Below, one piece after another: positions 1 through 64,000 of a stretch of DNA of 64,000 bases (within the stretch, counting starts at the first letter, position 1; each line of letters opens with the position of its first letter). Below the pieces are notes generated by a model. That model was not told where the DNA came from, made no database searches, and saw nothing but the letters and a program-made list of their open reading frames with translations. Both the position numbers and the translations under genes were made by a program. This DNA comes from Campylobacterales bacterium (GTDB taxonomy: Bacteria > Campylobacterota > Campylobacteria > Campylobacterales > QNZT01): contig JALVVR010000005.1 in NCBI GenBank assembly GCA_027023305.1, forward strand, positions 1-64,000, written 5' to 3'.

Positions 1-706
1 TAAAACTTGGTTTAGAATACCAACTATCTACAAGTAGATAATCTGCCTTTATACCAGCTTTTATAGCTCTTTTAAGCATATTTAGAGCTATTACTAGTTT
101 ACTTTCAAGTCCCTCTTTTTTTCTCTTTTGAGAACTGGAAGTATGATAAAGTTGATTTTTAAAATTATCAACCTTTACTCTAAGATTTTTGTCAAACTTA
201 AGTACAAAATCTAACATAAAATTACTATGACTATCACTGTAATTGAGTGAAACTAAATTGATACCTCTAATAGTTCTTTTCTCTTTATTGCTCCAAAGTT
301 TATCACAAACACCCTCTATAAACTTACCTTTTTTATCTTCATTTGTATCATCTATTATAAATAGTTTCTCTTCTCTTTTATTTTGTAGTGGTGTAACTAG
401 ATTGATAAGTTTTACGGTACTAAGTAAAAGAAGTTTTTGCCAGTTATATTTTTCATTTTTTAGCATACGGTAGTAAGTGTCTTTTTTTAAGCTATCTTTA
501 CTCTGTTTAATAAAAGTAGATATTTTTTTATTCATAAGAATCATATAGATAAAGTGCAAAAAGATTGTATAGTTACTTGTACCATCTTTTTTATAAAATT
601 TACTCTTTTTTAACAAAGATGTTATCTTTATCTCTTTTAATATTTTTAAAATTGGATTGTTTAACTTATTACTTATTGTATTTGTGATAATATTTGCATA
701 ACTCAT
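1..706 (-). CDS. Transposase, IS4-like DDE family (5' part, runs off the left edge)
   Basis: An open frame of 235 codons begins at the ATG at 706 and continues without a stop beyond base 1. The product starts MSYANIITNT and carries a DDT motif at about residues 119-121 (FIIDDTNEDKKG), then a YSDSHSNFMLDFVLKF strand and a second acidic block VDSWYSKP near residue 227. Two spaced aspartates of this kind are the pattern of IS4-type DDE transposases; the glutamate should lie outside the window. The part visible is undamaged, so the element could still be active. The exact IS family is inferred from motif style only. Confidence 0.7.
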   Translation of the reverse strand, partial: MSYANIITNTISNKLNNPILKILKEIKITSLLKKSKFYKKDGTSNYTIFLHFIYMILMNKKISTFIKQSKDSLKKDTYYRMLKNEKYNWQKLLLLSTVKLINLVTPLQNKREEKLFIIDDTNEDKKGKFIEGVCDKLWSNKEKRTIRGINLVSLNYSDSHSNFMLDFVLKFDKNLRVKVDNFKNQLYHTSSSQKRKKEGLESKLVIALNMLKRAIKAGIKADYLLVDSWYSKPSF

Positions 707-803
707 AAACTCGCCTTTGTATAAGGTTTTTGTGCTAAAGAATTATACTACAAAGTGCCTGTTTATGGGGTTAAACTAGACTTTATTATGTGCGAAAGTT
801 GAG
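1..803 (-). mobile_element. Insertion sequence, IS4-like, right part only
   Basis: This stretch holds the 5' two thirds or so of a DDE transposase gene plus about 100 bases of non-coding sequence that end just before the stop codon of the next gene. The other end lies outside the window, so terminal inverted repeats and target duplication cannot be checked. The outer boundary near 803 is a guess from where the neighbouring gene's stop begins. Confidence 0.6.
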
Positions 804-806
804 TTA

Positions 807-1790
807 TTATTCTTTACTATTTATCCTATAAGAAGAATAAGCACTAAACAAAAACACAAATAATGCTAGATTAAAAACATTACTCTGTTTCTGCAGAAAA
901 AAACCTAAGATACAAAATAGTACTTGTAAAACTATTAAAAACAGAGTACTTTTCCAAACACTTTTAAACCTATCATAAACTATATGATGAATATGAGTTT
1001 TATCTGCTTCAAAAGGAGATTTTTTCTCTAAAATTCTCTTTATCATGACCGTAAGTGTGTCTATGATTGGTATGGCAGTAAAGTAAAGTATAGTTGTTAC
1101 TTCACTGTATTTTATAACTTTTATAGCTAAAATTCCTATAACAAACCCTATAAAAAGAGCACCACTATCTCCCAAAAAGATTTTTGATGGATACCAATTA
1201 AAAAATAAAAAAGCTACAATCGCTGTACTTAAAGATAAAGTGATATTTATAATAAAAACATCATGATTAACATATCCTATATAAAAAAACGATGATAGTA
1301 TCACTAATGCTATACTTCCAGATAACCCATCAAGTCCATCGATAAGATTAAAAGCATTTGTAAACCCAACTATAGCAAAGATAGTAAAGACTAGTGAAGG
1401 AAACAAAGATAGTGTTAAAGCCATGTTTGCCCAATAACCTAAGAAATCTATCTTAAAATCATCATAAAAAAACAATACAACAATAGCAATCGTTATAAAT
1501 AAAAACTTAATTTTTGGTTTAACACCTATTATATCATCTATCAATCCAGCTACGAAAACTAACCCTACAGATAGGGAAAAAACTATATTTTCTAAAAAAA
1601 ACTCTCTTTGAAATATAACCATAGTTACAATAAAACTCAAAAAGATTGCCAATCCTGCACCTCTAGGCTTAACAAAGCTATGCATACTTCTATCTTTTGG
1701 ATTATCTAAAAGTTTTAGTACAGAAGCATACTTTATAATAAGTTGAACAATAGCAATAGTTAATAAGAATATCACAACATACTCTACCAC
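807..1790 (-). CDS. Polyprenyl-phosphate glycosyl-1-phosphate transferase (WecA/TagO/MraY family)
   Basis: This polytopic inner-membrane enzyme should transfer a sugar-1-phosphate from a UDP-sugar to undecaprenyl phosphate, the first step of building a surface polysaccharide repeat unit. The family motifs are clear: NAFNLIDGLDGLSG, FLGDSGALFIG and THIHH, in the usual order, with about ten hydrophobic segments. An AAGGA Shine-Dalgarno sits six bases before the GTG at 1790 and is too close to the in-frame GTG at 1796, so 1790 is preferred. It is the last gene of the polysaccharide operon; the IS to its left begins within a few bases of its stop, so genes that once followed may have been displaced. 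The sugar cannot be told from sequence. Confidence 0.88.
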   Translation of the reverse strand: MVEYVVIFLLTIAIVQLIIKYASVLKLLDNPKDRSMHSFVKPRGAGLAIFLSFIVTMVIFQREFFLENIVFSLSVGLVFVAGLIDDIIGVKPKIKFLFITIAIVVLFFYDDFKIDFLGYWANMALTLSLFPSLVFTIFAIVGFTNAFNLIDGLDGLSGSIALVILSSFFYIGYVNHDVFIINITLSLSTAIVAFLFFNWYPSKIFLGDSGALFIGFVIGILAIKVIKYSEVTTILYFTAIPIIDTLTVMIKRILEKKSPFEADKTHIHHIVYDRFKSVWKSTLFLIVLQVLFCILGFFLQKQSNVFNLALFVFLFSAYSSYRINSKE

Positions 1791-1848
1791 ACCCACTCCT
1801 TATGTACTATATAATACTAAAATTTTGATAGAAATAGCTTAAATAAAA

Positions 1849-3576
1849 TCAATAATCCCCAAACAATCCTATCTCTTCTTTCATAATCTGTATATTATTT
1901 TCACTATTGAGCATAGAGGACAGTGAATATGAAGTAGTTGCAAACTGCCCTACTCTCTTAGGTTCAGGGGTGATTGTATAATCTACATCTCCTTTGATAT
2001 CTTTTGAAATCAAAGAGTTTAATGGAAGTTTAAAATATATACCCTCATCACTATATTTTCTATCTTGTGAAGTATAGTAATATCCACCTATACTAAATCT
2101 ATTATATGACCTTATTATATCTATTCGTCCTCCTCTCTCCCCTGCTAAAAACTCACCCACTTTAGCACTTAAGTGAAGATTCTTTTCTTTTGAAAGTAGA
2201 TAATAAATATTTAAAAACTTTCCATCATATTTTTTATCTTTATATACTTTACTCATTTTTTTAACATATCTTTTATAGACTTTTTGATACTCAAATCCAA
2301 AACCAAATCTATCCTCATACATGGGTTTAAACCACTCTAAATCAACTCCAGCATATGCAATATCAAGATACCCTACTTCTGCCTTTACAAAAGAGCTTTT
2401 AGAAGTTTTTTTGACTATATCTAAAGTTAGTCTATTCATCTGGGTGCCATTGAATTTGTAATAATCAAGATATGAAAGTTTCTCTTTATTTGATGAGTTT
2501 ATATCTTTTATGTCATTATAAAAAGGTTGTGAAAAGTTAGCAGTGAAAAATACTCCTTTTTGAAAATCATAGCTCAACCCTAACTCTACTGATGCTTTAG
2601 TAGCAAAAGGGTTTTTTTTGTCATTTAAGATAGTTCTGAGTGTTGGTGTCATATAGTAATTAAACTTTTTTCTATCTTTAGTTTTACTATCAAAAGATAT
2701 TTTAGTCTCTCTATCTATCTGTACAGCTTTTCTCATGTAGTTGTTGCTTACATTGTGTTTTAAAAAGACTTTAAACTCTTTGGCATTTATCTTTATAGTT
2801 TTGTAGGGTATATCATGATGTTTTATAGTTGCATATAAGGTTTTGTACTTTGTTGGTGAAGTTTTTACTGCTTCACTTAGTGCTTTTGAAGCGACACTTA
2901 TATCCAAAATATCATCTATTCCCTCTACCTCACACCACAAGTCATCATCTTTTTCTATACTTTGATAAGATATATTACTCGTGGTTGGATTTTTAGTTGA
3001 TGAGAGTCCAAACTGATAGTTAAATCCTAAAGTAAAAATATCCCTGTCATGAAATGAGGCAGTAAAAGAAGTTGTATCGCTCCAGTTGTATCTTATCCCT
3101 GAGTTTAGTTTTGAGTTTTTGGTGTATTCTGCTAAAAAAGTGTATTTTGGATTTATAAAAAGTTCTACACCACCAAATAGCTTTCTTTTCTCTAATCCTA
3201 TCGTAAAATCTAAATATTTATATCTTTTGGAAATAGCTAGGTATTTTGAATCATATGATGAACTACCCTTTATGTTATTTACACCTAAAAGTATAGATGG
3301 CCAGATTTTATCTTCTCTTTTTAGTAAATACTTGGCATTTATACTATTTTTATCAAAGTTTAATTCGAGTGATGGAAGTGGAGTAAAACTAAAACCTTGA
3401 TGATTTCTATACTTATCATCACTAGCAAAAAGCCTCATACTCCAATCTTTCATGATTCTTGCATTTTGAGTTTCTAAAAGGCCTGTTAAGCCATTATATG
3501 CTGTATTTACCCTACTACTTAGCCCAGTAGCTACTAGCAAAGATAAAAAGATAAAAGCTTTTTTACTTATCTTCAT
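1849..3576 (-). CDS. YjbH-like outer-membrane exopolysaccharide protein
   Basis: A 575-residue secreted protein with a hydrophobic start (KKAFIFLSLLVATGLS). Its N-terminal block, including YNGLTGLLETQNARI and a following stretch of alternating aromatic beta strands, and the C-terminal block with GGYYYTSQDRKYSDEGIYF match the YjbH family of predicted outer-membrane beta-barrel proteins found with exopolysaccharide export genes. It is somewhat shorter than E. coli YjbH. Its start overlaps the end of the Wzz gene by 14 bases, so the two are translated together. The exact job of YjbH proteins in polymer export or modification is not settled. Confidence 0.72.
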   Translation of the reverse strand: MKISKKAFIFLSLLVATGLSSRVNTAYNGLTGLLETQNARIMKDWSMRLFASDDKYRNHQGFSFTPLPSLELNFDKNSINAKYLLKREDKIWPSILLGVNNIKGSSSYDSKYLAISKRYKYLDFTIGLEKRKLFGGVELFINPKYTFLAEYTKNSKLNSGIRYNWSDTTSFTASFHDRDIFTLGFNYQFGLSSTKNPTTSNISYQSIEKDDDLWCEVEGIDDILDISVASKALSEAVKTSPTKYKTLYATIKHHDIPYKTIKINAKEFKVFLKHNVSNNYMRKAVQIDRETKISFDSKTKDRKKFNYYMTPTLRTILNDKKNPFATKASVELGLSYDFQKGVFFTANFSQPFYNDIKDINSSNKEKLSYLDYYKFNGTQMNRLTLDIVKKTSKSSFVKAEVGYLDIAYAGVDLEWFKPMYEDRFGFGFEYQKVYKRYVKKMSKVYKDKKYDGKFLNIYYLLSKEKNLHLSAKVGEFLAGERGGRIDIIRSYNRFSIGGYYYTSQDRKYSDEGIYFKLPLNSLISKDIKGDVDYTITPEPKRVGQFATTSYSLSSMLNSENNIQIMKEEIGLFGDY

Positions 3577-4483
3577 CTTTTTGCTTTTTTATAAACTCCC
3601 AGAAAAACACTCCAAATATAGCTAATATAAATGAAGTTATAAAAGCAACCACAAGTATCAAAGCTCTTTTTGGCTTAACTTTTTCTTTTACATAAGCCAC
3701 TGTATTATCCGTAACCTTAGAGACAAAATAGTAGTCATTTGCTTGTGAAAAAACTCTTTTTTGCATCAACCCTGATAGTGACTTGCTAAGTTGTTCTTTT
3801 AAAGAAACATCTGTTGACCTTCTTAACTCTTTTTTGTAGTAAAAGATTTGACTATCTATGTTTTTCATGTCTCTTTGTTTTATATAAGAGGTTAACTCTT
3901 TTAAAATCTCATCAACCAACTCTTTTGCTAAAAATCTATCTTTACAAGTAGCTGATAAAGTTATAAGATTTGTCTTTTTATCTGATGATACAGAGATGAT
4001 TTTTTTTAGTTTTTTTCTTATGATATAAAGTTTTTCTTTTTCGCTTTTATCTTTTAAACTATCATCTTCATCACTGAAACTTAAACCAAAAGGATAGACT
4101 ACATTTTTTAGATGGGTAAGTTTTTTTTCCAAGTCATACTTTTTTATAACTAAGTTTTGAAAAGTTGGGTCATCTAAAGTAGTTTTCATCATGGTAAATG
4201 GATCCATCCCATCTCCACCACCACCTATGCTTACTCCAGCAAGTGCAGCTAGTGAGGATAGTCCACCACCTACTGACTTTTGGCTTCCTTGAGGAGACAA
4301 GGTTACTTCTGATTTATAGTAGTTTGGCATCAGTATCACTTTTACCAAAGTTAATACTGTGATAATAACTACAAATGCAATGATATATTTAATGTATTTT
4401 AAAACAGTCTCAAACAGCTCCCTTAAATCTATCTCATCCTCTTCTATAAAGTGAGGTTGATTGTTATTTAACTTATCATTCAT
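3563..4483 (-). CDS. Wzz-type polysaccharide co-polymerase / chain-length determinant
   Basis: The product has a short cytoplasmic start with EEDEIDLRELFE, a membrane segment at about residues 34-56, a long periplasmic coiled-coil region and a second membrane segment near the C-terminus preceded by VKPKRALI, the proline-rich hallmark of Wzz and PCP proteins. No tyrosine-kinase domain is fused, unlike Wzc. It would set polymer length together with the export protein encoded just upstream. The ATG at 4483 is chosen; an in-frame GTG at 4495 overlaps the upstream gene and has no better ribosome site. A second Wzz with the same N-terminal motif lies at 15521-16279. Confidence 0.85.
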   Translation of the reverse strand: MNDKLNNNQPHFIEEDEIDLRELFETVLKYIKYIIAFVVIITVLTLVKVILMPNYYKSEVTLSPQGSQKSVGGGLSSLAALAGVSIGGGGDGMDPFTMMKTTLDDPTFQNLVIKKYDLEKKLTHLKNVVYPFGLSFSDEDDSLKDKSEKEKLYIIRKKLKKIISVSSDKKTNLITLSATCKDRFLAKELVDEILKELTSYIKQRDMKNIDSQIFYYKKELRRSTDVSLKEQLSKSLSGLMQKRVFSQANDYYFVSKVTDNTVAYVKEKVKPKRALILVVAFITSFILAIFGVFFWEFIKKQKDEDK

Positions 4484-4484
4484 A

Positions 4485-7169
4485 CTACATTGCACCTACT
4501 GTATGAAGTGAAGCTGCAGTTACTGCTAACTGATAGAGTATAGATGTAACATCTTTTGCATACTTTATGTTTGAAACAATCTCAAGTTTCATAGGTATCA
4601 CTATCGTATCACCTTTGAAAACCTCTTGTTTACTTCCCATAAAGAAACTACTATCTACTCTTCTTGCCTCTCCATTTGCCTTAACTAGATATACATGATC
4701 TTCATCAGCAACTTGTGTAAATCCACCTGCTTTTCCTAAGTAACCATCAACGGTTGTGTTTGGCTCATATACAAAAGTATTTGGATTTAACACTTCCCCT
4801 ATTACAGTCACAGTATCACTCATAGTAGGAATATATAAACTATCTCCATCTTTTAAAGTTATATCATAAGGACTTTGCTCAAATCTATCCATATCATAGT
4901 AAAGATTTATAGAAATTCTTCCTATAGGTTTTATCTCTTTTGCCTTTTTTTCTAACTGTTTTACTACTTCTAACATCCTAGTTTTATCTTCTGCTTTTTC
5001 TCCAGCATTTGTTGCACTAGCTCCCAGTTGCAAAGACTTAGTTCTTAGCTTTTCAACAGACTCTTGTATCCTTTCTTTTTGTAGTTTTTTTACACTCTCT
5101 CTTGTAAATACAGCTCCCTCTATAAAAGCATTTTCACTAAAACCACCAGCTCTTTCTATCACACTTGAAAGTTTTTCACCATCTTCTATAGCATATCTTC
5201 CAGGAAATCTAACTTGTCCTTTTAAAGTTATATACTTTTTATCTCTCCAGTTTGCAATAGGTAGGATTTTTACCTCATCATCGGGAAGTATTTTAACACC
5301 CTTTTGTAAAGCTTTATCTAAAGATAAAGATATTATCTCCCTATGCCTCTCTACTCCATCACTCTTGTATCTAGCTATTTCAAAGTGAGAATGAAGAGCT
5401 TTTCTAGTAAGTCCACCTGCTAGTTTTATAAGATGATTTATCGTAGTAGATTTTCCTATCTCATACTCTTTAGGTAAAAAAACCTCACCTGTTATAGTAG
5501 CTGTAAGTTTATCACTTGTCTTGTCAAACTCATAAAAAGCAACTATATCATAAGGTTTTAGTTTAAAATTTGCATCAAAATAAGCATCTTTTGTAAAAGA
5601 TAAAGTTTTATTATGTAGTGTTCTTTGTATAGTAACTTTTGTTGATGGGATAGTTATATTTTTATCCAATTCATCCTTTATATAGGAAATAGTTTCATTG
5701 TTATCTAAACTATCTCTTTTAAATTTTACTATATTGAAAAGATCACTTAAAGACATGTTTTTAGTATAAATATACTTTTGCTTAGAGTTATCTACTACAT
5801 CTCCCTCCACATAAACAAAAGGTGTTTTACCTAACTCTTTTTCACTATATATATGGATTTCATCTCCATTTGATAAAAAGTAGTCCTCTTTTCCACTTAA
5901 AACACTCTTTAGATTAAAAGCCTTTATCTTATCAACACTTTTTATAACTCCATAGTTAAAAACTGTATTTTTTTTGAAAAAACCTTTTTTACCAAAGTAG
6001 TATAACTCTTTTTTTAGTAGTGTTGATAATCTTCTATCAGACGGAAGTTCCCTATCTCCCTCTGCCACTATATTTCCTGTTATAGTAACTGCATTTGCAG
6101 AAAGATCACTTAGTTTATATGTAGTTATCACATCTCCATTTTTTGGTGTTAAGTCTTGCAAGGCATCATAAGAGAGTGTAGAAACTTTTATATGTCTGTT
6201 TGCAGAGTACCTTTTTAGTGAAACTACCCTTTTATTTGCATCTGCTTTTAAACCTGAAGCAAAAGAAAACAAATCTTTAAACTTTTCATCATCTTTTAGC
6301 TCATAAATAGCTGGGATATTTACTGCTCCTTTTAACACAACCTCTTTTTTTATAGGTGGAACAAAGATAACATCTCCATTTTTCAAAGCTGTATCACTAG
6401 AAGTATCTCCATACCTTATCAAAGCATATAGATCAAAAGTACTATATATTGTTCCTCCTCTTTTTAAGACTATATTTCTATATGAACCATTTGGAAGTAC
6501 TCCACCACTAGCGATAAGAGCATCTTTTATAGTAGAAAATGTAGTTAAGTTATAAAGTCCTGGAGCATTTACTAACCCACTTACTGTTACTTGTATAGGA
6601 CTAAACTCTACTATATCAACCATAACTGAGGTACTAGTAGGATATGCTTTTTGACACTCTTTTTTTATTGTCTCTTTTGCATCTTTATATGACTTACCTA
6701 TTACTTGAACTTTTCCAACTTGAGGTATGATGATATTTCCTTGCCTATCTACTTGAAGCTCAAAGTCATTTGGCTCTCCACCATAGATATTTACACTAAG
6801 CTTATCTCCACGATTTAGAACATAGTTTGCAGGTGTAGGTACGGAGTATGGATTTAGTTTATTTTTATTTTTAAAAAATTGTTGTCCATATCTTTTCAGT
6901 TTTTTTACAGTTTTTTCTGTTGTTTTATCATCTTGTCTATATACCGGTTTAGTGGGTTGCACACTTTTTTCTTCTTTGTTCAGATTATCCTTGGTTTCAG
7001 GTTCATCAAGATCTATATCATTTTTTATCTCTTGAGGAGTTACTGTTTTTACTTGAACCGAGCCTTTTTTTACATATCCATACTGTTTCAACATCTGTTG
7101 TTGAACAGGTGTTAATCCCTGAGCAAAAAGTGATAAAGAGAACATCAATAATAATAAAATATTTTTCAT
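4485..7169 (-). CDS. Polysaccharide export protein, Wza-like, with many SLBB domains
   Basis: An 894-residue secreted protein with a signal peptide (MKNILLLLMFSLSLFAQG) but no lipobox cysteine. After a charged linker, a polysaccharide-export domain covers about residues 115-190 (YVLNRGDKLSVNIYGG; GNIIIPQVGKVQVIGKSY). It is followed by roughly seven SLBB-type repeats, recognised by beta starts such as VTVSGLVNAPGLYNL, VVLKGAVNIPAIYEL, ATITGEVFLPKEYEI, ITLKGQVRFPGRYAI and VTVIGEVLNPNTFVY. A short apolar C-terminal segment could be the membrane-spanning amphipathic helix. It is much longer than Wza (about 380 residues). It heads the operon and should form the periplasm-spanning outer-membrane channel for the polymer. 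Confidence 0.85.
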   Translation of the reverse strand: MKNILLLLMFSLSLFAQGLTPVQQQMLKQYGYVKKGSVQVKTVTPQEIKNDIDLDEPETKDNLNKEEKSVQPTKPVYRQDDKTTEKTVKKLKRYGQQFFKNKNKLNPYSVPTPANYVLNRGDKLSVNIYGGEPNDFELQVDRQGNIIIPQVGKVQVIGKSYKDAKETIKKECQKAYPTSTSVMVDIVEFSPIQVTVSGLVNAPGLYNLTTFSTIKDALIASGGVLPNGSYRNIVLKRGGTIYSTFDLYALIRYGDTSSDTALKNGDVIFVPPIKKEVVLKGAVNIPAIYELKDDEKFKDLFSFASGLKADANKRVVSLKRYSANRHIKVSTLSYDALQDLTPKNGDVITTYKLSDLSANAVTITGNIVAEGDRELPSDRRLSTLLKKELYYFGKKGFFKKNTVFNYGVIKSVDKIKAFNLKSVLSGKEDYFLSNGDEIHIYSEKELGKTPFVYVEGDVVDNSKQKYIYTKNMSLSDLFNIVKFKRDSLDNNETISYIKDELDKNITIPSTKVTIQRTLHNKTLSFTKDAYFDANFKLKPYDIVAFYEFDKTSDKLTATITGEVFLPKEYEIGKSTTINHLIKLAGGLTRKALHSHFEIARYKSDGVERHREIISLSLDKALQKGVKILPDDEVKILPIANWRDKKYITLKGQVRFPGRYAIEDGEKLSSVIERAGGFSENAFIEGAVFTRESVKKLQKERIQESVEKLRTKSLQLGASATNAGEKAEDKTRMLEVVKQLEKKAKEIKPIGRISINLYYDMDRFEQSPYDITLKDGDSLYIPTMSDTVTVIGEVLNPNTFVYEPNTTVDGYLGKAGGFTQVADEDHVYLVKANGEARRVDSSFFMGSKQEVFKGDTIVIPMKLEIVSNIKYAKDVTSILYQLAVTAASLHTVGAM

Positions 7170-7210
7170 GAGCTACCCTAATAGTTAATTTTTTTTTATT
7201 CTATTTAAAT

Positions 7211-8359
7211 TTACTTTAAAACAAGTATATTAAAAAGCATCCTCTGAGGCTCTATCAAATCAAGCTTTCCTTTATATGTAGTAATAGAGTAAGAACTTAC
7301 TTCATACTCCAGATTTGCAGAGTTTAAAACCTCTATCATGAGAGAGAGATTTTTTAAAGTTATAGCAGAGATAAGCATCATTCCAGTACTTTTTAATCTA
7401 TCATGAAGGTATGGTAGCTTTTTTATCACTTCACTACCTCCACCACCCACAAATATCTTATCTGGACTCTCATCCATACTCTCAAAAAACTCCTCTGCAT
7501 TTCCTTCAAAAAGTTGAGTATCTATCACTTTATGATTTGTTAGGTTTTGTTTTATAAACTCTATTCTCGTAGGATTTTTTTCAAAAAGATATGTTTTTAC
7601 TCTGTATCTTTTATATGCCTCTATCGCACAACTTCCACTTCCACTTCCAACATCCCACAAAATCTCATTTGGCATCAAATCCAAACTTTGCAAAGTGATA
7701 GCTCTTTTTAACTTTTTTGTTATCATTCCTCGTTCAGTCTCAAACTCACTATCTTCACTCAAAACATTTACTTCAAATCTTTTTTCAAAAAGTAAAACAT
7801 ATGGTTCTTTTAGATTAAACTCTTTTGAGGTTAAATCTATCTCTTTGATAACCTCATCTGTATAGCCTAGTTTGTATCCTATTCTAACAGAGTAATCATC
7901 TTTTTTTAGATACTTCAAAGTCTCTTTTAGTCTATCTAAACTCTTTTCATCACACAAAACAAGTGTATATTTTTTTCTAAAAAACTCATTTAAATCAACT
8001 CTATTTCTTCCATGAAGACTAAAAAAACCAACATCATTTTCACTTATCATTAGTTTTTCAAGCAAATAATCTTTAGAAGAAGTATTATTTATAATCTTTA
8101 CCTTTTCTTTTGGTAACTGTTTTGCTATCAAAGCCCCTGCACTAAAAAAGAGTGGACTTCCAGTAACTACATATAAAATATTTTCATCTTCATGATGACT
8201 TAAAATATACTCTTTAGCCTCTTTGTAACTTAGTTTTAGGACATTGTTTCCACTATCTTTAAAGTTTTTATCACAAACTATCCTATCAAATTTGCAAAAA
8301 TCAAGCTCTATATTTGAAAAGTCATACTCTCCCATTCCATTTCCAGCTATCGTTAGCAT
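7211..8359 (-). CDS. cbiET: Cobalt-precorrin-7 C5-methyltransferase / cobalt-precorrin-6B C15-methyltransferase (decarboxylating), fused
   Basis: The 382-residue protein joins an N-terminal tetrapyrrole methylase (CbiE; about residues 1-190, with VVTGSPLFFSAGA as the methylase glycine loop) to a C-terminal Rossmann methyltransferase (CbiT; LWDVGSGSGSCAIEAY as the SAM motif, about residues 225-245, then FVGGGG). The fusion is the arrangement of CobL. It methylates C5 and C15 and removes the acetate carboxyl from ring C in corrin synthesis. The start overlaps the end of cbiD by seven bases, so this is the last gene of the cbiC-ferredoxin-cbiD-cbiET unit. Confidence 0.9.
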   Translation of the reverse strand: MLTIAGNGMGEYDFSNIELDFCKFDRIVCDKNFKDSGNNVLKLSYKEAKEYILSHHEDENILYVVTGSPLFFSAGALIAKQLPKEKVKIINNTSSKDYLLEKLMISENDVGFFSLHGRNRVDLNEFFRKKYTLVLCDEKSLDRLKETLKYLKKDDYSVRIGYKLGYTDEVIKEIDLTSKEFNLKEPYVLLFEKRFEVNVLSEDSEFETERGMITKKLKRAITLQSLDLMPNEILWDVGSGSGSCAIEAYKRYRVKTYLFEKNPTRIEFIKQNLTNHKVIDTQLFEGNAEEFFESMDESPDKIFVGGGGSEVIKKLPYLHDRLKSTGMMLISAITLKNLSLMIEVLNSANLEYEVSSYSITTYKGKLDLIEPQRMLFNILVLK

Positions 8360-9291
8360 ATCACAACCCCTATATCTTTTTTAAACCACTCATATACTTT
8401 TTGTTTTAACTTATCTTTTACCATCTTATAAAACCAATCTCTATCTACAATCTCACAAACTCTTTTTACAGTTACTACTCCATCTAAATCCATACCAGTC
8501 CAACTCTCTATCTCTTTAAAATCAACACTTCCAAATCTATTATGAGTATTTTTAAACCCTTGGGCTATCTTCACAGCTTTTCCAACTCCTAAATATATTT
8601 CTACTTCCAAATCAAGCTTAAAAGCTAAACTAAATCCATCATAAATAAAGTTTCCTATCTCTACTATCTGTTCTTTTGGATAACTTTCTTGTGCTTTTTT
8701 CAAAGAGCTATTACCAAGAGTAAAGACCACTTTTTTAAAGCCACTTTTTTTAATAACATTTAACTCCACTTTCACACTATCCAAATAAGCATCACTGCTT
8801 ATAGGCTTTACAAAACCACTACTTCCAAGTATCGAAATCCCACCAAGTACACCAACTTTTTCATTTGCAGTCTGTTTTGCTATCTTCTCTCCATCTATCA
8901 CACCAACAGAGGCATATAGAGTTTTGGGAAAATAATATTTTGTTACTATCTCTGTTATGGCACTTAGTGGAGCAGGATTTATCGCTGGAAATCCTTTTTG
9001 TGGTTTTAATCCATCTTTTGTAACAACTCCTACTCCACTTCCTGCATATAAAAAAACTCTATCTTCTATGTTATAAGCTTCATGAACTAAAGGATTTAAC
9101 TCTAAATCCTCTTTATTTTCACTTATCATGACAACTATCTCACAACCCTTGGTAACATCCAAGTCATCATTTTCCATTTTTTTAGATGTAGTGATAGAGA
9201 CTTTTTTAGTAGCTAAGTAATTTTCCAATGCCAACTTAAAAGCAAAAGTAGCATGAACTCCAGTAGTATAACCTTTTTTTAAATCACTCAT
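8353..9291 (-). CDS. cbiD: Cobalt-precorrin-5B C1-methyltransferase
   Basis: The 312-residue product begins LKKGYTTGVHATFAFKLAL, the conserved CbiD opening (GYTTG.CA), and carries GSGVGVVTKDGL and INPAPLSAI, both typical of the family. CbiD methylates C1 during ring contraction in the anaerobic, early-cobalt B12 pathway. Translation is coupled on both sides: the start overlaps the ferredoxin gene by eight bases and the end overlaps cbiET. The length is slightly short of some homologues but no key block is missing. Confidence 0.92.
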   Translation of the reverse strand: MSDLKKGYTTGVHATFAFKLALENYLATKKVSITTSKKMENDDLDVTKGCEIVVMISENKEDLELNPLVHEAYNIEDRVFLYAGSGVGVVTKDGLKPQKGFPAINPAPLSAITEIVTKYYFPKTLYASVGVIDGEKIAKQTANEKVGVLGGISILGSSGFVKPISSDAYLDSVKVELNVIKKSGFKKVVFTLGNSSLKKAQESYPKEQIVEIGNFIYDGFSLAFKLDLEVEIYLGVGKAVKIAQGFKNTHNRFGSVDFKEIESWTGMDLDGVVTVKRVCEIVDRDWFYKMVKDKLKQKVYEWFKKDIGVVIC

Positions 9292-9697
9292 AAACTTTCA
9301 TATCTATCAAGTTTTTATCTACTTTTTCATCATGGGCTAATTTTACAAATAACTCTTTCCAATCCTCCCTACTAAACTTTTGAGTATGTTTTAACCAAAG
9401 CTTTTGATTTGGAGAGTCTGAGTTTATCTGCACCACTTGACGAAACCTACAAGCCCCTTGACAAAGGCTTCTGCTTACCTTTATCCTGTTTTTTCCTTTT
9501 TCAAGTCCTAACTCTTTTACTATCTCTCTAAGCTCAACAGCTTTATCTACTTTACCAGCCTTTGCACATCTCTCATCAGAGCAAACATAGAGTATAGATT
9601 TATAAAACATGATAGGCTTGTTTGGGTCTAACTTTTTTGGTTTACACTCAAAGCCCTCTACGACTTCACTTCCCATGAGGTTTATTTTATTTGCCAT
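9284..9697 (-). CDS. Thioredoxin-like [2Fe-2S] ferredoxin in the cobalamin operon
   Basis: A protein of about 137 residues starting MANKINLMGSEV. Its core has two cysteine pairs, CSDERC and LCQGACRF, the arrangement of thioredoxin-fold 2Fe-2S ferredoxins such as those related to NuoE. The ATG at 9697 overlaps the end of cbiC and fits the family start; the same frame is open further upstream, inside cbiC. Translational coupling to cbiC and cbiD suggests it serves the pathway, perhaps delivering electrons for cobalt reduction or corrin-ring reduction. That role is an inference from location. Confidence 0.8.
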   Translation of the reverse strand: MANKINLMGSEVVEGFECKPKKLDPNKPIMFYKSILYVCSDERCAKAGKVDKAVELREIVKELGLEKGKNRIKVSRSLCQGACRFRQVVQINSDSPNQKLWLKHTQKFSREDWKELFVKLAHDEKVDKNLIDMKVYE

Positions 9698-10397
9698 TAT
9701 ATTTCTTAGTCCCATCATAATCTTTGATAAGCTTATATATAGCATGAAGAGTTGCAACTCCCATAGTTGAGCTTCCAAATCTACCTTTCATGATAACACT
9801 AGGTACATCAAACTCATCACTAAATCTCTTTGCATACGATTTTGACTCTACAACATTTACAAACCCAACTGGGAAAAGCAGAAGTGCCACATTTTTTAAG
9901 TCTATATTTTCTTCTAAAAGAGTATTTATAACAGCATAGATAAAAGTCGGAGCATTTCCACAGACAAATACCATCTTTTCATCTCTATGTCTTTTGATAG
10001 CTTCTACAACAGCTGCATAACTTCTTGTAGTTTTGTTTTTCTCTGCCATCTCATAGGTAAATGGCTCATTTATGTAGCAAATTACTTCATTTTGATAAGT
10101 CTTTAGATAAAACTCACTAAGTCCTACTTTTATCATGTTTACATCTACTATGATTTTTGCTTTATCTTGTAGGAGAGCTTTTATATTTTGCAAGGCATCT
10201 TTTGAAAAAGAGATATTTTCTAAGATTTCATTAAAACAAGTTGTAGTGTGTATAAGTCTTTCTATCACTGCTAACTCTTCAGAGCTAAACTCACGAGCTT
10301 TTGGATAGCTTTTTAACTCCTCACTTATCATCTCAAACGACTTTACACTTATATCTGCTCCTATGTTTATAGGTGGCATCTCTTTTTTAAATCCCAT
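9687..10397 (-). CDS. cbiC: Cobalt-precorrin-8 methylmutase
   Basis: CbiC moves the methyl group from C11 to C12, giving cobyrinic acid. The product shows the family's conserved histidine in ERLIHTTTCFNE (about residue 50), the GLSEFYLKTY and FVCGNAPTFIYAVI blocks, and the C-terminal PSVIMKGRFGSSTMGVAT segment. The ATG at 10397 lies five bases after a GAGGGG ribosome site and is chosen over the GTG at 10400. It is the first gene of the downstream half of the cobalamin cluster and has its own upstream gap, shared with the divergent small genes at 10454-10815. Confidence 0.92.
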   Translation of the reverse strand: MGFKKEMPPINIGADISVKSFEMISEELKSYPKAREFSSEELAVIERLIHTTTCFNEILENISFSKDALQNIKALLQDKAKIIVDVNMIKVGLSEFYLKTYQNEVICYINEPFTYEMAEKNKTTRSYAAVVEAIKRHRDEKMVFVCGNAPTFIYAVINTLLEENIDLKNVALLLFPVGFVNVVESKSYAKRFSDEFDVPSVIMKGRFGSSTMGVATLHAIYKLIKDYDGTKKYNGK

Positions 10398-10453
10398 CAC
10401 TACCCCTCTTTATAATTATTACTAATCTTATAATATTTATGTTAAAATAACAC

Positions 10454-10714
10454 ATGGCAAAAAAAGAGAGATTACTTAAAGAGTTAGATTTACTTTTAGA
10501 GAAGATGAGATTTTTAAAAAATTCTTTTTTACTTCTTATCTCATCTATAATAGGTTTAGCTTTTGGTACAAGTCAAGGTAAAATATCTCAAAATTTATTT
10601 ACATATATTTTATCTTTTTTGGGAATACTTATTTTAGTATTTATAATCACTAGAATTTCAAATACCCAAGAAAAATATATAAAACTTTTAGATGAATTAG
10701 AAAGGAACAACTAA
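10454..10714 (+). CDS. Small two-helix membrane protein, function unknown
   Basis: An 86-residue protein with a basic, coiled N-terminus (about residues 1-22), two hydrophobic helices (about 24-42 and 48-66) and a charged C-terminal tail ending LLDELERNN. No known family is recognised. It lies on the plus strand inside the otherwise minus-strand cobalamin cluster. No Shine-Dalgarno precedes the ATG; TATAAT occurs at 10429-10434 and TAAAAT at 10443-10448, so the mRNA leader must be very short or absent. Its stop codon shares an A with the ATG of the next small gene, so the pair is translationally coupled. Confidence 0.6.
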   Translation: MAKKERLLKELDLLLEKMRFLKNSFLLLISSIIGLAFGTSQGKISQNLFTYILSFLGILILVFIITRISNTQEKYIKLLDELERNN

Positions 10715-10815
10715 TGCAAGATTTATTTTCAATATCCATACTTATAGGAACATTTGGTATATTTTTTTATTTTATATACATAGATACAAAGTTCAAAAAA
10801 GAAATTAAAAAATAA
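10714..10815 (+). CDS. Very small one-helix membrane protein, coupled to the preceding gene
   Basis: A 33-residue ORF that begins in the TAATG overlap with the preceding stop. It consists of one hydrophobic helix (about residues 4-23, with ILIGTFGIFFYFIYI) followed by a basic tail ending KFKKEIKK. The ribosome site AAAGGAACAACTA is well placed. Its stop codon ends one base before the convergent cbiL stop. The overlap and good ribosome site are the evidence that it is real; its function is unknown. Confidence 0.55.
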   Translation: MQDLFSISILIGTFGIFFYFIYIDTKFKKEIKK

Positions 10816-10816
10816 C

Positions 10817-11488
10817 TTAGCCTTTAAAAAAATCAACAAACAAAGTCATATACTTTTTAACTCTATCTATCTTTTTATCATATATCTTTTCACCCTCAAA
10901 GTTTAGGTTTTCAAAACTATATATCTTGCCTTCTTCTTTTATATTTGAAGTTTCCATACCTATCTTTGGTCTCATGAAGATTTTAGTTTTTGGTACTTCA
11001 TAGTCAAGCAGTGGAACTATCTCTAAAGCACTATCACCAAGACAAAGTGGCTTTTTTATCCTAGCACTTGCATCACTAAAAGATGTAATACCAGGAACTA
11101 CTTCACAATCCTCATAAAGCTCAAAGTTTTTCTCTTTGATAATGTCTAAAATATAATAAACACTACTATATATCCCAGCATCTCCCAAAGTTACAAAAGC
11201 TACTTTTTTGTTATCTTCACAAGCTCTCAATACTACACTAGCTTCCTCTTCCCAATCCTCAGGATTAAATCTCATAGGAGAGTAAACAGGTATAAGTTCT
11301 TTTTTAAACTCATGCTTTTGCATCAACTTTAAAATTATCTTATGTGTTAAGGATTTAGAAAATGACTTATCACTACTCTTTGTAGGTACACATATAGCAT
11401 CTACACTCTTTAAAACTTCCAAAGCTTTGATAGTAACTAGGTCTATATCCCCTGCTCCCAAAGAGACCATAAACAGCTTAGCTTCCAA
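10817..11488 (-). CDS. cbiL: Cobalt-factor II (precorrin-2) C20-methyltransferase
   Basis: A class III tetrapyrrole methylase of 223 residues. Near the start is the glycine-rich LFMVSLGAGDIDLVT, then VAFVTLGDAGIYSSVYYI (SAM-binding loop) and EVVPGITSFSDASARI, all in family order. It adds the C20 methyl that is later expelled at ring contraction. The TTG at 11488 is kept because the next start, ATG at 11470, would cut into the first conserved strand. The start overlaps the end of cbiK by 11 bases. Confidence 0.88.
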   Translation of the reverse strand: MEAKLFMVSLGAGDIDLVTIKALEVLKSVDAICVPTKSSDKSFSKSLTHKIILKLMQKHEFKKELIPVYSPMRFNPEDWEEEASVVLRACEDNKKVAFVTLGDAGIYSSVYYILDIIKEKNFELYEDCEVVPGITSFSDASARIKKPLCLGDSALEIVPLLDYEVPKTKIFMRPKIGMETSNIKEEGKIYSFENLNFEGEKIYDKKIDRVKKYMTLFVDFFKG

Positions 11489-12293
11489 GTTTAGTTATCT
11501 CTTGTTTTATATTTTGATATATTATCTCTCTTATACTCTCTAGCTCTATCAAGTTAAACTTCTCATGAGATGTTAAACTCTGCACTATCTCACACTCAAA
11601 GTCAACTCTTAGCTCATCTCTTATCTCCACCATATCTTTTATATAGTGATTTCCACTAACTAAAAGCATAGGAATTATCTGAACTTTTTTAACTCCATCT
11701 TTCTGCATCTTCTTTACTAACATCTCTTTTATCGCATAGTAAGGAAATGCCCCCTCTAAAGAACAAGCATAGTTGTTTCCCATCATTTCAAGAAAGTTTT
11801 GAGTATAAGTGATAGAGTCTATACCACTCATATCAAGTCTTGGAGTTCCGTGTATCATATAAAGATTTGCTACCTCTTCTTTTTTAACATTTTTATCAAG
11901 TTCTTTTAAAAACAGAGTTGTCTCTTTTGTTTTAGTAAGGATTGCATCTGTTAGCCTTATATTTGCTAAAGAAAAGTTTTTAAAACCATCTACGATTTTC
12001 TTAGTTGCTTCATGTTCATCTGTTGGAAAGAGATTTATCGAACTTACTATGATATTTTTATATCCAAGCATATCTACATCTGCCAAGGTTTGAGGAAGAT
12101 TTTTAAACTCTTTTTCCTCTTTTTTAAGTAGCTTTAAAACCATTCGAGAACTAAAAGCTAAAAAAACATCACACTCTTTAAATCTATCTTCTACATCTTT
12201 TTTTAAAGAGAGATAAAGTTTTTCTTCTATCACTGAACCAAAGCAAGATAGGACAATCGCCCTATCTTTGCTATAATGTCTATATCTTTTCAT
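11478..12293 (-). CDS. cbiK: Sirohydrochlorin cobaltochelatase, CbiK type
   Basis: The 271-residue chelatase inserts Co2+ into sirohydrochlorin, the step that commits the tetrapyrrole to the anaerobic B12 route. Family histidines are visible in YMIHGTPRLD (about residue 145) and in SGNHYIKDM (about residue 210), along with the central GAFPYYAIKEML helix. No signal peptide is present, so it is cytoplasmic. It lies five bases after cbiM and overlaps cbiL. Its substrate would come from the Met8-like enzyme encoded at 54536-55105. Confidence 0.88.
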   Translation of the reverse strand: MKRYRHYSKDRAIVLSCFGSVIEEKLYLSLKKDVEDRFKECDVFLAFSSRMVLKLLKKEEKEFKNLPQTLADVDMLGYKNIIVSSINLFPTDEHEATKKIVDGFKNFSLANIRLTDAILTKTKETTLFLKELDKNVKKEEVANLYMIHGTPRLDMSGIDSITYTQNFLEMMGNNYACSLEGAFPYYAIKEMLVKKMQKDGVKKVQIIPMLLVSGNHYIKDMVEIRDELRVDFECEIVQSLTSHEKFNLIELESIREIIYQNIKQEITKLGS

Positions 12294-12298
12294 ATAAA

Positions 12299-12982
12299 CT
12301 AAGCTTTACAATTATTAAGTCTTTTATCAAACATAAAATTACAATCATTTGACTTATAAAATGCCTTAACCCCAGCCAACACTGCTAAATCAACAAGTGG
12401 TTCTATGATAACAACACTCATATAAGCTAGTCCAAAAGTCCATACATTATGCAAGTTTTCAGCACTAAATCCTTGTCCATATAAAGCCCAAAAAGCAACC
12501 CAAGAAACGATAGCACCTTCCCAAGCAACTGATAGTTTTAAAAGTTGTGAGTAAGTTATATCTTTATATGCTGTTTTTTCAGGGATTATTTTCTTAGCCA
12601 CTATGTTTAGAGCTAAAACACTAGCTAACAAAGTCGTTACATTTATCCCATACTGAGGCAAATCACTAGGTTCAAAGAACAATCCTTGTACCAATAATCC
12701 TAAAGTTAACCCCATAGCCGTAGGAGCTATACCAAAAATCAAAAACAAAGTAGTACCTAAAATAAGATGTACTTCACTAACCCCTATCGGATAGTGAGGA
12801 AGTACTTCAAAACAAAAAAACACCACTGCTGCAGATATAATACTTTTTAACAAAAATGATAAAAACCCATTTTCCTTTATATTATCTACTGCTAATTTTA
12901 AACTTGTACCTACAACGGCAACTCCCGTACCATAGCTAAGAAACATCTTAGCTCCACTTACAACACCTGGTTCTATATGCAT
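12299..12982 (-). CDS. cbiM: Cobalt ECF-transporter substrate-binding component CbiM-like
   Basis: A 227-residue integral membrane protein starting MHIEPGVVSG. The N-terminal Met-His is the conserved metal-binding start of CbiM/NikM, where His2 coordinates the ion. Further family features are GVSEVHLILGTTLFLIFG and a glycine-rich GLTLGLLVQGLFF helix. The start has a strong AAGGAG site. No CbiN, CbiQ or CbiO gene lies next to it in this window, so the energising module must be elsewhere. Position at the head of cbiK-cbiL argues for cobalt rather than nickel. Confidence 0.82.
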   Translation of the reverse strand: MHIEPGVVSGAKMFLSYGTGVAVVGTSLKLAVDNIKENGFLSFLLKSIISAAVVFFCFEVLPHYPIGVSEVHLILGTTLFLIFGIAPTAMGLTLGLLVQGLFFEPSDLPQYGINVTTLLASVLALNIVAKKIIPEKTAYKDITYSQLLKLSVAWEGAIVSWVAFWALYGQGFSAENLHNVWTFGLAYMSVVIIEPLVDLAVLAGVKAFYKSNDCNFMFDKRLNNCKA

Positions 12983-13010
12983 AATTTCTCCTTAAAAATT
13001 TTTTTATAGT

Positions 13011-13184
13011 TTAGTAAAAAGTTGCTAAAGAAAAAGGAGGAGAAGTATTTTTCACAGGAGATTTATATGAGAGTTTATGATAAATATAGTTTGCATCAAT
13101 ACTACCCAACTTATACAAAGTCGAGTACATAGCGATAATGGCTAAACTAAAATATCTTTTTCTATACCCTCTTAAATGTTTCAT
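13011..13184 (-). CDS. 57-residue membrane peptide ahead of cbiM
   Basis: A short ORF fills the gap between mutS2 and cbiM. It has a strongly basic start (MKHLRGYRKRY), one hydrophobic helix (about residues 12-27) and a polar tail ending in SLATFY. No Shine-Dalgarno precedes its ATG. The ATG falls seven bases after a TGATATAAT extended -10 element, so the mRNA may begin at the A of the start codon. Its place, 28 bases before cbiM, suggests a small accessory of the cobalt transporter, but no family is recognised. It could also be only a leader ORF. Confidence 0.5.
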   Translation of the reverse strand: MKHLRGYRKRYFSLAIIAMYSTLYKLGSIDANYIYHKLSYKSPVKNTSPPFSLATFY

Positions 13185-13190
13185 GAGACT

Positions 13191-13199
13191 ATTATATCA
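13191..13199 (-). promoter_or_regulatory. Extended -10 promoter element for the cbiM operon
   Basis: The minus strand reads TGATATAAT here, a perfect TGnTATAAT extended -10. The TGA is also the stop codon of mutS2. Transcription would start about six to seven bases on, at or next to the ATG at 13184. No -35 match to TTGACA is seen at 17 bases, which is normal for this phylum's main sigma factor. Confidence 0.5.
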
Positions 13200-15395
13200 A
13201 AGTCTAACTAAAGTAGCACCCATGCCACCCATGTTGGCAGGAGCATCACTAAAACTTCTTACTTTTGGGTATCTTTTTAAAAACTCTTTTACAGCATAGG
13301 CTAGTTTTCCAGTTCCTATTCCATGATATACTAAAACTTCATCATATCCAGTTATAAGAGCATCTGATAGATAAGCATCAAGTCTATCTATAGCTTCATT
13401 AGCTCTTAACCCATGTAAATCTAACTGAACACTAGCACTTGTTGGTTTTTGTACGGTTATCTTAGTTTTTTGTTTAGGTTTTGGAGTATTTCCACTTCTT
13501 TTTAAGTCTCTAAGTGGCACTTTGAGCTTCATCCCATCACTAACTATGAAAGCTTCCTCTCCTCTTATAGTTACTATCTCTCCTTTGCTACTTCTATACT
13601 TTACTTTGTCGCCTACTTTAAAATCCTCTATCTTTGGTTTTGGCTCATTTTTCTTAGCCTCTTTTCGTTTTTTATCAGCTCTATTTAAAAGTCTATGGAT
13701 ATCTGAACTAGTTTTACTTTTTACAGCCTCTTTAGCCTCTTTTATCGCATCTCTATACTCTAACTCTAGTGAGGATTTTAGTTTTTTTACCTCATTGTCT
13801 GCTACCTCTTTTTGAGTTTGCAAAGACTCTTTTAACCTATCTAGTTTTATACTTTTCTTTTCAACCTTGCTTAGCTTTGCACGATACTCTAACTCTAAGT
13901 CTATATTTCTTTGTATAAGCTCATTTAGTTTCTCTTTATCCTCTCCATAAACCTCTCTCGCCTCTCCTACTACACTCGCACTTATTCCATATCGTAAAGC
14001 TGTTTCAAAAGCATAACTCTTTCCGATAGTTCCTTTTAAAAACTCATAAGTAGGCCTTCTTGCATCTTCATCATATATAGCAGCTAAAAGTTCTACACTT
14101 TCATGAGTTGCCATCATGGAAGCTAACCTTTTATGGTGGGTTGTGACTACTATCTTATTTCCCTCTTTTAAAAGCTTCTCTAGCACTACTTTAAAAAGAC
14201 TTGCAGCTTCATCTGCATCAGTTCCAAGCTCTATCTCATCAACTCCAGCGATAAAGTTTTTCTTTGAAAAAAGAGTACTAAACTCACTCATTCGTCCTGC
14301 AAAAGTAGATATATCATTTTTCACACTTTGAGGGTCATCTATGATAGGAACTATCTCTTTAAAAGAGCAGATTTTAGAGTTGTTTGCATCCACTTTAAAA
14401 GGCAAAAGATACTTAGACATAAAAACTGCACTCAATATACTCTTTAAAAGCATAGTTTTACCACCAGCATTTACACCAGTAACTAAAAGCAGTTTTTTTG
14501 AGAAGTCTATATCTAAAAGCTTAGGATTTTTTAGGGCTGGATGAGCAAAGTTTTTTAAAACTATCTCACTCCCCTTGGAACTTGCCAAAAACTCATAATC
14601 CTTAGCCTTAGCAAAAAAGACTCTTGCTTGATAGTGGTCAAATCTGTCAAACTCTCTGTTTATAAAGTTTAAAAACTTCCAATTTTTAGCAAAAATAGAT
14701 GAAATTTTCTTTTCATACTCATAAACTAGCTCCTCTTTTTTACTCAAAAGCTCAGCTTGTCTCTTTTTTAGCTTATCTATACTCTCAGGCACTACATAAA
14801 AAAATCCACTACTACTTCTACCAACAACAGAAGCTTTTAGCACATGATTAAACCCACCTCTTACAAGTAGAGTCTCATTTCCATCCAAGTAGTGAACTTG
14901 ACTATCAACCAAATATGGCAAAAGCTTTTTAGTGTGGATTATCTTTCCCAAACTCTCTTTTATCTCTTGTTTATTTCTTTTAAAGGAGTAATCAAGCTCT
15001 ACAAATCTCTCATCTATCTCATTTCTTAGGTTTGCATTATCATCAAAGTAGTTTGTTATCTCTACAATCTCTGATGGAGTTATGATTTTAAAAAGCCAAT
15101 CACTCACAAGATGAGGAAAACTATGCTTTTTAAGATAGTTAAAATACCAAACAATCTTCACAAACTCAAAAATCTCACCAAGCTTTAAAATCCCCTGCTT
15201 TTTTATATACATCAAAGCAGAGTCAAGGTTTTTAGTCTCTTTTGGAGAAGTAAACTCTACCTTTGCTATCTCATCTATAAACTTTTTATGAACACTTACA
15301 TCTCCATCCATAAAAAGCTCTTTATCACGAGATAAGAAGTTTTTAAAATCTTTTATGTAGTCATTTAAGTCTAATTTGTTTATATTTTCTATCAT
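13197..15395 (-). CDS. mutS2: MutS2 family endonuclease/ATPase
   Basis: The 732-residue protein has the MutS-type core and ABC ATPase with Walker A GVNAGGKT (about residue 308), a Walker B region around FIAGVDEIELGTD, a long coiled coil (about 475-590), a KOW-like beta segment (VGDKVKYRSSKGEIV) and a C-terminal Smr nuclease domain with LDLHGLRANEA and YHGIGTGKL. MutS2 acts on branched DNA and on stalled, collided ribosomes in studied bacteria. It lacks the mismatch-recognition domain of MutS1. The ATG sits in a perfect 14-base palindrome, TCTATCATGATAGA (15388-15401). The next gene downstream is the small ORF before cbiM. Confidence 0.93.
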   Translation of the reverse strand: MIENINKLDLNDYIKDFKNFLSRDKELFMDGDVSVHKKFIDEIAKVEFTSPKETKNLDSALMYIKKQGILKLGEIFEFVKIVWYFNYLKKHSFPHLVSDWLFKIITPSEIVEITNYFDDNANLRNEIDERFVELDYSFKRNKQEIKESLGKIIHTKKLLPYLVDSQVHYLDGNETLLVRGGFNHVLKASVVGRSSSGFFYVVPESIDKLKKRQAELLSKKEELVYEYEKKISSIFAKNWKFLNFINREFDRFDHYQARVFFAKAKDYEFLASSKGSEIVLKNFAHPALKNPKLLDIDFSKKLLLVTGVNAGGKTMLLKSILSAVFMSKYLLPFKVDANNSKICSFKEIVPIIDDPQSVKNDISTFAGRMSEFSTLFSKKNFIAGVDEIELGTDADEAASLFKVVLEKLLKEGNKIVVTTHHKRLASMMATHESVELLAAIYDEDARRPTYEFLKGTIGKSYAFETALRYGISASVVGEAREVYGEDKEKLNELIQRNIDLELEYRAKLSKVEKKSIKLDRLKESLQTQKEVADNEVKKLKSSLELEYRDAIKEAKEAVKSKTSSDIHRLLNRADKKRKEAKKNEPKPKIEDFKVGDKVKYRSSKGEIVTIRGEEAFIVSDGMKLKVPLRDLKRSGNTPKPKQKTKITVQKPTSASVQLDLHGLRANEAIDRLDAYLSDALITGYDEVLVYHGIGTGKLAYAVKEFLKRYPKVRSFSDAPANMGGMGATLVRL

Positions 15396-15426
15396 GATAG
15401 ATATATTAGCAAATTATATTTAGTTT

Positions 15427-15486
15427 TTACTCTCCTCTAGCCATATCATCAAATGTAGTAAACTCACTAAAGCTAGGCTCTAAATT
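15427..15486 (-). pseudogene. Possible 3' remnant of a lost gene upstream of mutS2
   Basis: The minus strand has 19 sense codons (ending FDDMARGE) followed by TAA, bounded upstream by an in-frame stop. The composition looks protein-like and it ends 31 bases before mutS2, as the tail of a gene in the same operon would. I cannot name the parent gene, and so short a stretch may be chance. Confidence 0.2.
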
Positions 15487-15520
15487 TTAGAGTAATCCTA
15501 ATTTTAGTGATATTTATAAC

Positions 15521-16279
15521 TTATATATCTTCTTTCAAAGATTTAATAAATTGTATAAAAAATACTAAAAATATAGATAATATTAACCCAGTTATAAATA
15601 CAACTGCAACTATCAACTTCTTTTGGGGTTTTATTGGGTACTTATGCATAACCATCTTACCTAATAATTTAGTATATTTAATATTATAATCTGAAATTTT
15701 TAACTCTAGAGAGTCAATTTCCCTTCCAATATCAAATTTTATCTTTTCACTACCATCAAATCTTTTTCCATCAAGCAAAGCTTTTTTTTGTTTTTTTAAA
15801 TTATTTATTTGTATTTTTATTTTATTAATATAGTTTAATATGATTTTATTATGTATTGCTTTTATATTATTTAAAATATTTTCTAACTTTTGTTTACCCT
15901 CTGTATTTGAGTCAGCATATACTGATAGTTCTATAAGGTTTTGAGCTTTTTTTACTACAGAAACTTTCTCTAACCTCGGTAGTTGCTCTTTATCATAAAA
16001 ATTTTGATATAAAACCTCTAGCTTTTTAACTACATTATTAGGATTTTCAATCGCTTTACTACTATTACTATAATTACTATTGTTTATTAAACCAATTTCT
16101 ACAAAGCCTTTTACTTCATAGATAGGTTTTTGTGAAAATACAAAAACAACTCCAGCAATTGTAACAATAGTTGTAAAGATTAAAATAAAAAATTTTCTCT
16201 CCCAAATTGTCAAAAACAACTCTCTTAAGTCTATTTCATCTTCTTCAACATAACTTCTACTATTTATATTTTGCTGCAT
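15521..16279 (-). CDS. Wzz-type chain-length determinant, second copy (orphan)
   Basis: A 252-residue protein with the same EEDEIDLRELF start as the Wzz at 3563-4483, a membrane helix at about residues 29-50, a periplasmic coiled-coil region and a second helix near the C-terminus after PIKPQKKLI. It lacks any kinase domain. It is shorter than its paralogue and has no export protein, polymerase or glycosyltransferase beside it; insertion-sequence remnants start about 95 bases upstream. It is probably the survivor of a second polysaccharide locus or a recruited length regulator for the first. Confidence 0.8.
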   Translation of the reverse strand: MQQNINSRSYVEEDEIDLRELFLTIWERKFFILIFTTIVTIAGVVFVFSQKPIYEVKGFVEIGLINNSNYSNSSKAIENPNNVVKKLEVLYQNFYDKEQLPRLEKVSVVKKAQNLIELSVYADSNTEGKQKLENILNNIKAIHNKIILNYINKIKIQINNLKKQKKALLDGKRFDGSEKIKFDIGREIDSLELKISDYNIKYTKLLGKMVMHKYPIKPQKKLIVAVVFITGLILSIFLVFFIQFIKSLKEDI

Positions 16280-16374
16280 TATTTTTAATTCCCTCTTTTT
16301 ACTTCATAAGCCACTAGATTATATCAGATATTACTTTTATAAATAAAAATCTTGATGAACTAAACAGGAAAGTA

Positions 16375-17025
16375 TACCAACATGGTACCCACTCAAAATA
16401 TCAGGATAAGATAAGAAGAGTAGGTATAATATATCCAAGATTTCCACATCATAAAAAGGATGTAAACCTTGTTAGCAAATAATATTGTAGCATATAAAAC
16501 ATTTTTGAAAGATTCAAAAGAACCAATCCAAATAAGATTGGCGATAGTAAAAAGATACACGAGATAGGAAATATAACCCAAGTAGCAAAAGAGTTCCAAA
16601 CAACAAGAAAAACAGTGAGGAAATGAATTAATAGATTTGGTGGGGCTATGTCAAGCCTAAAAAATCACTCAAAAGCACTAAAACGACCATTTAGACAAAT
16701 AAAAGAGAGAAAAAAAAGAACTTACAAGAGATAAGAGCAAAGTATAAAGCATTTAAAAAGATACTAGAAATGCTTTGGATGATAGTCCTTTGTTTGTTAA
16801 AGTTGTTACCAAAAATGGCTATACAGAGCATAGAAGAATACCTCCTGGTGCAAAGACTTGGCAGAGTGATGTTGAGACTTCTCATTGGATTATTGAAAGA
16901 AAGTTTTATGATGTTGTAGAGACTAATAGTGATGTTAACTTTATAGATAAACTTAGAGCTTACCAATGGGGGATTTAATATGATGAGAAAAAACAGTTAT
17001 TAAGGGTGGATACCATGTGGGGTTA
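16375..17025 (+). mobile_element. Decayed IS481-like element with imperfect terminal inverted repeats
   Basis: The block from 16375 (TACCAACATGGTACCCACTC) to 17025 (reverse complement TAACCCCACATGGTATCCAC) is bounded by imperfect inverted repeats of about 20 bases that share CATGGTA.CCAC. Inside is a plus-strand transposase remnant. An intact IS481 would be longer, so internal material has been lost. The right repeat abuts the end of the IS256-like remnant. Confidence 0.55.
16510..16978 (+). pseudogene. IS481-family transposase remnant
   Basis: Read across several frames, the plus strand encodes the helix-turn-helix start of an IS481 transposase (IRLAIVKRY, ITQVAKEFQTTRKTV, then SLKNHSKALKRPFRQIKE and KAFKKILE) and part of its C-terminal catalytic region (RIPPGAKTWQSDVETSHWII, with the DVETSH motif). 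At least two frameshifts separate these pieces and most of the integrase core between them is gone. It cannot encode a working enzyme. Confidence 0.65.
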
Positions 17026-17026
17026 C

Positions 17027-17705
17027 GAGACTGTAAAATAAACTGTGTAAACCAACTTCATATCCTCTAGTCACTTTGTATATTTTGACATAATATCACT
17101 GAAAAACATACAAAGTTGAGGATAAATTTTAAACCAATTTCTAACACTAGACATATTCCATTTTGCCTGTTGCTCCTGAGTAGCTAAATACAATACCTTA
17201 AAAGCTGATTCTTCTGTAGGGAAAGAACCTTTAGATTTTGTTTTTCTCTTTATAGTAGCATTAAAAGACTCAATGGGATTTGTAGTATAAATCAGTTTTC
17301 TAACAGCATCTGGATATTTAAAGAAAGTAGATAATTCATCCCAATGAGTCTGCCAAGAAGCAGTTATATTGGGATATTTTTTACCCCAAATATCATTAAA
17401 GCCATTAAGACCATCTATCGCAAAGATAAGAACATCTTCTATACCTTTCTTAATATCATTTAAAACTGTAAGCCAGTATTTACTAGTTTCATTTTCTCCT
17501 ATTCAAATACCAATGATTTCTTTTTTACCTTCAAGGTTGATACCTAACATTATATAAGATGCTATATTTTTAACAACTCTATCGACTCTGATCTTTAGTA
17601 CTGTTGCATCCATAAAGATGATAGGATATATTTTATCTAATGGACGGTTTTGCCACTCTGAGGCTTTTTCCATTACTTTCTCTGTAATGTTAGATATATA
17701 CATCT
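17027..17705 (-). mobile_element. Decayed IS256-family element
   Basis: The left end carries a GTTTACACAGTTTATTTTAC terminus (minus strand) of the type seen at IS256-family ends. Inside is a transposase read from right to left: WQNRPLDKIYPIIFMDAT, VVKNIASYIMLGINLEGKK, then an in-frame TGA where tryptophan is expected (GI.IGENETSKYW), then DVLIFAIDGLNGFND joined directly to WGKKYPNITASWQ, then TNPIESFNATIKRK and a C-terminus near 17064. The N-terminal third is absent and about 60 residues are deleted inside. The right boundary lies in the PIN-toxin gene near 17700. Confidence 0.75.
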
Positions 17706-17986
17706 TCACATAAACTTAATGCTTTATCAACATCTTCTATCTCTATAGATATAAGATCACAGATTTTAGTAATCTCTCTCAAAACATATAAAGATTCTTC
17801 TAAAGTAGCTTTTTTTAAACTCCTTAACAAGTAAAAAGATGTTGTTAAGGTATCTGTATTTATATAAAGAGAAGTTCCTTTTTCCAAAAATTCTCTTACT
17901 ATTTTTAAAGTAGACTCATGAGCAGTTCTATCTCTATCAAAAATATCCATAATAATATTTGTATCTAGTAAAGCATTAGTAACCAT
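17690..17986 (-). pseudogene. PIN-domain (VapC-like) toxin, truncated by the IS256 remnant
   Basis: From the ATG at 17986 the product starts MVTNALLDTNIIMDIFDRDR, with the first PIN-domain aspartate block LLDTN, and continues through LYINTDTLTTSFYLLR to a stop at 17690. The normal C-terminal third, with the last acidic residues and the usual TNDKDF-like motif, is missing where the IS sequence begins. The ATG overlaps the antitoxin end by 11 bases, the usual coupling in such pairs. The truncated product is unlikely to be a nuclease. Confidence 0.7.
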
Positions 17987-18224
17987 ATTTTTCCGATATA
18001 TACTGAATCCTTGCCTCTTTTGCATCAAGATTACCAATCTTCCCTGTCAAAGAACCTGCTAACTTATCTAACACTTCTAACCGTTTTTCTCTTTTATACT
18101 CTTTTTTCAAAAGCTCTATAGCTTTTTTTATAGTCTCTGTTTGTGTTATATTCTTATTTTTAGCTATCTCTTCAATAGTATAAGCAGTTTCATCATCAAA
18201 GTTAAAATTTTTTCTTATTGGCAT
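17976..18224 (-). CDS. Ribbon-helix-helix antitoxin of a VapBC-like pair
   Basis: An 82-residue protein with an N-terminal RHH-like block (RKNFNFDDETAYTIEEIAKN, then TQTETIKKAIELLKKEY) and a charged C-terminal tail that would wrap the toxin. The gene overlaps the toxin by 11 bases. It is intact although its toxin has been cut short by IS sequence, so it may survive as an orphan repressor. It lies just downstream of a palindromic operator overlapping the -10 box at 18249-18268. Confidence 0.75.
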   Translation of the reverse strand: MPIRKNFNFDDETAYTIEEIAKNKNITQTETIKKAIELLKKEYKREKRLEVLDKLAGSLTGKIGNLDAKEARIQYISEKYGY

Positions 18225-18248
18225 GACATACCCTTTTTATCTGCTTTA

Positions 18249-18268
18249 TATGTATTATATCATACATA
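18249..18268 (-). promoter_or_regulatory. Palindromic operator over the -10 box of the toxin-antitoxin promoter
   Basis: TATGTAT and ATACATA form perfect 7-base arms around a six-base centre. Within it the minus strand reads TATAAT (18254-18259), about 30 bases before the antitoxin ATG. This fits autorepression by the RHH antitoxin. Confidence 0.55.
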
Positions 18269-18363
18269 CAAAAGATTTACAAGTCTATGTATTAGTCCAA
18301 AAGATACCAATCAAAATACTCTATATTTACAAATTAACAACATATTTTCGCTAAACTTTCATC

Positions 18364-21300
18364 ATGATAAAACAACTAATAGAATTTACGATAAAAAAAT
18401 CAACACTAAATCATATATTTTTAATCTTTCTTATCATGATAGGCTCATTTGCCTACACAAACATACCTAAAGAGATATTTCCTCCTACAAACTTAGATGC
18501 TATCAGTATAAGAGGTTTTTATGCTGGAAGCTCTCCTGAGATTTTGGATAACTTAGCAGTTGCTCCTATCGAAGATGAGTTAAAAAACTTAAGTGATATA
18601 GATGAAGTAGAAAGTACTATAAAAACTGGAATGTTCTCCATAAAAGCTACTTTGAAAGATGGTGCAAATATAGATGATGCCCTAAGTGATATAAAAGATA
18701 TAATCCAAAAGACAAAAAGAGACCTGCCAAGTGACATGGATGAGCCAACAGCAAAGAAGATTAAAAACTCATTTCCACTTTTGACTATCGCAGTGGCTTC
18801 AAACAAACCAAAAGAGGAGCTTTTAAAAGTAGCAGACAAGTTAAAAAAAGAACTTAGCAATATCAAAGATTTAAGTGATATAAACATAAGAGGAGATGCA
18901 AAAAAAGAGTTAGTATTTAAACTAAACTCTAAAAAGATAGAAGCTTTAGGCTTAAATACTTCTGGTGTCATACAAGCCATCTCAAATCTATCAAACATCT
19001 TTCCAGTAGGTTTCATCGAGCAAAAAGGTGAGCATATATTTTTAAACACAAACAGTGGGTTTAAAGATAAAAAAAGTTTAGAAAACACTTTGATAACAGT
19101 TGGAGGGAAAAAACTCTATCTAAAGGATATAGCAAAGATTGATTTTACACTAAGTGACTCAACAGAAATCTCCCACTTCAACGGAGTTCAAAATATCTCA
19201 GTGAATGTTACAAAATCAAAGAGTGGAAACTCCATAACCTTAGCAAAAAAGATAAAAAATATTATAAAAAGATATGAAAAATCCTATCCAAACTTCACCC
19301 TAAAAGTTTACTCTGATAGCTCTATCTGGATAAGAAATAGATTAAACACTGTCATCTCAAACATCCTTTTTGGACTCATCCTAGTAACTTTTAGCATCTA
19401 TATCTTTATCAACAAAAGGATAGCATTTGTAGTAGCTCTTGGTATTCCTGTTAGTTTTTTGATAGGACTTATTGCCCTAAAATATCTAGGCTACTCACTA
19501 AATATGCTCTCACTTTTAGGAGCTCTTATAGCTCTTGGAATGCTCGTGGATGAAGCTATCGTAGTTGCTGAAAATATCCAAAGATATATCGAAGAGGGAT
19601 ATGAAGCAAAAGAAGCAGCCATAAAAGGAGCTAGTGAAATGTTCCCAGCAGTTTTAACAGCAACTGCTACTACTATATTTGCTTTTTTACCTATGCTTAT
19701 CATGAGTGGAGAAATGGGTGTTTTTATGAAGATTATACCTATCATGATAACTGTACTTCTTTTAAGCTCACTTGCTGAAGCTTTTTTCTTCCTACCTCTA
19801 CACTCTTATGAGTTTTTAAAAAAAGAGAAAAATCCTAGAGCAGATAAGATTTGGAGGATCTTAAAACAAAAGTACAACTCCATTCTAACAAGACTTATCA
19901 CAAAACCAAAGTTTTACCTTAGTGCTTTTGTCATTAGTATCATTGTTGGAAGTATAATCCTTTTAAAAATCTCTCACTTCCAACTCTTTCCTGACTTTGA
20001 TACAACTCAAATTTACATAAAAGGAAAAGTAAACAAAAACTTCAAACTAGAAGAGACTCAAGAGTTAGTTACAAAGATAGAGAAAAAACTCTTACAAAAA
20101 TTAGATAAAAAAAACATCTCGTCCATAACCTCTATATCTGGACTGCAAATCACTAACAAATTTAAAGCAGATATTGGGACAAATTACTTTCATATATTTG
20201 TCAACCTTCATGAGAGAAAACCAGAGGGGCTTTTTAACATTTTTATAAACCCTATCCTCTCCCCTGAGTATGATAATAGTGACATGAAAAGAGATATATC
20301 AGCTCAAGAAATATCAAAAAATATCAAAAAAGTAGTAAAACCATTTAAAAAAAACAAAGACTTTGAAGAGATAAAAGTAGTAGTACCAGGAGCTGGACTA
20401 GTAAAAAATGATATAGAAATCTCACTCATAGGAGATGCAAAAAAAATAAAATCAGCTCTTTTGAAATTACAACAAAAGATAAAAGATACAAATGGAACTT
20501 ATAACATATCAAATGATTTAAAAGAGGGAGAAAAAGAGATAAAGTTCAAGATAAACAACTTTGGACAAAGCTTAGGAGTTAGTGAAAAGTACTTGGCAAA
20601 TATCCTTCGTCCTCTGTTTTTAAAACTTGAAGTATCAACCATGTATCTAAACAAAGAGCTTATAGAAATCAAAACTGAGGATATCTACAAAGATAAAAAA
20701 TCCTCTCTTTTAAATTTGCCTATACCTTTACCAAACTCAAACCAAAAAGTCTTGCTAAAAGATATAGCCACAATCACTTATAAAAGTACATTTTCAAACA
20801 TCTTTAAAGACAATGGCTTTGTGATATGGACAATAACAGGAAGCTTAGATAAAAAAACTCTAACCTCTGCAGAGCTAATGAAAAAGATAAAAAGTACCAT
20901 AGAAGAGATAAGAAAAAGTGGTATAGAAGTAAGCATAAAAGGAGAACAAAAAGAGAATCAAAAAGTAAAAAGAGAGATGGGAGAAGCCGGGATTATAGCT
21001 ATATTTTTGATTTTTATAGCACTTGTTTGGATGTTTGATAGTATCTTTTTATCACTTGTTGTACTCTCTACCATCCCTCTATCTATATTTGGGGTATTAG
21101 TTGGAAACCTTATTATGGGATTAAACCTTACTATGCCAGGACTTTTGGGTATAGTAGGACTTGCTGGAGTAGTTGTAAATGATGGGATCATCATGATAGA
21201 TTTTTTAAAATATGCCACTTCTAAAGAGGAATTTTTATCATATGCAACAAAAAGACTTCGTCCTATCATGTTAACATCTATCACAACTATACTTGGTCTT

Positions 21301-21462
21301 TCAACCCTAATCTTTTTTGCAGAAGGTCAATCAGTAATCCTTCAACCCATGGCAGTTTCTTTAGGCTTTGGACTTCTTTTTGCAACTATGCTAAATCTCT
21401 TCTTTTTACCACTATTATTTTTCTTATTTAGAAGAAAGAGATTACTTCAAGGGCTTAAGTAA
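18364..21462 (+). CDS. RND-family efflux permease (AcrB/HAE superfamily)
   Basis: The 1032-residue protein has the RND layout: a first helix (residues 12-30), a large periplasmic loop, a helix cluster, a second periplasmic loop and a final helix cluster. The opening NIPKEIFPPTNLDAISIRGF and the proton-relay helix GMLVDEAIVVAENIQRYIE are diagnostic; AcrB has two aspartates there where this protein has Asp-Glu. GLAGVVVNDGIIMIDFLKYA is the matching second-half motif. No membrane-fusion or TolC-type gene is adjacent, so partners must be encoded elsewhere, and the substrate is unknown. The ATG has no clear ribosome site. Its end overlaps the convergent ftsI by 21 bases. Confidence 0.88.
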   Translation: MIKQLIEFTIKKSTLNHIFLIFLIMIGSFAYTNIPKEIFPPTNLDAISIRGFYAGSSPEILDNLAVAPIEDELKNLSDIDEVESTIKTGMFSIKATLKDGANIDDALSDIKDIIQKTKRDLPSDMDEPTAKKIKNSFPLLTIAVASNKPKEELLKVADKLKKELSNIKDLSDINIRGDAKKELVFKLNSKKIEALGLNTSGVIQAISNLSNIFPVGFIEQKGEHIFLNTNSGFKDKKSLENTLITVGGKKLYLKDIAKIDFTLSDSTEISHFNGVQNISVNVTKSKSGNSITLAKKIKNIIKRYEKSYPNFTLKVYSDSSIWIRNRLNTVISNILFGLILVTFSIYIFINKRIAFVVALGIPVSFLIGLIALKYLGYSLNMLSLLGALIALGMLVDEAIVVAENIQRYIEEGYEAKEAAIKGASEMFPAVLTATATTIFAFLPMLIMSGEMGVFMKIIPIMITVLLLSSLAEAFFFLPLHSYEFLKKEKNPRADKIWRILKQKYNSILTRLITKPKFYLSAFVISIIVGSIILLKISHFQLFPDFDTTQIYIKGKVNKNFKLEETQELVTKIEKKLLQKLDKKNISSITSISGLQITNKFKADIGTNYFHIFVNLHERKPEGLFNIFINPILSPEYDNSDMKRDISAQEISKNIKKVVKPFKKNKDFEEIKVVVPGAGLVKNDIEISLIGDAKKIKSALLKLQQKIKDTNGTYNISNDLKEGEKEIKFKINNFGQSLGVSEKYLANILRPLFLKLEVSTMYLNKELIEIKTEDIYKDKKSSLLNLPIPLPNSNQKVLLKDIATITYKSTFSNIFKDNGFVIWTITGSLDKKTLTSAELMKKIKSTIEEIRKSGIEVSIKGEQKENQKVKREMGEAGIIAIFLIFIALVWMFDSIFLSLVVLSTIPLSIFGVLVGNLIMGLNLTMPGLLGIVGLAGVVVNDGIIMIDFLKYATSKEEFLSYATKRLRPIMLTSITTILGLSTLIFFAEGQSVILQPMAVSLGFGLLFATMLNLFFLPLLFFLFRRKRLLQGLK

Positions 21463-23208
21463 TCCCTGCTCTATCATACTTTCAACTATCAACCTAAAAG
21501 TAGGAACTGCACTCTGAGATGCAAAATGAACATATCCCTCACTTTTAGGTCTAAAAACAACTACACCAATAGTAAACTTATGCCTAGCATCATTTGCAAA
21601 TCCATAAAAAGAGCTGTTATACTTTTTTACATATACCCCTCTCTCTGCAAGTTGAGCAGTACCAGTTTTTCCACCTATATCAAGCCCATCTATATATGTA
21701 GCTTTACCAGTTCCGTTTGTTACAACAGAGTTTAAAACTTTATGCATCTTATCTGCTACTCTTTTGGATAAAACTTTCTCAGGCTTTATAGACTCTATCC
21801 ACTCTCTTTGATTTTTTGTGGTAACTTTTATAGATGCGATCCTTGGAGTTACTCTATATCCACTGTTGTTAAAAACACTATAAGCAGAGAGTAGTTGAAA
21901 AAAGTTTGCTCTCATCCTATATCCATAAGATAGATTTGCAATAATAATACTGTTTTGCATATCAACTACCTCAGGGATACTTCCACTAAGCTCAAAACTA
22001 AGATCCACCCTACTCTTTTTAGCAAATCCAAATCTCTTAAACCCATCTGCTATCTTTAGAGGATTTGCTCTAGCTGAGAGCTCTGTCATACCTACATTTG
22101 ATGAGTGAACTATAACATTTTCTGCACTTAAAAATGGATACCTATGCTCATCCGTAACAACTTTTCCATTGCTAAGTTTAATACGACCATTATGAGTATT
22201 TACTATCTCTTGAAGTTTTACTTTATTTTGACTCAAAAGTAGGGAAAAAAAAATAGGTTTTATAACTGAACCTGGCTCATAAACTTCTCTGATAGCTGAA
22301 ATAGTTAGATTTTTAACTATTTTTCTTTTAGGATTGTATCTTCTTGAACTAGCCACTGCTAAAAGTTTTCCACTATTTGATTCCATAACTGCTGCTATTA
22401 TCTCTGTATCATCATTCCCGATTTTTAACTTTTGATTTGTCAAAATATTTTCTATTCTTTTTTGAAGTTTTAGATTTATGTTTGTCAAAATATCAAACCC
22501 ATCCTCTTTTTTGATAGACTTGTTATTTTTATCTCTTATGATTATACCTTGTTTATCTCTTTGCCCCTCAAGTACCCTATCTTCTGAGCTTTTAAGCAGA
22601 TTATCATAGTAACTTTCTAAACCATATACTCCATAAGGGTCTCCATTTTTATCTATTCTTGTATATCCTAAATATGGCTCTAAAGTATCACCCAAAGGAT
22701 ACTCTCTACTCTCCTTGTATTTAACAATATCCATACTAAGAAAAAAACTACTTCCCTTTACTTTTGAGTGAAAAACTTTTAACCTGTCCAAATCTCTCTT
22801 TAACTCTTTAAGACTTTTTGCCATTTGGGTATTTAATTTATCTGCAAAAACAACTCTGTTACTATCTTCTAAAAGTTTCTCTTTAAGTATCTCTTTATCA
22901 ATCCCCGTGTATTTTGAAAAAAGGTCTATCAAAATATCTTTTTTGTTTGGATCTAAATACTTTTTATAAATAACAACCTTATACAATGTTCTACTTCTTG
23001 CAAATGACATACTGTTTGAACTTAGGATATTCCCTCTTGAAGAATAATCTATAAACTTAGTTTTTAGATAAGGTGTCTTTTTATCACTTCCCTTTATTCC
23101 CACAAAAGTAAAAACTAAAAAAATTGTTAAAAATAGAAAAAATAGAAAGACTATCGAGATTTTTACTTTTTTATTTTTTTCATATTCAAAATCTGGGGCT
23201 TCTTTCAT
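21442..23208 (-). CDS. ftsI: Division transpeptidase FtsI (PBP3-like)
   Basis: A 588-residue class B penicillin-binding protein: one N-terminal membrane helix (about residues 16-38), a dimerisation domain, then the transpeptidase with SVIK (active-site serine near 310), SSN near 369 and KTGTAQ near 515. It cross-links septal peptidoglycan. Two class B PBPs lie in tandem here; the shorter helix-flanking region and lack of the PBP2 insertion block favour FtsI, and the next gene encodes the PBP2 form. No PASTA domain is present. The exact FtsI/PBP2 assignment is by comparison with that neighbour. Confidence 0.85.
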   Translation of the reverse strand: MKEAPDFEYEKNKKVKISIVFLFFLFLTIFLVFTFVGIKGSDKKTPYLKTKFIDYSSRGNILSSNSMSFARSRTLYKVVIYKKYLDPNKKDILIDLFSKYTGIDKEILKEKLLEDSNRVVFADKLNTQMAKSLKELKRDLDRLKVFHSKVKGSSFFLSMDIVKYKESREYPLGDTLEPYLGYTRIDKNGDPYGVYGLESYYDNLLKSSEDRVLEGQRDKQGIIIRDKNNKSIKKEDGFDILTNINLKLQKRIENILTNQKLKIGNDDTEIIAAVMESNSGKLLAVASSRRYNPKRKIVKNLTISAIREVYEPGSVIKPIFFSLLLSQNKVKLQEIVNTHNGRIKLSNGKVVTDEHRYPFLSAENVIVHSSNVGMTELSARANPLKIADGFKRFGFAKKSRVDLSFELSGSIPEVVDMQNSIIIANLSYGYRMRANFFQLLSAYSVFNNSGYRVTPRIASIKVTTKNQREWIESIKPEKVLSKRVADKMHKVLNSVVTNGTGKATYIDGLDIGGKTGTAQLAERGVYVKKYNSSFYGFANDARHKFTIGVVVFRPKSEGYVHFASQSAVPTFRLIVESMIEQGLLKPLK

Positions 23209-23259
23209 GATAATCCTTAAAAATAAAAAATATTTTACTTATTTGAGATTAATTTGAGG

Positions 23260-25071
23260 TTATTTAGCATAGATAAATTTTTTATCAATATATCCAAGCT
23301 CTATTAGTTTGTTATATATCTTACTTACTATCCCACCAGCAGCACTACCTCCATGTCCTCCATGCTCTACTAAAACTGTAACAACATATGTCGGGTCTTC
23401 ATAAGGACCAAATGTAGTAAGCCAAGCATGAGATCTGTGAAAGAGTTTTAACTCATCCTCACTCATCCTCTTTTTATCAGCTTGACTAATCCCAATAACC
23501 TGAGCAGTACCAGTCTTTCCAGCTATATGAACTTTAGAAAAAACATGATTTCTAGCAGTTCCTCTTTTACCATAAAAAACACTATACATCGCACTTCTTA
23601 TAAAAGGAAGCTGTCTTAACTCAAACTCATTGTATGGTTTTCTTTTTTCATAGTCAATCTTCATATCTCCCATCTTTCTTAAAAAGTGAGGAGTAGCTTC
23701 ATATCCTACTGCAAGTCCAGCTGTTGTAACAGCTATTTGCATAGGAGTAACTAAAAAGTTTCCTTGTCCAATAGAGGTATTTAAAGTCTCTCCTCTATAC
23801 CAAGGTTGAGAATATTTTTTTAACTTCCACTCTCTATTTGGTACAGTTCCCATAAATTCATTGGGCAAATCAACTCCAGTTTTTTGACCATAACCATACC
23901 TTATCAAGTTTTTTGACATCTCTTTTATACCAACTTCCAAACTAACATCATAAAAGTAAACATCACAACTCTGCTCAATAGCTTTTTTCATATCAACTTC
24001 ACCATGACCTCTTGCATTCCAACATCTAAACTTTCTATGTCCAAGTTTTATGGATCCTGTACATAAAAACTGTTTATATTTTCCAACTTTTTTAGAGTTT
24101 AAATACCCCAAAGCCATAGAAGGCTTGATAGATGAGCCAGGTGGATAAAGTCCATTTACAAGTTTATTTGTAAATGGATGATTAAAATCAGTTATCATAT
24201 CTTGCCAAGTTTTAGAATCTATCCCATTTACAAATATATTTGAATCATACTCTGGAAAACTCCCAGCTGCTAATATTTCACCATTTTTTGCATTCATAAC
24301 TATAACAGCACCACTTTTATCTTTAAAAATCTGGGCTATATATTTTTGTAAAACTATATCTAAAGAGAGTGTTATATCTGAGCTTTTTGGCTTAGTTTTA
24401 GAAAGAGACTTTACAACTCTGTTAGATGCACTAACAACTACCCTCTCCTTCCCCAGTTCACCCTCCAAGACATCATTGTAGTATCTTTCCAATCCACTTT
24501 TTCCAACAACACCTATAGTTCTTGCAACTTTATCATGTTCTATATCTTTTTTATTTGCCCTTCCTGTATAACCTATAACATGACTAGCTAAACTTTCTTG
24601 AGGATAAAATCTTTTTGATGATGACTCTACAATAATATTTTTATTTAATGTTAATTTTACATACCTATTTATCATGTCATCATAAGGAATAAAACTTACA
24701 ACTTCTATAGGTTTATGATTATAAGGAGAATCTTTCTTTTTATACTCTTTTAAAAGTTTTTTATATTTTACTTTAGGAAACTCTTTTACTAAAAATTTTA
24801 GTATCCTTTCAAGCTCACCATGATACTTTTTAGCTCTCAAATTTGGTTTTAGATATATACTAAATCCTAGCCTATTTATCGCTAAAGGTATAGAGTTTGA
24901 ATCTCTGATAACCCCCCTCACTGGCTTTTCATAATAAGTTCTATATATATTTTTATCAGCTAGTTTTGAATAATACTCATTTGATTTAATACCAAGATAA
25001 TATATCCTTGAAATTAATACTATCATGAACATCGCTATAACAAATATTGCAAATTTAACCCTATTTTTCAT
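23260..25071 (-). CDS. mrdA: Elongation transpeptidase PBP2
   Basis: A 603-residue class B penicillin-binding protein with a membrane helix (residues 8-27), the PBP2 N-terminal hint YYEKPVRGVIRDSN and GYTGRA, and the transpeptidase motifs PPGSSIKP (serine near 311), SCD near 368 (the PBP2 form of SxN) and KTGTAQ near 519. The block FRCWNARGHGEVDMKKAIE is typical of MrdA. It works with RodA and MreBCD in side-wall synthesis. Its ATG overlaps the stop of the preceding MreD-like gene by four bases. Confidence 0.9.
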   Translation of the reverse strand: MKNRVKFAIFVIAMFMIVLISRIYYLGIKSNEYYSKLADKNIYRTYYEKPVRGVIRDSNSIPLAINRLGFSIYLKPNLRAKKYHGELERILKFLVKEFPKVKYKKLLKEYKKKDSPYNHKPIEVVSFIPYDDMINRYVKLTLNKNIIVESSSKRFYPQESLASHVIGYTGRANKKDIEHDKVARTIGVVGKSGLERYYNDVLEGELGKERVVVSASNRVVKSLSKTKPKSSDITLSLDIVLQKYIAQIFKDKSGAVIVMNAKNGEILAAGSFPEYDSNIFVNGIDSKTWQDMITDFNHPFTNKLVNGLYPPGSSIKPSMALGYLNSKKVGKYKQFLCTGSIKLGHRKFRCWNARGHGEVDMKKAIEQSCDVYFYDVSLEVGIKEMSKNLIRYGYGQKTGVDLPNEFMGTVPNREWKLKKYSQPWYRGETLNTSIGQGNFLVTPMQIAVTTAGLAVGYEATPHFLRKMGDMKIDYEKRKPYNEFELRQLPFIRSAMYSVFYGKRGTARNHVFSKVHIAGKTGTAQVIGISQADKKRMSEDELKLFHRSHAWLTTFGPYEDPTYVVTVLVEHGGHGGSAAGGIVSKIYNKLIELGYIDKKFIYAK

Positions 25072-25523
25072 AATGCCAATACCAAAATAACATCTGTCAT
25101 GAGATATATAATATAAGTTATATCAAGAACAGGCAGTGAAATATCAAATATCAAACTAATTATCAAATTTACTGCATAAATACCCAAATAATAAATAGCA
25201 ATGATAACTACTTTTAAACAATTTTTACAACCGATAGAGTTGATAAGTTCTCTATGAATAAACTCATAATAAATCAAAAATAATATAAGAGAAGAAAATA
25301 CAATAAGACCACGATCGAACTCTACATAGGTTATATATAAAAATAAAATTATATTTATGTTTATTTTTTCTTTATCTTTTATATGAGTAACTAGATATAA
25401 AAATATTAACCCACTAAGTGGAGTTATAAACACATATATAGACGCTATCGATTCATAAATAATAAGCCCAAATATTAAGACTATCGGGGTTACAGGTTGA
25501 TAATTAACGATACTTCGTTGCAT
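25068..25523 (-). CDS. MreD-like integral membrane protein
   Basis: A 151-residue protein made of about five hydrophobic helices with few conserved residues, the general picture of MreD. The identification rests mainly on position: its stop overlaps the start of mrdA, and mreD-mrdA is a frequent pair. Its start overlaps the GNAT gene by 34 bases. The sequence IYVFITPLSGLIFLYLV and the late SLPVLDITYIIYL fit an MreD topology, but a search against the MreD family would be needed to be firm. Confidence 0.5.
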   Translation of the reverse strand: MQRSIVNYQPVTPIVLIFGLIIYESIASIYVFITPLSGLIFLYLVTHIKDKEKININIILFLYITYVEFDRGLIVFSSLILFLIYYEFIHRELINSIGCKNCLKVVIIAIYYLGIYAVNLIISLIFDISLPVLDITYIIYLMTDVILVLAL

Positions 25524-25945
25524 ACTGGAAAATGTTTACAATTAATACAATCAGCCCAAATCTTTTGTTCAGGCAAGCTCTCTTTTTCTATCTCTAAAAA
25601 TCCCAACTTTTCAAAAAACTCTTTTTGGTAAGTGAGAGTAAAAACTCTTTTTAACCCTAAGTTTTTTCCCTCTACTATAAGTTTTTTAACTATATCGCTA
25701 CCTATACCCTTACCTCTACTTTTTGAGTCTATAACTAAACTTCTAACTTCTGCTAACTCTTTTGTATGTATATGCAAAGCTCCATAACCGACTAAGTCTC
25801 CATCCTCTTTTGCTACTATATAAGACCTAATATTTGTAGCTATCTCATCATCACTTCGATATAGTATGATTCCATTTTGGATTTCATCTTTTACTATCAT
25901 CTGCATCAAAGATATATCACTAAGCTTTGCTTTTACAAACTCCAT
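25490..25945 (-). CDS. GNAT acetyltransferase, N-acetylglutamate-synthase-like
   Basis: A 151-residue GNAT-fold enzyme with the acetyl-CoA loop RSRGKGIGSDIVKKL replaced here by SKSRGKGIGSDIVKK, preceded by the beta strand AEVRSLVIDSK. The pattern VFTLTYQKEFFEKLGF matches the LFVLTTRTAHWF-type block of the ArgA acetyltransferase domain, and the C-terminal CINCKHFPVC cysteines occur in short ArgA-like proteins. It may start arginine synthesis by acetylating glutamate; argH is also in the window at 36344-37723. No amino-acid-kinase domain is present, unlike E. coli ArgA. Confidence 0.65.
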   Translation of the reverse strand: MEFVKAKLSDISLMQMIVKDEIQNGIILYRSDDEIATNIRSYIVAKEDGDLVGYGALHIHTKELAEVRSLVIDSKSRGKGIGSDIVKKLIVEGKNLGLKRVFTLTYQKEFFEKLGFLEIEKESLPEQKIWADCINCKHFPVCNEVSLIINL

Positions 25946-26542
25946 CTAAACTCCAAATAAAGAGCTAAAAACAATCTTAGTAGCTTTATCTATACCACTC
26001 TTTTTAAGGTTTGAAACAAGTACTGCATCTGGAAACTCTCTAAGAAGTTTGTTTTTCTCTTTTTGGTTTAACTTATCAGCTTTTGTAAATATCTCTATAA
26101 CTTCTTGATCACCTCTTTTTATCTCTTTTAGATAACTTCTAACATCTTCGTCTATTGCCATTTTAGGATGTCTTGCATCTACTAAGTGTATAAAAACTCT
26201 TATAGAACTTCTATGAGTTATAAACTCTGTTAAGTATTTTTGCCACTGCTTCTTTTCACTCTTTGAAACTCTTGCATAACCAAATCCAGGAAGATCCACA
26301 AGTCTTGCAAAAAACCTATCATCATCTTTTAAAAAAGTTATATCAAAAAAGTTTATAAGCCTAGTTTTTCCAGGAGTTGCTGAACTCTTTGCTAAACTCT
26401 TTCTGTTTGTCAAAGAGTTTATAAAGCTACTCTTACCAACATTACTTCTTCCCATGACAGCTATTTCACTAAGGTCATTGGCTAAAGCTTCTCTTATGGA
26501 TGGTGCTGATGTTATAAATTTTGCATCTATGATTCTTGACAT
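25946..26542 (-). CDS. engB: Ribosome-assembly GTPase EngB/YsxC
   Basis: A 198-residue TRAFAC GTPase with G1 GRSNVGKSSF, G2 threonine in SSATPGKTRLINFF, G3 DLPGFGYA and G4 TKADK, all spaced as in YsxC/YihA. The family is essential and acts late in 50S subunit assembly. It abuts the GNAT gene with no gap and lies two bases after lptA, so it is part of the same transcript as the LPS-export genes. Confidence 0.94.
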   Translation of the reverse strand: MSRIIDAKFITSAPSIREALANDLSEIAVMGRSNVGKSSFINSLTNRKSLAKSSATPGKTRLINFFDITFLKDDDRFFARLVDLPGFGYARVSKSEKKQWQKYLTEFITHRSSIRVFIHLVDARHPKMAIDEDVRSYLKEIKRGDQEVIEIFTKADKLNQKEKNKLLREFPDAVLVSNLKKSGIDKATKIVFSSLFGV

Positions 26543-26544
26543 TT

Positions 26545-27000
26545 TTACTCTTCTATGTTAAATATAAACTTAACAGGTTTTACTTTTGTACCACTAACTA
26601 CTGTTTTAGCATTTATTGTATCTATTTTTACAATGTTTGCTTTTAGTTTTCTCTTACTTGGCATCTCTATGACATCAACTTTACCACTAAGTGTGTAAAT
26701 CTTGCTCAAAGGATTGTAAACTAAGCTTTCACAACTACCACTTATAGATGAATTTTTTAAAGATATACTAAACCGAACCCCATTACTTGCAGTATATGAG
26801 AGTGGTTTGTTTTTTTTATCAAACTTTACTATGACTTTATTTGATGATATTTTGTCATCTTTTTTTACTATCTTTACATTTCCACTAAAAACTGAGATAT
26901 GCTTAACTTCATCTGCACTAAAATTATCTGCAACTATACTCATCTGGGTACTACTAAATCCTAAGCTAACAAATACTAACAAATAAAACAAATACTTCAT
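26545..27000 (-). CDS. lptA: LPS-transport periplasmic bridge protein LptA
   Basis: A 151-residue periplasmic protein with a signal peptide (MKYLFYLLVFVSLGFS) and an OstA-like beta-jellyroll: SIVADNFSADEVKHISVFSG, NVKIVKKDDKISSNKVIV and SGKVDVIEMPSKRKLKA follow the repeating pattern of LptA. It would connect LptC at the inner membrane to LptD at the outer membrane. The start overlaps lptC by four bases, confirming the pair. LptB is not in the window. Confidence 0.85.
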   Translation of the reverse strand: MKYLFYLLVFVSLGFSSTQMSIVADNFSADEVKHISVFSGNVKIVKKDDKISSNKVIVKFDKKNKPLSYTASNGVRFSISLKNSSISGSCESLVYNPLSKIYTLSGKVDVIEMPSKRKLKANIVKIDTINAKTVVSGTKVKPVKFIFNIEE

Positions 27001-27512
27001 GGCTCAAACCTATACTTTATATCTTTTGCTTTTATTATATTGTTTTTTACATCAAAGTAAAGATGATTTCCTACTGCATTAAAACTTTGTGATTTTAGTA
27101 AAAATTTTTCACTATCAACTACTGCTTGTTTTTTTGTATCATATATCAGTTTAGATGTTGTTAAATGCTTATCAAAATAAACAACTTTCACTTCATCCCA
27201 AAGAACTAAAGTACTATTTTTATCAAAATACTTTGCATTTTTAGATAGTATAGTTTTTGTTTGTTTTCCATCATACATAGTGGCAGTTGGATTATAAAAT
27301 CTTTTATAACCTGAAAACTGTTCAATACCAGAACAAACTAAAACCTTATCTACACTTTTTTGAGAAATAAAATAAGACTTTGACTCTTCAAACTTAACAC
27401 TTACATCACTTTGCTTTAAATCAGATGTATCAGAAAACTTCAAATCTTGAGATAAAAATATAACCTCTACAATAAAAACTAAAACAACTATAGCTATCTT
27501 TTTTAAATCCAA
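26997..27512 (-). CDS. lptC: LPS-export protein LptC
   Basis: A 171-residue protein with one N-terminal membrane anchor (IAIVVLVFIVEVIFLS) and a periplasmic OstA-like fold, as in LptC, which takes LPS from LptBFG and hands it to LptA. The frame starts at TTG (27512), overlapping the end of kdsC by ten bases, with an AGAGG site upstream. Location between kdsC and lptA is the conserved arrangement and gives most of the confidence, since LptC sequences diverge strongly. Confidence 0.8.
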   Translation of the reverse strand: MDLKKIAIVVLVFIVEVIFLSQDLKFSDTSDLKQSDVSVKFEESKSYFISQKSVDKVLVCSGIEQFSGYKRFYNPTATMYDGKQTKTILSKNAKYFDKNSTLVLWDEVKVVYFDKHLTTSKLIYDTKKQAVVDSEKFLLKSQSFNAVGNHLYFDVKNNIIKAKDIKYRFEP

Positions 27513-28000
27513 AGCTCTAAAAACCTCTTTTGTAGTTTGTTATCCTCTTTGATAATCATATCTATCATCTCTCTAACAGCACCATCTCCACCATTTATGG
27601 ATAAAACAACATCTACCATATCTTTTAGCTCACTTATCCCATCTTTTGGAGTAAATGACTTTCCTACGATCTTCAACATCTTATAGTCATTAAAATCATC
27701 ACCAACAGCAGCTACATTTTCTCTTTTTAGTTCTAGTGAATCTAAAAGTTCATCTAACTTTTCTAACTTATTTTTTACACCTTGAAAGTAGTACTCGATC
27801 CCTAATTCACCTGCTCTTTTTTCAACTATCTTTGAACTTCGTCCTGTGATAATAGCAACTTTTTTACCAAGTTTTATCCATGAAGCTATAGCTAAACCAT
27901 CTTTGACATTAAAACTTTTTATCTCTTCTCCATGATTTGTATAAGTTATCTTGCCATCACTCAAACAACCATCAACATCAAGAACTATTAGCTCTATCAA
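27503..28000 (-). CDS. kdsC: KDO-8-phosphate phosphatase KdsC
   Basis: A 165-residue HAD phosphatase of the small, cap-less C0 type. The first motif is LDVDGCLSDGKI, then the threonine/serine motif ITGRSS, and the acidic motif AVGDDFNDYKML. It removes phosphate from KDO-8-phosphate in lipopolysaccharide core synthesis. The start is TTG at 28000, overlapping the end of hisB by four bases. The gene leads directly into lptC and lptA. Confidence 0.92.
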   Translation of the reverse strand: MIELIVLDVDGCLSDGKITYTNHGEEIKSFNVKDGLAIASWIKLGKKVAIITGRSSKIVEKRAGELGIEYYFQGVKNKLEKLDELLDSLELKRENVAAVGDDFNDYKMLKIVGKSFTPKDGISELKDMVDVVLSINGGDGAVREMIDMIIKEDNKLQKRFLELWI

Positions 28001-28569
28001 AGCACACCTTTAGTACTTAAGACTCCTAAGTTTTCATCTCTTTTTAAAGCTCTTCTAATCGCAACTGCTAAAGCTTTAAAACTCGCCTCAATAATATGAT
28101 GTTTATTTTTCCCTCTTTTATAAACTATATGAGCAGATATAGAAGCATTTAAAACAAAAGCTCTCATAAACTCTTCTACAAGCTCCACATCAAAATCTCC
28201 AACTTTTCCCTCAACTGGAAGTTCAAAGTGAAGATATGGTCTGTTTGATATATCCAAAACACACTCAACACAAGCTTCATCCATCACAACACTAGCTTCA
28301 CCAAATCTCTCTATCTGTGAAACTGGAAATACCTCCTCTTTAAAAGCACTTCCAAGAACTATCCCCACATCCTCGACACAATGATGAAAATCAACATGCA
28401 AATCACCATTACACTTTAACTCTATATCCATCTGAGAGTGCTTAGTAAAAGACTCTAGCATATGGTCAAAAAAACCAATCCCACTATCAACTTTAGCTTC
28501 ACCACTTCCATATGAAGAAAGTTTTGCACTTATATTTGTCTCTTTTGTATCTCTTTTTATACTACTCAT
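27997..28569 (-). CDS. hisB: Imidazoleglycerol-phosphate dehydratase
   Basis: The 190-residue single-function enzyme of histidine synthesis shows both metal-binding histidine blocks, DFHHCVEDVGI and KNKHHIIEASFKALA, with GIGFFDHMLESF near the start. There is no fused histidinol-phosphatase domain, as expected outside enterobacteria. It sits between rlpA and kdsC; other his genes are absent from the window, so the histidine genes are scattered. Confidence 0.95.
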   Translation of the reverse strand: MSSIKRDTKETNISAKLSSYGSGEAKVDSGIGFFDHMLESFTKHSQMDIELKCNGDLHVDFHHCVEDVGIVLGSAFKEEVFPVSQIERFGEASVVMDEACVECVLDISNRPYLHFELPVEGKVGDFDVELVEEFMRAFVLNASISAHIVYKRGKNKHHIIEASFKALAVAIRRALKRDENLGVLSTKGVL

Positions 28570-28577
28570 ACTTTCTC

Positions 28578-29393
28578 CTAATCACTCACAACAAAAGCAG
28601 CTCTGAAGCCGTTTTTAGAAATAAATTCTCTAGCAGCACTTGAGGTCTTAAACTTTCCTATCATAAGTTTATACATATTGTTCTTTGTAAATATATATGG
28701 CTTATAATTTCTTTTTAATGAGTTATATTTTTTTCTAAGCTCTATAGCTTTTTGTTTTTCTCTTAGAGTTGCTAACTGTACAAAATAACTCTTTTTTTTA
28801 GTTTTCACTGTTTTCATACTTAGATATTGTTTCTTTTCTGACCTTTGTGAAGCATATTTGTTAGCATCACTATCATGACTTATCACTTCTAACCTAACTG
28901 GCACTACACCTTTTTTTATAAGCCCTATCTCTTTAGCTGCTTTATATGAAAGATCTATAATCCTAGTCTCTACAAATGGTCCTCTATCATTTATCCTTAC
29001 AACTGTATCTCTACCATTGTTTAGATTTGTTACTCTTACATAAGTATTGATAGGTAGTATTTTACTAGCAGCAGTTCTTGCATACATATTGTATCTCTCA
29101 CCATTTGAAGTTAGTTTTCCATGAAAGTTTGGTCCATACCAACTAGCTTTGCCACTAAAAGTATCACCCTCTTGTACTGCTATTGGATAATACATCTTTC
29201 CTCTAACTTTATAAGGCTTCATAGTTGACCGTCTTAGTGCGTCAGAGCTTTTTTCTTCTCCATACCCATAATCAACATCTTCCGAGCTACTATATGATGG
29301 AACTTCAGATATAGGTGTCGTTCTAGCAAAAGGATTTTTCATACCACAACCACTAAGTAGTAAAGCTAATAATAAAGCCAAATATATTTTCAT
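28578..29393 (-). CDS. rlpA: RlpA-like septal lytic transglycosylase lipoprotein with SPOR domain
   Basis: A 271-residue lipoprotein: signal peptide ending in the lipobox LLSGC, a low-complexity linker, a double-psi beta-barrel domain (SGKASWYGPNFHGKLTSNGE, then VRINDRGPF; the histidine and aspartate of RlpA are present) and a C-terminal SPOR domain (YFVQLATLREKQKAIEL) that binds denuded septal glycan. RlpA cleaves glycan strands lacking stem peptides. It lies nine bases ahead of hisB and follows another lytic transglycosylase gene in the same direction. Confidence 0.9.
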   Translation of the reverse strand: MKIYLALLLALLLSGCGMKNPFARTTPISEVPSYSSSEDVDYGYGEEKSSDALRRSTMKPYKVRGKMYYPIAVQEGDTFSGKASWYGPNFHGKLTSNGERYNMYARTAASKILPINTYVRVTNLNNGRDTVVRINDRGPFVETRIIDLSYKAAKEIGLIKKGVVPVRLEVISHDSDANKYASQRSEKKQYLSMKTVKTKKKSYFVQLATLREKQKAIELRKKYNSLKRNYKPYIFTKNNMYKLMIGKFKTSSAAREFISKNGFRAAFVVSD

Positions 29394-29433
29394 GTTATAT
29401 CCAATAAGTATAATTTAATCTATTATATTGAAT

Positions 29434-30318
29434 CTACTTTAAACTATTGATTTTATTGGCTATTGGTTCTGGTAGATAGATGTAACTTTCATTGTTTACA
29501 ACTGGTACTCTGTAGCTTAAAATCTGAGGATTACACTTTCTTATCTCTTTTATACTGATATGATATCTTTTAGCAATCTTTGATATAGAAGCACCTTTTT
29601 TAAGTTTTACTTTCTCTAACTTTTGACTACTACAATTTCCAAAAAGATGCTGAGCATTGTTTTTAAGTATAATAGTTCTATCAAATGCCAAAAGAGCTGA
29701 AACAATTATCCTTCTTATATAATTTCTTGTCTCTCTTGGTAAATACCCCTTCTTTGGATTTAGCAAAGTCAAAAGGTCATCAGTTCTAGCCTTTTTTATA
29801 GCACTATGCAGTTTCCCTTCACCACAATTATATGCAATAGCTACTAAATACCACTTTTTAAATCTTTTATGAAGATAATCCAAATACTTTACAGCAGCCT
29901 CTGTTGATTTAATAGGATCTAATCTCTCATCTATAACACCATTTACTTTAAGTCCCAACTTTCTAGCAGTTGGTGGCATTAGTTGCCAAAGTCCCCTAGC
30001 ATTTTTATGACTCTTAGCATCAAGTATAAATCCTGATTCTGTCATAGCCATATATAAAAAGATATTTGGAATATCAGAGTTTCCTATAATCTCATGAAGG
30101 TTTGGTAAAAATATCTGCCCTCTTCTTAAAGACATCAAAAAAAACTTTGTAGTTACTTTATCTATATTATTTTTTAGTCTATTATACTCATAATCTCTCA
30201 TAAAAGATGGATTTATATCTAAAGAGTTTAAAATCCTTATCTCATCTTGCTTGCTTATCTCTAAAACTTTAGCATTAAGAGTTGTAAATATCAATAAAAA
30301 TATAAATAAAATTTTAAT
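29434..30318 (-). CDS. MltD-like membrane-bound lytic transglycosylase (SLT + LysM), probable ATT start
   Basis: The protein has an SLT domain with the catalytic glutamate in MAMTESGF, the GLWQLMPPTARKLGL block and AIAYNCGEG, then one LysM domain (ISKIAKRYHISIKEIRKCNP). It cuts peptidoglycan glycan strands in the periplasm. The first conventional start, TTG at 30294, has no ribosome site and gives a truncated export signal. Reading on upstream, an ATT at 30318 lies six bases after a perfect AAGGAG and restores a full signal peptide (KILFIFLLIFTTLNAK). I therefore extend the gene to 30318. TatD ends four bases before that point. Confidence 0.82.
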   Translation of the reverse strand: MKILFIFLLIFTTLNAKVLEISKQDEIRILNSLDINPSFMRDYEYNRLKNNIDKVTTKFFLMSLRRGQIFLPNLHEIIGNSDIPNIFLYMAMTESGFILDAKSHKNARGLWQLMPPTARKLGLKVNGVIDERLDPIKSTEAAVKYLDYLHKRFKKWYLVAIAYNCGEGKLHSAIKKARTDDLLTLLNPKKGYLPRETRNYIRRIIVSALLAFDRTIILKNNAQHLFGNCSSQKLEKVKLKKGASISKIAKRYHISIKEIRKCNPQILSYRVPVVNNESYIYLPEPIANKINSLK

Positions 30319-30321
30319 AAT

Positions 30322-31110
30322 TTACTCCTTGATATCAAGCTCCCTAAAAAGCTCAACACTATTTTCAAATAGCCTATTTTCTAACATATTTTGGTTAATA
30401 TCTAGTATATAGGCTAATTTTTCCAAAACTAAAGCTGTATAAGAGGGTTCATTTCTCTCCCCTCTATGTGGATGTGGAGTAAGATAGGGAGAATCAGTTT
30501 CCAAAATTATCTTTTCAAGTGGTATTTTAGGTACAATCTCAACTAATTTTTTAGCATTTTTAAAAGTTAGCACCCCACCTATACCAAAATAAAAGTTTTT
30601 CTTTTCAAGCTCTAGTAAAATCTCACTTGCATTATAACAGTGTAAAACTCCCCCATTTTTTTCATCTGCAAACTCTTTTATAATCTTTTTGGCTTCACTA
30701 CTTGCCTCTCTTATATGAATAATCAAAGGCTTTTTATACTCCCTTGCTAACTCAATCTGAGCTATAAAAACCTCTTTTTGCTTTCTCTTAACTTCCTCTT
30801 TCTCACTCTCATCTTTAGGCAATCTAAAATAATCAAGCCCACACTCTCCAACAGCTACACACTTTGGATGAACAATATACTCTTTTAATTTATCTATATC
30901 AAAATCATCCATATCGTAAGGATGAACACCAACTGCAAAATAACAATTTTTGTAATTTTCACTAATCGCAACAGCTCTTGGCAAAGTTTTTAAATCTGCT
31001 CCTGGTATTATAAAAGCTTTTACACCACTCTTTTCTGCTTTTTTAAAAACTTCATCTAAATCATCTGCATATCTACCATCATCAAGATGACAATGTGTAT
31101 CTATAATCAT
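30322..31110 (-). CDS. tatD: TatD-family metal-dependent DNase
   Basis: A 262-residue amidohydrolase-fold enzyme with the metal-binding IDTHCHLDDGRY at its start, GVHPYD, GECGLDY, the central IHIRE, and ETDSPYLTPHPHRGERNEP near the end, in the standard TatD order. Members are 3'-5' exonucleases or endonucleases acting on DNA, linked to repair of oxidative damage. The ATG overlaps the stop of the preceding unknown gene by four bases. Confidence 0.92.
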   Translation of the reverse strand: MIIDTHCHLDDGRYADDLDEVFKKAEKSGVKAFIIPGADLKTLPRAVAISENYKNCYFAVGVHPYDMDDFDIDKLKEYIVHPKCVAVGECGLDYFRLPKDESEKEEVKRKQKEVFIAQIELAREYKKPLIIHIREASSEAKKIIKEFADEKNGGVLHCYNASEILLELEKKNFYFGIGGVLTFKNAKKLVEIVPKIPLEKIILETDSPYLTPHPHRGERNEPSYTALVLEKLAYILDINQNMLENRLFENSVELFRELDIKE

Positions 31111-32198
31111 TTATGCTCCACTAAAAATTTTAAATATTTTTCACTAAAACTTTCTGGGTGAAAAAGACTTTTTATCTGTTCATGATTTCTAACAAATACC
31201 TCTTTATATAAACTACGATTTATATCATCCTCTTTAAAGAAAAAATAAAACTGTTTAAAATCATCTATGAAAATTTTACTATTTCTAAAAAATCCATCCA
31301 ACTCTTTAGGCTCAAATAAAAATATATGCTTCTTATCATATAAAGATACCAACAAAAGCTCATTGTATTTATAATGGTCTATAAAGATTGAAGCTTTACA
31401 AGACTTTATAGCCATCAAAACTTGCTCTTTTTGAACATTTTTAGCCATCACAATATAATCCAATTTCATATCTTTTAGAAATCGTAACAACCTCTTAGTA
31501 AAATCATCATCTTCATCTTTAAAATAAAGGATAAAAGTAGCTTTCTCTTTTATCTCTAATGGCATATTTACAAGCTTTATAAGCAAATCTTTTTGTTTTA
31601 TTTTAGAACCACTAAACATACAAAAAACATTTGTTTTTTTCACATCTATTTGAAGGTACTCTTTAAACTCTTCATAAATTTTACCTTCTATATTGTCAAA
31701 AAGTGTAAGTGCCTTTACAGGTAGGTTTAAAACTTGATTTATAAACTCATATCCATATAGTTTTCTATATTTGTTTCTAATAAAATCATCAAAAAACAAA
31801 AAGCCATTTGAGTCTTCAAAAAGTTTATCAAGCTTTAAAGATGATTTTAACATAGTGTTATTTGGTGTAATAATATACCTTAGACTTATAGATTCTATTT
31901 TGTCTTTAAAATCCTTTGCAAAGTAACCAGCTTTATATATATGCACAGCATCATATCTACTCAAATAATCAAATATCTCTCTTCTTCTATGATACTCATT
32001 TACCTCATCAAGTATAAAAAAGTATTCTAAAGACTTATATTTTGATTTTGGTCGTATATATATCTTTTTTCCATTACTATACAAAAAGTTATAACTTATG
32101 ATATCAAGTATATCAACCTCTACATCATACTCTTTTAAAGCATCTACAACACTTATAAGTTCACTATCCATACTACTACAAATAAAAAGTATCTTCAT
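31107..32198 (-). CDS. Unknown protein, possibly GT-B-fold glycosyltransferase-like
   Basis: A 363-residue cytoplasmic protein with no signal peptide. The opening KILFICSSMDSELISVVDAL and the mid-protein strand-loop TNVFCMFSGSKIKQKDLL, followed by ATFILYFKDEDDDF and an acidic tail, recall the two Rossmann halves of GT-B glycosyltransferases, but I see no EX7E or other catalytic motif. It is tightly packed between recN and tatD (overlapping the latter by four bases), so it is a real gene. Function is unknown; the resemblance is a fold-level impression only. Confidence 0.55.
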   Translation of the reverse strand: MKILFICSSMDSELISVVDALKEYDVEVDILDIISYNFLYSNGKKIYIRPKSKYKSLEYFFILDEVNEYHRRREIFDYLSRYDAVHIYKAGYFAKDFKDKIESISLRYIITPNNTMLKSSLKLDKLFEDSNGFLFFDDFIRNKYRKLYGYEFINQVLNLPVKALTLFDNIEGKIYEEFKEYLQIDVKKTNVFCMFSGSKIKQKDLLIKLVNMPLEIKEKATFILYFKDEDDDFTKRLLRFLKDMKLDYIVMAKNVQKEQVLMAIKSCKASIFIDHYKYNELLLVSLYDKKHIFLFEPKELDGFFRNSKIFIDDFKQFYFFFKEDDINRSLYKEVFVRNHEQIKSLFHPESFSEKYLKFLVEHK

Positions 32199-32201
32199 AA
32201 A

Positions 32202-33734
32202 TTACTTAGCTTCCTCTAGCATTTTTTTAGCAAACTCTTTTGCTTCTTGACTTACCTCTTCTCCACTTATCATACGAGAAAGCTCATCTACCCTCTCATC
32301 ATCTGCTAACTTTTTAACAAAACTCTTATCTCCATTTTTATAAACTAAAAAGTGTTCATCTCCAAAAGATGAGAGTTGAGGTTGATGAGATATAGCAAAG
32401 ATTTGGTAAATACAAGATAACTCTTTTAAAACTCTAGCCACACTCATAGACTCTTTCCCACTCAAATTTGCATCTATCTCATCAAGTATCAAAACTCCAC
32501 CACTTTGTCTATACTTACTACTAACTGATAGATATGCCAATCTTATACGATTTAACTCTCCAGAGCTTACTTTACTTAGTGTAGTTTTAGCTAAGTTTAC
32601 CTCAATCTTATCAAACCCATTTACACTAAGTTCATCACTATTTATAGAAAACACAATATCCTCTAAAAATAGTTTTTTACAATAATCCTTTATATCTCCA
32701 TTTAAACTCTCAATCGCTATTTTTCTCTCTTTTGTTAGTTTTTTCCCACTATCATGAAGCTTATTTAAAAGATTTTCTCTTTTTCTTATCTTCTCCTCTT
32801 TTTCAAACTCAATATTTTCATATCTTTTTAACTCTTCTTTTTTCTCACTTAAGTACGATAAAGCCTCTTCTATCGAACCATATCTACTTTTTAAAGATGA
32901 TAAGTTTTCTAACCTATCTAGTAGGCTCTCTATATCAAGTTCATCAAGTTCACTAAGCTCATCCTTTGCAGTCTCTAGTTCTATTTGTAGAGTATTTATC
33001 GCTTCACTAAAAAAACTACTATCTTTTTCTAAAAGAGATAGAGCATCTATGACATTTGACTCCAACTCAAAGATAGCACCAGCCTTTCCTATCGCTTCCT
33101 CTATCTTCTCTTTTTTACTAAGTAGTTTTTTCTGCTCTAAAAGTTCTTCATACTCTCCAACTTTAGGATTTATCCCCTCTATCTTTTCTATCTCAAAAGT
33201 AGCAAACTCTTTAAGCTCTACTACTTTTTTTTCTTCCTCTTCAATCTTTTCTAACTCTAAACTTACCTTTTTAAACTCAACAAAAAGCTCTCTAAAGTTT
33301 TTTAAGTTTTTATCATGAGAGATTGTTTTTTTAGTAGCAACTAAATCTAAAAGAAGCAAAAGATTATGGTTTTCAAACTCACTAAACTCTCTTAGATTTA
33401 AATAGTTTATAAAAGTCTTTGAAACATTTAAAAGATTTTTTTTAGATAGTTGTGAGCCATTTATAAAGTATCTTGTTGATTTTGAACTAACCATACGAAA
33501 GATATTTTCCTCTTCACTCTCCAGCCCATACTCTTCCAAATCTAACTTATCATCTACCACACACTCTAAAGCTTCACTTATAGCATCTTTGTACCCAAAA
33601 GCACTCAATAAAGTATTCATAAATACACTTTTACCACTTCCACTACTACCACTAAAAACAATCAAGTTTTTATTAAAATCAAGCTCTAAATCATCAAATA
33701 AAATGCTCTTTTTTATCTTAATCCTATTTATCAC
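32202..33734 (-). CDS. recN: DNA repair ATPase RecN
   Basis: A 510-residue SMC-like protein: Walker [14 protein letters not shown] at the N-terminus, a long coiled coil across about residues 150-350, an ABC signature [15 protein letters not shown] and Walker [13 protein letters not shown] near the C-terminus, followed by ISHQPQL. It acts at double-strand breaks. The length is a little under E. coli RecN (553), as is usual in this phylum. The start is GTG at 33734, four bases into the end of nadK. Confidence 0.93.
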
Positions 33735-34624
33735 TTACTACCCCAATCAAGCTTTTGTTTTATCACATCAAAATAATTTCTCTCCAGCCGGTGAATCATG
33801 TTTATACTACTTTTTGAAATCCAAACTCTAACTCTTTTATAATCACTAAAATCAAACTTATCCTGTCCATCTATAACTATCACAACATGAGAGTTAGACT
33901 TAAAACTAACTTCAAAATCAGCTGGCAAAACTATAGGTTTTTGAGTCAAAGAGTGAGGACATATAGGAGTAAGTATCAAAGCCTCAGTAAAAGGAAAAAC
34001 TATAGGTCCACCAGCACTTAGATTGTAAGCAGTAGAGCCAGTAGGAGTAGAAACTATAAGTCCATCTCCATAATAATTGTTTATATGTTTATCCTTTAGA
34101 TTAGATATTTTTGAAGAAGCATAAGCATCAAGATCTGCCATACCTTCAACAGATGGTCTTATCAAAACTACATCATTAAAAGCAACTAACGATTTGTTTT
34201 TTTCTCCCTCTAACTCAACTTCTAAAAACATCCTCTTATCTATACGATATTTTTTTTGAACTATTTTTTGAACAAACTCCTCTATCTCCTCTAACTTTAT
34301 ATCAGTCAAAAAACCAAGTCGTCCAGCATTTATCCCTAAAATCGGTTTGTTATACTTATATGCTCTTCTTGCCAGTGAAATTAGAGTTCCATCCCCACCA
34401 ATAGAAACTAAAATATCTACTTTATTAAAAAGTTCATCCTCATCAATCCCTTCACACTCCAAATAACCAGCAGACCTCTTTGAAACCAAAAGTTCTATTC
34501 CAAAACTTCTTAATTTCTCCTTTAACCTTAGATAATAAGGTCTAAGCTGTGGAGATTTTGGTCTAACAACCAAACCAACACACTCAACTCTTTCTATAGG
34601 CTGTAAATCATTTAAAATTTGCAA
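33731..34624 (-). CDS. nadK: NAD kinase
   Basis: The 297-residue enzyme phosphorylates NAD to NADP. It shows the catalytic and nucleotide motif [14 protein letters not shown], the INAGRLGFL segment, the NE/D-type adenosine-site region with [19 protein letters not shown], and the late GQDKF turn. It appears to start at TTG (34624), one base after the stop of the TRAP-receptor gene, and overlaps recN at its end. Confidence 0.94.
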
Positions 34625-34625
34625 C

Positions 34626-35720
34626 TTAACTATCTCTTACTTTCAAGTATTTTTCAAGTCCTATATCAGTCCATTCTCTATTTTTTGCCAAAAATCCCTG
34701 AACATCCTTCCAAACTTTAGCAAAATCCTTACTCTTAGCACTCTTCTCTTTTGCTACCTCTATCATAGCCTTTTTAGCTTCACTCATAACTTCACTAGGA
34801 AACTCCAGTATCTTAACTCCAGCTTTTTTTACAGTTTCTAACTCAACTGCATTTTTATACTGAAACTCACTAAGCATATTTGAATTCATCTCATTTGATG
34901 CCATCTCTATCATGAGTTGTTGCTCTTTGGAAAATTTTGCAAACTTTTGCTTGTTAAAAACAAGACTTAACATACTTCCAGGTTCATGCCACCCTGTGTA
35001 GTAATTTTTAGCTACCTTTTGAAAGCCCATCTTAACATCCAAACTTGGTCCAAGCCACTCAGTAGCATCAAGTAAATTTCTCTCCAAAGCCACATATATC
35101 TCACCAGCAGGAAGCAAAGTAGGCTTAACTCCAAGCTTTGCAAAAACCTCTCCACCAAGCCCAGGGATTCTCATCTTCAACCCCTTTAAATCAGCCAAAG
35201 ATTTTATCTCTTTTTTAAACCAACCACCCATCTGAACTCCAGTATTTCCACCTTTAAATGGCACTAGATTATACTTATCATAAAGCTCTCTCCAAAGCTT
35301 CATACCATTTCCAAAATCCATCCAAGCATTCATCTCCTGAGCTGTCAATCCAAAAGGATACCCAGTGAAAAGATTAAAAGCTTCATTTTTCCCTTTGTAG
35401 TAGTAAGATGCTGAGTGATAAGCATCCAAACTCCCACTACTAACTGCATCAAAAACTCCAAGTGCAGGAACAAGAGTATTTTTCGCATAAACCTTTATCT
35501 TGATACTTCCTTCACTTATTTCATTTACCCTTTTTGCAAATCCTTCCACTCCAGTCCCCATAATAGGAAAATTAGCAGGCCATGAAGTAGCAAGTTTTAT
35601 CTTTATAGTTTTTCTTCTTTTTATGTGAACATTTTTTGCACTACCATCCTTTTGACAACCACCAAGAGCAACTGCTCCAGCCCCAATAGCTCCAACTTTT
35701 ATAAAATCTCTTCTTTTCAT
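34626..35720 (-). CDS. TRAP-transporter substrate-binding protein, Tat lipoprotein
   Basis: The 364-residue protein starts with a twin-arginine signal ([20 protein letters not shown]) ending at a cysteine, so it should be folded in the cytoplasm, exported by Tat and lipid-anchored. The mature part is a DctP-type receptor: [20 protein letters not shown], the carboxylate-binding [20 protein letters not shown], and [10 protein letters not shown], closest in style to the TakP branch that binds 2-oxo or hydroxy acids. No TRAP membrane subunits (DctQ, DctM) are near, so it is an orphan receptor here. It precedes nadK by one base. Confidence 0.85.
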
Positions 35721-35813
35721 GATACTTCCCTTGAGTATAAATTGTAGTTATTTTAGCATTTTTTAATAAATCTTGATAAATACTGAATATAAGCATATAA
35801 TCTAAAGCTAGCC

Positions 35814-35827
35814 TTTATTATAATAAA
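35814..35827 (+). promoter_or_regulatory. Palindromic operator over a -10 box ahead of the toxin-antitoxin pair
   Basis: TTTATTATAATAAA is a perfect 14-base palindrome containing TATAAT at 35819-35824. It lies 27 bases before the antitoxin ATG, and a GGAGA ribosome site follows. A second TATAAT is at 35796-35801. The layout fits autoregulation by the antitoxin. Confidence 0.45.
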
Positions 35828-35853
35828 ACAGCAATAAACCATCGGAGAACACT

Positions 35854-36093
35854 ATGCAAGTAGCAGTAGATATATCGTTACCAAATGTTATATCATTGAT
35901 TTCACAAATGTCATTAAATGAACTTGAAGAAGTTAAAAACAAAATTGTAGAAAAAGAGCTTTATTTTAAAGAATTCCAAAAAGATAAAATCGAAAATATC
36001 ATGAATGATTTTAAAAAAGAAGATTATTCAACTAACTTTTTACAAGATTTAGAAAATGGATTAAAAAAGAGTTCTTTTTATAATGAAAATTAA
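35854..36093 (+). CDS. Antitoxin of a RelE/ParE-type pair
   Basis: A 79-residue acidic-to-neutral helical protein starting MQVAVDISLPNVISLISQM, with a leucine-rich middle (NELEEVKNKIVEKEL) and a flexible tail (FLQDLENGLKKSSF). No named family is certain. It is called an antitoxin because it overlaps the following toxin-like gene by 11 bases, has typical size, and sits behind a palindromic promoter. Confidence 0.7.
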   Translation: MQVAVDISLPNVISLISQMSLNELEEVKNKIVEKELYFKEFQKDKIENIMNDFKKEDYSTNFLQDLENGLKKSSFYNEN

Positions 36094-36331
36094 ACCTATC
36101 AGAGATGATTTAAAAACTTATCTCAAAAAACATAACCTTGAAAAAAAGTATGTAAAATCTAAAAAACTATTTGAAAAAGACCCATTTTACCCATCTTTAA
36201 ATACTGAGATTTTAGAACCAAAAGATAGACTTATATACTCTTTTAGATTAGATAAAAAATATAGGGCAATATTTATATATACAAGTAACAATACTATAGA
36301 AATAATAGCCTTTACAAATCACTATAAATAA
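36083..36331 (+). CDS. RelE/ParE-superfamily toxin
   Basis: An 82-residue basic protein. The pattern DRLIYSFRLDKKYRAIFIY followed by IEIIAFTNHYK is that of the ParE/RelE fold, where an arginine-bearing beta strand leads to a late hydrophobic strand with a histidine-tyrosine end; the FTNHYK ending is common in YafQ/RelE-like mRNA interferases. The protein is full length. It is coupled to the antitoxin and ends only 12 bases before argH. Confidence 0.75.
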   Translation: MKIKPIRDDLKTYLKKHNLEKKYVKSKKLFEKDPFYPSLNTEILEPKDRLIYSFRLDKKYRAIFIYTSNNTIEIIAFTNHYK

Positions 36332-36343
36332 AATGGAGAACAA

Positions 36344-37723
36344 ATGGCAAAAGTAGCAACAGGAAGAGATTTAGGAAAAAGCAGACTCTTAGATGAGTTT
36401 AATGCCTCACTTATGTTTGATAAAGAGTTATACAAAGAGGATATAAAAGGCTCACTCGCTCATGCAAGTATGCTTACAAAACAAGGGATACTAACTGATG
36501 AGGACTTTGCAGATATACAAAAAGGACTTTTACAGATAAAAGATGAGATAGAAAATGGTGAGTTCATCTTTGATATAGGTGATGAAGATATACACATGGC
36601 TATCGAAAAAAGACTTACCAACCTTATTGGTGATGCAGGAAAAAGACTACACACTTCAAGAAGTAGAAATGACCAAGTAGCAACTGACTTTAGACTTTAC
36701 ACTCAAAAGCAAAATATCATCTTAAAAAATCTGATAAAAGAGGTTTTAGCTACACTTTTAGAAGTAGCAAAAGAGCATACATCAACCCTGCTTCCAGGTA
36801 TGACTCATCTTCAACATGCTCAACCTATAAACTTTGGTTATCATATGATGGCTTATTTTGCTATGTTTAAAAGAGATTTAGAGAGATTTGAAAGCTCATA
36901 TAAGAGAAACAACATATCTCCTCTTGGTTGTGCAGCACTTGCTGGAACTCCATATCCGATAGATAGAGATGAAACTGCAAAAGAGTTAGGGTTTGAACAC
37001 CCTTCTATAAACTGCCTTGATACTGTAAGTGATAGGGATTTTGCACTAGAAATACTTTTTAACATCTCAACTCTTGCAATGCATATATCAAGACTAAGTG
37101 AAGAGTTAGTACTTTGGGGAAGTAGTGAGTTTAACTTTGTAGTTTTGAGTGATGATTACTCTACAAGTAGCTCTATCATGCCTCAAAAGAAAAATCCAGA
37201 TGTTCCAGAACTTTTAAGAGGTAAAACAGGCAGGGTTTATGGAAACCTTATCTCACTTCTTACTGTCATGAAAGGACTTCCACTTGCCTACAACAAAGAT
37301 ACTCAAGAGGATAAAGAGGGAGTTTTTGATAGTGTAAAAACAGCTACAATCTCACTAACAATCCTAAACGAAGTTTTAAAAACTATGTGGGTAAATAAAG
37401 ATGCTATGCAAATGGCAACAAAAAAAGGACATCTAAGTGCAACTGATTTGGCTGATTATTTGGTAAATCAAAAAGGTTATGCTTTTAGAGATGCTTATAA
37501 GTTGGTTGGTAGCATAGTTGATGAACTTGAAAAAAGTAAAAAAGATATAAGCGATATAAGCTTAAGTGAACTACAAAAGTTTGACAAAAATATAACTGAA
37601 GATGTCATAGAAAAACTTGACCTTAAAAACTCTATGAATGCTAGAGATAGCTTTGGTGGTACTAGTGAGAGTTCAACTAAACAACAGATAGAAATCTTTG
37701 AAAAATGGCTTCATGAACTTTAA
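36344..37723 (+). CDS. argH: Argininosuccinate lyase
   Basis: The 459-residue enzyme catalyses the last step of arginine synthesis, splitting argininosuccinate to arginine and fumarate. The fumarase-superfamily signature [12 protein letters not shown] is present (catalytic serine near residue 280), with [17 protein letters not shown] and [11 protein letters not shown] (active-site histidine). The ATG has GGAG eight bases ahead. It follows the toxin gene by 12 bases on the same strand and may be read from the toxin-antitoxin promoter; no separate promoter is evident. Its end overlaps the DUF2461 gene by 11 bases. Confidence 0.96.
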
Positions 37724-38393
37724 CGGCTTTAGTAAAAAAGGTATAGAGTTTCTAAAAGAGGTAGAAAAAAACAATACAAAAGAGTGGTTTGAGACTCACC
37801 GACATATCTGGCAAAAAGAGATACGAGATGTGAGTAGTTCTTTTGTCTTAGAGATGGGTGAGACTCTGCAAATCTTAGAGCCAGAGATAAACTTTGAGCC
37901 AAAAACAGGTAAAAGCCTTTTTAAAATCTATCGAGATACAAGATTTTCAAAAGACAAAACTCCTATAAAAAGTAAAATAGGTCATATATTTTGGCAAGGA
38001 AGTGGACACAAGATGCAAAGTAGCTCCTTTTATATCCACTACAACAAAGATAGTTACTTTATAGCAAGTGGCATAAGAGGATTTAAACCACCTCTTTTAA
38101 AAAAATATAGAGAGTACATAACAGATGAAAATCACTCATATGAGCTAGAAAAAATTCTTAAAATGATAGAGAAAAAGCGCTATAACCTACCAGAAGATAG
38201 ATACAAAAGAGTTCCAAAAGAATTTGCTAATGATTTTAAATATAAAGAGTTAACACTTTTTAAGTCAATGTTTGCTTACAAAGAGTATAAGATGGATGAA
38301 GTCTTTTTTTCAAAAGATATTATAGATAGATGCTTTAAAATCTACGAAGATCTACACCCACTTCAAAAGTGGGTATATGAAATGACTATCTAA
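37713..38393 (+). CDS. DUF2461 / TIGR02453 family protein
   Basis: The ATG at 37713 overlaps the argH stop by 11 bases and gives [20 protein letters not shown], the usual start of this family; a TTG 15 bases earlier is less likely. Further family blocks are [33 protein letters not shown] and [20 protein letters not shown]. The family is widespread but its biochemical role is not known to me. The 3' end overlaps the convergent L,D-transpeptidase gene by eight bases. Confidence 0.85.
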
Positions 38394-39288
38394 CTACACT
38401 AACCTTAGTTCCTCTTCTTACCTTTTTAAAGATAAGCTTTGCTACATGATAAGGGAGTCTTATACAACCATTTGTCCCTGGGTATCTTTTTATATATTTA
38501 CTAGCATGAAGTCCTATACCACCACTTGTAAGTCGCATCCAGTTTTTAAGACTAGCTCCAACAAATCTCAAACCTCTTTTACTACCTCTAAACTTTCTTC
38601 TATCTCCATGATAAACCAGTCTTCTACCTCTATAATAGTTTCCAAAAATAGTCGATCTTTTGTTTAATATTTTCTCTCTTATCCTAAAAGTTCCATACGG
38701 TGTATGTTTATCTCTGTAAATCTTAGTATTTGGTTCAAACTTTCTTCTTGCCCCCGTAGTACAAGGAGAGCATAGTGCTACTCTTCCATTTACATAAAGC
38801 CAAACTCTCTGAGTTGAAACATCAACTTTTAGCTTAGTATTTCTACCATTTGCTTTTCTTAAAAGCCTTCTGTTTTTATATACAGCATAACTTCTTCTAA
38901 AGTTCACTTTTCTTGAAAAATCTCTATAACTTTTTATCTTTGCTATACTTTTACTATTTATTACTTTTTTATGTTTTATTCTTTTATACACTCTATCTAA
39001 AGCCATTTTAGTACTTTTACCAACCCATCTATCTGCTTTTTTTAAATGATGTGCTTTTTGAAACTTTTTTATAGCTTTTATGGTTTTAGAGCCAAGTTTT
39101 CCATCAGCTTTTAGCTTTAAATGAAGTTTTTTATCATGATTTATAGTATATTGAAGTTTTTTTACTATTTTTTTATTTTGAGTACACTTTTTACTCATAT
39201 CATTAGTACAAATATCAGGTTTATTATAAAAATATCCCTTTGCAAAAACAGACGAAACTAAAACAAAAAATACTACTAATTTCCTCAT
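38386..39288 (-). CDS. L,D-transpeptidase (YkuD) with peptidoglycan-binding domain
   Basis: A secreted protein of 300 residues with signal peptide MRKLVVFFVLVSSVFAKG, an N-terminal peptidoglycan-binding helix bundle (KLKADGKLGSKTIKAIKKFQ) and a C-terminal YkuD domain starting VDVSTQRVWLYVNGRV, with the catalytic block GTNGCIRLPYHVA (cysteine near 274) and the histidine of GIGLHASKY. It is very basic. It would form 3-3 cross-links or attach proteins to the wall. The ATG at 39288 follows GAGGAG; the TTG six bases before is too close to that site. Confidence 0.88.
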   Translation of the reverse strand: MRKLVVFFVLVSSVFAKGYFYNKPDICTNDMSKKCTQNKKIVKKLQYTINHDKKLHLKLKADGKLGSKTIKAIKKFQKAHHLKKADRWVGKSTKMALDRVYKRIKHKKVINSKSIAKIKSYRDFSRKVNFRRSYAVYKNRRLLRKANGRNTKLKVDVSTQRVWLYVNGRVALCSPCTTGARRKFEPNTKIYRDKHTPYGTFRIREKILNKRSTIFGNYYRGRRLVYHGDRRKFRGSKRGLRFVGASLKNWMRLTSGGIGLHASKYIKRYPGTNGCIRLPYHVAKLIFKKVRRGTKVSVVR

Positions 39289-39344
39289 AATCAAAATCTC
39301 CTCGAAAAATTAAAGAAGATTTTATCAAAAAAAAGTAAACAAGC

Positions 39345-42161
39345 CTATATTGTAGTTGATAATACTTGCTTTATTTCAGGAGATGGATCACCTAAATAAA
39401 ATCCTTGGGAAAAATCAGCCCCTAGTGACAAGACTTTTTCTTGTACTTCCCAAGAGTGTATATACTCTGTAATAGTTTTCGCACCCATCTTTTTAGAAAA
39501 GGCTATGATAGCCTCTGTTACTATCTCAGCTTCTTTATTTGTAACGATATCTTTTATCAAGCTCCCATCTATTTTAATATAGTCAGCTTTTAGGTTTATA
39601 ATATGCTCAAAATTTGCATAACCACTTCCAAAATCATCTATTGCTATCTTTATACCATAGTTTTTAACTTCATGAATAAAATCATTTATAACTGTATAAT
39701 CTTCTATTTCTTCAGACTCTGTTATTTCAAAAACAAGTTTTTCTCGATTATTACACTCTCTTATTTTTTCAATAATATAAGCTCTTGTATTACTATCATT
39801 TATATCTTCTACAGTAAAATTTATAGAAAACTCATAGTGTGGAGTTTTCTTTAGCTGATTTATTGTTTTATCTATCATGATTTTTGTAATCAAAGGGTAT
39901 AATTTAGCTTTTTTAGAGATATCTAAAAATAAAAATGGACTTATGACTTTTCCATTTTTATCTATAAGTCTTACCAAAGCCTCATATTTTGTAATAACTC
40001 CTATTTTATTATCAACTATAGGTTGAAAGTAAGGGACTATTCTGTCATCTTCAATAGCATCTTTTATCTTATGTATCCATTCAATGTTTTCTTTATAATT
40101 ACTCTCTGTATTCATTTCATGATTAAATATTAAGTATTTTTTATTTTGCTCTTTAGCAATTGTTCTAGCTTTCATTGCTAAAGATAACAAAGCTTTAAAA
40201 GAACTATCAAATTGATAGTAAGATATACCACCACTTACTGTTAGAGCTACACATTTTTCTTCATTACAAGCTTTAGTTTTTTCTTCTATCTTTGATATGA
40301 TTTTCAACATAAGCTTTCTAGATTTTTCTATATCTAAAATACTTTCTTCAAAAGCTAATATATACTCATCATTATGGTGTTTATATATTTTACAAACTTC
40401 CTCTTCAAAAATATCTTTTAAAACTTCTGATATAAAAACAAGGACATTATCTCCCATTTTTTCACCATAAAAATCATTTATCTGTGAAAAATTATCAATA
40501 TTTAAATATAAAAGTATAGGATTTTTCATAGCATCTAAATCTTTTTGAAGTTGAACAGTCGTATATAAACCTGTTAAAACATCAACTCTTTGCTCTTTTA
40601 ATGCTAACTTGCTCTCCTCAAGTTCAGTTACATCATGTCTAACACCTATATACTCTACTATTCCTTGGTTTTCATCTAAAACTGGGATAATTGTTGCATC
40701 AACTATATATCTTCCACCATCTTTTTTCTTGTTTTTAACAATACCTTTCCATATCTTTTTTTGTTTTATCGTTTGCCACAAATCTTTAAAAGCATCTTTT
40801 GGCATATCAGGATGTCTGACCATGTTATGAGGCATACCTATAAGCTCTTGTTCACTGTATCCCGAGATTTCACAAAATTGTTTATTTACATAAGTTATAA
40901 TTCCTTTTGGATTAGTTTTACTTACTATACTTGTTTCATCAATAGCCATCTTATATCCATCCAAAAATGAAATACTCTTATCAAGCTTTTTACTCATACT
41001 ATTAAATGATTCTAGAGTATTTCCAATCTCATCTTTTGTAGTAACTTTTAAATGTATATTTTTTTTACCATTTGCAATTAAATCATTTGCAACTTTTAAC
41101 TCTTTTAAACTATCAGTAACAGAGTAAAAAAGTGCTCCAAAAATATATAATGCACTTCCTAGTATAAGAAAAAAGCCTATCATCAAAGTAATAAAAATAA
41201 ATTCATTCTCTCTTTTCATCTCTTTTATAAGACTTTCATACATATCCATATATAAGTTATATAATTTTGTTTGAGTATTTATAACTTCAGTAGCACTTCT
41301 AAAAAACTTTTTACTATCATATGATAAATTATTTTTTAAAATGATATTTTTATTTATAGCATCTAAAATTTTATTTAACTTATAATCAAACTCCACTGAT
41401 AACTTATGAGTTTCTAAAAAGCCATCTGTTTCATACAAAATATTATCACTAAGCAGAGTGCTTTCTAAAGATTTTATAAAGGTATATTTTCTAAAAATCT
41501 CACTCTTTTCTTTATCACTTATCTTCCCTTTTACAAAAACTCCCACAACTTCACCTCTTAGTTGAGCAATATTTTCTTGAAGTAACAACAATTTTTCTTG
41601 TAAAAGTTCTGCTATAAAATTCACTTTTGAACTTTTACTAGAACCAAATGAGTTTTTATTTGTAATATTTTTTAAAGAACTTACTAAATCATCTATTATT
41701 TTGTTATGCAATTTAAACAATATTTTTGAGTTAGGAACTTTATCAAAGTTTTTTAACATTATCATATCTTTTTTACTAACTGCATCTATGAAATTTTTAC
41801 ATTTGATTAAAGTATAAAAATGATTTCTATCAAATCCTAATATATTTTTAAATTTTTTATTTATCTCTTCTTCATAAGAAAGTATATCTTTTTTTAAGTT
41901 TTTATTTCCACTAAGGTAAGCATTACTTTTACCCCGATGAAGTTCGAGATAATATATAAGAGAATTTATTTTTTTAACATACTCTAAACTAGTCAACTGT
42001 TCTTCATATACCTTTTCTTTTTCTATATAGTTAACTATTGTAGTTTTAGATGGAATTATCAATAGTATAAACAAGATACTAACTGAAGCAAAGATTTTAC
42101 TTCTAAACGATAACTTATTCATAACCTTTATTAAAGGCATTAAAAGATTCTTAAACTGCAA
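39345..42161 (-). CDS. Sensor c-di-GMP phosphodiesterase: nitrate-sensor-like, HAMP, PAS, degenerate GGDEF, EAL
   Basis: A 938-residue membrane protein. A helix at about 21-40, an all-helical periplasmic sensor resembling the NIT (nitrate/nitrite) domain (with LHRGKSNAYLSG and LLQENIAQLRGEVVGV) and a second helix near 315-340 come first. HAMP (about 345-395), PAS (about 405-515; FCEISGYSEQELIGMPHNMV) and GGDEF (about 530-680) follow. The GGDEF site reads HHNDEY and is probably inactive as a cyclase. The EAL domain keeps YEALVRL, FEITESE, IDDFGSGYANF, YIKID and TITEY, so phosphodiesterase activity is likely. Start is TTG at 42161 with a good AAGGA site. Confidence 0.85.
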   Translation of the reverse strand: MQFKNLLMPLIKVMNKLSFRSKIFASVSILFILLIIPSKTTIVNYIEKEKVYEEQLTSLEYVKKINSLIYYLELHRGKSNAYLSGNKNLKKDILSYEEEINKKFKNILGFDRNHFYTLIKCKNFIDAVSKKDMIMLKNFDKVPNSKILFKLHNKIIDDLVSSLKNITNKNSFGSSKSSKVNFIAELLQEKLLLLQENIAQLRGEVVGVFVKGKISDKEKSEIFRKYTFIKSLESTLLSDNILYETDGFLETHKLSVEFDYKLNKILDAINKNIILKNNLSYDSKKFFRSATEVINTQTKLYNLYMDMYESLIKEMKRENEFIFITLMIGFFLILGSALYIFGALFYSVTDSLKELKVANDLIANGKKNIHLKVTTKDEIGNTLESFNSMSKKLDKSISFLDGYKMAIDETSIVSKTNPKGIITYVNKQFCEISGYSEQELIGMPHNMVRHPDMPKDAFKDLWQTIKQKKIWKGIVKNKKKDGGRYIVDATIIPVLDENQGIVEYIGVRHDVTELEESKLALKEQRVDVLTGLYTTVQLQKDLDAMKNPILLYLNIDNFSQINDFYGEKMGDNVLVFISEVLKDIFEEEVCKIYKHHNDEYILAFEESILDIEKSRKLMLKIISKIEEKTKACNEEKCVALTVSGGISYYQFDSSFKALLSLAMKARTIAKEQNKKYLIFNHEMNTESNYKENIEWIHKIKDAIEDDRIVPYFQPIVDNKIGVITKYEALVRLIDKNGKVISPFLFLDISKKAKLYPLITKIMIDKTINQLKKTPHYEFSINFTVEDINDSNTRAYIIEKIRECNNREKLVFEITESEEIEDYTVINDFIHEVKNYGIKIAIDDFGSGYANFEHIINLKADYIKIDGSLIKDIVTNKEAEIVTEAIIAFSKKMGAKTITEYIHSWEVQEKVLSLGADFSQGFYLGDPSPEIKQVLSTTI

Positions 42162-42204
42162 AACTATATCCTTTATTTTATATATTTATTATATCATTCA
42201 ATTA

Positions 42205-43023
42205 TTAAATCACAATATCATAAAGTTCTATAATAAATTTTACCCCTTTCCCCTCTTCACTCTCTACTTGTAAACTACCACCTAATTTACTATTTACAAG
42301 ATTGTGAGCAATATTCATTCCAAGTCCACTTCCACCTTTTCCTCTTTTTGTAGTAAAATATGGTTCAAAGATTTTTTATTTTTGTTCATCATTTAACCCT
42401 TTACCATTATCTTCATATATAATCTTTAAGTTTTTATCTTTAACAGATGCAAAGATTTTTATCTCTCCATCCTCTTTATATTCTCATCTATATCAACTAT
42501 AACTTTATGCTTTGTTTTTTTTAAGTTCATTATGCAAAGACAAAAGTATCTCTTCTATATACTCTTTTAAAAAAACTCTCTTGATTCATCAGTGCTTTAA
42601 TCAACTGCAACCTGCTTAAAACTTTTTACAAGCTCTACTGCCATTGAAAGATTTTTTTGAATAGATTTATTTAAAGTTTTATTTGTTTCCAAATAATTTC
42701 TAAAATCATCTTCACTCAAACTCGCACTTACAAAAAGTTTCTCTAAGTTTTCACCCTCTTAAAAAAGATGAGTTATACCAGTAAGTGCCATTCCTACAGG
42801 AGTATTTATCTCATGTGCTATTCCTGCCACCATACCTCCTAAGCTTGCCATTTTTTCCGACTCAATCAACTTAGCTTCAGAATTTTTTATCTCCACAATC
42901 TTCTCTTCTAACTCTTTATTTAACTTTGCAAGTTCATTATAACTGTTTTTAAGCTCATTTGATTTAAACTGTTTTAGTTCTCTTTCTCTAAAGAAACTTT
43001 GATAAGTAGCATATAAAAGATAA
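42205..43023 (-). pseudogene. Sensor histidine kinase, C-terminal part, multiply broken
   Basis: Read from 43023 down through several frames, the sequence encodes a linker coiled coil ([20 protein letters not shown]), the phosphoacceptor block [20 protein letters not shown], a dimerisation region, the ATP-site pieces IIYEDNGKGLND and GKGGSGLGMNIAHNLVN, and the true C-terminus GVKFIIELYD with a stop at 42205. At least four frameshifts or stops interrupt it (for example near 42375, 42580 and 42760), and the region with the N-box asparagine is deleted. It cannot make a kinase. An IS3-like element begins right at its upstream edge. Confidence 0.75.
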
Positions 43024-43085
43024 TGCCCTGAAATTTCAAGACAACTTTTTACATCAATTTATTTCCACCTCATATGCTTCCTAAA

Positions 43086-43960
43086 TCATGCCACTTTTTG
43101 TATAAAATCAAGATAAATATTCATCGGTTTTTTATAGTTTATTGAAAAATGAAACCTCTTAAAATTATATTTGTGGATAAATGCTTTGATTCCCTCTTTT
43201 AGCTCCTTTATAGTTTGATAGTCTGAAATATAGATATTGTTCTGTTTAAATGTTCTAAAAAATCTCTCTATGATGATGTTATCAATAGTTCTACCTTTAC
43301 CGTTCATTGAGATTTCTATCTTGTGATCTTTTAGTATTTGTGTATGTTCATGGCTTGTGTATTGGCTACCTTGATCTGAGTTAAATATCTTTGGTGCTGG
43401 ATACTTAGCTAATGCCATTTTGAGCACATCTGTAGCCAATGTTGCATCCATTGAGTTTGAAAGTTTATAAGCTAAAATAGCTCTTGTATTCCAATCAATA
43501 ATAGCGGCTAAATACATAAAGCCACCATTCATTCTGATATAGGTGATGTCACCTCCATACTTCGTTAGGTGTATCGATTTTGACTGCTTTAGTTTTTTGT
43601 CCTGTTTTGTACCAGTATGGTTTGAGTAGGTATGGATAGACAGGATGTTCACTATTTTTGATACTAGTAACTTTCTTCTTATGTAGATAGAGGGCTTGGA
43701 TACCTAGTATCCCCATATATTTTAGAACTCTATTGTTGCCTATGGTGTATCCATCTTCTAAAAGTTGTTGATGTATCATTCTGTAGCCGTAGTCTGGGTT
43801 ATCTGTATATATTTCATCTATCTGATTGAGTATTGTTGCTAAATGGTATGGGCTTATAATAGAGTGTAGTTCTGTTGATTTCTAAAAGCTTTTGTCTGTC
43901 TTGTCATTGAAAGTGTTGTGAGCTTGGAGTCGACAAGATCTTTTTTATCAGATAAGTCCA
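43086..43960 (-). pseudogene. IS3-family transposase OrfB, frameshifted
   Basis: Fragments in different frames give a full OrfB order: QTKLLEINRTTLYYKPIP, IYTDNPDYGYRMIHQQLLE, then PYLLKPYWYKTG and TPNEVW, then (after a shift near 43555) GGDITYIRM, IIDWNTRAILAY, FNSDQGSQYTS and IIERFFRTFKQNNIY. The integrase-core residues D, D and E are all still present in the last fragment, but the frameshifts split the protein. Confidence 0.78.
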
Positions 43961-44262
43961 AGCTCTTTAGCTTTCCCACCGCCCAATCTCTCTCTATTGT
44001 AGTTTTCCCTAATCCTCTGGCTAAAGCATCATTTTCTTTTTTTAGCTTCTCCATTTTTTCTTTATTCTCTAAAGCATTATTGTCTGACTCAAATGCTTTA
44101 GAGGCATTTGCTAAAAACTCTTTTTTCCAATTCTGTATGGTTTTAGGTGTCACTTTATACTGTGTCGCTAGCTCACCTAGAGTTTGCTCCTCTTTGAGTA
44201 GTTCTCAATACTACTTTTGCTTTTTGTTCTAGGGTATATGTTTGCCTTTTTTTCTTTGCCAT
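43961..44262 (-). pseudogene. IS3-family OrfA (helix-turn-helix), frameshifted
   Basis: From the ATG at 44262 the product starts MAKKKRQTYTLEQKAKVVL, breaks frame near 44200, and resumes as VTPKTIQNWKKEFLANAS with the coiled-coil tail KMEKLKKENDALARGLGK and WAVGKLKSL. This is the OrfA layout of IS3-family elements, where frameshifting normally joins OrfA to OrfB. The shift near 44200 is inside the first helix-turn-helix and is damaging. Confidence 0.72.
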
Positions 44263-44344
44263 ATTCTTCTCCTAAAATTTTGCTTTATTATAGCTATTTT
44301 TGGAAATTAATCTTCATGAAAAATTGTTCAGGTTTTTCAGGGCA

Positions 44345-44594
44345 TCATCACTTTCCATAACTACATCAAGTAAAATCAAAGCTATGTCAGGATTTTTTTC
44401 AACAACTTTTACTGCCTCTTCTCCACTAAAAGCTGTAAAAACTCTATTCCTTTTTCATGAAACTCAAACTTTGATAAAACTGACTTAGTGATAGTATGAA
44501 CTTCTCTCTCATCATCTACTATCAAAATCTTCCATTTTGAAAGGTTTGTTTTTTTACTAGTATCTTCTGATTTTTTTTCAGCAAATTTTAGCAT
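44345..44594 (-). pseudogene. Response-regulator receiver domain fragment
   Basis: The ATG at 44594 starts a receiver domain: KWKILIVDDEREVHTITKSV carries the acidic pair, and after a one-base shift near 44440 AFSGEEAVKVV and LILLDVVMESDD give the phosphoacceptor aspartate. The sequence stops at the IS3-like element. DVVMESDD is typical of receiver domains fused to further signalling domains in this phylum, so this may be the front of the same gene as the kinase fragment at 42205-43023, or of a different one. Confidence 0.7.
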
Positions 44595-44670
44595 TATATC
44601 CCCTCCATTATGTATCTTAAGTTAAGTACATATCTACGGAACGAAGTTTTTTTTAATTGTAAGACAAGCT

Positions 44671-44688
44671 TAAGGGCGACACCTGCCC

Positions 44689-44691
<3 letters not shown>
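44671..44691 (-). terminator. Hairpin at the end of guaB, possible weak terminator
   Basis: TAAGGGC and GCCCTTA form a perfect 7-base stem around a 7-base loop and overlap the guaB stop codon. No run of T follows directly on the minus strand, so intrinsic termination is doubtful; it may instead protect the 3' end of the mRNA. Confidence 0.35.
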
Positions 44692-47504
<2,813 letters not shown>

Positions 47505-47548
47505 TAAAAATCCCCTTAATAAATTTTGAGCATTCTATCCAAATATAA

Positions 47549-47677
47549 CTAAGAAAATAATTTTTTAAATATCCTTTTAAGAAACCCAACTTTAACATAT
47601 CTCTTTTTTGTTTGATCCAGCTTTTTTTCAAGATACTTATTTGCTTCTTTTATCTTTTTAGGTTTAAACTTATTCAT
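47549..47677 (-). CDS. Small basic peptide coupled to the OmpA-like stator gene
   Basis: A 42-codon ORF starting MNKFKPKKIKEANKYLEKKL whose ATG overlaps the stop of the OmpA-like gene (ATGAATAA). A third of its residues are lysine or arginine; it looks like one amphipathic helix followed by a hydrophobic basic end (GFLKRIFKKLFS). An AGAAGAT ribosome site lies just ahead, inside the upstream gene. No family is recognised. Coupling to the stator-like pair is the reason to believe in it. Confidence 0.45.
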   Translation of the reverse strand: MNKFKPKKIKEANKYLEKKLDQTKKRYVKVGFLKRIFKKLFS

Positions 47678-48674
47678 CTTCTAAAATCTTCTCTATCTCT
47701 TGCATTGACTCACTATTTTTAAGTAAAAACTTTATCTCTATTCTTCTTGAAGCATTTTTATCCTCTACTCCATCAACTTTTATAGGATCTAGGTAACTTC
47801 TTCCACTTGCCATAACAATAGGTTTTATATCATACTTTTTAGCAAAATCCAATCCCAAAAGAAAGTTCATAACTGAATATGCTCTTTTTTGTGAAAGCTG
47901 TAAATTATAAAGATAAGTACCATCACTATCACTATGACCTTCTATAATAATCCTATCTAAATGTTTTCTAATCTCTTCATTTTCTACAAGGGTTTTGATA
48001 TATCTACTAAATACATCTTTCAAGTTCTCTTTTGCATCCTCTTTTAAAACAGCCTTTCCTTTGTCAAACAAAACTTTAGATGAAAGCCTTAAAACTCCAC
48101 TTTTATCTATACTTACTTTATCTCCCAAAGACTCTTTTAAAGCAGATATAACTTTTATCTTTATACCTGTGAGACTTTTTATCCTACTCTTTGTACTTTG
48201 CAAATCACTCACAAGCTTTTCATATCTTGTCTCTTTATCATTTAACTTTGCTAAAAGAGCTACCATCTGCTCATCTTTTAGTTTTATACTATGATTTGCA
48301 TCTACTAACTGATTTGATAATACTAAAATATTACCTTTATATTTTTTTATATCCCTATCTTTTTTACCCAAAGTTTGATTTAAATCATTTATATCAGTTT
48401 GAAGAAGGACTATTTTATTACTTAAGTTTGAAAGCGATGCTTTTTGTTTTAAGAGCATCGACTTTAAGTTTTTTATCTCTCTATCTTTTAAAGTAAGAGT
48501 GTTTTTTACAGTTGCTAAATTTTTCTTTTTCGAGTTGAGGTTTGATTTTAAGACTATCGACTTAACTACTATCGCACCTATTAAAAGTATAAAGACAAAC
48601 AAAAGCCCAGCCATCAAATCTGCATAAGATATCCAAAAATTTGTGTTATCTGAGTTTTGTTTTCTTTTAAACAT
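47670..48674 (-). CDS. MotB/OmpA-like stator protein (non-flagellar)
   Basis: A 334-residue protein: short cytoplasmic start, one membrane helix with the MotB-type proton-binding aspartate in WISYADLMAGLLFVF (about residues 14-28), a long coiled coil (about 45-170) and a C-terminal OmpA/MotB peptidoglycan-binding domain (VLFDKGKAVL, IIEGHSDSDGTYLYN, LSQKRAYSVMNFLL, NASRRIEIKF). The long coiled coil would hold the OmpA domain well away from the membrane. With the MotA/ExbB-like gene five bases upstream it should form an ion-driven stator. No flagellar motor genes besides flhA are near. Confidence 0.8.
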   Translation of the reverse strand: MFKRKQNSDNTNFWISYADLMAGLLFVFILLIGAIVVKSIVLKSNLNSKKKNLATVKNTLTLKDREIKNLKSMLLKQKASLSNLSNKIVLLQTDINDLNQTLGKKDRDIKKYKGNILVLSNQLVDANHSIKLKDEQMVALLAKLNDKETRYEKLVSDLQSTKSRIKSLTGIKIKVISALKESLGDKVSIDKSGVLRLSSKVLFDKGKAVLKEDAKENLKDVFSRYIKTLVENEEIRKHLDRIIIEGHSDSDGTYLYNLQLSQKRAYSVMNFLLGLDFAKKYDIKPIVMASGRSYLDPIKVDGVEDKNASRRIEIKFLLKNSESMQEIEKILEDE

Positions 48675-48678
48675 ATCT

Positions 48679-49749
48679 TTACTTACTTTTCATGATCTTA
48701 TCTACTCTACCAACTACCTCATCACTTTTCTTTACCACTATATCAGCAAAATTAGCAAGATTTTTAACAATACTTCCTACCTCTTTATCCACACTACCTA
48801 AAGACTCTTGCATAGATGAGTCAAATCTTTCTAATGCAGAAGTAAAACTCTCTACTTTTTTATCTATATCTTCACTAGCCTTTATAACAGTTGTTGACTT
48901 AGACAAAGTTTTTAACTCATTTCCTATCTCTTTCATCTGCCCTGTTATATCGGAAAATGACTCTTTAGTCTTTTCTAAAAGTTCTTTATATGTATCTATA
49001 TAGGAGTCATTAAACTGCTTCATGAAGTGTATGTTAAAGTTTTCTTTTAAAGAGTAAATCAACTCCTCATTTTGCATCTGGTTTTGAGCAAATTTATAAT
49101 GTTCAAGAGAGATATCATCCCAAAGATGTTTTTTATATGCCCTTCTAACTAAAAGCATACTTTTTTCTATCTTTGTCAAACCCCTCTTTTCAAACATCAT
49201 CCACCAAATAGATAAAAATATACCAAAAATAGAAGCATAAAAAGCTGTTCCAACTCCACCAAGTAAAACTGAAATCTCTCTATCCAATGCATCCGTAGAA
49301 CTCACTGAAAAATCAGGCATAGAAATCGCAATAGCTACAAATGTACCTAAAATTCCAAGCATAGGAAATATAGTAGTAGCAACTGAAGCAAAGTTATCAT
49401 TTCTAAATCCACTAAAATACTTTTCAAAAAATGACTCTATTTTCATAGTTGACTTTTTCTTTCCATTTATCTTTAGAAGAGTCTTTCTTATAGCATCTTT
49501 TAAATCCTCTTCCATATCTGAAAAGTGATTTTTTATCTTACACGAAGTATAGTAAGCATTATGAGGGATAAAAAGCAAAAATATAAGGAATATTATCCCA
49601 ATAATTACAACAGTATGCACCTCCATTTTAAATGGTAAATATCCAAAATAACTAGCCACTACAATTCCAAAAATCGCTAAGGGAAGTGATAAAATAAACA
49701 GATAACTAACAAATGAATAACATCCTATCTTTTGCTCTTGTGTTAACAT
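48679..49749 (-). CDS. MotA/TolQ/ExbB-family proton-channel protein
   Basis: A 356-residue protein with two early helices (about residues 12-60), a cytoplasmic loop, and a paired helix block FPMLGILGTFVAIAISM and GGVGTAFYASIFGIFLSIWW of the MotA/TolQ/ExbB superfamily. A cytoplasmic tail of about 160 residues follows, with coiled-coil character (SEDIDKKVESFTSALERF). This tail is longer than in TolQ or ExbB. With the OmpA-like gene downstream it makes a stator-like complex. The architecture recalls ZorA, but the other Zorya genes are absent. Confidence 0.8.
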   Translation of the reverse strand: MLTQEQKIGCYSFVSYLFILSLPLAIFGIVVASYFGYLPFKMEVHTVVIIGIIFLIFLLFIPHNAYYTSCKIKNHFSDMEEDLKDAIRKTLLKINGKKKSTMKIESFFEKYFSGFRNDNFASVATTIFPMLGILGTFVAIAISMPDFSVSSTDALDREISVLLGGVGTAFYASIFGIFLSIWWMMFEKRGLTKIEKSMLLVRRAYKKHLWDDISLEHYKFAQNQMQNEELIYSLKENFNIHFMKQFNDSYIDTYKELLEKTKESFSDITGQMKEIGNELKTLSKSTTVIKASEDIDKKVESFTSALERFDSSMQESLGSVDKEVGSIVKNLANFADIVVKKSDEVVGRVDKIMKSK

Positions 49750-49829
49750 AAACCATCCTTTTTATAAATACTCTGATGATATCAAAAAAACAGTCTTTTA
49801 ATTATTAAAAAGTAAACAATAGTTAACTT

Positions 49830-50855
49830 CTAAGAAAATTCTAAGAATCTATCCTCTATCTGCCTTTTTATATCTTCATAAACAAAACTATCTTTAAACT
49901 CTCCAAACCTCCCACCACTAGCATTTGCATGACCACCACCATCAAAAACCTCTTTTGCTAGTAAACTTACATCTATCTTATTATTCGCCCTTAGAGAAAT
50001 ATTTTTTCTACTATTTATATCCATAAAAAAGTCAAATTCTGGATTTTTTACTAAAAAGCCATTCCCTATAATAGAACTGTTTCCAACTGAATAAGTTAAA
50101 ATTCCTCTACTTCCTTTATAGTAAACACTCATCTTATCTTTATTTTTAGTTAAAAGCTCCACTACATATTCACTAACTAAGTTTTCTAAAGTATTATTCC
50201 CTTCTTGCATAAAAAAGCTCTTTTTTATAGGGTGAAGATTATCATCCAAAGCTATATGAGCATCCCTCTCACCTATAAACTTTGATGCCTGCTCTATTAT
50301 AGATTTTATATAATTAAAACTATCTTCACTAAACATTATCCTATTTATCTCTCTAGCACTCATGACATATCTTGCCAAGACTTTTCCCACCTCAAATCTT
50401 TTCTTTTGTTCAACCAACCATATATCATAAGCATTTACACACTCCACATACTCTTCCAAATCATCAATCACACCACTACTTTTAAACCAATCATAAGTAA
50501 TCTTAGTAGCACATCTACTCACATCTAAGTGATACCAACTATACTTTTCAGCTACCTCTTCTCCACTTTTATGATGATCTAAAAGAAGTATCTCAACATC
50601 TTTTTCTATATCTTTTATACTATCTTCCAAAAATACTGCTTGTTCTAAAGTAAGATTTAAATCACTTATCATGATAAGATTTTGACTAAATCCATCCTCT
50701 TTAATACTCCCTACTATCTGAGTTAATCTCTGTGTTATCTCATCACCATAGTTAGAGTTAAAAAACTCTATATCCTTAAAAACTCTATCAGTTATAAGCT
50801 GACAACTATATCCATCTAAATCTGTATGAGACAAATGATAAACTTTTTTACTCAA
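49830..50855 (-). CDS. DHH/DHHA1-family phosphoesterase
   Basis: A 341-residue RecJ-like phosphoesterase with the opening HLSHTDLDGYSCQL, the LLLDHHKSGEE motif and the C-terminal GGGHANASGGRFG of DHHA1 domains. Such proteins cleave short RNAs (nanoRNases), 3'-phosphoadenosine phosphate or cyclic dinucleotides; the exact substrate cannot be read here. The start is TTG at 50855, behind a good AAAGGA site. It follows flhA by nine bases. Confidence 0.85.
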   Translation of the reverse strand: MSKKVYHLSHTDLDGYSCQLITDRVFKDIEFFNSNYGDEITQRLTQIVGSIKEDGFSQNLIMISDLNLTLEQAVFLEDSIKDIEKDVEILLLDHHKSGEEVAEKYSWYHLDVSRCATKITYDWFKSSGVIDDLEEYVECVNAYDIWLVEQKKRFEVGKVLARYVMSAREINRIMFSEDSFNYIKSIIEQASKFIGERDAHIALDDNLHPIKKSFFMQEGNNTLENLVSEYVVELLTKNKDKMSVYYKGSRGILTYSVGNSSIIGNGFLVKNPEFDFFMDINSRKNISLRANNKIDVSLLAKEVFDGGGHANASGGRFGEFKDSFVYEDIKRQIEDRFLEFS

Positions 50856-50864
50856 TTTTTTCCT

Positions 50865-53009
50865 TTATATATCTTCTATTTCTATCGAGCCTAAAACTTC
50901 AAACTTAGCAGTAGGATCTATCTCAGCATGAGAGAGAACCACTATATCCAATCCAAACTTTTTAAATATATCTGCCAAAGATTTTCGTAAAGCTGGATCT
51001 ACTATCAAAACAACTGGTGCTATCCCTCTTGCTAATATCTCTGTCGCCTTATCACTAACAGTACTAACAAGTGAGTTTATACCACCTATGTTTAGAAGCA
51101 ACTCTTTATATCCATCTTTATCTACAAGTTTTTCTAAAAGTTTTTGCTCAGTTGGTGGAGCTAGGGTTAAAAGCTTTACAACTCCACTCTCATCCACATA
51201 CTGCTTTGTTATAACCCGAGCAAGTCTTACTCTAACCTGTTCTACTATTAAGTCAACACTTTTACTAAACTCAGCTATATCACTTATCACCTCTAAGATA
51301 GTTATCATATCTTTTATAGGTAGTTTTTGAGCTAGTAACTCTTTTAAAACCTTTTGTATAAGTCCTATTGAAGCTACTTTTGAAACTTCATCTACAACTA
51401 CTGGATAACTTTTTTTAACACTCTCTAAAAGCTCTTGAACATCTTGCCTTGTTAAAAGCTCATCTGAGTGCTCTTTTAAAAGTTCAGTTATATGAGTAGA
51501 GATAACAGTAGATGGATCAACAACTGTATAACCCTCTGTTATAGCATCCTCTTTCAAACTAGGTTCTATCCATATTGCATCAAGTCCAAAAGCTGGTTCT
51601 TTAGTTTTTATGCCATCTATCTCACCGGTCGCCAGTCCACTGTCCATTGCTAAGAATTTATCAGGATATATCTCTCCACTTCCTATTTCAACTCCTTTTA
51701 GTAAAAGTTGATAGTGATTTGGAGAAAGATGTAGATTATCTCTTATCCTTATTTTTGGAACTACAAATCCAAAATCCCCTGCCATTTTTCGTCTTGTAGT
51801 CTTTATCCTATCAAGCAAATCTCCATGCATATTTGGATCTGCTAGTTTTATAAGTGCATATCCTAAATCTAACTCTAAAACCTCTTGTTTTAGTATCTCC
51901 TCAATAGCTTTTTCTTCATCCTCTTTTGTTTCTTCACTAGTAGTACTAACTCCCTCACTACTCACTGCTTCACTAGATTCAGCTGGTACTTCTTTATCTT
52001 TTGATTCATCTTTACTTTTATATATCGTATATCCAAGCCATAAAAAGATTATCCCCACAAATCCCAAAGAGAGAGTTGGAAGTCCAGGAACTATTGCAAA
52101 AACTATCAAGATAAAACCAACTATCAAAAGAGTTTTATAATCATTAAAAAGTTGGTCTATTGCACCATCTGCAAAACTTCCACCATCTTTACTAGCTCTA
52201 GTTATGATAATACCAGTAGCAGTTGACATGATAAGGGCTGGAAGTTGAGATACTAAACCATCTCCAATCGTAAGAATAGTATAAGTAGAAGCCGAAGCTG
52301 CAGCATCTAAATCAAACTGAAACATTCCTATCAAAAATCCACCTACTATGTTTATGATAGTTATGATAATCCCCGCAACTGCATCACCCTTTACAAACTT
52401 ACTAGAACCATCCATCGCCCCATAAAAGTTTGCCTCACCTATGATAGCTTCTCTTCTACTTCTTGCAGTTGCTTCATCTATAAGGCCTGCATTTAGATCT
52501 GCATCTATTGCCATCTGTTTTCCTGGCATTGCATCAAGAGTAAATCTAGCTGCAACCTCAGCAACTCTTGTTGAACCTTTGGTGATAACCATAAAATTTA
52601 TAAGCACTAAAATTATAAAAACTATAACACCGATAACATAGTTTCCACCAACAACAAACTGTCCAAAAGATGTGATTATGTCACTAACTGCTTGTGGACC
52701 TTTGTAACCCTCACTAAGTATCATCCTCGTTGTAGCTATATTTAAAGATAGCCTATAAAGTGTGATAATCAAAATCAAAGTAGGAAATGTAGTCAAATCA
52801 GTAGGTTTTGGAATATAAAGTGAAATCATCATGATAAGTACAGCAACTGCTAAAGATATAGTTAAAAACAGATCAAGTATAGCACTTGGAAGTGGAACAA
52901 TAATAATAGCAAGTATCATCAAAACAAAAGCAACTATTGCTAAATCTTTTGACTGTTTTATACTGCTTAAAAATCCACTTACTCTGTTTCTTGCTATAAC
53001 TTCAGCCAA
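50865..53009 (-). CDS. flhA: Flagellar export-gate protein FlhA
   Basis: The 714-residue protein has about eight N-terminal helices, the FHIPEP-family conserved block (RFTLDAMPGKQMAIDADLNA, then DEATARSRREAI) and a cytoplasmic domain with KFGLDIVVLSHAEIDPTAKF near the end. It forms the nonameric export gate that handles flagellar substrates. The organism is therefore probably flagellated. It starts at TTG 53009 with AGGAAAAATT ahead and lies eight bases after the Rrf2 gene, a pairing also seen in Campylobacter. Confidence 0.95.
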   Translation of the reverse strand: MAEVIARNRVSGFLSSIKQSKDLAIVAFVLMILAIIIVPLPSAILDLFLTISLAVAVLIMMISLYIPKPTDLTTFPTLILIITLYRLSLNIATTRMILSEGYKGPQAVSDIITSFGQFVVGGNYVIGVIVFIILVLINFMVITKGSTRVAEVAARFTLDAMPGKQMAIDADLNAGLIDEATARSRREAIIGEANFYGAMDGSSKFVKGDAVAGIIITIINIVGGFLIGMFQFDLDAAASASTYTILTIGDGLVSQLPALIMSTATGIIITRASKDGGSFADGAIDQLFNDYKTLLIVGFILIVFAIVPGLPTLSLGFVGIIFLWLGYTIYKSKDESKDKEVPAESSEAVSSEGVSTTSEETKEDEEKAIEEILKQEVLELDLGYALIKLADPNMHGDLLDRIKTTRRKMAGDFGFVVPKIRIRDNLHLSPNHYQLLLKGVEIGSGEIYPDKFLAMDSGLATGEIDGIKTKEPAFGLDAIWIEPSLKEDAITEGYTVVDPSTVISTHITELLKEHSDELLTRQDVQELLESVKKSYPVVVDEVSKVASIGLIQKVLKELLAQKLPIKDMITILEVISDIAEFSKSVDLIVEQVRVRLARVITKQYVDESGVVKLLTLAPPTEQKLLEKLVDKDGYKELLLNIGGINSLVSTVSDKATEILARGIAPVVLIVDPALRKSLADIFKKFGLDIVVLSHAEIDPTAKFEVLGSIEIEDI

Positions 53010-53017
53010 AATTTTTC

Positions 53018-53416
53018 CTATATTATATCATGAAGAGTCAAGTCATCAAAAAACTCATCTACCTTTTTCTGAAACTTGTTTAAAAAAGGCCATATCATGC
53101 AAAAATCACCTTTACCACTTGGACAATGACTTTGCTTTGTAGAGCATTCAAAAACAACTATAGGTTTTTTTTCAACTATTTCTATAACCCTTTTTAAACT
53201 TATATCTTTTGGTTTTTTGTTTAAAACAAAGCCACCTTTTGCACCTTTGTATGATTTTAGTATATCTTCTCGTGAGAGCGATTGCAAAACTTTTGCCAAA
53301 AAACTTCTTGAGATATCCAATCTTTTTGACAAAGTATCCACATCACTTGGCTCATCACTTTTACTCATCAAAATCAAAGATAAAAGTGCATACTCACTGG
53401 CTCTTGTTAATAACAT
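53018..53416 (-). CDS. Rrf2-family transcriptional regulator
   Basis: A 132-residue winged-helix protein with the Rrf2 start LTRASEYALLSLILMS, the recognition helix RLDISRSFLAKVLQSLSRED and wing GAKGGFVLNKKP. Three cysteines follow in CSTKQSHCPSGKGDFC, the position that holds an Fe-S cluster in IscR and NsrR. It could sense iron, oxygen or nitric oxide. It lies eight bases ahead of flhA, so flagellar export may respond to it, though that is inference. Confidence 0.88.
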   Translation of the reverse strand: MLLTRASEYALLSLILMSKSDEPSDVDTLSKRLDISRSFLAKVLQSLSREDILKSYKGAKGGFVLNKKPKDISLKRVIEIVEKKPIVVFECSTKQSHCPSGKGDFCMIWPFLNKFQKKVDEFFDDLTLHDII

Positions 53417-53428
53417 ATTTTATATATC

Positions 53429-54214
53429 CTAATCTATTTTTATAACTATTCTATTGTTTTTAGCTCTTCCTTCATCAGTGTCATTTGAGCCTATAAAATC
53501 AACTGCACCTTTTGGAACAACTTTTATCCTATCTTCATCCACTCCTCTATCAACAAGTTCCTCTTTAACTCTATTTGCTCGTCTTAATGCCATATCTACA
53601 CTATATGCAGCACTTCCTATGCCATCTGTATAACTAGTTAAAGTTACATTCTTTTGCGAATTGTTTCTCAAATCATTTGCTATATATGATATAAGTCCTT
53701 TTAATTTAGAGTTTAAAACTAAGTCATCATTGTCAAAATATTTTCCACCTATAACAAATCCACCATCACTTCCACCAAAACTTTGCTTAATCTCTTCTAA
53801 ATCCGTATCTACCGAAACGGTATCATCAACCTCTGTATTTCCATCATCTACATCTTGATGTTTAGCATCCTCAATAGCTTCATTTCTTCTTGTTATTATT
53901 TCATTTACTTGATTTGTAAGTTCATACTCTTTTTTCGTAAGTTCAGCTATTCTTACTTGCTTTTTTAAAAGCTTCGCATAGTATCCAGCTTTAACTCCAT
54001 CACTCTCACTCGATAGTGCATTTGCTATTTTTGAAGCTTTATAAAGTTCCTCAGAAGCATACTTTTGAACCCCTTTATCTACTTTTGCTTTTTTATACAT
54101 TTTTATAGCACTTATCACTTCACTATTTTTAACTTGTGGAGTAGCCACAGAAGCATTTTTACCACTACAACCCACAAACAAAAAACCCACTAATACTAAA
54201 GAAAAAAGTTTCAT
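53429..54214 (-). CDS. OmpA-family outer-membrane lipoprotein
   Basis: A 261-residue lipoprotein: signal peptide with lipobox LFVGC, a helical region (about residues 35-125), an acidic linker and a C-terminal OmpA domain with NVTLTSYTDGIGSAAYSVDM and GRAKNNRIVIKI (arginine and aspartate for peptidoglycan binding). It probably tethers the outer membrane to the wall like a Pal-type protein, but the helical region is not typical of Pal. It sits two bases downstream of another small lipoprotein gene. Confidence 0.83.
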   Translation of the reverse strand: MKLFSLVLVGFLFVGCSGKNASVATPQVKNSEVISAIKMYKKAKVDKGVQKYASEELYKASKIANALSSESDGVKAGYYAKLLKKQVRIAELTKKEYELTNQVNEIITRRNEAIEDAKHQDVDDGNTEVDDTVSVDTDLEEIKQSFGGSDGGFVIGGKYFDNDDLVLNSKLKGLISYIANDLRNNSQKNVTLTSYTDGIGSAAYSVDMALRRANRVKEELVDRGVDEDRIKVVPKGAVDFIGSNDTDEGRAKNNRIVIKID

Positions 54215-54216
54215 GA

Positions 54217-54489
54217 CTACTCCTTACTACTGTTGTTATCACTGCTTGAACCTAAAAGTTCATCTAGCTCATCTAAAACAGGATTATTATCATACTCTTG
54301 AACATCACCCTGATACTTATCTTTTTTGGCTTCTAAGTCAGCTATTTTACTGTTTAACTCTTCTATTCTCTTATCTTTTTTAGCTAATAACTTTTCTATT
54401 TCACTATTATTACCATTATTTATATTTGGTACAGATGCCGAACACCCTAAGATAAAAAAACTCACTAAAATAGTAAATAAAATTTTCAT
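54217..54489 (-). CDS. Small coiled-coil lipoprotein
   Basis: A 90-residue lipoprotein with lipobox FILGC after the signal peptide MKILFTILVSFFILG. The mature part is a charged coiled coil (EKLLAKKDKRIEELNSKIAD) with an acidic, serine-asparagine-rich end. It forms a two-gene unit with the OmpA-family lipoprotein that follows. No known family is recognised. Confidence 0.7.
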   Translation of the reverse strand: MKILFTILVSFFILGCSASVPNINNGNNSEIEKLLAKKDKRIEELNSKIADLEAKKDKYQGDVQEYDNNPVLDELDELLGSSSDNNSSKE

Positions 54490-54535
54490 AACAACTCCTA
54501 TGCAATAAACTTTACGAATTGTAACATAAAAGTTA

Positions 54536-55105
54536 TTATACTCTAAAAAACTCTTTCGCTTTTTTCTCTAAAAGTTTCATCCTGTCTCGACCCTTAGGCA
54601 AACTTTTTCTCAAATCTTTCATCTCTTTTATAAAACTACTTATATTATATGGAAGTTTTTTTTCTAAAAATCGCTTTAAATATTTGCTTACAGCAGGACT
54701 AGCACCATTTGTTGAGATAGCAAGTGTCAAATCCTCCCTTTTTATGATTGAAGGAAATATAAAATCACAAAACTCTTGATTATCAACTGAATTTACAAAA
54801 ACTTTCAAAGCGCTACTATCTTCATAAACTTTTCTATGCACTCTATCATCATCAACAGCCACTATAACAAAATCAATCATCTTTAAATCATCACTTTTAT
54901 ACTCTCTCTTTTCACACTTTAAAGAGTATTTATCTGCTAATTCTGATATTTCTAATGTAAACTCAAGTGAAATCAACTTGATATTTGTGGTAAATTCTAA
55001 GAGCTTTTTTAACTTTTCAAAAGCGATTTTACCTCCACCTATAAGAAGAATATTTCTGTTTTTAAAAGATATAAAAAGTGGAAAGTAACTACTTTGAAAT
55101 GGCAT
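54536..55105 (-). CDS. Precorrin-2 dehydrogenase / sirohydrochlorin ferrochelatase-like (Met8/CysG-N)
   Basis: A 189-residue protein with an NAD-binding start (ILLIGGGKIAFEKLKKLL), DFVIVAVDDDRVHR, and the family block AISTNGASPAVSKYLKRFLE. It oxidises precorrin-2 to sirohydrochlorin and may also insert iron for siroheme. No uroporphyrinogen methyltransferase domain is fused. It gives sirohydrochlorin, the substrate of CbiK, linking it to the cobalamin genes 42 kb away. Its start overlaps the small gene upstream by 17 bases. Confidence 0.85.
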   Translation of the reverse strand: MPFQSSYFPLFISFKNRNILLIGGGKIAFEKLKKLLEFTTNIKLISLEFTLEISELADKYSLKCEKREYKSDDLKMIDFVIVAVDDDRVHRKVYEDSSALKVFVNSVDNQEFCDFIFPSIIKREDLTLAISTNGASPAVSKYLKRFLEKKLPYNISSFIKEMKDLRKSLPKGRDRMKLLEKKAKEFFRV

Positions 55106-55430
55106 CTACAACTTCAAATCTATACTTTTTTTGTTGAATCTTGTTTATTATCTCTTTTTTTTGCATACTCAAAAACTCTAACTCTTTATCCATTTTGTAA
55201 AGAGAGATACTTTTTTTGTAGATTTGATTTGCTATGAAGATTTTTGGAATATAAAGAGCTAAAACAACAAAAACTATTCCCAAAGTAAAAAGTAGGTTTT
55301 TAAAACTGATATTTTTTTCAAACTCAATCGCATCACCATACTCATGGAGGAGTTTATCTTTTTCATCAGATAACTTAACAAAATCTAAAGATCCTAAGTT
55401 TAGAGCTTCTACTCCTTGGATTTTTGTCAA
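55089..55430 (-). CDS. Single-pass coiled-coil membrane protein, candidate FtsL
   Basis: A 113-residue protein with a cytoplasmic start of about 45 residues, one membrane helix (about 46-66) and a periplasmic coiled coil (SLYKMDKELEFLSMQKKEII). This is the FtsL topology, and the gene directly follows rsmH, the usual site of ftsL. The only start in frame is TTG at 55430, inside rsmH, with a GGGAGAAGAG ribosome site ahead. No ATG exists in the frame. FtsL sequences diverge so strongly that position and topology are the main evidence. Confidence 0.5.
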   Translation of the reverse strand: MTKIQGVEALNLGSLDFVKLSDEKDKLLHEYGDAIEFEKNISFKNLLFTLGIVFVVLALYIPKIFIANQIYKKSISLYKMDKELEFLSMQKKEIINKIQQKKYRFEVVDAISK

Positions 55431-56286
55431 TCTCTTCTCCCGTTGGTATTATTGGCTTTTTGGTTACAACTTTTCCTAAAGAGTTGTTGTTCCCACACTC
55501 ACATTTTATAACTCCACTCGGACAAATACAATTTTGACTCCATTTCTTAAAAGTCATCTTTACAATTTTATCTTCAAGTGAATGAAAGGTGATTATAGCA
55601 ACTAAAAGATTAAAACTATTTAAATTTTTTAAGTTTTTTAACAAATTTTCTAATTCTTCTAACTCTTTGTTAACTTCAATCCTTATCGCTTGAAATGGAA
55701 GTGTTGCAGGATGAAGCTTAGAAGAGCCTAGATTTTGGGCGATAAAGCTTGACAACTGCTTTCCACTCTCAAATGGTTTATTAAATCTTTCTGAAACTAT
55801 TAAATTAGCTAATTTTTTATAAGGTTTTACCTCTCCATAATCTCTAAAGATTCTCTCTAAATCACTTTTTGAGTACTCATTTACCACAGTATAGGCACTC
55901 AGAGAGCTTTCTTGATTCATCCTCATGTCAAGCACATCAGATTTAAATCCAAATCCTCTCTCTTTTTTATCTAATTGCAAAGATGATACACCGATATCAG
56001 CTAAAACTCCTCTTAAATCATAATCTTTTATATCATCCACAGCTGACGAAAACTTTTTGTTTATAAACTTCACTCTATCTTTAAATGGCTCTAATCTTTT
56101 TTTAGAAAACTCTATCGCTTCTCTGTCTTGGTCTATACAGATTAGTTTTATGTTTGGATTTGATTTTAGTATTGCCTCACTATGCCCACCATATCCAACA
56201 GTACAATCAACTATATATCCACTATCAATATCCCTAAAAACTTCGATAACTTCGTCTAAAAGCACAGGTATATGAGGAATTTGCAA
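55375..56286 (-). CDS. rsmH: 16S rRNA m4C1402 methyltransferase RsmH (MraW)
   Basis: A protein of about 303 residues. The TTG at 56286 is chosen because it gives the family start LQIPHIPVLLDEVIE, with AAAAAAGGA seven bases ahead; the longer frame to 56349 adds residues unlike RsmH. Family motifs are VDCTVGYGGHSEAIL (SAM site), RGVLADIGVSSLQLD, PFQAIRIEVNKELEEL and VAIITFHSLEDKIVK, with a cysteine-rich insertion (CICPSGVIKCECG) near the end. It methylates C1402 in the ribosomal P-site. Confidence 0.93.
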   Translation of the reverse strand: MQIPHIPVLLDEVIEVFRDIDSGYIVDCTVGYGGHSEAILKSNPNIKLICIDQDREAIEFSKKRLEPFKDRVKFINKKFSSAVDDIKDYDLRGVLADIGVSSLQLDKKERGFGFKSDVLDMRMNQESSLSAYTVVNEYSKSDLERIFRDYGEVKPYKKLANLIVSERFNKPFESGKQLSSFIAQNLGSSKLHPATLPFQAIRIEVNKELEELENLLKNLKNLNSFNLLVAIITFHSLEDKIVKMTFKKWSQNCICPSGVIKCECGNNNSLGKVVTKKPIIPTGEEIDKNPRSRSSKLRIFRFC

Positions 56287-56336
56287 AATAAATCCTTTTT
56301 TGATAAGATATACTATTCTAACATAAGGGAGATAAA

Positions 56337-56897
56337 TTGTATAAACCACTTGTCGATGATTTGATAGAACTATCTCTATCTATGTTTAGAAAAAACTTTT
56401 TTGGTATATTTCACGGCTCACTCTCTTCAAAAATAGAAGAAGATAGATTTATTATAAATACAAAAAATGCTATCTTTGATGAGTTAAAACAAGAGGATTT
56501 TATAACTCTTGGATTTAAAGAAGATTATAGATATAAAACTGCAAGTATTGATAGTATTATACATAAAAATATCTACAAAAATATTAGTGATGCAAAGTAT
56601 ATCTGCTATGCTATGCCACACAATATCACTGCTTATTCACTAATTCATAATAACTTTAAACCAAAAGATTACTTTGGAAACCTTATCTACCCTTCAATAA
56701 ATATATATGATCCAAAAGATTTTAAAGATTGGTATGATAGAGCACCAAATGAAATAGTAGATTATTTTAAAAACCAAAATGATTTGATGATTATAAAAGG
56801 ATATGGGATATATACCTATAGCAGGGATTTAAAACAGCTTGTAAAAAAAATTGCCCTTATAGAAAATAGTGCCAAAATTTTAATGAATATAAAATAA
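56337..56897 (+). CDS. Class II aldolase/adducin-like protein with degenerate metal site
   Basis: A 186-residue protein matching the class II aldolase/adducin fold in its start (LVDDLIELSLSMFRKNFFGI, FHGSLSSKI) and end (NDLMIIKGYGIYTYSRDL, like the LxxGHG block of active members). Where true aldolases have the HxH zinc-binding pair the sequence reads CYAMPHNITAYSL, keeping one histidine at a shifted place, and the late GHG histidine is replaced by tyrosine. It is probably not an aldolase. It is divergent from rsmH and precedes the ppiD-ftsA-ftsZ run. Confidence 0.75.
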   Translation: MYKPLVDDLIELSLSMFRKNFFGIFHGSLSSKIEEDRFIINTKNAIFDELKQEDFITLGFKEDYRYKTASIDSIIHKNIYKNISDAKYICYAMPHNITAYSLIHNNFKPKDYFGNLIYPSINIYDPKDFKDWYDRAPNEIVDYFKNQNDLMIIKGYGIYTYSRDLKQLVKKIALIENSAKILMNIK

Positions 56898-56973
56898 TTC
56901 TTAACCTTTTTTTCTACTTTTTTACACAAAGCAAAATATAATCACAACTTATTTTTATTTAACTTTTTTTAAA

Positions 56974-56979
56974 TATAAT
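56974..56979 (+). promoter_or_regulatory. -10 box candidate for the ppiD-like/ftsA/ftsZ run
   Basis: TATAAT lies 29 bases before the ATG at 57008. A second TATAAT is at 56937-56942. Both are in a very T-rich stretch, as is usual for promoters of this phylum, which lack a firm -35 box. Confidence 0.4.
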
Positions 56980-57007
56980 TCCTACTAGATATAGATTAAG
57001 GATTGAA

Positions 57008-58474
57008 ATGATTTCATGGATGCAAAAGCATAGAAAATATCTTGTAGTAACAATATGGATTAGTACAATAGCATTTGTTGGTGCAGGTTTTGTTGGTTGG
57101 GGTGCTTATAAATTTGGTGGTTCTAGTGGTGGTGCTATTGCAAAAATCGGAAATATAGAAGTAACTAATAAAGATTTACAGGATAAGTACTCAAAAATTT
57201 ATAACTATTACAATCAAATGATGGGTGGAAGGCTAACAAAAGAGAAAGCAAAAAACTTAAAACTTCAAGATATAGCGATAAATCAACTTTTTAATGATAC
57301 TCTTCTTTTAAACTATGCAAAAGATTTAGGACTTATAGCAAGTGATAAAGAAGTATTACAAGAGATAGCAGATATTCCAGCTTTTCAAGTGGATGGAAAA
57401 TTTTCGCAAAGTAGATTTAACTCTATACTTCAATCTTTACAAACAAAAACAAAAGAGTTTAAAAAAAGTATAAAAAATACCCTTACCATACAAAAGCTTT
57501 TTAAAGCTCTCTCACTTAACAACACACCACTTGAAGAAAAAACTCTCTTTTCTGCTCTCTATCTTCAAGATAAATTAAAAGTAAAAATCACCACAGATAA
57601 AGCTATAGATTTAAAAATAAGTGATGATGAGATTAAAAAGTATTGGGAAACAAACAAACAAAAGTACAAATCTCAAACAAAATATCAAATAGACTTAGTA
57701 AAAATAAATGCTTCCACTCTAAATCCAAGTGAAGAAGAAATAAAATCTTTTTATGAATCTAAAAAATTTCTTTTCAAAGGAAGTGATGGGAAAATCCTCC
57801 CATTGGATAAAGCAAAAGAGGCTGTAAAGAAAAAAGTAGCTCTTAAATTAGCAAAAAAAGAGATACTTAAAAAGTATTTAAAGTTTAAAAATGGAAAAAT
57901 AAAAGCCCAAGAGACAAAAACTCTAACAGCAAATAGTTTAGAAATCCCTATGTCAAAGATAGTTAAAGCAAAAGTTGGAGAGTACATAAGAGCTATCGAG
58001 ACAAAAGATGGCTATGTATGTGCAAAACTAAAAAATATTGATTCTCCTCATGTTCTTAAATTTAATGAAGCAAAAGAGTTTGCTAAACAAGACTTAACAT
58101 CTATAAAAAAAGAAGAAGCCTTAAAAGAGTTAGCAAAAAATAATGCAAAAGATTTTGCAGGAGCAAAGGATATAGATTTTATAACTAGAGATGATGTTAA
58201 AAAACTTGATTTTCTTTCACGACCAGAAGCCGTTGAGTTTTTAAACTATCTCTTTTCAAACCCAGCTCATACAGGCTACTATATATTTTCTAATAAAGTT
58301 GTAAGCTACAAAGTAGTTAATCAAAAACTTTTTGATAAAGCTCTTTTTGAAAAAAACAAAAAAAAGATAGCAAATGGAGTTAAAAATATAAAACAAAGAG
58401 CTCTTCAAGATACTCTTATCAAAAAGCTAAAACAGACATACAAGATAGAAAAATACTACAAGACAAAAGGATAA
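57008..58474 (+). CDS. SurA/PpiD-like peptidyl-prolyl isomerase chaperone
   Basis: A 488-residue protein anchored by one helix (about residues 12-30, IWISTIAFVGAGFVGWGAY) with its bulk in the periplasm. A SurA_N-like chaperone region (KIGNIEVTNKDLQDKYSKIY to AIDLKIS) is followed by what looks like a diverged parvulin/rotamase region around residues 215-350 and a second chaperone-like segment. The layout is PpiD-like, helping outer-membrane or periplasmic proteins fold. It ends four bases before ftsA, so envelope folding and division genes share a transcript. Confidence 0.8.
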   Translation: MISWMQKHRKYLVVTIWISTIAFVGAGFVGWGAYKFGGSSGGAIAKIGNIEVTNKDLQDKYSKIYNYYNQMMGGRLTKEKAKNLKLQDIAINQLFNDTLLLNYAKDLGLIASDKEVLQEIADIPAFQVDGKFSQSRFNSILQSLQTKTKEFKKSIKNTLTIQKLFKALSLNNTPLEEKTLFSALYLQDKLKVKITTDKAIDLKISDDEIKKYWETNKQKYKSQTKYQIDLVKINASTLNPSEEEIKSFYESKKFLFKGSDGKILPLDKAKEAVKKKVALKLAKKEILKKYLKFKNGKIKAQETKTLTANSLEIPMSKIVKAKVGEYIRAIETKDGYVCAKLKNIDSPHVLKFNEAKEFAKQDLTSIKKEEALKELAKNNAKDFAGAKDIDFITRDDVKKLDFLSRPEAVEFLNYLFSNPAHTGYYIFSNKVVSYKVVNQKLFDKALFEKNKKKIANGVKNIKQRALQDTLIKKLKQTYKIEKYYKTKG

Positions 58475-58477
58475 GAT

Positions 58478-59875
58478 TTGAGTAAAATAATATTAGGAAT
58501 AGACATAGGTTCTACTAAAATTTGTGCTATCATCTCTCAAAAGGGAGAAGAAAGTATCAAGATACTTGGAGCTGGTATCTCAAAAAGTAGTGGTATCAAA
58601 AAAGGAATCATTACAAATATAGAACAAGCTGCTAGAAGTATCAAAAAAGCTGTTAGTGATGCCAAAAAAGTGGCAGGTACACACTATGATGAAGTAGTAG
58701 TTTCTATATCAGGGGCTTATGCAAAAAGTGTTGACAGTTATGGAGTAGTAAATGTTCCTAGCCGTGAAATAGGTATGGATGAGATAAACAGAGTACTACA
58801 AATGGCAGATCACAATGCAAATATACCTCATGAGTATGATAGACTTCATGTTTTACCATATAACTTTAAAGTAGATGACCATACAAATATAGATGATCCA
58901 CTAGGAATGAATGGAAGCAGACTAGAAGTAAATGCTCACATAGTAACAGTTTTAAAATCAAGTCTTAACAACCTAAAAAGAGCTCTAAAATCAGCTTCTC
59001 TTACTCCTACAAATATCGTTTTAGCTGGATATGCATCAAGTATCTCTGTTTTAAATGAAGATGAAAAAGAGCTTGGAGTTGCTGTGGTAGATATAGGTGG
59101 AACAACAACAGACATAGTTGTTCATATGGGACACTCTATAAGATATAACGACTTTATCTCAGTGGGATCTGCAAATATCACAAATGATCTCTCAATGGCA
59201 CTTCATACTCCACTAACAATGGCAGAAGATGTAAAGATAAAACATGGCTCACTCATATCACAAGATGACTCAGTTATAGAGATACCATCTATCGGTGATG
59301 AGACCGTAAATAACAAAGTATCTTTAGATGTTGCAAGAAGTGTTATATATGCTAGAGTAGAAGAGTCGTTGATGCTTTTAGCAAACAACTTAAAACAAAG
59401 CGACTATCTTGATAAACTAGGAGCTGGAATAGTACTAACAGGTGGACTTACAAAACTAGAAGGTATAAGAGAGTTAGCAAGTTCTATATTTAGCTCTCTT
59501 CCAGTTAGGGTAGCGAAGCCAAATCAAGCAAATATTGAAGGTATGTTTGATACTTTAAAATCAGTGGAATTTGCTACAACTATAGGGCTTATTCTTTATG
59601 GAAATGGATACTCAACCTCTTATGAGATTGACTCAAGTAAAAAGTTAAGAACAAATGAGTACGATATCTTATCTTCTAAAAAAAGCAACTCTAACCTAGA
59701 AGATGATCTGTTTAAAGATTTACAACCGGTAAGAGATGAGAGTTTTAGTGAAGAGATTATAGATGCAAACATAAACCAACCAGAAAATGAAAATAGACCT
59801 TTTGAAGTTATCTTCGAAGAAGAGAAAAAAGGTGTAATTAATAGTTTTTGGAACAAAATAACAAATATATTTTAA
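58478..59875 (+). CDS. ftsA: Cell-division protein FtsA
   Basis: A 465-residue actin-like protein. The phosphate-1 loop is GIDIGSTKICAIIS, the 1C domain follows, then VAVVDIGGTTTDIVV (phosphate-2) and GIVLTGGLTKLEGI (adenosine loop). The C-terminus is an amphipathic helix (NSFWNKITNIF) that would attach FtsZ filaments to the membrane. It starts with TTG at 58478, six bases after AAAAGGA. A polar extension of about 70 residues before the amphipathic helix is longer than in E. coli FtsA. Confidence 0.94.
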   Translation: MSKIILGIDIGSTKICAIISQKGEESIKILGAGISKSSGIKKGIITNIEQAARSIKKAVSDAKKVAGTHYDEVVVSISGAYAKSVDSYGVVNVPSREIGMDEINRVLQMADHNANIPHEYDRLHVLPYNFKVDDHTNIDDPLGMNGSRLEVNAHIVTVLKSSLNNLKRALKSASLTPTNIVLAGYASSISVLNEDEKELGVAVVDIGGTTTDIVVHMGHSIRYNDFISVGSANITNDLSMALHTPLTMAEDVKIKHGSLISQDDSVIEIPSIGDETVNNKVSLDVARSVIYARVEESLMLLANNLKQSDYLDKLGAGIVLTGGLTKLEGIRELASSIFSSLPVRVAKPNQANIEGMFDTLKSVEFATTIGLILYGNGYSTSYEIDSSKKLRTNEYDILSSKKSNSNLEDDLFKDLQPVRDESFSEEIIDANINQPENENRPFEVIFEEEKKGVINSFWNKITNIF

Positions 59876-59889
59876 AAAGGAGAAGTTAA

Positions 59890-61056
59890 ATGAGTGAAAA
59901 CATAACAGGAGCACAGATAAAAGTTATAGGTGTTGGTGGTGGGGGAACCAACATGGTAAACCACATGATAAAAGATGGTATAAGTGGTATAGATATGATT
60001 GTTGCCAACACAGATGCACAATCTCTTGATACATCACTTTCAGCTACAAAAATCCAACTAGGAAGTAAAAAAACTAGAGGTCTTGGTGCTGGAATGAAAC
60101 CAGAAGTTGGTGAGAAATCAGCAGAAGAGAGTTATGATGAGATAAAAGAGTCTCTTGATGGAGCTGACATGGTATTTATCGCTACTGGACTTGGTGGTGG
60201 TACTGGTACTGGTGCTGCTCCTGTTGTTGCAAAAGCAGCTCGTGAAGTTGGTGCTTTGACTATTTGTATAGTAACTGAGCCATTTATGTTTGAAGGGAGA
60301 AAAAGAAAAAAACTTGCAGCTGCTGGACTTAAAGAGCTTCAAAATGAAAGTGACTCTCTAGTTGTTATCCAAAATGATAAACTTCTCTCTATAGTAGATA
60401 AAAACTTAGGTTACAAAGATAGTTTTAAATTAGTTGACAATGTACTAACTCGTGCAGTAGGTGGTATGAGTTCAGTTGTACTTTCATGTAGTGAAAGTGA
60501 TATCAATGCTGACTTTGCCGATGTAAAAACTATCATGAGTCATAAAGGTATGGCAATTCTTAGTGTAGGTGAAGCTGTTGGTGATGATGCAGCCGTAGAA
60601 GCTGTAAGAAATGCTATCGAATCTCCACTTCTTGATAATTTATCTATAAATGGAGCTATGGGTGTTCTAATCCACTTCAACATAAATCCTAACTTCCCAC
60701 TAACTCAAATCCAAGATGCTATGGAAATCATATATGATAGTGCTGATGAAGATGCTGATATAATCTTTAGTACAACATCAAATGATAAACTAGCGGATAA
60801 TGAAGTAAAGATAACCATTGTAGCTACTGGTTTTAACTCTGAAACAAAAGAAGACACTTTAAAAACAGTAAACAATACAAATGAAATACCAACAATGGAA
60901 GTAAAACCTGAAAATGCTGGGCAAACTACTCAATCTGACAACACTCAAGATTTACTAGTAAGTCTTAGAAAAAGACTAGCAGGATCAAATGACTATATAA
61001 TAGAAAATGCCAACGATTTAGATATCCCAACATTTTTAAGAAGAAAGATGGACTAA
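59890..61056 (+). CDS. ftsZ: Cell-division protein FtsZ
   Basis: The 388-residue tubulin homologue starts with IKVIGVGGGGTNMVNHMI and has the tubulin signature GGGTGTGAAPVVA, the NNxD/ND switch region around NADFADVKTIM and a polar linker. The conserved C-terminal peptide is DIPTFLRRKMD, which binds FtsA. AAGGAG lies eight bases before the ATG. It is the last gene of the division run; a weak GGACT-AGTCC hairpin overlaps the stop (61050-61062), with only scattered T residues after it. Confidence 0.97.
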   Translation: MSENITGAQIKVIGVGGGGTNMVNHMIKDGISGIDMIVANTDAQSLDTSLSATKIQLGSKKTRGLGAGMKPEVGEKSAEESYDEIKESLDGADMVFIATGLGGGTGTGAAPVVAKAAREVGALTICIVTEPFMFEGRKRKKLAAAGLKELQNESDSLVVIQNDKLLSIVDKNLGYKDSFKLVDNVLTRAVGGMSSVVLSCSESDINADFADVKTIMSHKGMAILSVGEAVGDDAAVEAVRNAIESPLLDNLSINGAMGVLIHFNINPNFPLTQIQDAMEIIYDSADEDADIIFSTTSNDKLADNEVKITIVATGFNSETKEDTLKTVNNTNEIPTMEVKPENAGQTTQSDNTQDLLVSLRKRLAGSNDYIIENANDLDIPTFLRRKMD

Positions 61057-61079
61057 AAGTCCCTCTTTCATTCATACTT

Positions 61080-61562
61080 TTACATATTTTTACTTTTAAT
61101 TTCCTCTACTTTTTGAAGTAAACTCACTGCTTTATTCATGTCTTTTGTAACACCATTACCATTTTTATATATAAATGCTAAATTATACATTGCCATTGTA
61201 TCACCTTTATTTGCAGCCTTTTCATACCAAGCTACTGCATTAGACAAATCTTTTTTAACTTCTATTCCATTTTCATACATAAAACCTAAAAGATACTGAG
61301 CCTCTTTATCTCCACCATTTGCACCTTTTTGTATCCAAAAGTAAGCTTTTTTAGTATCTTGGTTTGTACCTATTCCATCAAGATACATCTCTCCAAGCAT
61401 AGTTTGAGCATCTACATCTCCACTTTTAGCTAAAGTTTGAAACTGACTTATTGCTTTAGATACATTTCCACTATCTAAAACCTTTAAACTATCATCAAAA
61501 CCTCCTGCAAACAGCACAGCTGAACTAAAAGCCAATCCTAAAACAAATTTTCTCATCTCCAT
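61080..61562 (-). CDS. Secreted Sel1-repeat protein
   Basis: A 160-residue protein with signal peptide RKFVLGLAFSSAVLFAGG and about three Sel1-like repeats, for example DAQTMLGEMYLDGIGTNQDT, KEAQYLLGFMYENGIEVKKD and TMAMYNLAFIYKNGNGVTKD. Such repeats mediate protein contacts and are common among secreted proteins of this phylum (Hcp-like proteins in Helicobacter). It is convergent with ftsZ. The gap upstream (61563-61702) holds no gene, only a T-rich promoter-like region. Confidence 0.85.
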   Translation of the reverse strand: MEMRKFVLGLAFSSAVLFAGGFDDSLKVLDSGNVSKAISQFQTLAKSGDVDAQTMLGEMYLDGIGTNQDTKKAYFWIQKGANGGDKEAQYLLGFMYENGIEVKKDLSNAVAWYEKAANKGDTMAMYNLAFIYKNGNGVTKDMNKAVSLLQKVEEIKSKNM

Positions 61563-61702
61563 TTTCTTTTCCTTTTTATTTACTAACCCCTTTTCCCTTA
61601 GGTTGTAGATAAATCGTACTAAGACAAAGAAAATTTACTTTTTTTGATTATTTTTTACTAAAATAAAAAGAAGAATATTAAAATATTACTTTTAGTAACA
61701 GA

Positions 61703-62569
61703 TTAATCTATATATCGCTTAGTTAAATCACCATAACTATCAATCCGTCTATCTCTTAAAAATGGCCAAATATCCCGAATCTCTTTAGATTTTTGCATAT
61801 CTATATCTATCATGAAAGCTCCTTCACTCTTACTATCACATCTTAAAAGCTCACTTCCACCACCATCAAACACAAAACTATTTCCCCAAAATCTTATACC
61901 ATCTAAACATCCACTACTATCTTTTTCAAAACCAACTCTATTAACAGTTACAACAGGCAAGGCATTTGCTACACTATGACCTCTCTGCACTGCTACCCAA
62001 CTCTCCAACTGTCTTTGCTTCTCTTCTTCACTATCACTATCAAACCAACCAATAGCAGTAGGATATATCAAAACTTCAGCTCCAGCCAAACTCATAAGCC
62101 TAGAAGCTTCAGGAAACCACTGATCCCAACATATCAAAACTCCAAGTTTCCCAACACTAGTCTCTATAGGTTTAAATCCCAAATCCCCAGGAGTAAAGTA
62201 AAATTTTTCATAAAATCCAGGATCATCAGGTATATGCATCTTTCTATACTTTCCAGCCAAACTACCATCTTTTTCAAAAACAAATGCCGTGTTATGATAA
62301 AGTCCAACAGCTCTTTTTTCAAACAAAGTAGTAACCAATACTACTTCATTTTCCTTTGCTACTTCTCCCCAAAACTCTACTTTTTTATCCAAATCCTCAG
62401 CTAACTTAAAGTTCTCAACATTTTCACTAATACAAAAGTATCTATCTTCATGAAGCTCTTGCAAAACGACTAAATCTGCCTCTTTAGCCTCTTTTATAAG
62501 CTCTAAAGTTCTGTTTATAGTCTCTTCCCTGCTACCTTTAAACTCTTGTTGTATCAAAGCTACCTTCAT
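61703..62569 (-). CDS. aguB: Carbon-nitrogen hydrolase, N-carbamoylputrescine amidase-like
   Basis: A 288-residue nitrilase-superfamily enzyme with the catalytic triad in VVLQELHEDRYF (Glu near 41), KYRKMHIPDDPGFYEKFYF (Lys near 118) and GVLICWDQWFPEA (Cys near 148). The HIPDDPGFYEKFYFTPGD stretch and the C-terminal block follow AguB, which makes putrescine from N-carbamoylputrescine. Agmatine deiminase, its partner, is not in the window, so the gene symbol is by sequence similarity only. The ATG overlaps the stop of folP by four bases. Confidence 0.83.
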   Translation of the reverse strand: MKVALIQQEFKGSREETINRTLELIKEAKEADLVVLQELHEDRYFCISENVENFKLAEDLDKKVEFWGEVAKENEVVLVTTLFEKRAVGLYHNTAFVFEKDGSLAGKYRKMHIPDDPGFYEKFYFTPGDLGFKPIETSVGKLGVLICWDQWFPEASRLMSLAGAEVLIYPTAIGWFDSDSEEEKQRQLESWVAVQRGHSVANALPVVTVNRVGFEKDSSGCLDGIRFWGNSFVFDGGGSELLRCDSKSEGAFMIDIDMQKSKEIRDIWPFLRDRRIDSYGDLTKRYID

Positions 62570-63699
62570 GAAAAAGCCTTAACTATCTCTACCATCTGTT
62601 TATGCTCTTTCACATCATGAACTCTCAAAATCCCAGCCCCATTTTCCAAAGCCATTTGATGCAAACTCAAACTCCCAGCCAATCTCTCCTCAACAGGAGT
62701 TTTAACAATCATATCTATCATAGATTTTCGACTTGCTCCCACTAAAAGTGGATAACCAAACTTTTTAAAATGCTCTAAATTTTTTATCAAAGCTATATTA
62801 TCCTCTAATCTCTTTCCAAATCCTATGCCTACATCTAAGACTATATCTTTTATGCCAAACTTTTTAGCTTTTTTTATCCTCTCTTCGAAAAAACTGCTAA
62901 CTTCAAAGATAACATCATCATAAAAAGGCTTCTCTTGCATAGTTTCAGTAGTGCCTTTTTTGTGCATCAAAACTACTTTTGCATCAAACTCACCAGCTAC
63001 TTTTGCAACCTCATCACTCTCTAATGCAGTTATGTCATTTACTATCTTAAAACCTCTCTCCAGAGCATACCTTAAACACTTAGGAGAAAAACTATCAAGC
63101 GAAAACTCTGCTCTTTTAAAAAGCCCACTTTTATAAACCTCGTCTATGATAGGTTTTACTCGCCTAAACTCCTCTTCCTCTCCAACATATTCACTACCAG
63201 GCCTAGAGCTTACTCCACCAATATCTATGATATTAGCTCCATCTTCTATCATTTTTTCAACTACTTTTATAGCTTCATTTCCACTAAATCTACTTTCACT
63301 GTAAAAACTATCATCATTTGCATTTATAACACCCATTATTTTGGGGTCTATAAAAACATCAAGATTTAAAAACTCTTCAAGCTCACCACTCAAAGCTTTT
63401 AGTCCAAATGGCTGAGACTTCATCTTTTTTATTATCTGCTTTAACTGCTTTTTATTAACTATCATCAAAGCATCACTCACAACACTTCCACAAACAACAC
63501 AATCTTTCTCTACTGCCAAATCAGCTCCAATAGAAAGCAAATCTTGTTTTAGTATATTACAAGCTGGAGTTTTCATATCTTTTAGATAAAAGTAGTATAA
63601 CTTTGACTTCTCTTTCATGATAGAAACTCCACCACTACTAACACCTATTCTTTTAGCTATGCTTTCAAAATCACTTTTATTGTTTAAGAGCTTTATCAT
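62566..63699 (-). CDS. folP: Dihydropteroate synthase with N-terminal extension
   Basis: The enzyme joins p-aminobenzoate to a pterin in folate synthesis and is the target of sulfonamides. Family blocks are GVINANDDSFYSESRF, IIDIGGVSSRPGSEYV, ITALESDEVAKVA, VLMHKKGTTETMQ, DIVLDVGIGFGKRLEDN and LLVGASRKSMI. Compared with E. coli FolP (282 residues) it has about 110 more residues at the N-terminus, as is common in this phylum, with several cysteines (DCVVCGSVV). The ATG at 63699 follows AGGAAAAAAA and is preferred to the TTG at 63717; it lies inside the end of holB. Confidence 0.92.
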   Translation of the reverse strand: MIKLLNNKSDFESIAKRIGVSSGGVSIMKEKSKLYYFYLKDMKTPACNILKQDLLSIGADLAVEKDCVVCGSVVSDALMIVNKKQLKQIIKKMKSQPFGLKALSGELEEFLNLDVFIDPKIMGVINANDDSFYSESRFSGNEAIKVVEKMIEDGANIIDIGGVSSRPGSEYVGEEEEFRRVKPIIDEVYKSGLFKRAEFSLDSFSPKCLRYALERGFKIVNDITALESDEVAKVAGEFDAKVVLMHKKGTTETMQEKPFYDDVIFEVSSFFEERIKKAKKFGIKDIVLDVGIGFGKRLEDNIALIKNLEHFKKFGYPLLVGASRKSMIDMIVKTPVEERLAGSLSLHQMALENGAGILRVHDVKEHKQMVEIVKAFS

Positions 63700-64000
63700 T
63701 TTTTTTCCTATATACAAGTAGTAGTAGATATGAGAGGATATTAGAAGCTCTACTGTTTAATTCACTTAAAACCAAAAGTTTATCTACCATCTCATACTCA
63801 CTCTGACTAAAATCAAGCTCTAACTTCATGATAGCTTCTCTTACTATCTCTTGAACTAAGATTTTCAAATCATCCTTTTTCTCAAACTTATGCTCTTTTA
63901 AAAAACTAAAAATATCTCTCATATCCATCGCTCGTAAATCAATCCCTAGATCAATATTTCTCTTTTTTACCTTTATACTCTCTATCCCAAGCCTTGATCT
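63677..64000 (-). CDS. holB: DNA polymerase III delta-prime subunit, C-terminal part (runs off the right edge)
   Basis: The frame is open from 64000 to the stop at 63677, so the ATG at 63928 is internal and the gene extends beyond the window. The visible residues are helical, with RSRLGIESIKVKKRNIDLGI, then DIFSFLKEHKFEKKDDL and SELNSRASNILSYLLLLVYR, the style of the C-terminal domain of clamp-loader subunits from Campylobacterota. holB immediately before folP is the arrangement known from Campylobacter and Helicobacter, which supports the call. Confidence 0.6.
   Translation of the reverse strand, partial: RSRLGIESIKVKKRNIDLGIDLRAMDMRDIFSFLKEHKFEKKDDLKILVQEIVREAIMKLELDFSQSEYEMVDKLLVLSELNSRASNILSYLLLLVYRKKNDKALKQ

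What the first reader, a model, noticed from the sequence alone, without database searches (positions are those of the whole stretch)
47549..49749. Non-flagellar stator pair with long coiled-coil parts and a coupled 42-codon ORF
A MotA/ExbB-like protein with an unusually long cytoplasmic coiled-coil tail and a MotB-like protein with a long coiled coil before its OmpA domain form a two-gene unit, followed by a basic 42-residue ORF starting inside the last stop codon. The layout recalls ZorAB, but no ZorC, ZorD or ZorE is near. The pair may power an envelope function (gliding, outer-membrane tension, export) or be a reduced defence device.
Basis: partly seen in the sequence, partly recalled or inferred. 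Interest (0 to 1): 0.5.

Follow-up and report, generated by a model that had tools for sequence, protein, structure and literature searches.

The report
Zorya-like motor with hidden third gene
Bacteria related to Campylobacter carry a membrane motor pair that resembles the Zorya phage-defence motor but lacks its known partner genes and is not a flagellar part; in many of them it is followed by an overlapping, overlooked gene for a tiny conserved protein, which suggests that this kind of motor may also do a routine job in the cell envelope.

Summary
On the minus strand lie a MotA/ExbB-fold protein A (356 aa), a MotB-like protein B (334 aa) with a long coiled coil and an OmpA domain, and a 42-codon ORF C overlapping B's end by 8 nt (it starts just before B's stop, not inside it). 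A and B are closest to ZorA and ZorB by profile, fold and key residues, but far below curated Zorya cut-offs; no ZorC, ZorD or ZorE is in the window. A and B are adjacent in 20 of 20 relatives. B occurs in 143 of 298 genomes of the phylum, including 27 of 33 without FliG, so it is not a flagellar stator. In 20 of 20 chosen loci of one family the pair follows fba; in 14 of 100 loci it follows mreB-mreC. The surprise is C: its profile finds a homologue behind B in 78 of 80 loci against 0 of 621 control genes, and its frame is under purifying selection (median dN/dS 0.20; 1.37 and 1.70 in shifted frames). One large family lacks C. I read this as an orphan ZorAB-type envelope motor with an overlooked third component. 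Motor type and C are well supported; what they do is inferred.

The parts
48679..49749 (-). gene A: MotA/TolQ/ExbB-fold, ZorA-like subunit, 356 aa
49450..49479 (-). A residues 91-100: predicted beta-hairpin in the cytoplasmic part; a beta-sheet there is given as a Zorya-type trait in PMC12505986
   Evidence: model; passages of the paper
49342..49344 (-). A Thr136, aligned with ZorA1 T147 / ZorA2 T61; invariant in 58 rows
49231..49233 (-). A Ser173, aligned with ZorA1 S184 / ZorA2 S95; invariant in 58 rows
48682..49122 (-). A residues 210-356: helical tail, with D321 near the tip (invariant in 21 rows, at least 90% in 58 rows)
47670..48674 (-). gene B: MotB/ZorB-like subunit, 334 aa
48618..48620 (-). 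B Asp19, expected ion-binding Asp; aligned with ZorB1 D26 / ZorB2 D24; invariant in 47 rows
48126..48557 (-). B residues 40-183: long predicted helix/coiled coil between membrane and OmpA domain; total B length in 20 relatives 316-491 aa
47721..48092 (-). B residues 195-318: OmpA-like peptidoglycan-binding domain; H247, R264 and R310 align with ZorB residues
   Evidence: PMC11890865 section 6
47549..47677 (-). gene C: 42-aa basic microprotein overlapping B's end by 8 nt

Best explanation
A, B and C form one closely packed, overlapping unit that encodes an ion-driven motor of the ZorAB type. By homology, five A subunits surround two B membrane helices, and ions passing B Asp19 and the A Thr136/Ser173 ring turn the A ring (inferred from ZorAB structures). 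B's long coiled coil and OmpA domain hold the peptidoglycan well above the membrane (fold predicted, binding residues conserved, binding inferred). The A tails form a short cytoplasmic rod (inferred). C is made from its own ATG in the cytoplasm and is probably a small adaptor or regulator that joins the A rod or ring to the inner membrane through its amphipathic, aromatic C-terminal segment (inferred). The unit most likely does a routine envelope or cell-wall job rather than phage defence or flagellar rotation. My odds: ZorAB-type motor 0.9; C a real gene 0.97; envelope housekeeping 0.55; C as cytoplasmic adaptor or regulator 0.5.
For: Type: PADLOC ZorB1 model E 1.5e-55 for B and ZorA1 2.6e-16 for A. 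The A profile scores ZorA2 49.0 and ZorA1 37.1 bits, the next row 11.1, ExbB/TolQ-like rows 8.7 or less, MotA-like rows below 0 (these labels are mine, from size and sequence). In the tree A (21 rows) and three ZorA or ZorA-like rows join at 93/88, apart from MotA/ExbB/TolQ. All six PDB fold matches of A with E <= 1e-3 are ZorA; the best five of B are ZorB. Key residues align. C: behind B in 78 of 80 loci above 10 bits against 0 of 621 control genes; the 30 C-hit loci checked all hold B; dN/dS median 0.20 in frame, 24 of 24 usable pairs below 0.5, against 1.37 and 1.70 in shifted frames (pairs not independent). Role: B at E < 1e-30 in 143 of 298 genomes and in 27 of 33 FliG-less ones; fba upstream on the same strand (gap -17 to +100) in 20 of 20 loci of family f3; mreB-mreC directly upstream in 14 of 100 loci, mreC overlapping A by 4-8 nt in 5 of the 14.
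Against: No experiment; function rests on homology and gene context. The mreBC arrangement may be a single clade (not tested); the window's own neighbours (DHH-type protein, flhA, gatA, guaB) point nowhere. C is absent in 7 of 20 first relatives and gave at best 4.1 bits in 20 of 20 family-f3 loci, so the motor can do without it. The pair is patchy in places: in genus g11 of family f8 3 of 17 genomes have it. The tree has long branches, and the joining support is 93/88. The VIA Z of A with ZorA (10.6) is little above TolQ (9.2), in a range that is weak for helical bundles. PADLOC scores B well against a defence model. PMC11890865 calls Zorya II common in Campylobacter, and real ZorA-B-E loci do occur in this phylum.
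Confidence: 0.55

Rival explanations
1. A reduced or unrecognised phage-defence device: a Zorya-like sensor motor in which the slot behind zorB holds C as a small effector or regulator instead of ZorC or ZorE.
For: Closest relatives are ZorA and ZorB; in the two Zorya loci read, the next gene follows zorB directly (zorE 3 nt behind it, zorC overlapping it), as C does here; the pair is patchy in some genera.
Against: Scores far below the curated cut-offs (47.9 of 700 and 74.7 of 400 bits), though these cut-offs are strict; no Zor partner among 53 window proteins; the fba locus is the same in 20 of 20 family-f3 loci; C shows no credible Pfam domain and no likeness to one ZorC, one ZorD and one ZorE (0.2 bits or less).
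Confidence: 0.22
2. A Tol/Ton-like energiser that passes force through the periplasm to an outer-membrane partner; C is incidental.
For: MotA/TolQ/ExbB fold; TolQ and ExbB come next in the fold comparisons.
Against: B carries an OmpA domain, which TolR and ExbD lack (general knowledge); the A profile hardly scores ExbB- or TolQ-like proteins; none of the ten neighbour clusters run against Pfam is TolA- or TonB-like.
Confidence: 0.1
3. C is not a separate protein but a frameshift extension of B, so it would be periplasmic.
For: C sits in a fixed frame relative to B; of 87 frames taken by position the chosen start overlaps B's end by 11 nt in 64 and by 8 nt in 15.
Against: An ATG was available near B's stop in 85 of 87 (ATG was preferred when choosing starts, so this count leans that way); the aligned first position is M in 77 rows. 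No slippery site was searched for.
Confidence: 0.07
4. A second flagellar or gliding stator.
For: MotAB fold; flhA lies two genes upstream of A in the window.
Against: Present in 27 of 33 genomes without FliG; the own genome has a MotA-size protein elsewhere; neighbours differ among relatives. Gliding was not tested.
Confidence: 0.05

Closest known systems
ZorAB of Zorya type I and II (PDB 8QYD, 8VVN, 8VVI)
   Same: A and B folds, ion-site residues, peptidoglycan-binding residues, cytoplasmic helical tail, order A-B with a third gene directly behind
   Different: No ZorC/D/E; far below curated cut-offs; longer B coiled coil and shorter A tail than the yardsticks; third gene is a microprotein of about 35-71 aa; the same chromosomal place in 20 of 20 loci of one family
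Orphan long-tailed ZorA2/ZorB2-like pair of family f2 (seen here)
   Same: ZorAB-like pair without a recognised ZorE behind it, in housekeeping surroundings
   Different: ZorA2-like 639-873 aa and ZorB2-like 236-264 aa in six loci read; none of the 42 f2 genomes with such a hit has the present A-B pair
MotAB flagellar stator
   Same: General stator fold, Asp in the B helix, OmpA-like domain
   Different: Separate branch in the tree; A-B present without FliG
TolQR / ExbBD
   Same: General fold of A
   Different: No OmpA domain in TolR/ExbD (recalled); A profile scores 8.7 bits or less on ExbB/TolQ-like rows

Membership tests
Zorya defence system | ZorA/ZorB above the curated NCBIfam cut-offs | tested here: not met
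   47.9 of 700 bits (ZorA2), 74.7 of 400 (ZorB1); 0 of 298 genomes over the ZorB1 cut-off. Caution: the ZorA-B-E loci also stay below the ZorB2 cut-off, so this test alone is strict
Zorya defence system | ZorC and ZorD, or ZorE, next to ZorAB | tested here: not met
   none of 53 other window proteins (E <= 1e-10). In relatives only the recurrent neighbour clusters were identified; none is a Zor partner
Zorya defence system | anti-phage activity | not testable with these tools
   needs plating assays
ZorAB-type motor (structural kind) | ion-site residues: Asp in B, Thr and Ser in A | tested here: met
   invariant
ZorAB-type motor (structural kind) | beta structure in the cytoplasmic part of A | tested here: met
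   predicted model only; trait from PMC12505986 (passages)
ZorAB-type motor (structural kind) | 5:2 assembly with a tail rod | not testable with these tools
   complexes were not predicted
ZorAB-type motor (structural kind) | groups with ZorA in a tree | tested here: inconclusive
   93/88, with long-branch warnings
MotAB flagellar stator | found together with a flagellar motor | tested here: not met
   27 of 33 FliG-less genomes have B
TolQR/ExbBD | A closest to TolQ/ExbB | tested here: not met

The most novel reading that the evidence does not exclude
A rotary ion motor of the Zorya kind serves as a permanent envelope machine in this phylum, tied in some clades to the MreB-MreC wall-elongation system, and C is a dedicated third subunit, a cytoplasmic clutch or adaptor of a kind I know from no 5:2 motor. 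Zorya defence would then have a housekeeping cousin or ancestor, whose place is taken in family f2 by a long-tailed orphan ZorAB pair.
Probability: 0.35. Interest if true: 0.8.

Novelty: new variant of a known kind. Interest (0 to 1): 0.62.

Why it matters
Few 5:2 motors have a settled function (flagellar, Tol, Ton, gliding/type 9, Zorya; general knowledge). A stably inherited ZorAB-type motor without Zorya effectors would show that defence is not the only use of this motor type, would warn that searches for ZorA and ZorB alone may overcount defence systems, and would offer a small conserved partner (C) with which to ask what the cytoplasmic rod of such motors touches. The pair is also present in a family that I take to be Campylobacteraceae, so deletion strains should be feasible.

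Tried and rejected
Flagellar stator and TolQ/ExbB readings were tested and dropped. C as a chance ORF was tested and dropped: a single-sequence search gave only weak hits (best other E 0.012), but three of them (G062, G107, G220) lay directly behind B, which led to the profile. C against one ZorC, ZorD and ZorE: nothing. C against Pfam: 16 families, each matched by only one of 14 members, best E 0.0015, taken as chance. gatA behind C in the same-genus relative L126: no hit on a 3153-base contig, so undecided. Promoter scan: 11 sites against 12.3 expected; one terminator-like site inside B on the other strand, 0.3 expected. Rfam and tRNA: nothing in the window. VIA comparison of A listed TolQ, ExbB and unrelated helical proteins within a few Z of ZorA.

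Literature: the searches (open-licence PMC only) showed no paper on what this pair does or on C. Cj0598/Cj0599 as the C. jejuni pair is recalled, and fits the peb4-like/fba/A/B order but no named record was checked. In passages seen, PMC5841378 lists Cj0598 as a hypothetical protein with human-associated variants, and PMC2672935 lists Cj0599, as 'major outer membrane protein', in a cell extract.

Correction of my notes: the entry says that C is present in 15 of 20 relatives; the right number is 13 of 20.

Full report
Observation. Searches confirm three minus-strand ORFs: A (48679-49749), B (47670-48674) and C (47549-47677). The A-B gap is 4 nt; C overlaps B by 8 nt, its ATG lying just before B's stop. 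On the same strand, in order of reading, lie an OmpA-domain protein, an Rrf2 regulator, flhA, a divergent DHH-type protein, A, B, C, gatA and guaB.

What A and B are. Pfam gives MotA_ExbB and OmpA. NCBIfam and PADLOC put ZorA and ZorB first, but far below NCBIfam's cut-offs. A profile of 58 A proteins scores ZorA2 49.0 and ZorA1 37.1 bits, the next row 11.1, ExbB/TolQ-like rows 8.7 or less and MotA-like rows below 0. A 42-row tree joins A with three rows (two ZorA and a Nostoc ZorA-like protein) at 93/88, apart from MotA, ExbB and TolQ, and warns of long branches. The AlphaFold model of A (mean pLDDT 84) has a beta-hairpin at residues 91-100; PMC12505986 (abstract and passages seen) gives a beta-sheet in the cytoplasmic part as Zorya-type. 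Foldseek finds six PDB matches of A with E <= 1e-3, all ZorA; for B the best five are ZorB. B Asp19, A Thr136 and Ser173, and B H247, R264 and R310 align with ZorAB residues. PMC11890865 (abstract, section 6 and passages read) reports that the ZorB Asp and several peptidoglycan-binding residues are needed for defence.

Where the pair occurs. A search with B gives E < 1e-30 in 143 of 298 genomes of the phylum (recounted; 231 of 298 match at E <= 1e-3, which includes other OmpA-domain proteins). A scan of named genomes gave 313 relatives, of which the best 80 were kept; their titles name Campylobacterota where they name a group. A and B are adjacent in 20 of 20 fetched loci, and in 93 of 100 loci both could be assigned in that order (A was found in 94, B in 97). 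FliG is missing in 33 of 298 genomes (13 of them known only by their absence from the listed matches), and 27 of these 33 have B, against 116 of 265 with FliG. Kinship confounds this comparison, but it excludes a purely flagellar role. The pair is patchy in places: 3 of 17 genomes of genus g11 have it.

Gene context. Neighbours are not conserved overall. Three patterns recur. A class II fructose-bisphosphate aldolase gene (fba) lies upstream on the same strand in 20 of 20 family-f3 loci that I chose across six genera. clpX-mreB-mreC lies directly upstream in 14 of 100 loci, with mreC overlapping A in 5 of the 14. A gene on the other strand for a YceG/MltG-like protein is near in 20 loci, 15 of them the next gene behind B, and one for an AMIN-domain protein in 11. 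Other recurrent neighbours, such as a DUF2201 protein (20 loci), suggest nothing. Together this favours an envelope or wall role but does not prove it.

The microprotein C. Behind B, 13 of 20 first relatives have a similar small frame; seven do not. A 14-row profile searched over 398 genomes of the order gives 126 genomes at E <= 0.1, most of the weaker hits plainly chance. At E < 1e-3 there are 62 rows: 61 lie in frames of 43-120 aa (one with an inner stop) and one, a second hit in G062, in a 789-aa frame. I checked 30 loci of the best hits; all hold B. In 80 named loci, 78 score above 10 bits and 73 above 15; the two below are L085 (7.6, similar by eye) and L116 (0.6). None of 621 control genes in the same loci reaches 10; the highest is 8.9. 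Of 87 frames taken by position (ATG preferred in the choice), 85 have an ATG, and the overlap is 11 nt in 64 and 8 nt in 15. dN/dS, with the overlap left out: 26 pairs from 32 loci, 24 usable in frame, median 0.20, all below 0.5; shifted frames 1.37 and 1.70. Mean net charge is +5.8, with an F-x-P-x-x-L-x-x-A motif, a variable linker and about 3.3 aromatic residues among the last 16; the hydrophobic moment of the last 16 is 0.43 against 0.28 (sd 0.14) for shuffles, a modest excess. There is no credible Pfam match. Family-f3 loci show no C (20 of 20, at best 4.1 bits), so C is an accessory part.

A related orphan. ZorB2 hits at E <= 1e-40 occur in 48 of 298 genomes, 42 of them in family f2; none passes the cut-off. 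Of 12 loci read, five hold ZorA-, ZorB- and ZorE-like genes (L246-L249, L251; ZorE in L249 is short). Six f2 loci (L241-L245, L250) have a long-tailed ZorA2-like and a ZorB2-like gene without a ZorE match, in housekeeping surroundings: in L241 between exbB-exbD and rnpA-yidD-yidC, in L244 and L245 behind ExbB/ExbD-like genes. L252 is unclear. None of the 42 f2 genomes is among the 143 with B.

Mechanism and limits. The 5:2 assembly, ion flow, rotation and peptidoglycan anchoring are carried over from ZorAB; the rod, and where C binds, are inference. Nothing here shows what the motor drives. Defence remains possible (0.22).

Noticed in passing
L241-L245, L250 (family f2 genomes): Orphan long-tailed ZorA2-like (639-873 aa) and ZorB2-like pairs without a ZorE match; in L241 between exbB-exbD and rnpA-yidD-yidC. 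42 f2 genomes have such a ZorB2 hit (some, such as G120 and G139, with ZorE), and none has the A-B pair of this window.
   Followed up: partly
L109, L111, L112, L113, L115, L120, L124, L125, L127, L129, L132, L138, L141, L143: A-B directly downstream of clpX-mreB-mreC on the same strand; mreC and A overlap in five of the 14.
   Followed up: partly
window 49830-50855 (-): DHH-type protein of 341 aa upstream of A that stays below Pfam's cut-offs; possibly a divergent DHH phosphoesterase.
   Followed up: no
window 53429-54214 (-): OmpA-domain protein with a weak DUF4398 match, a lipoprotein by eye, at the head of the same-strand run that leads to A-B-C.
   Followed up: no
window 43854-44153 and 44409-44594 (-): Short lysine-rich frames downstream of guaB with no family above cut-off; the second looks by eye like the start of a response-regulator receiver domain and may be a remnant.
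   Followed up: no
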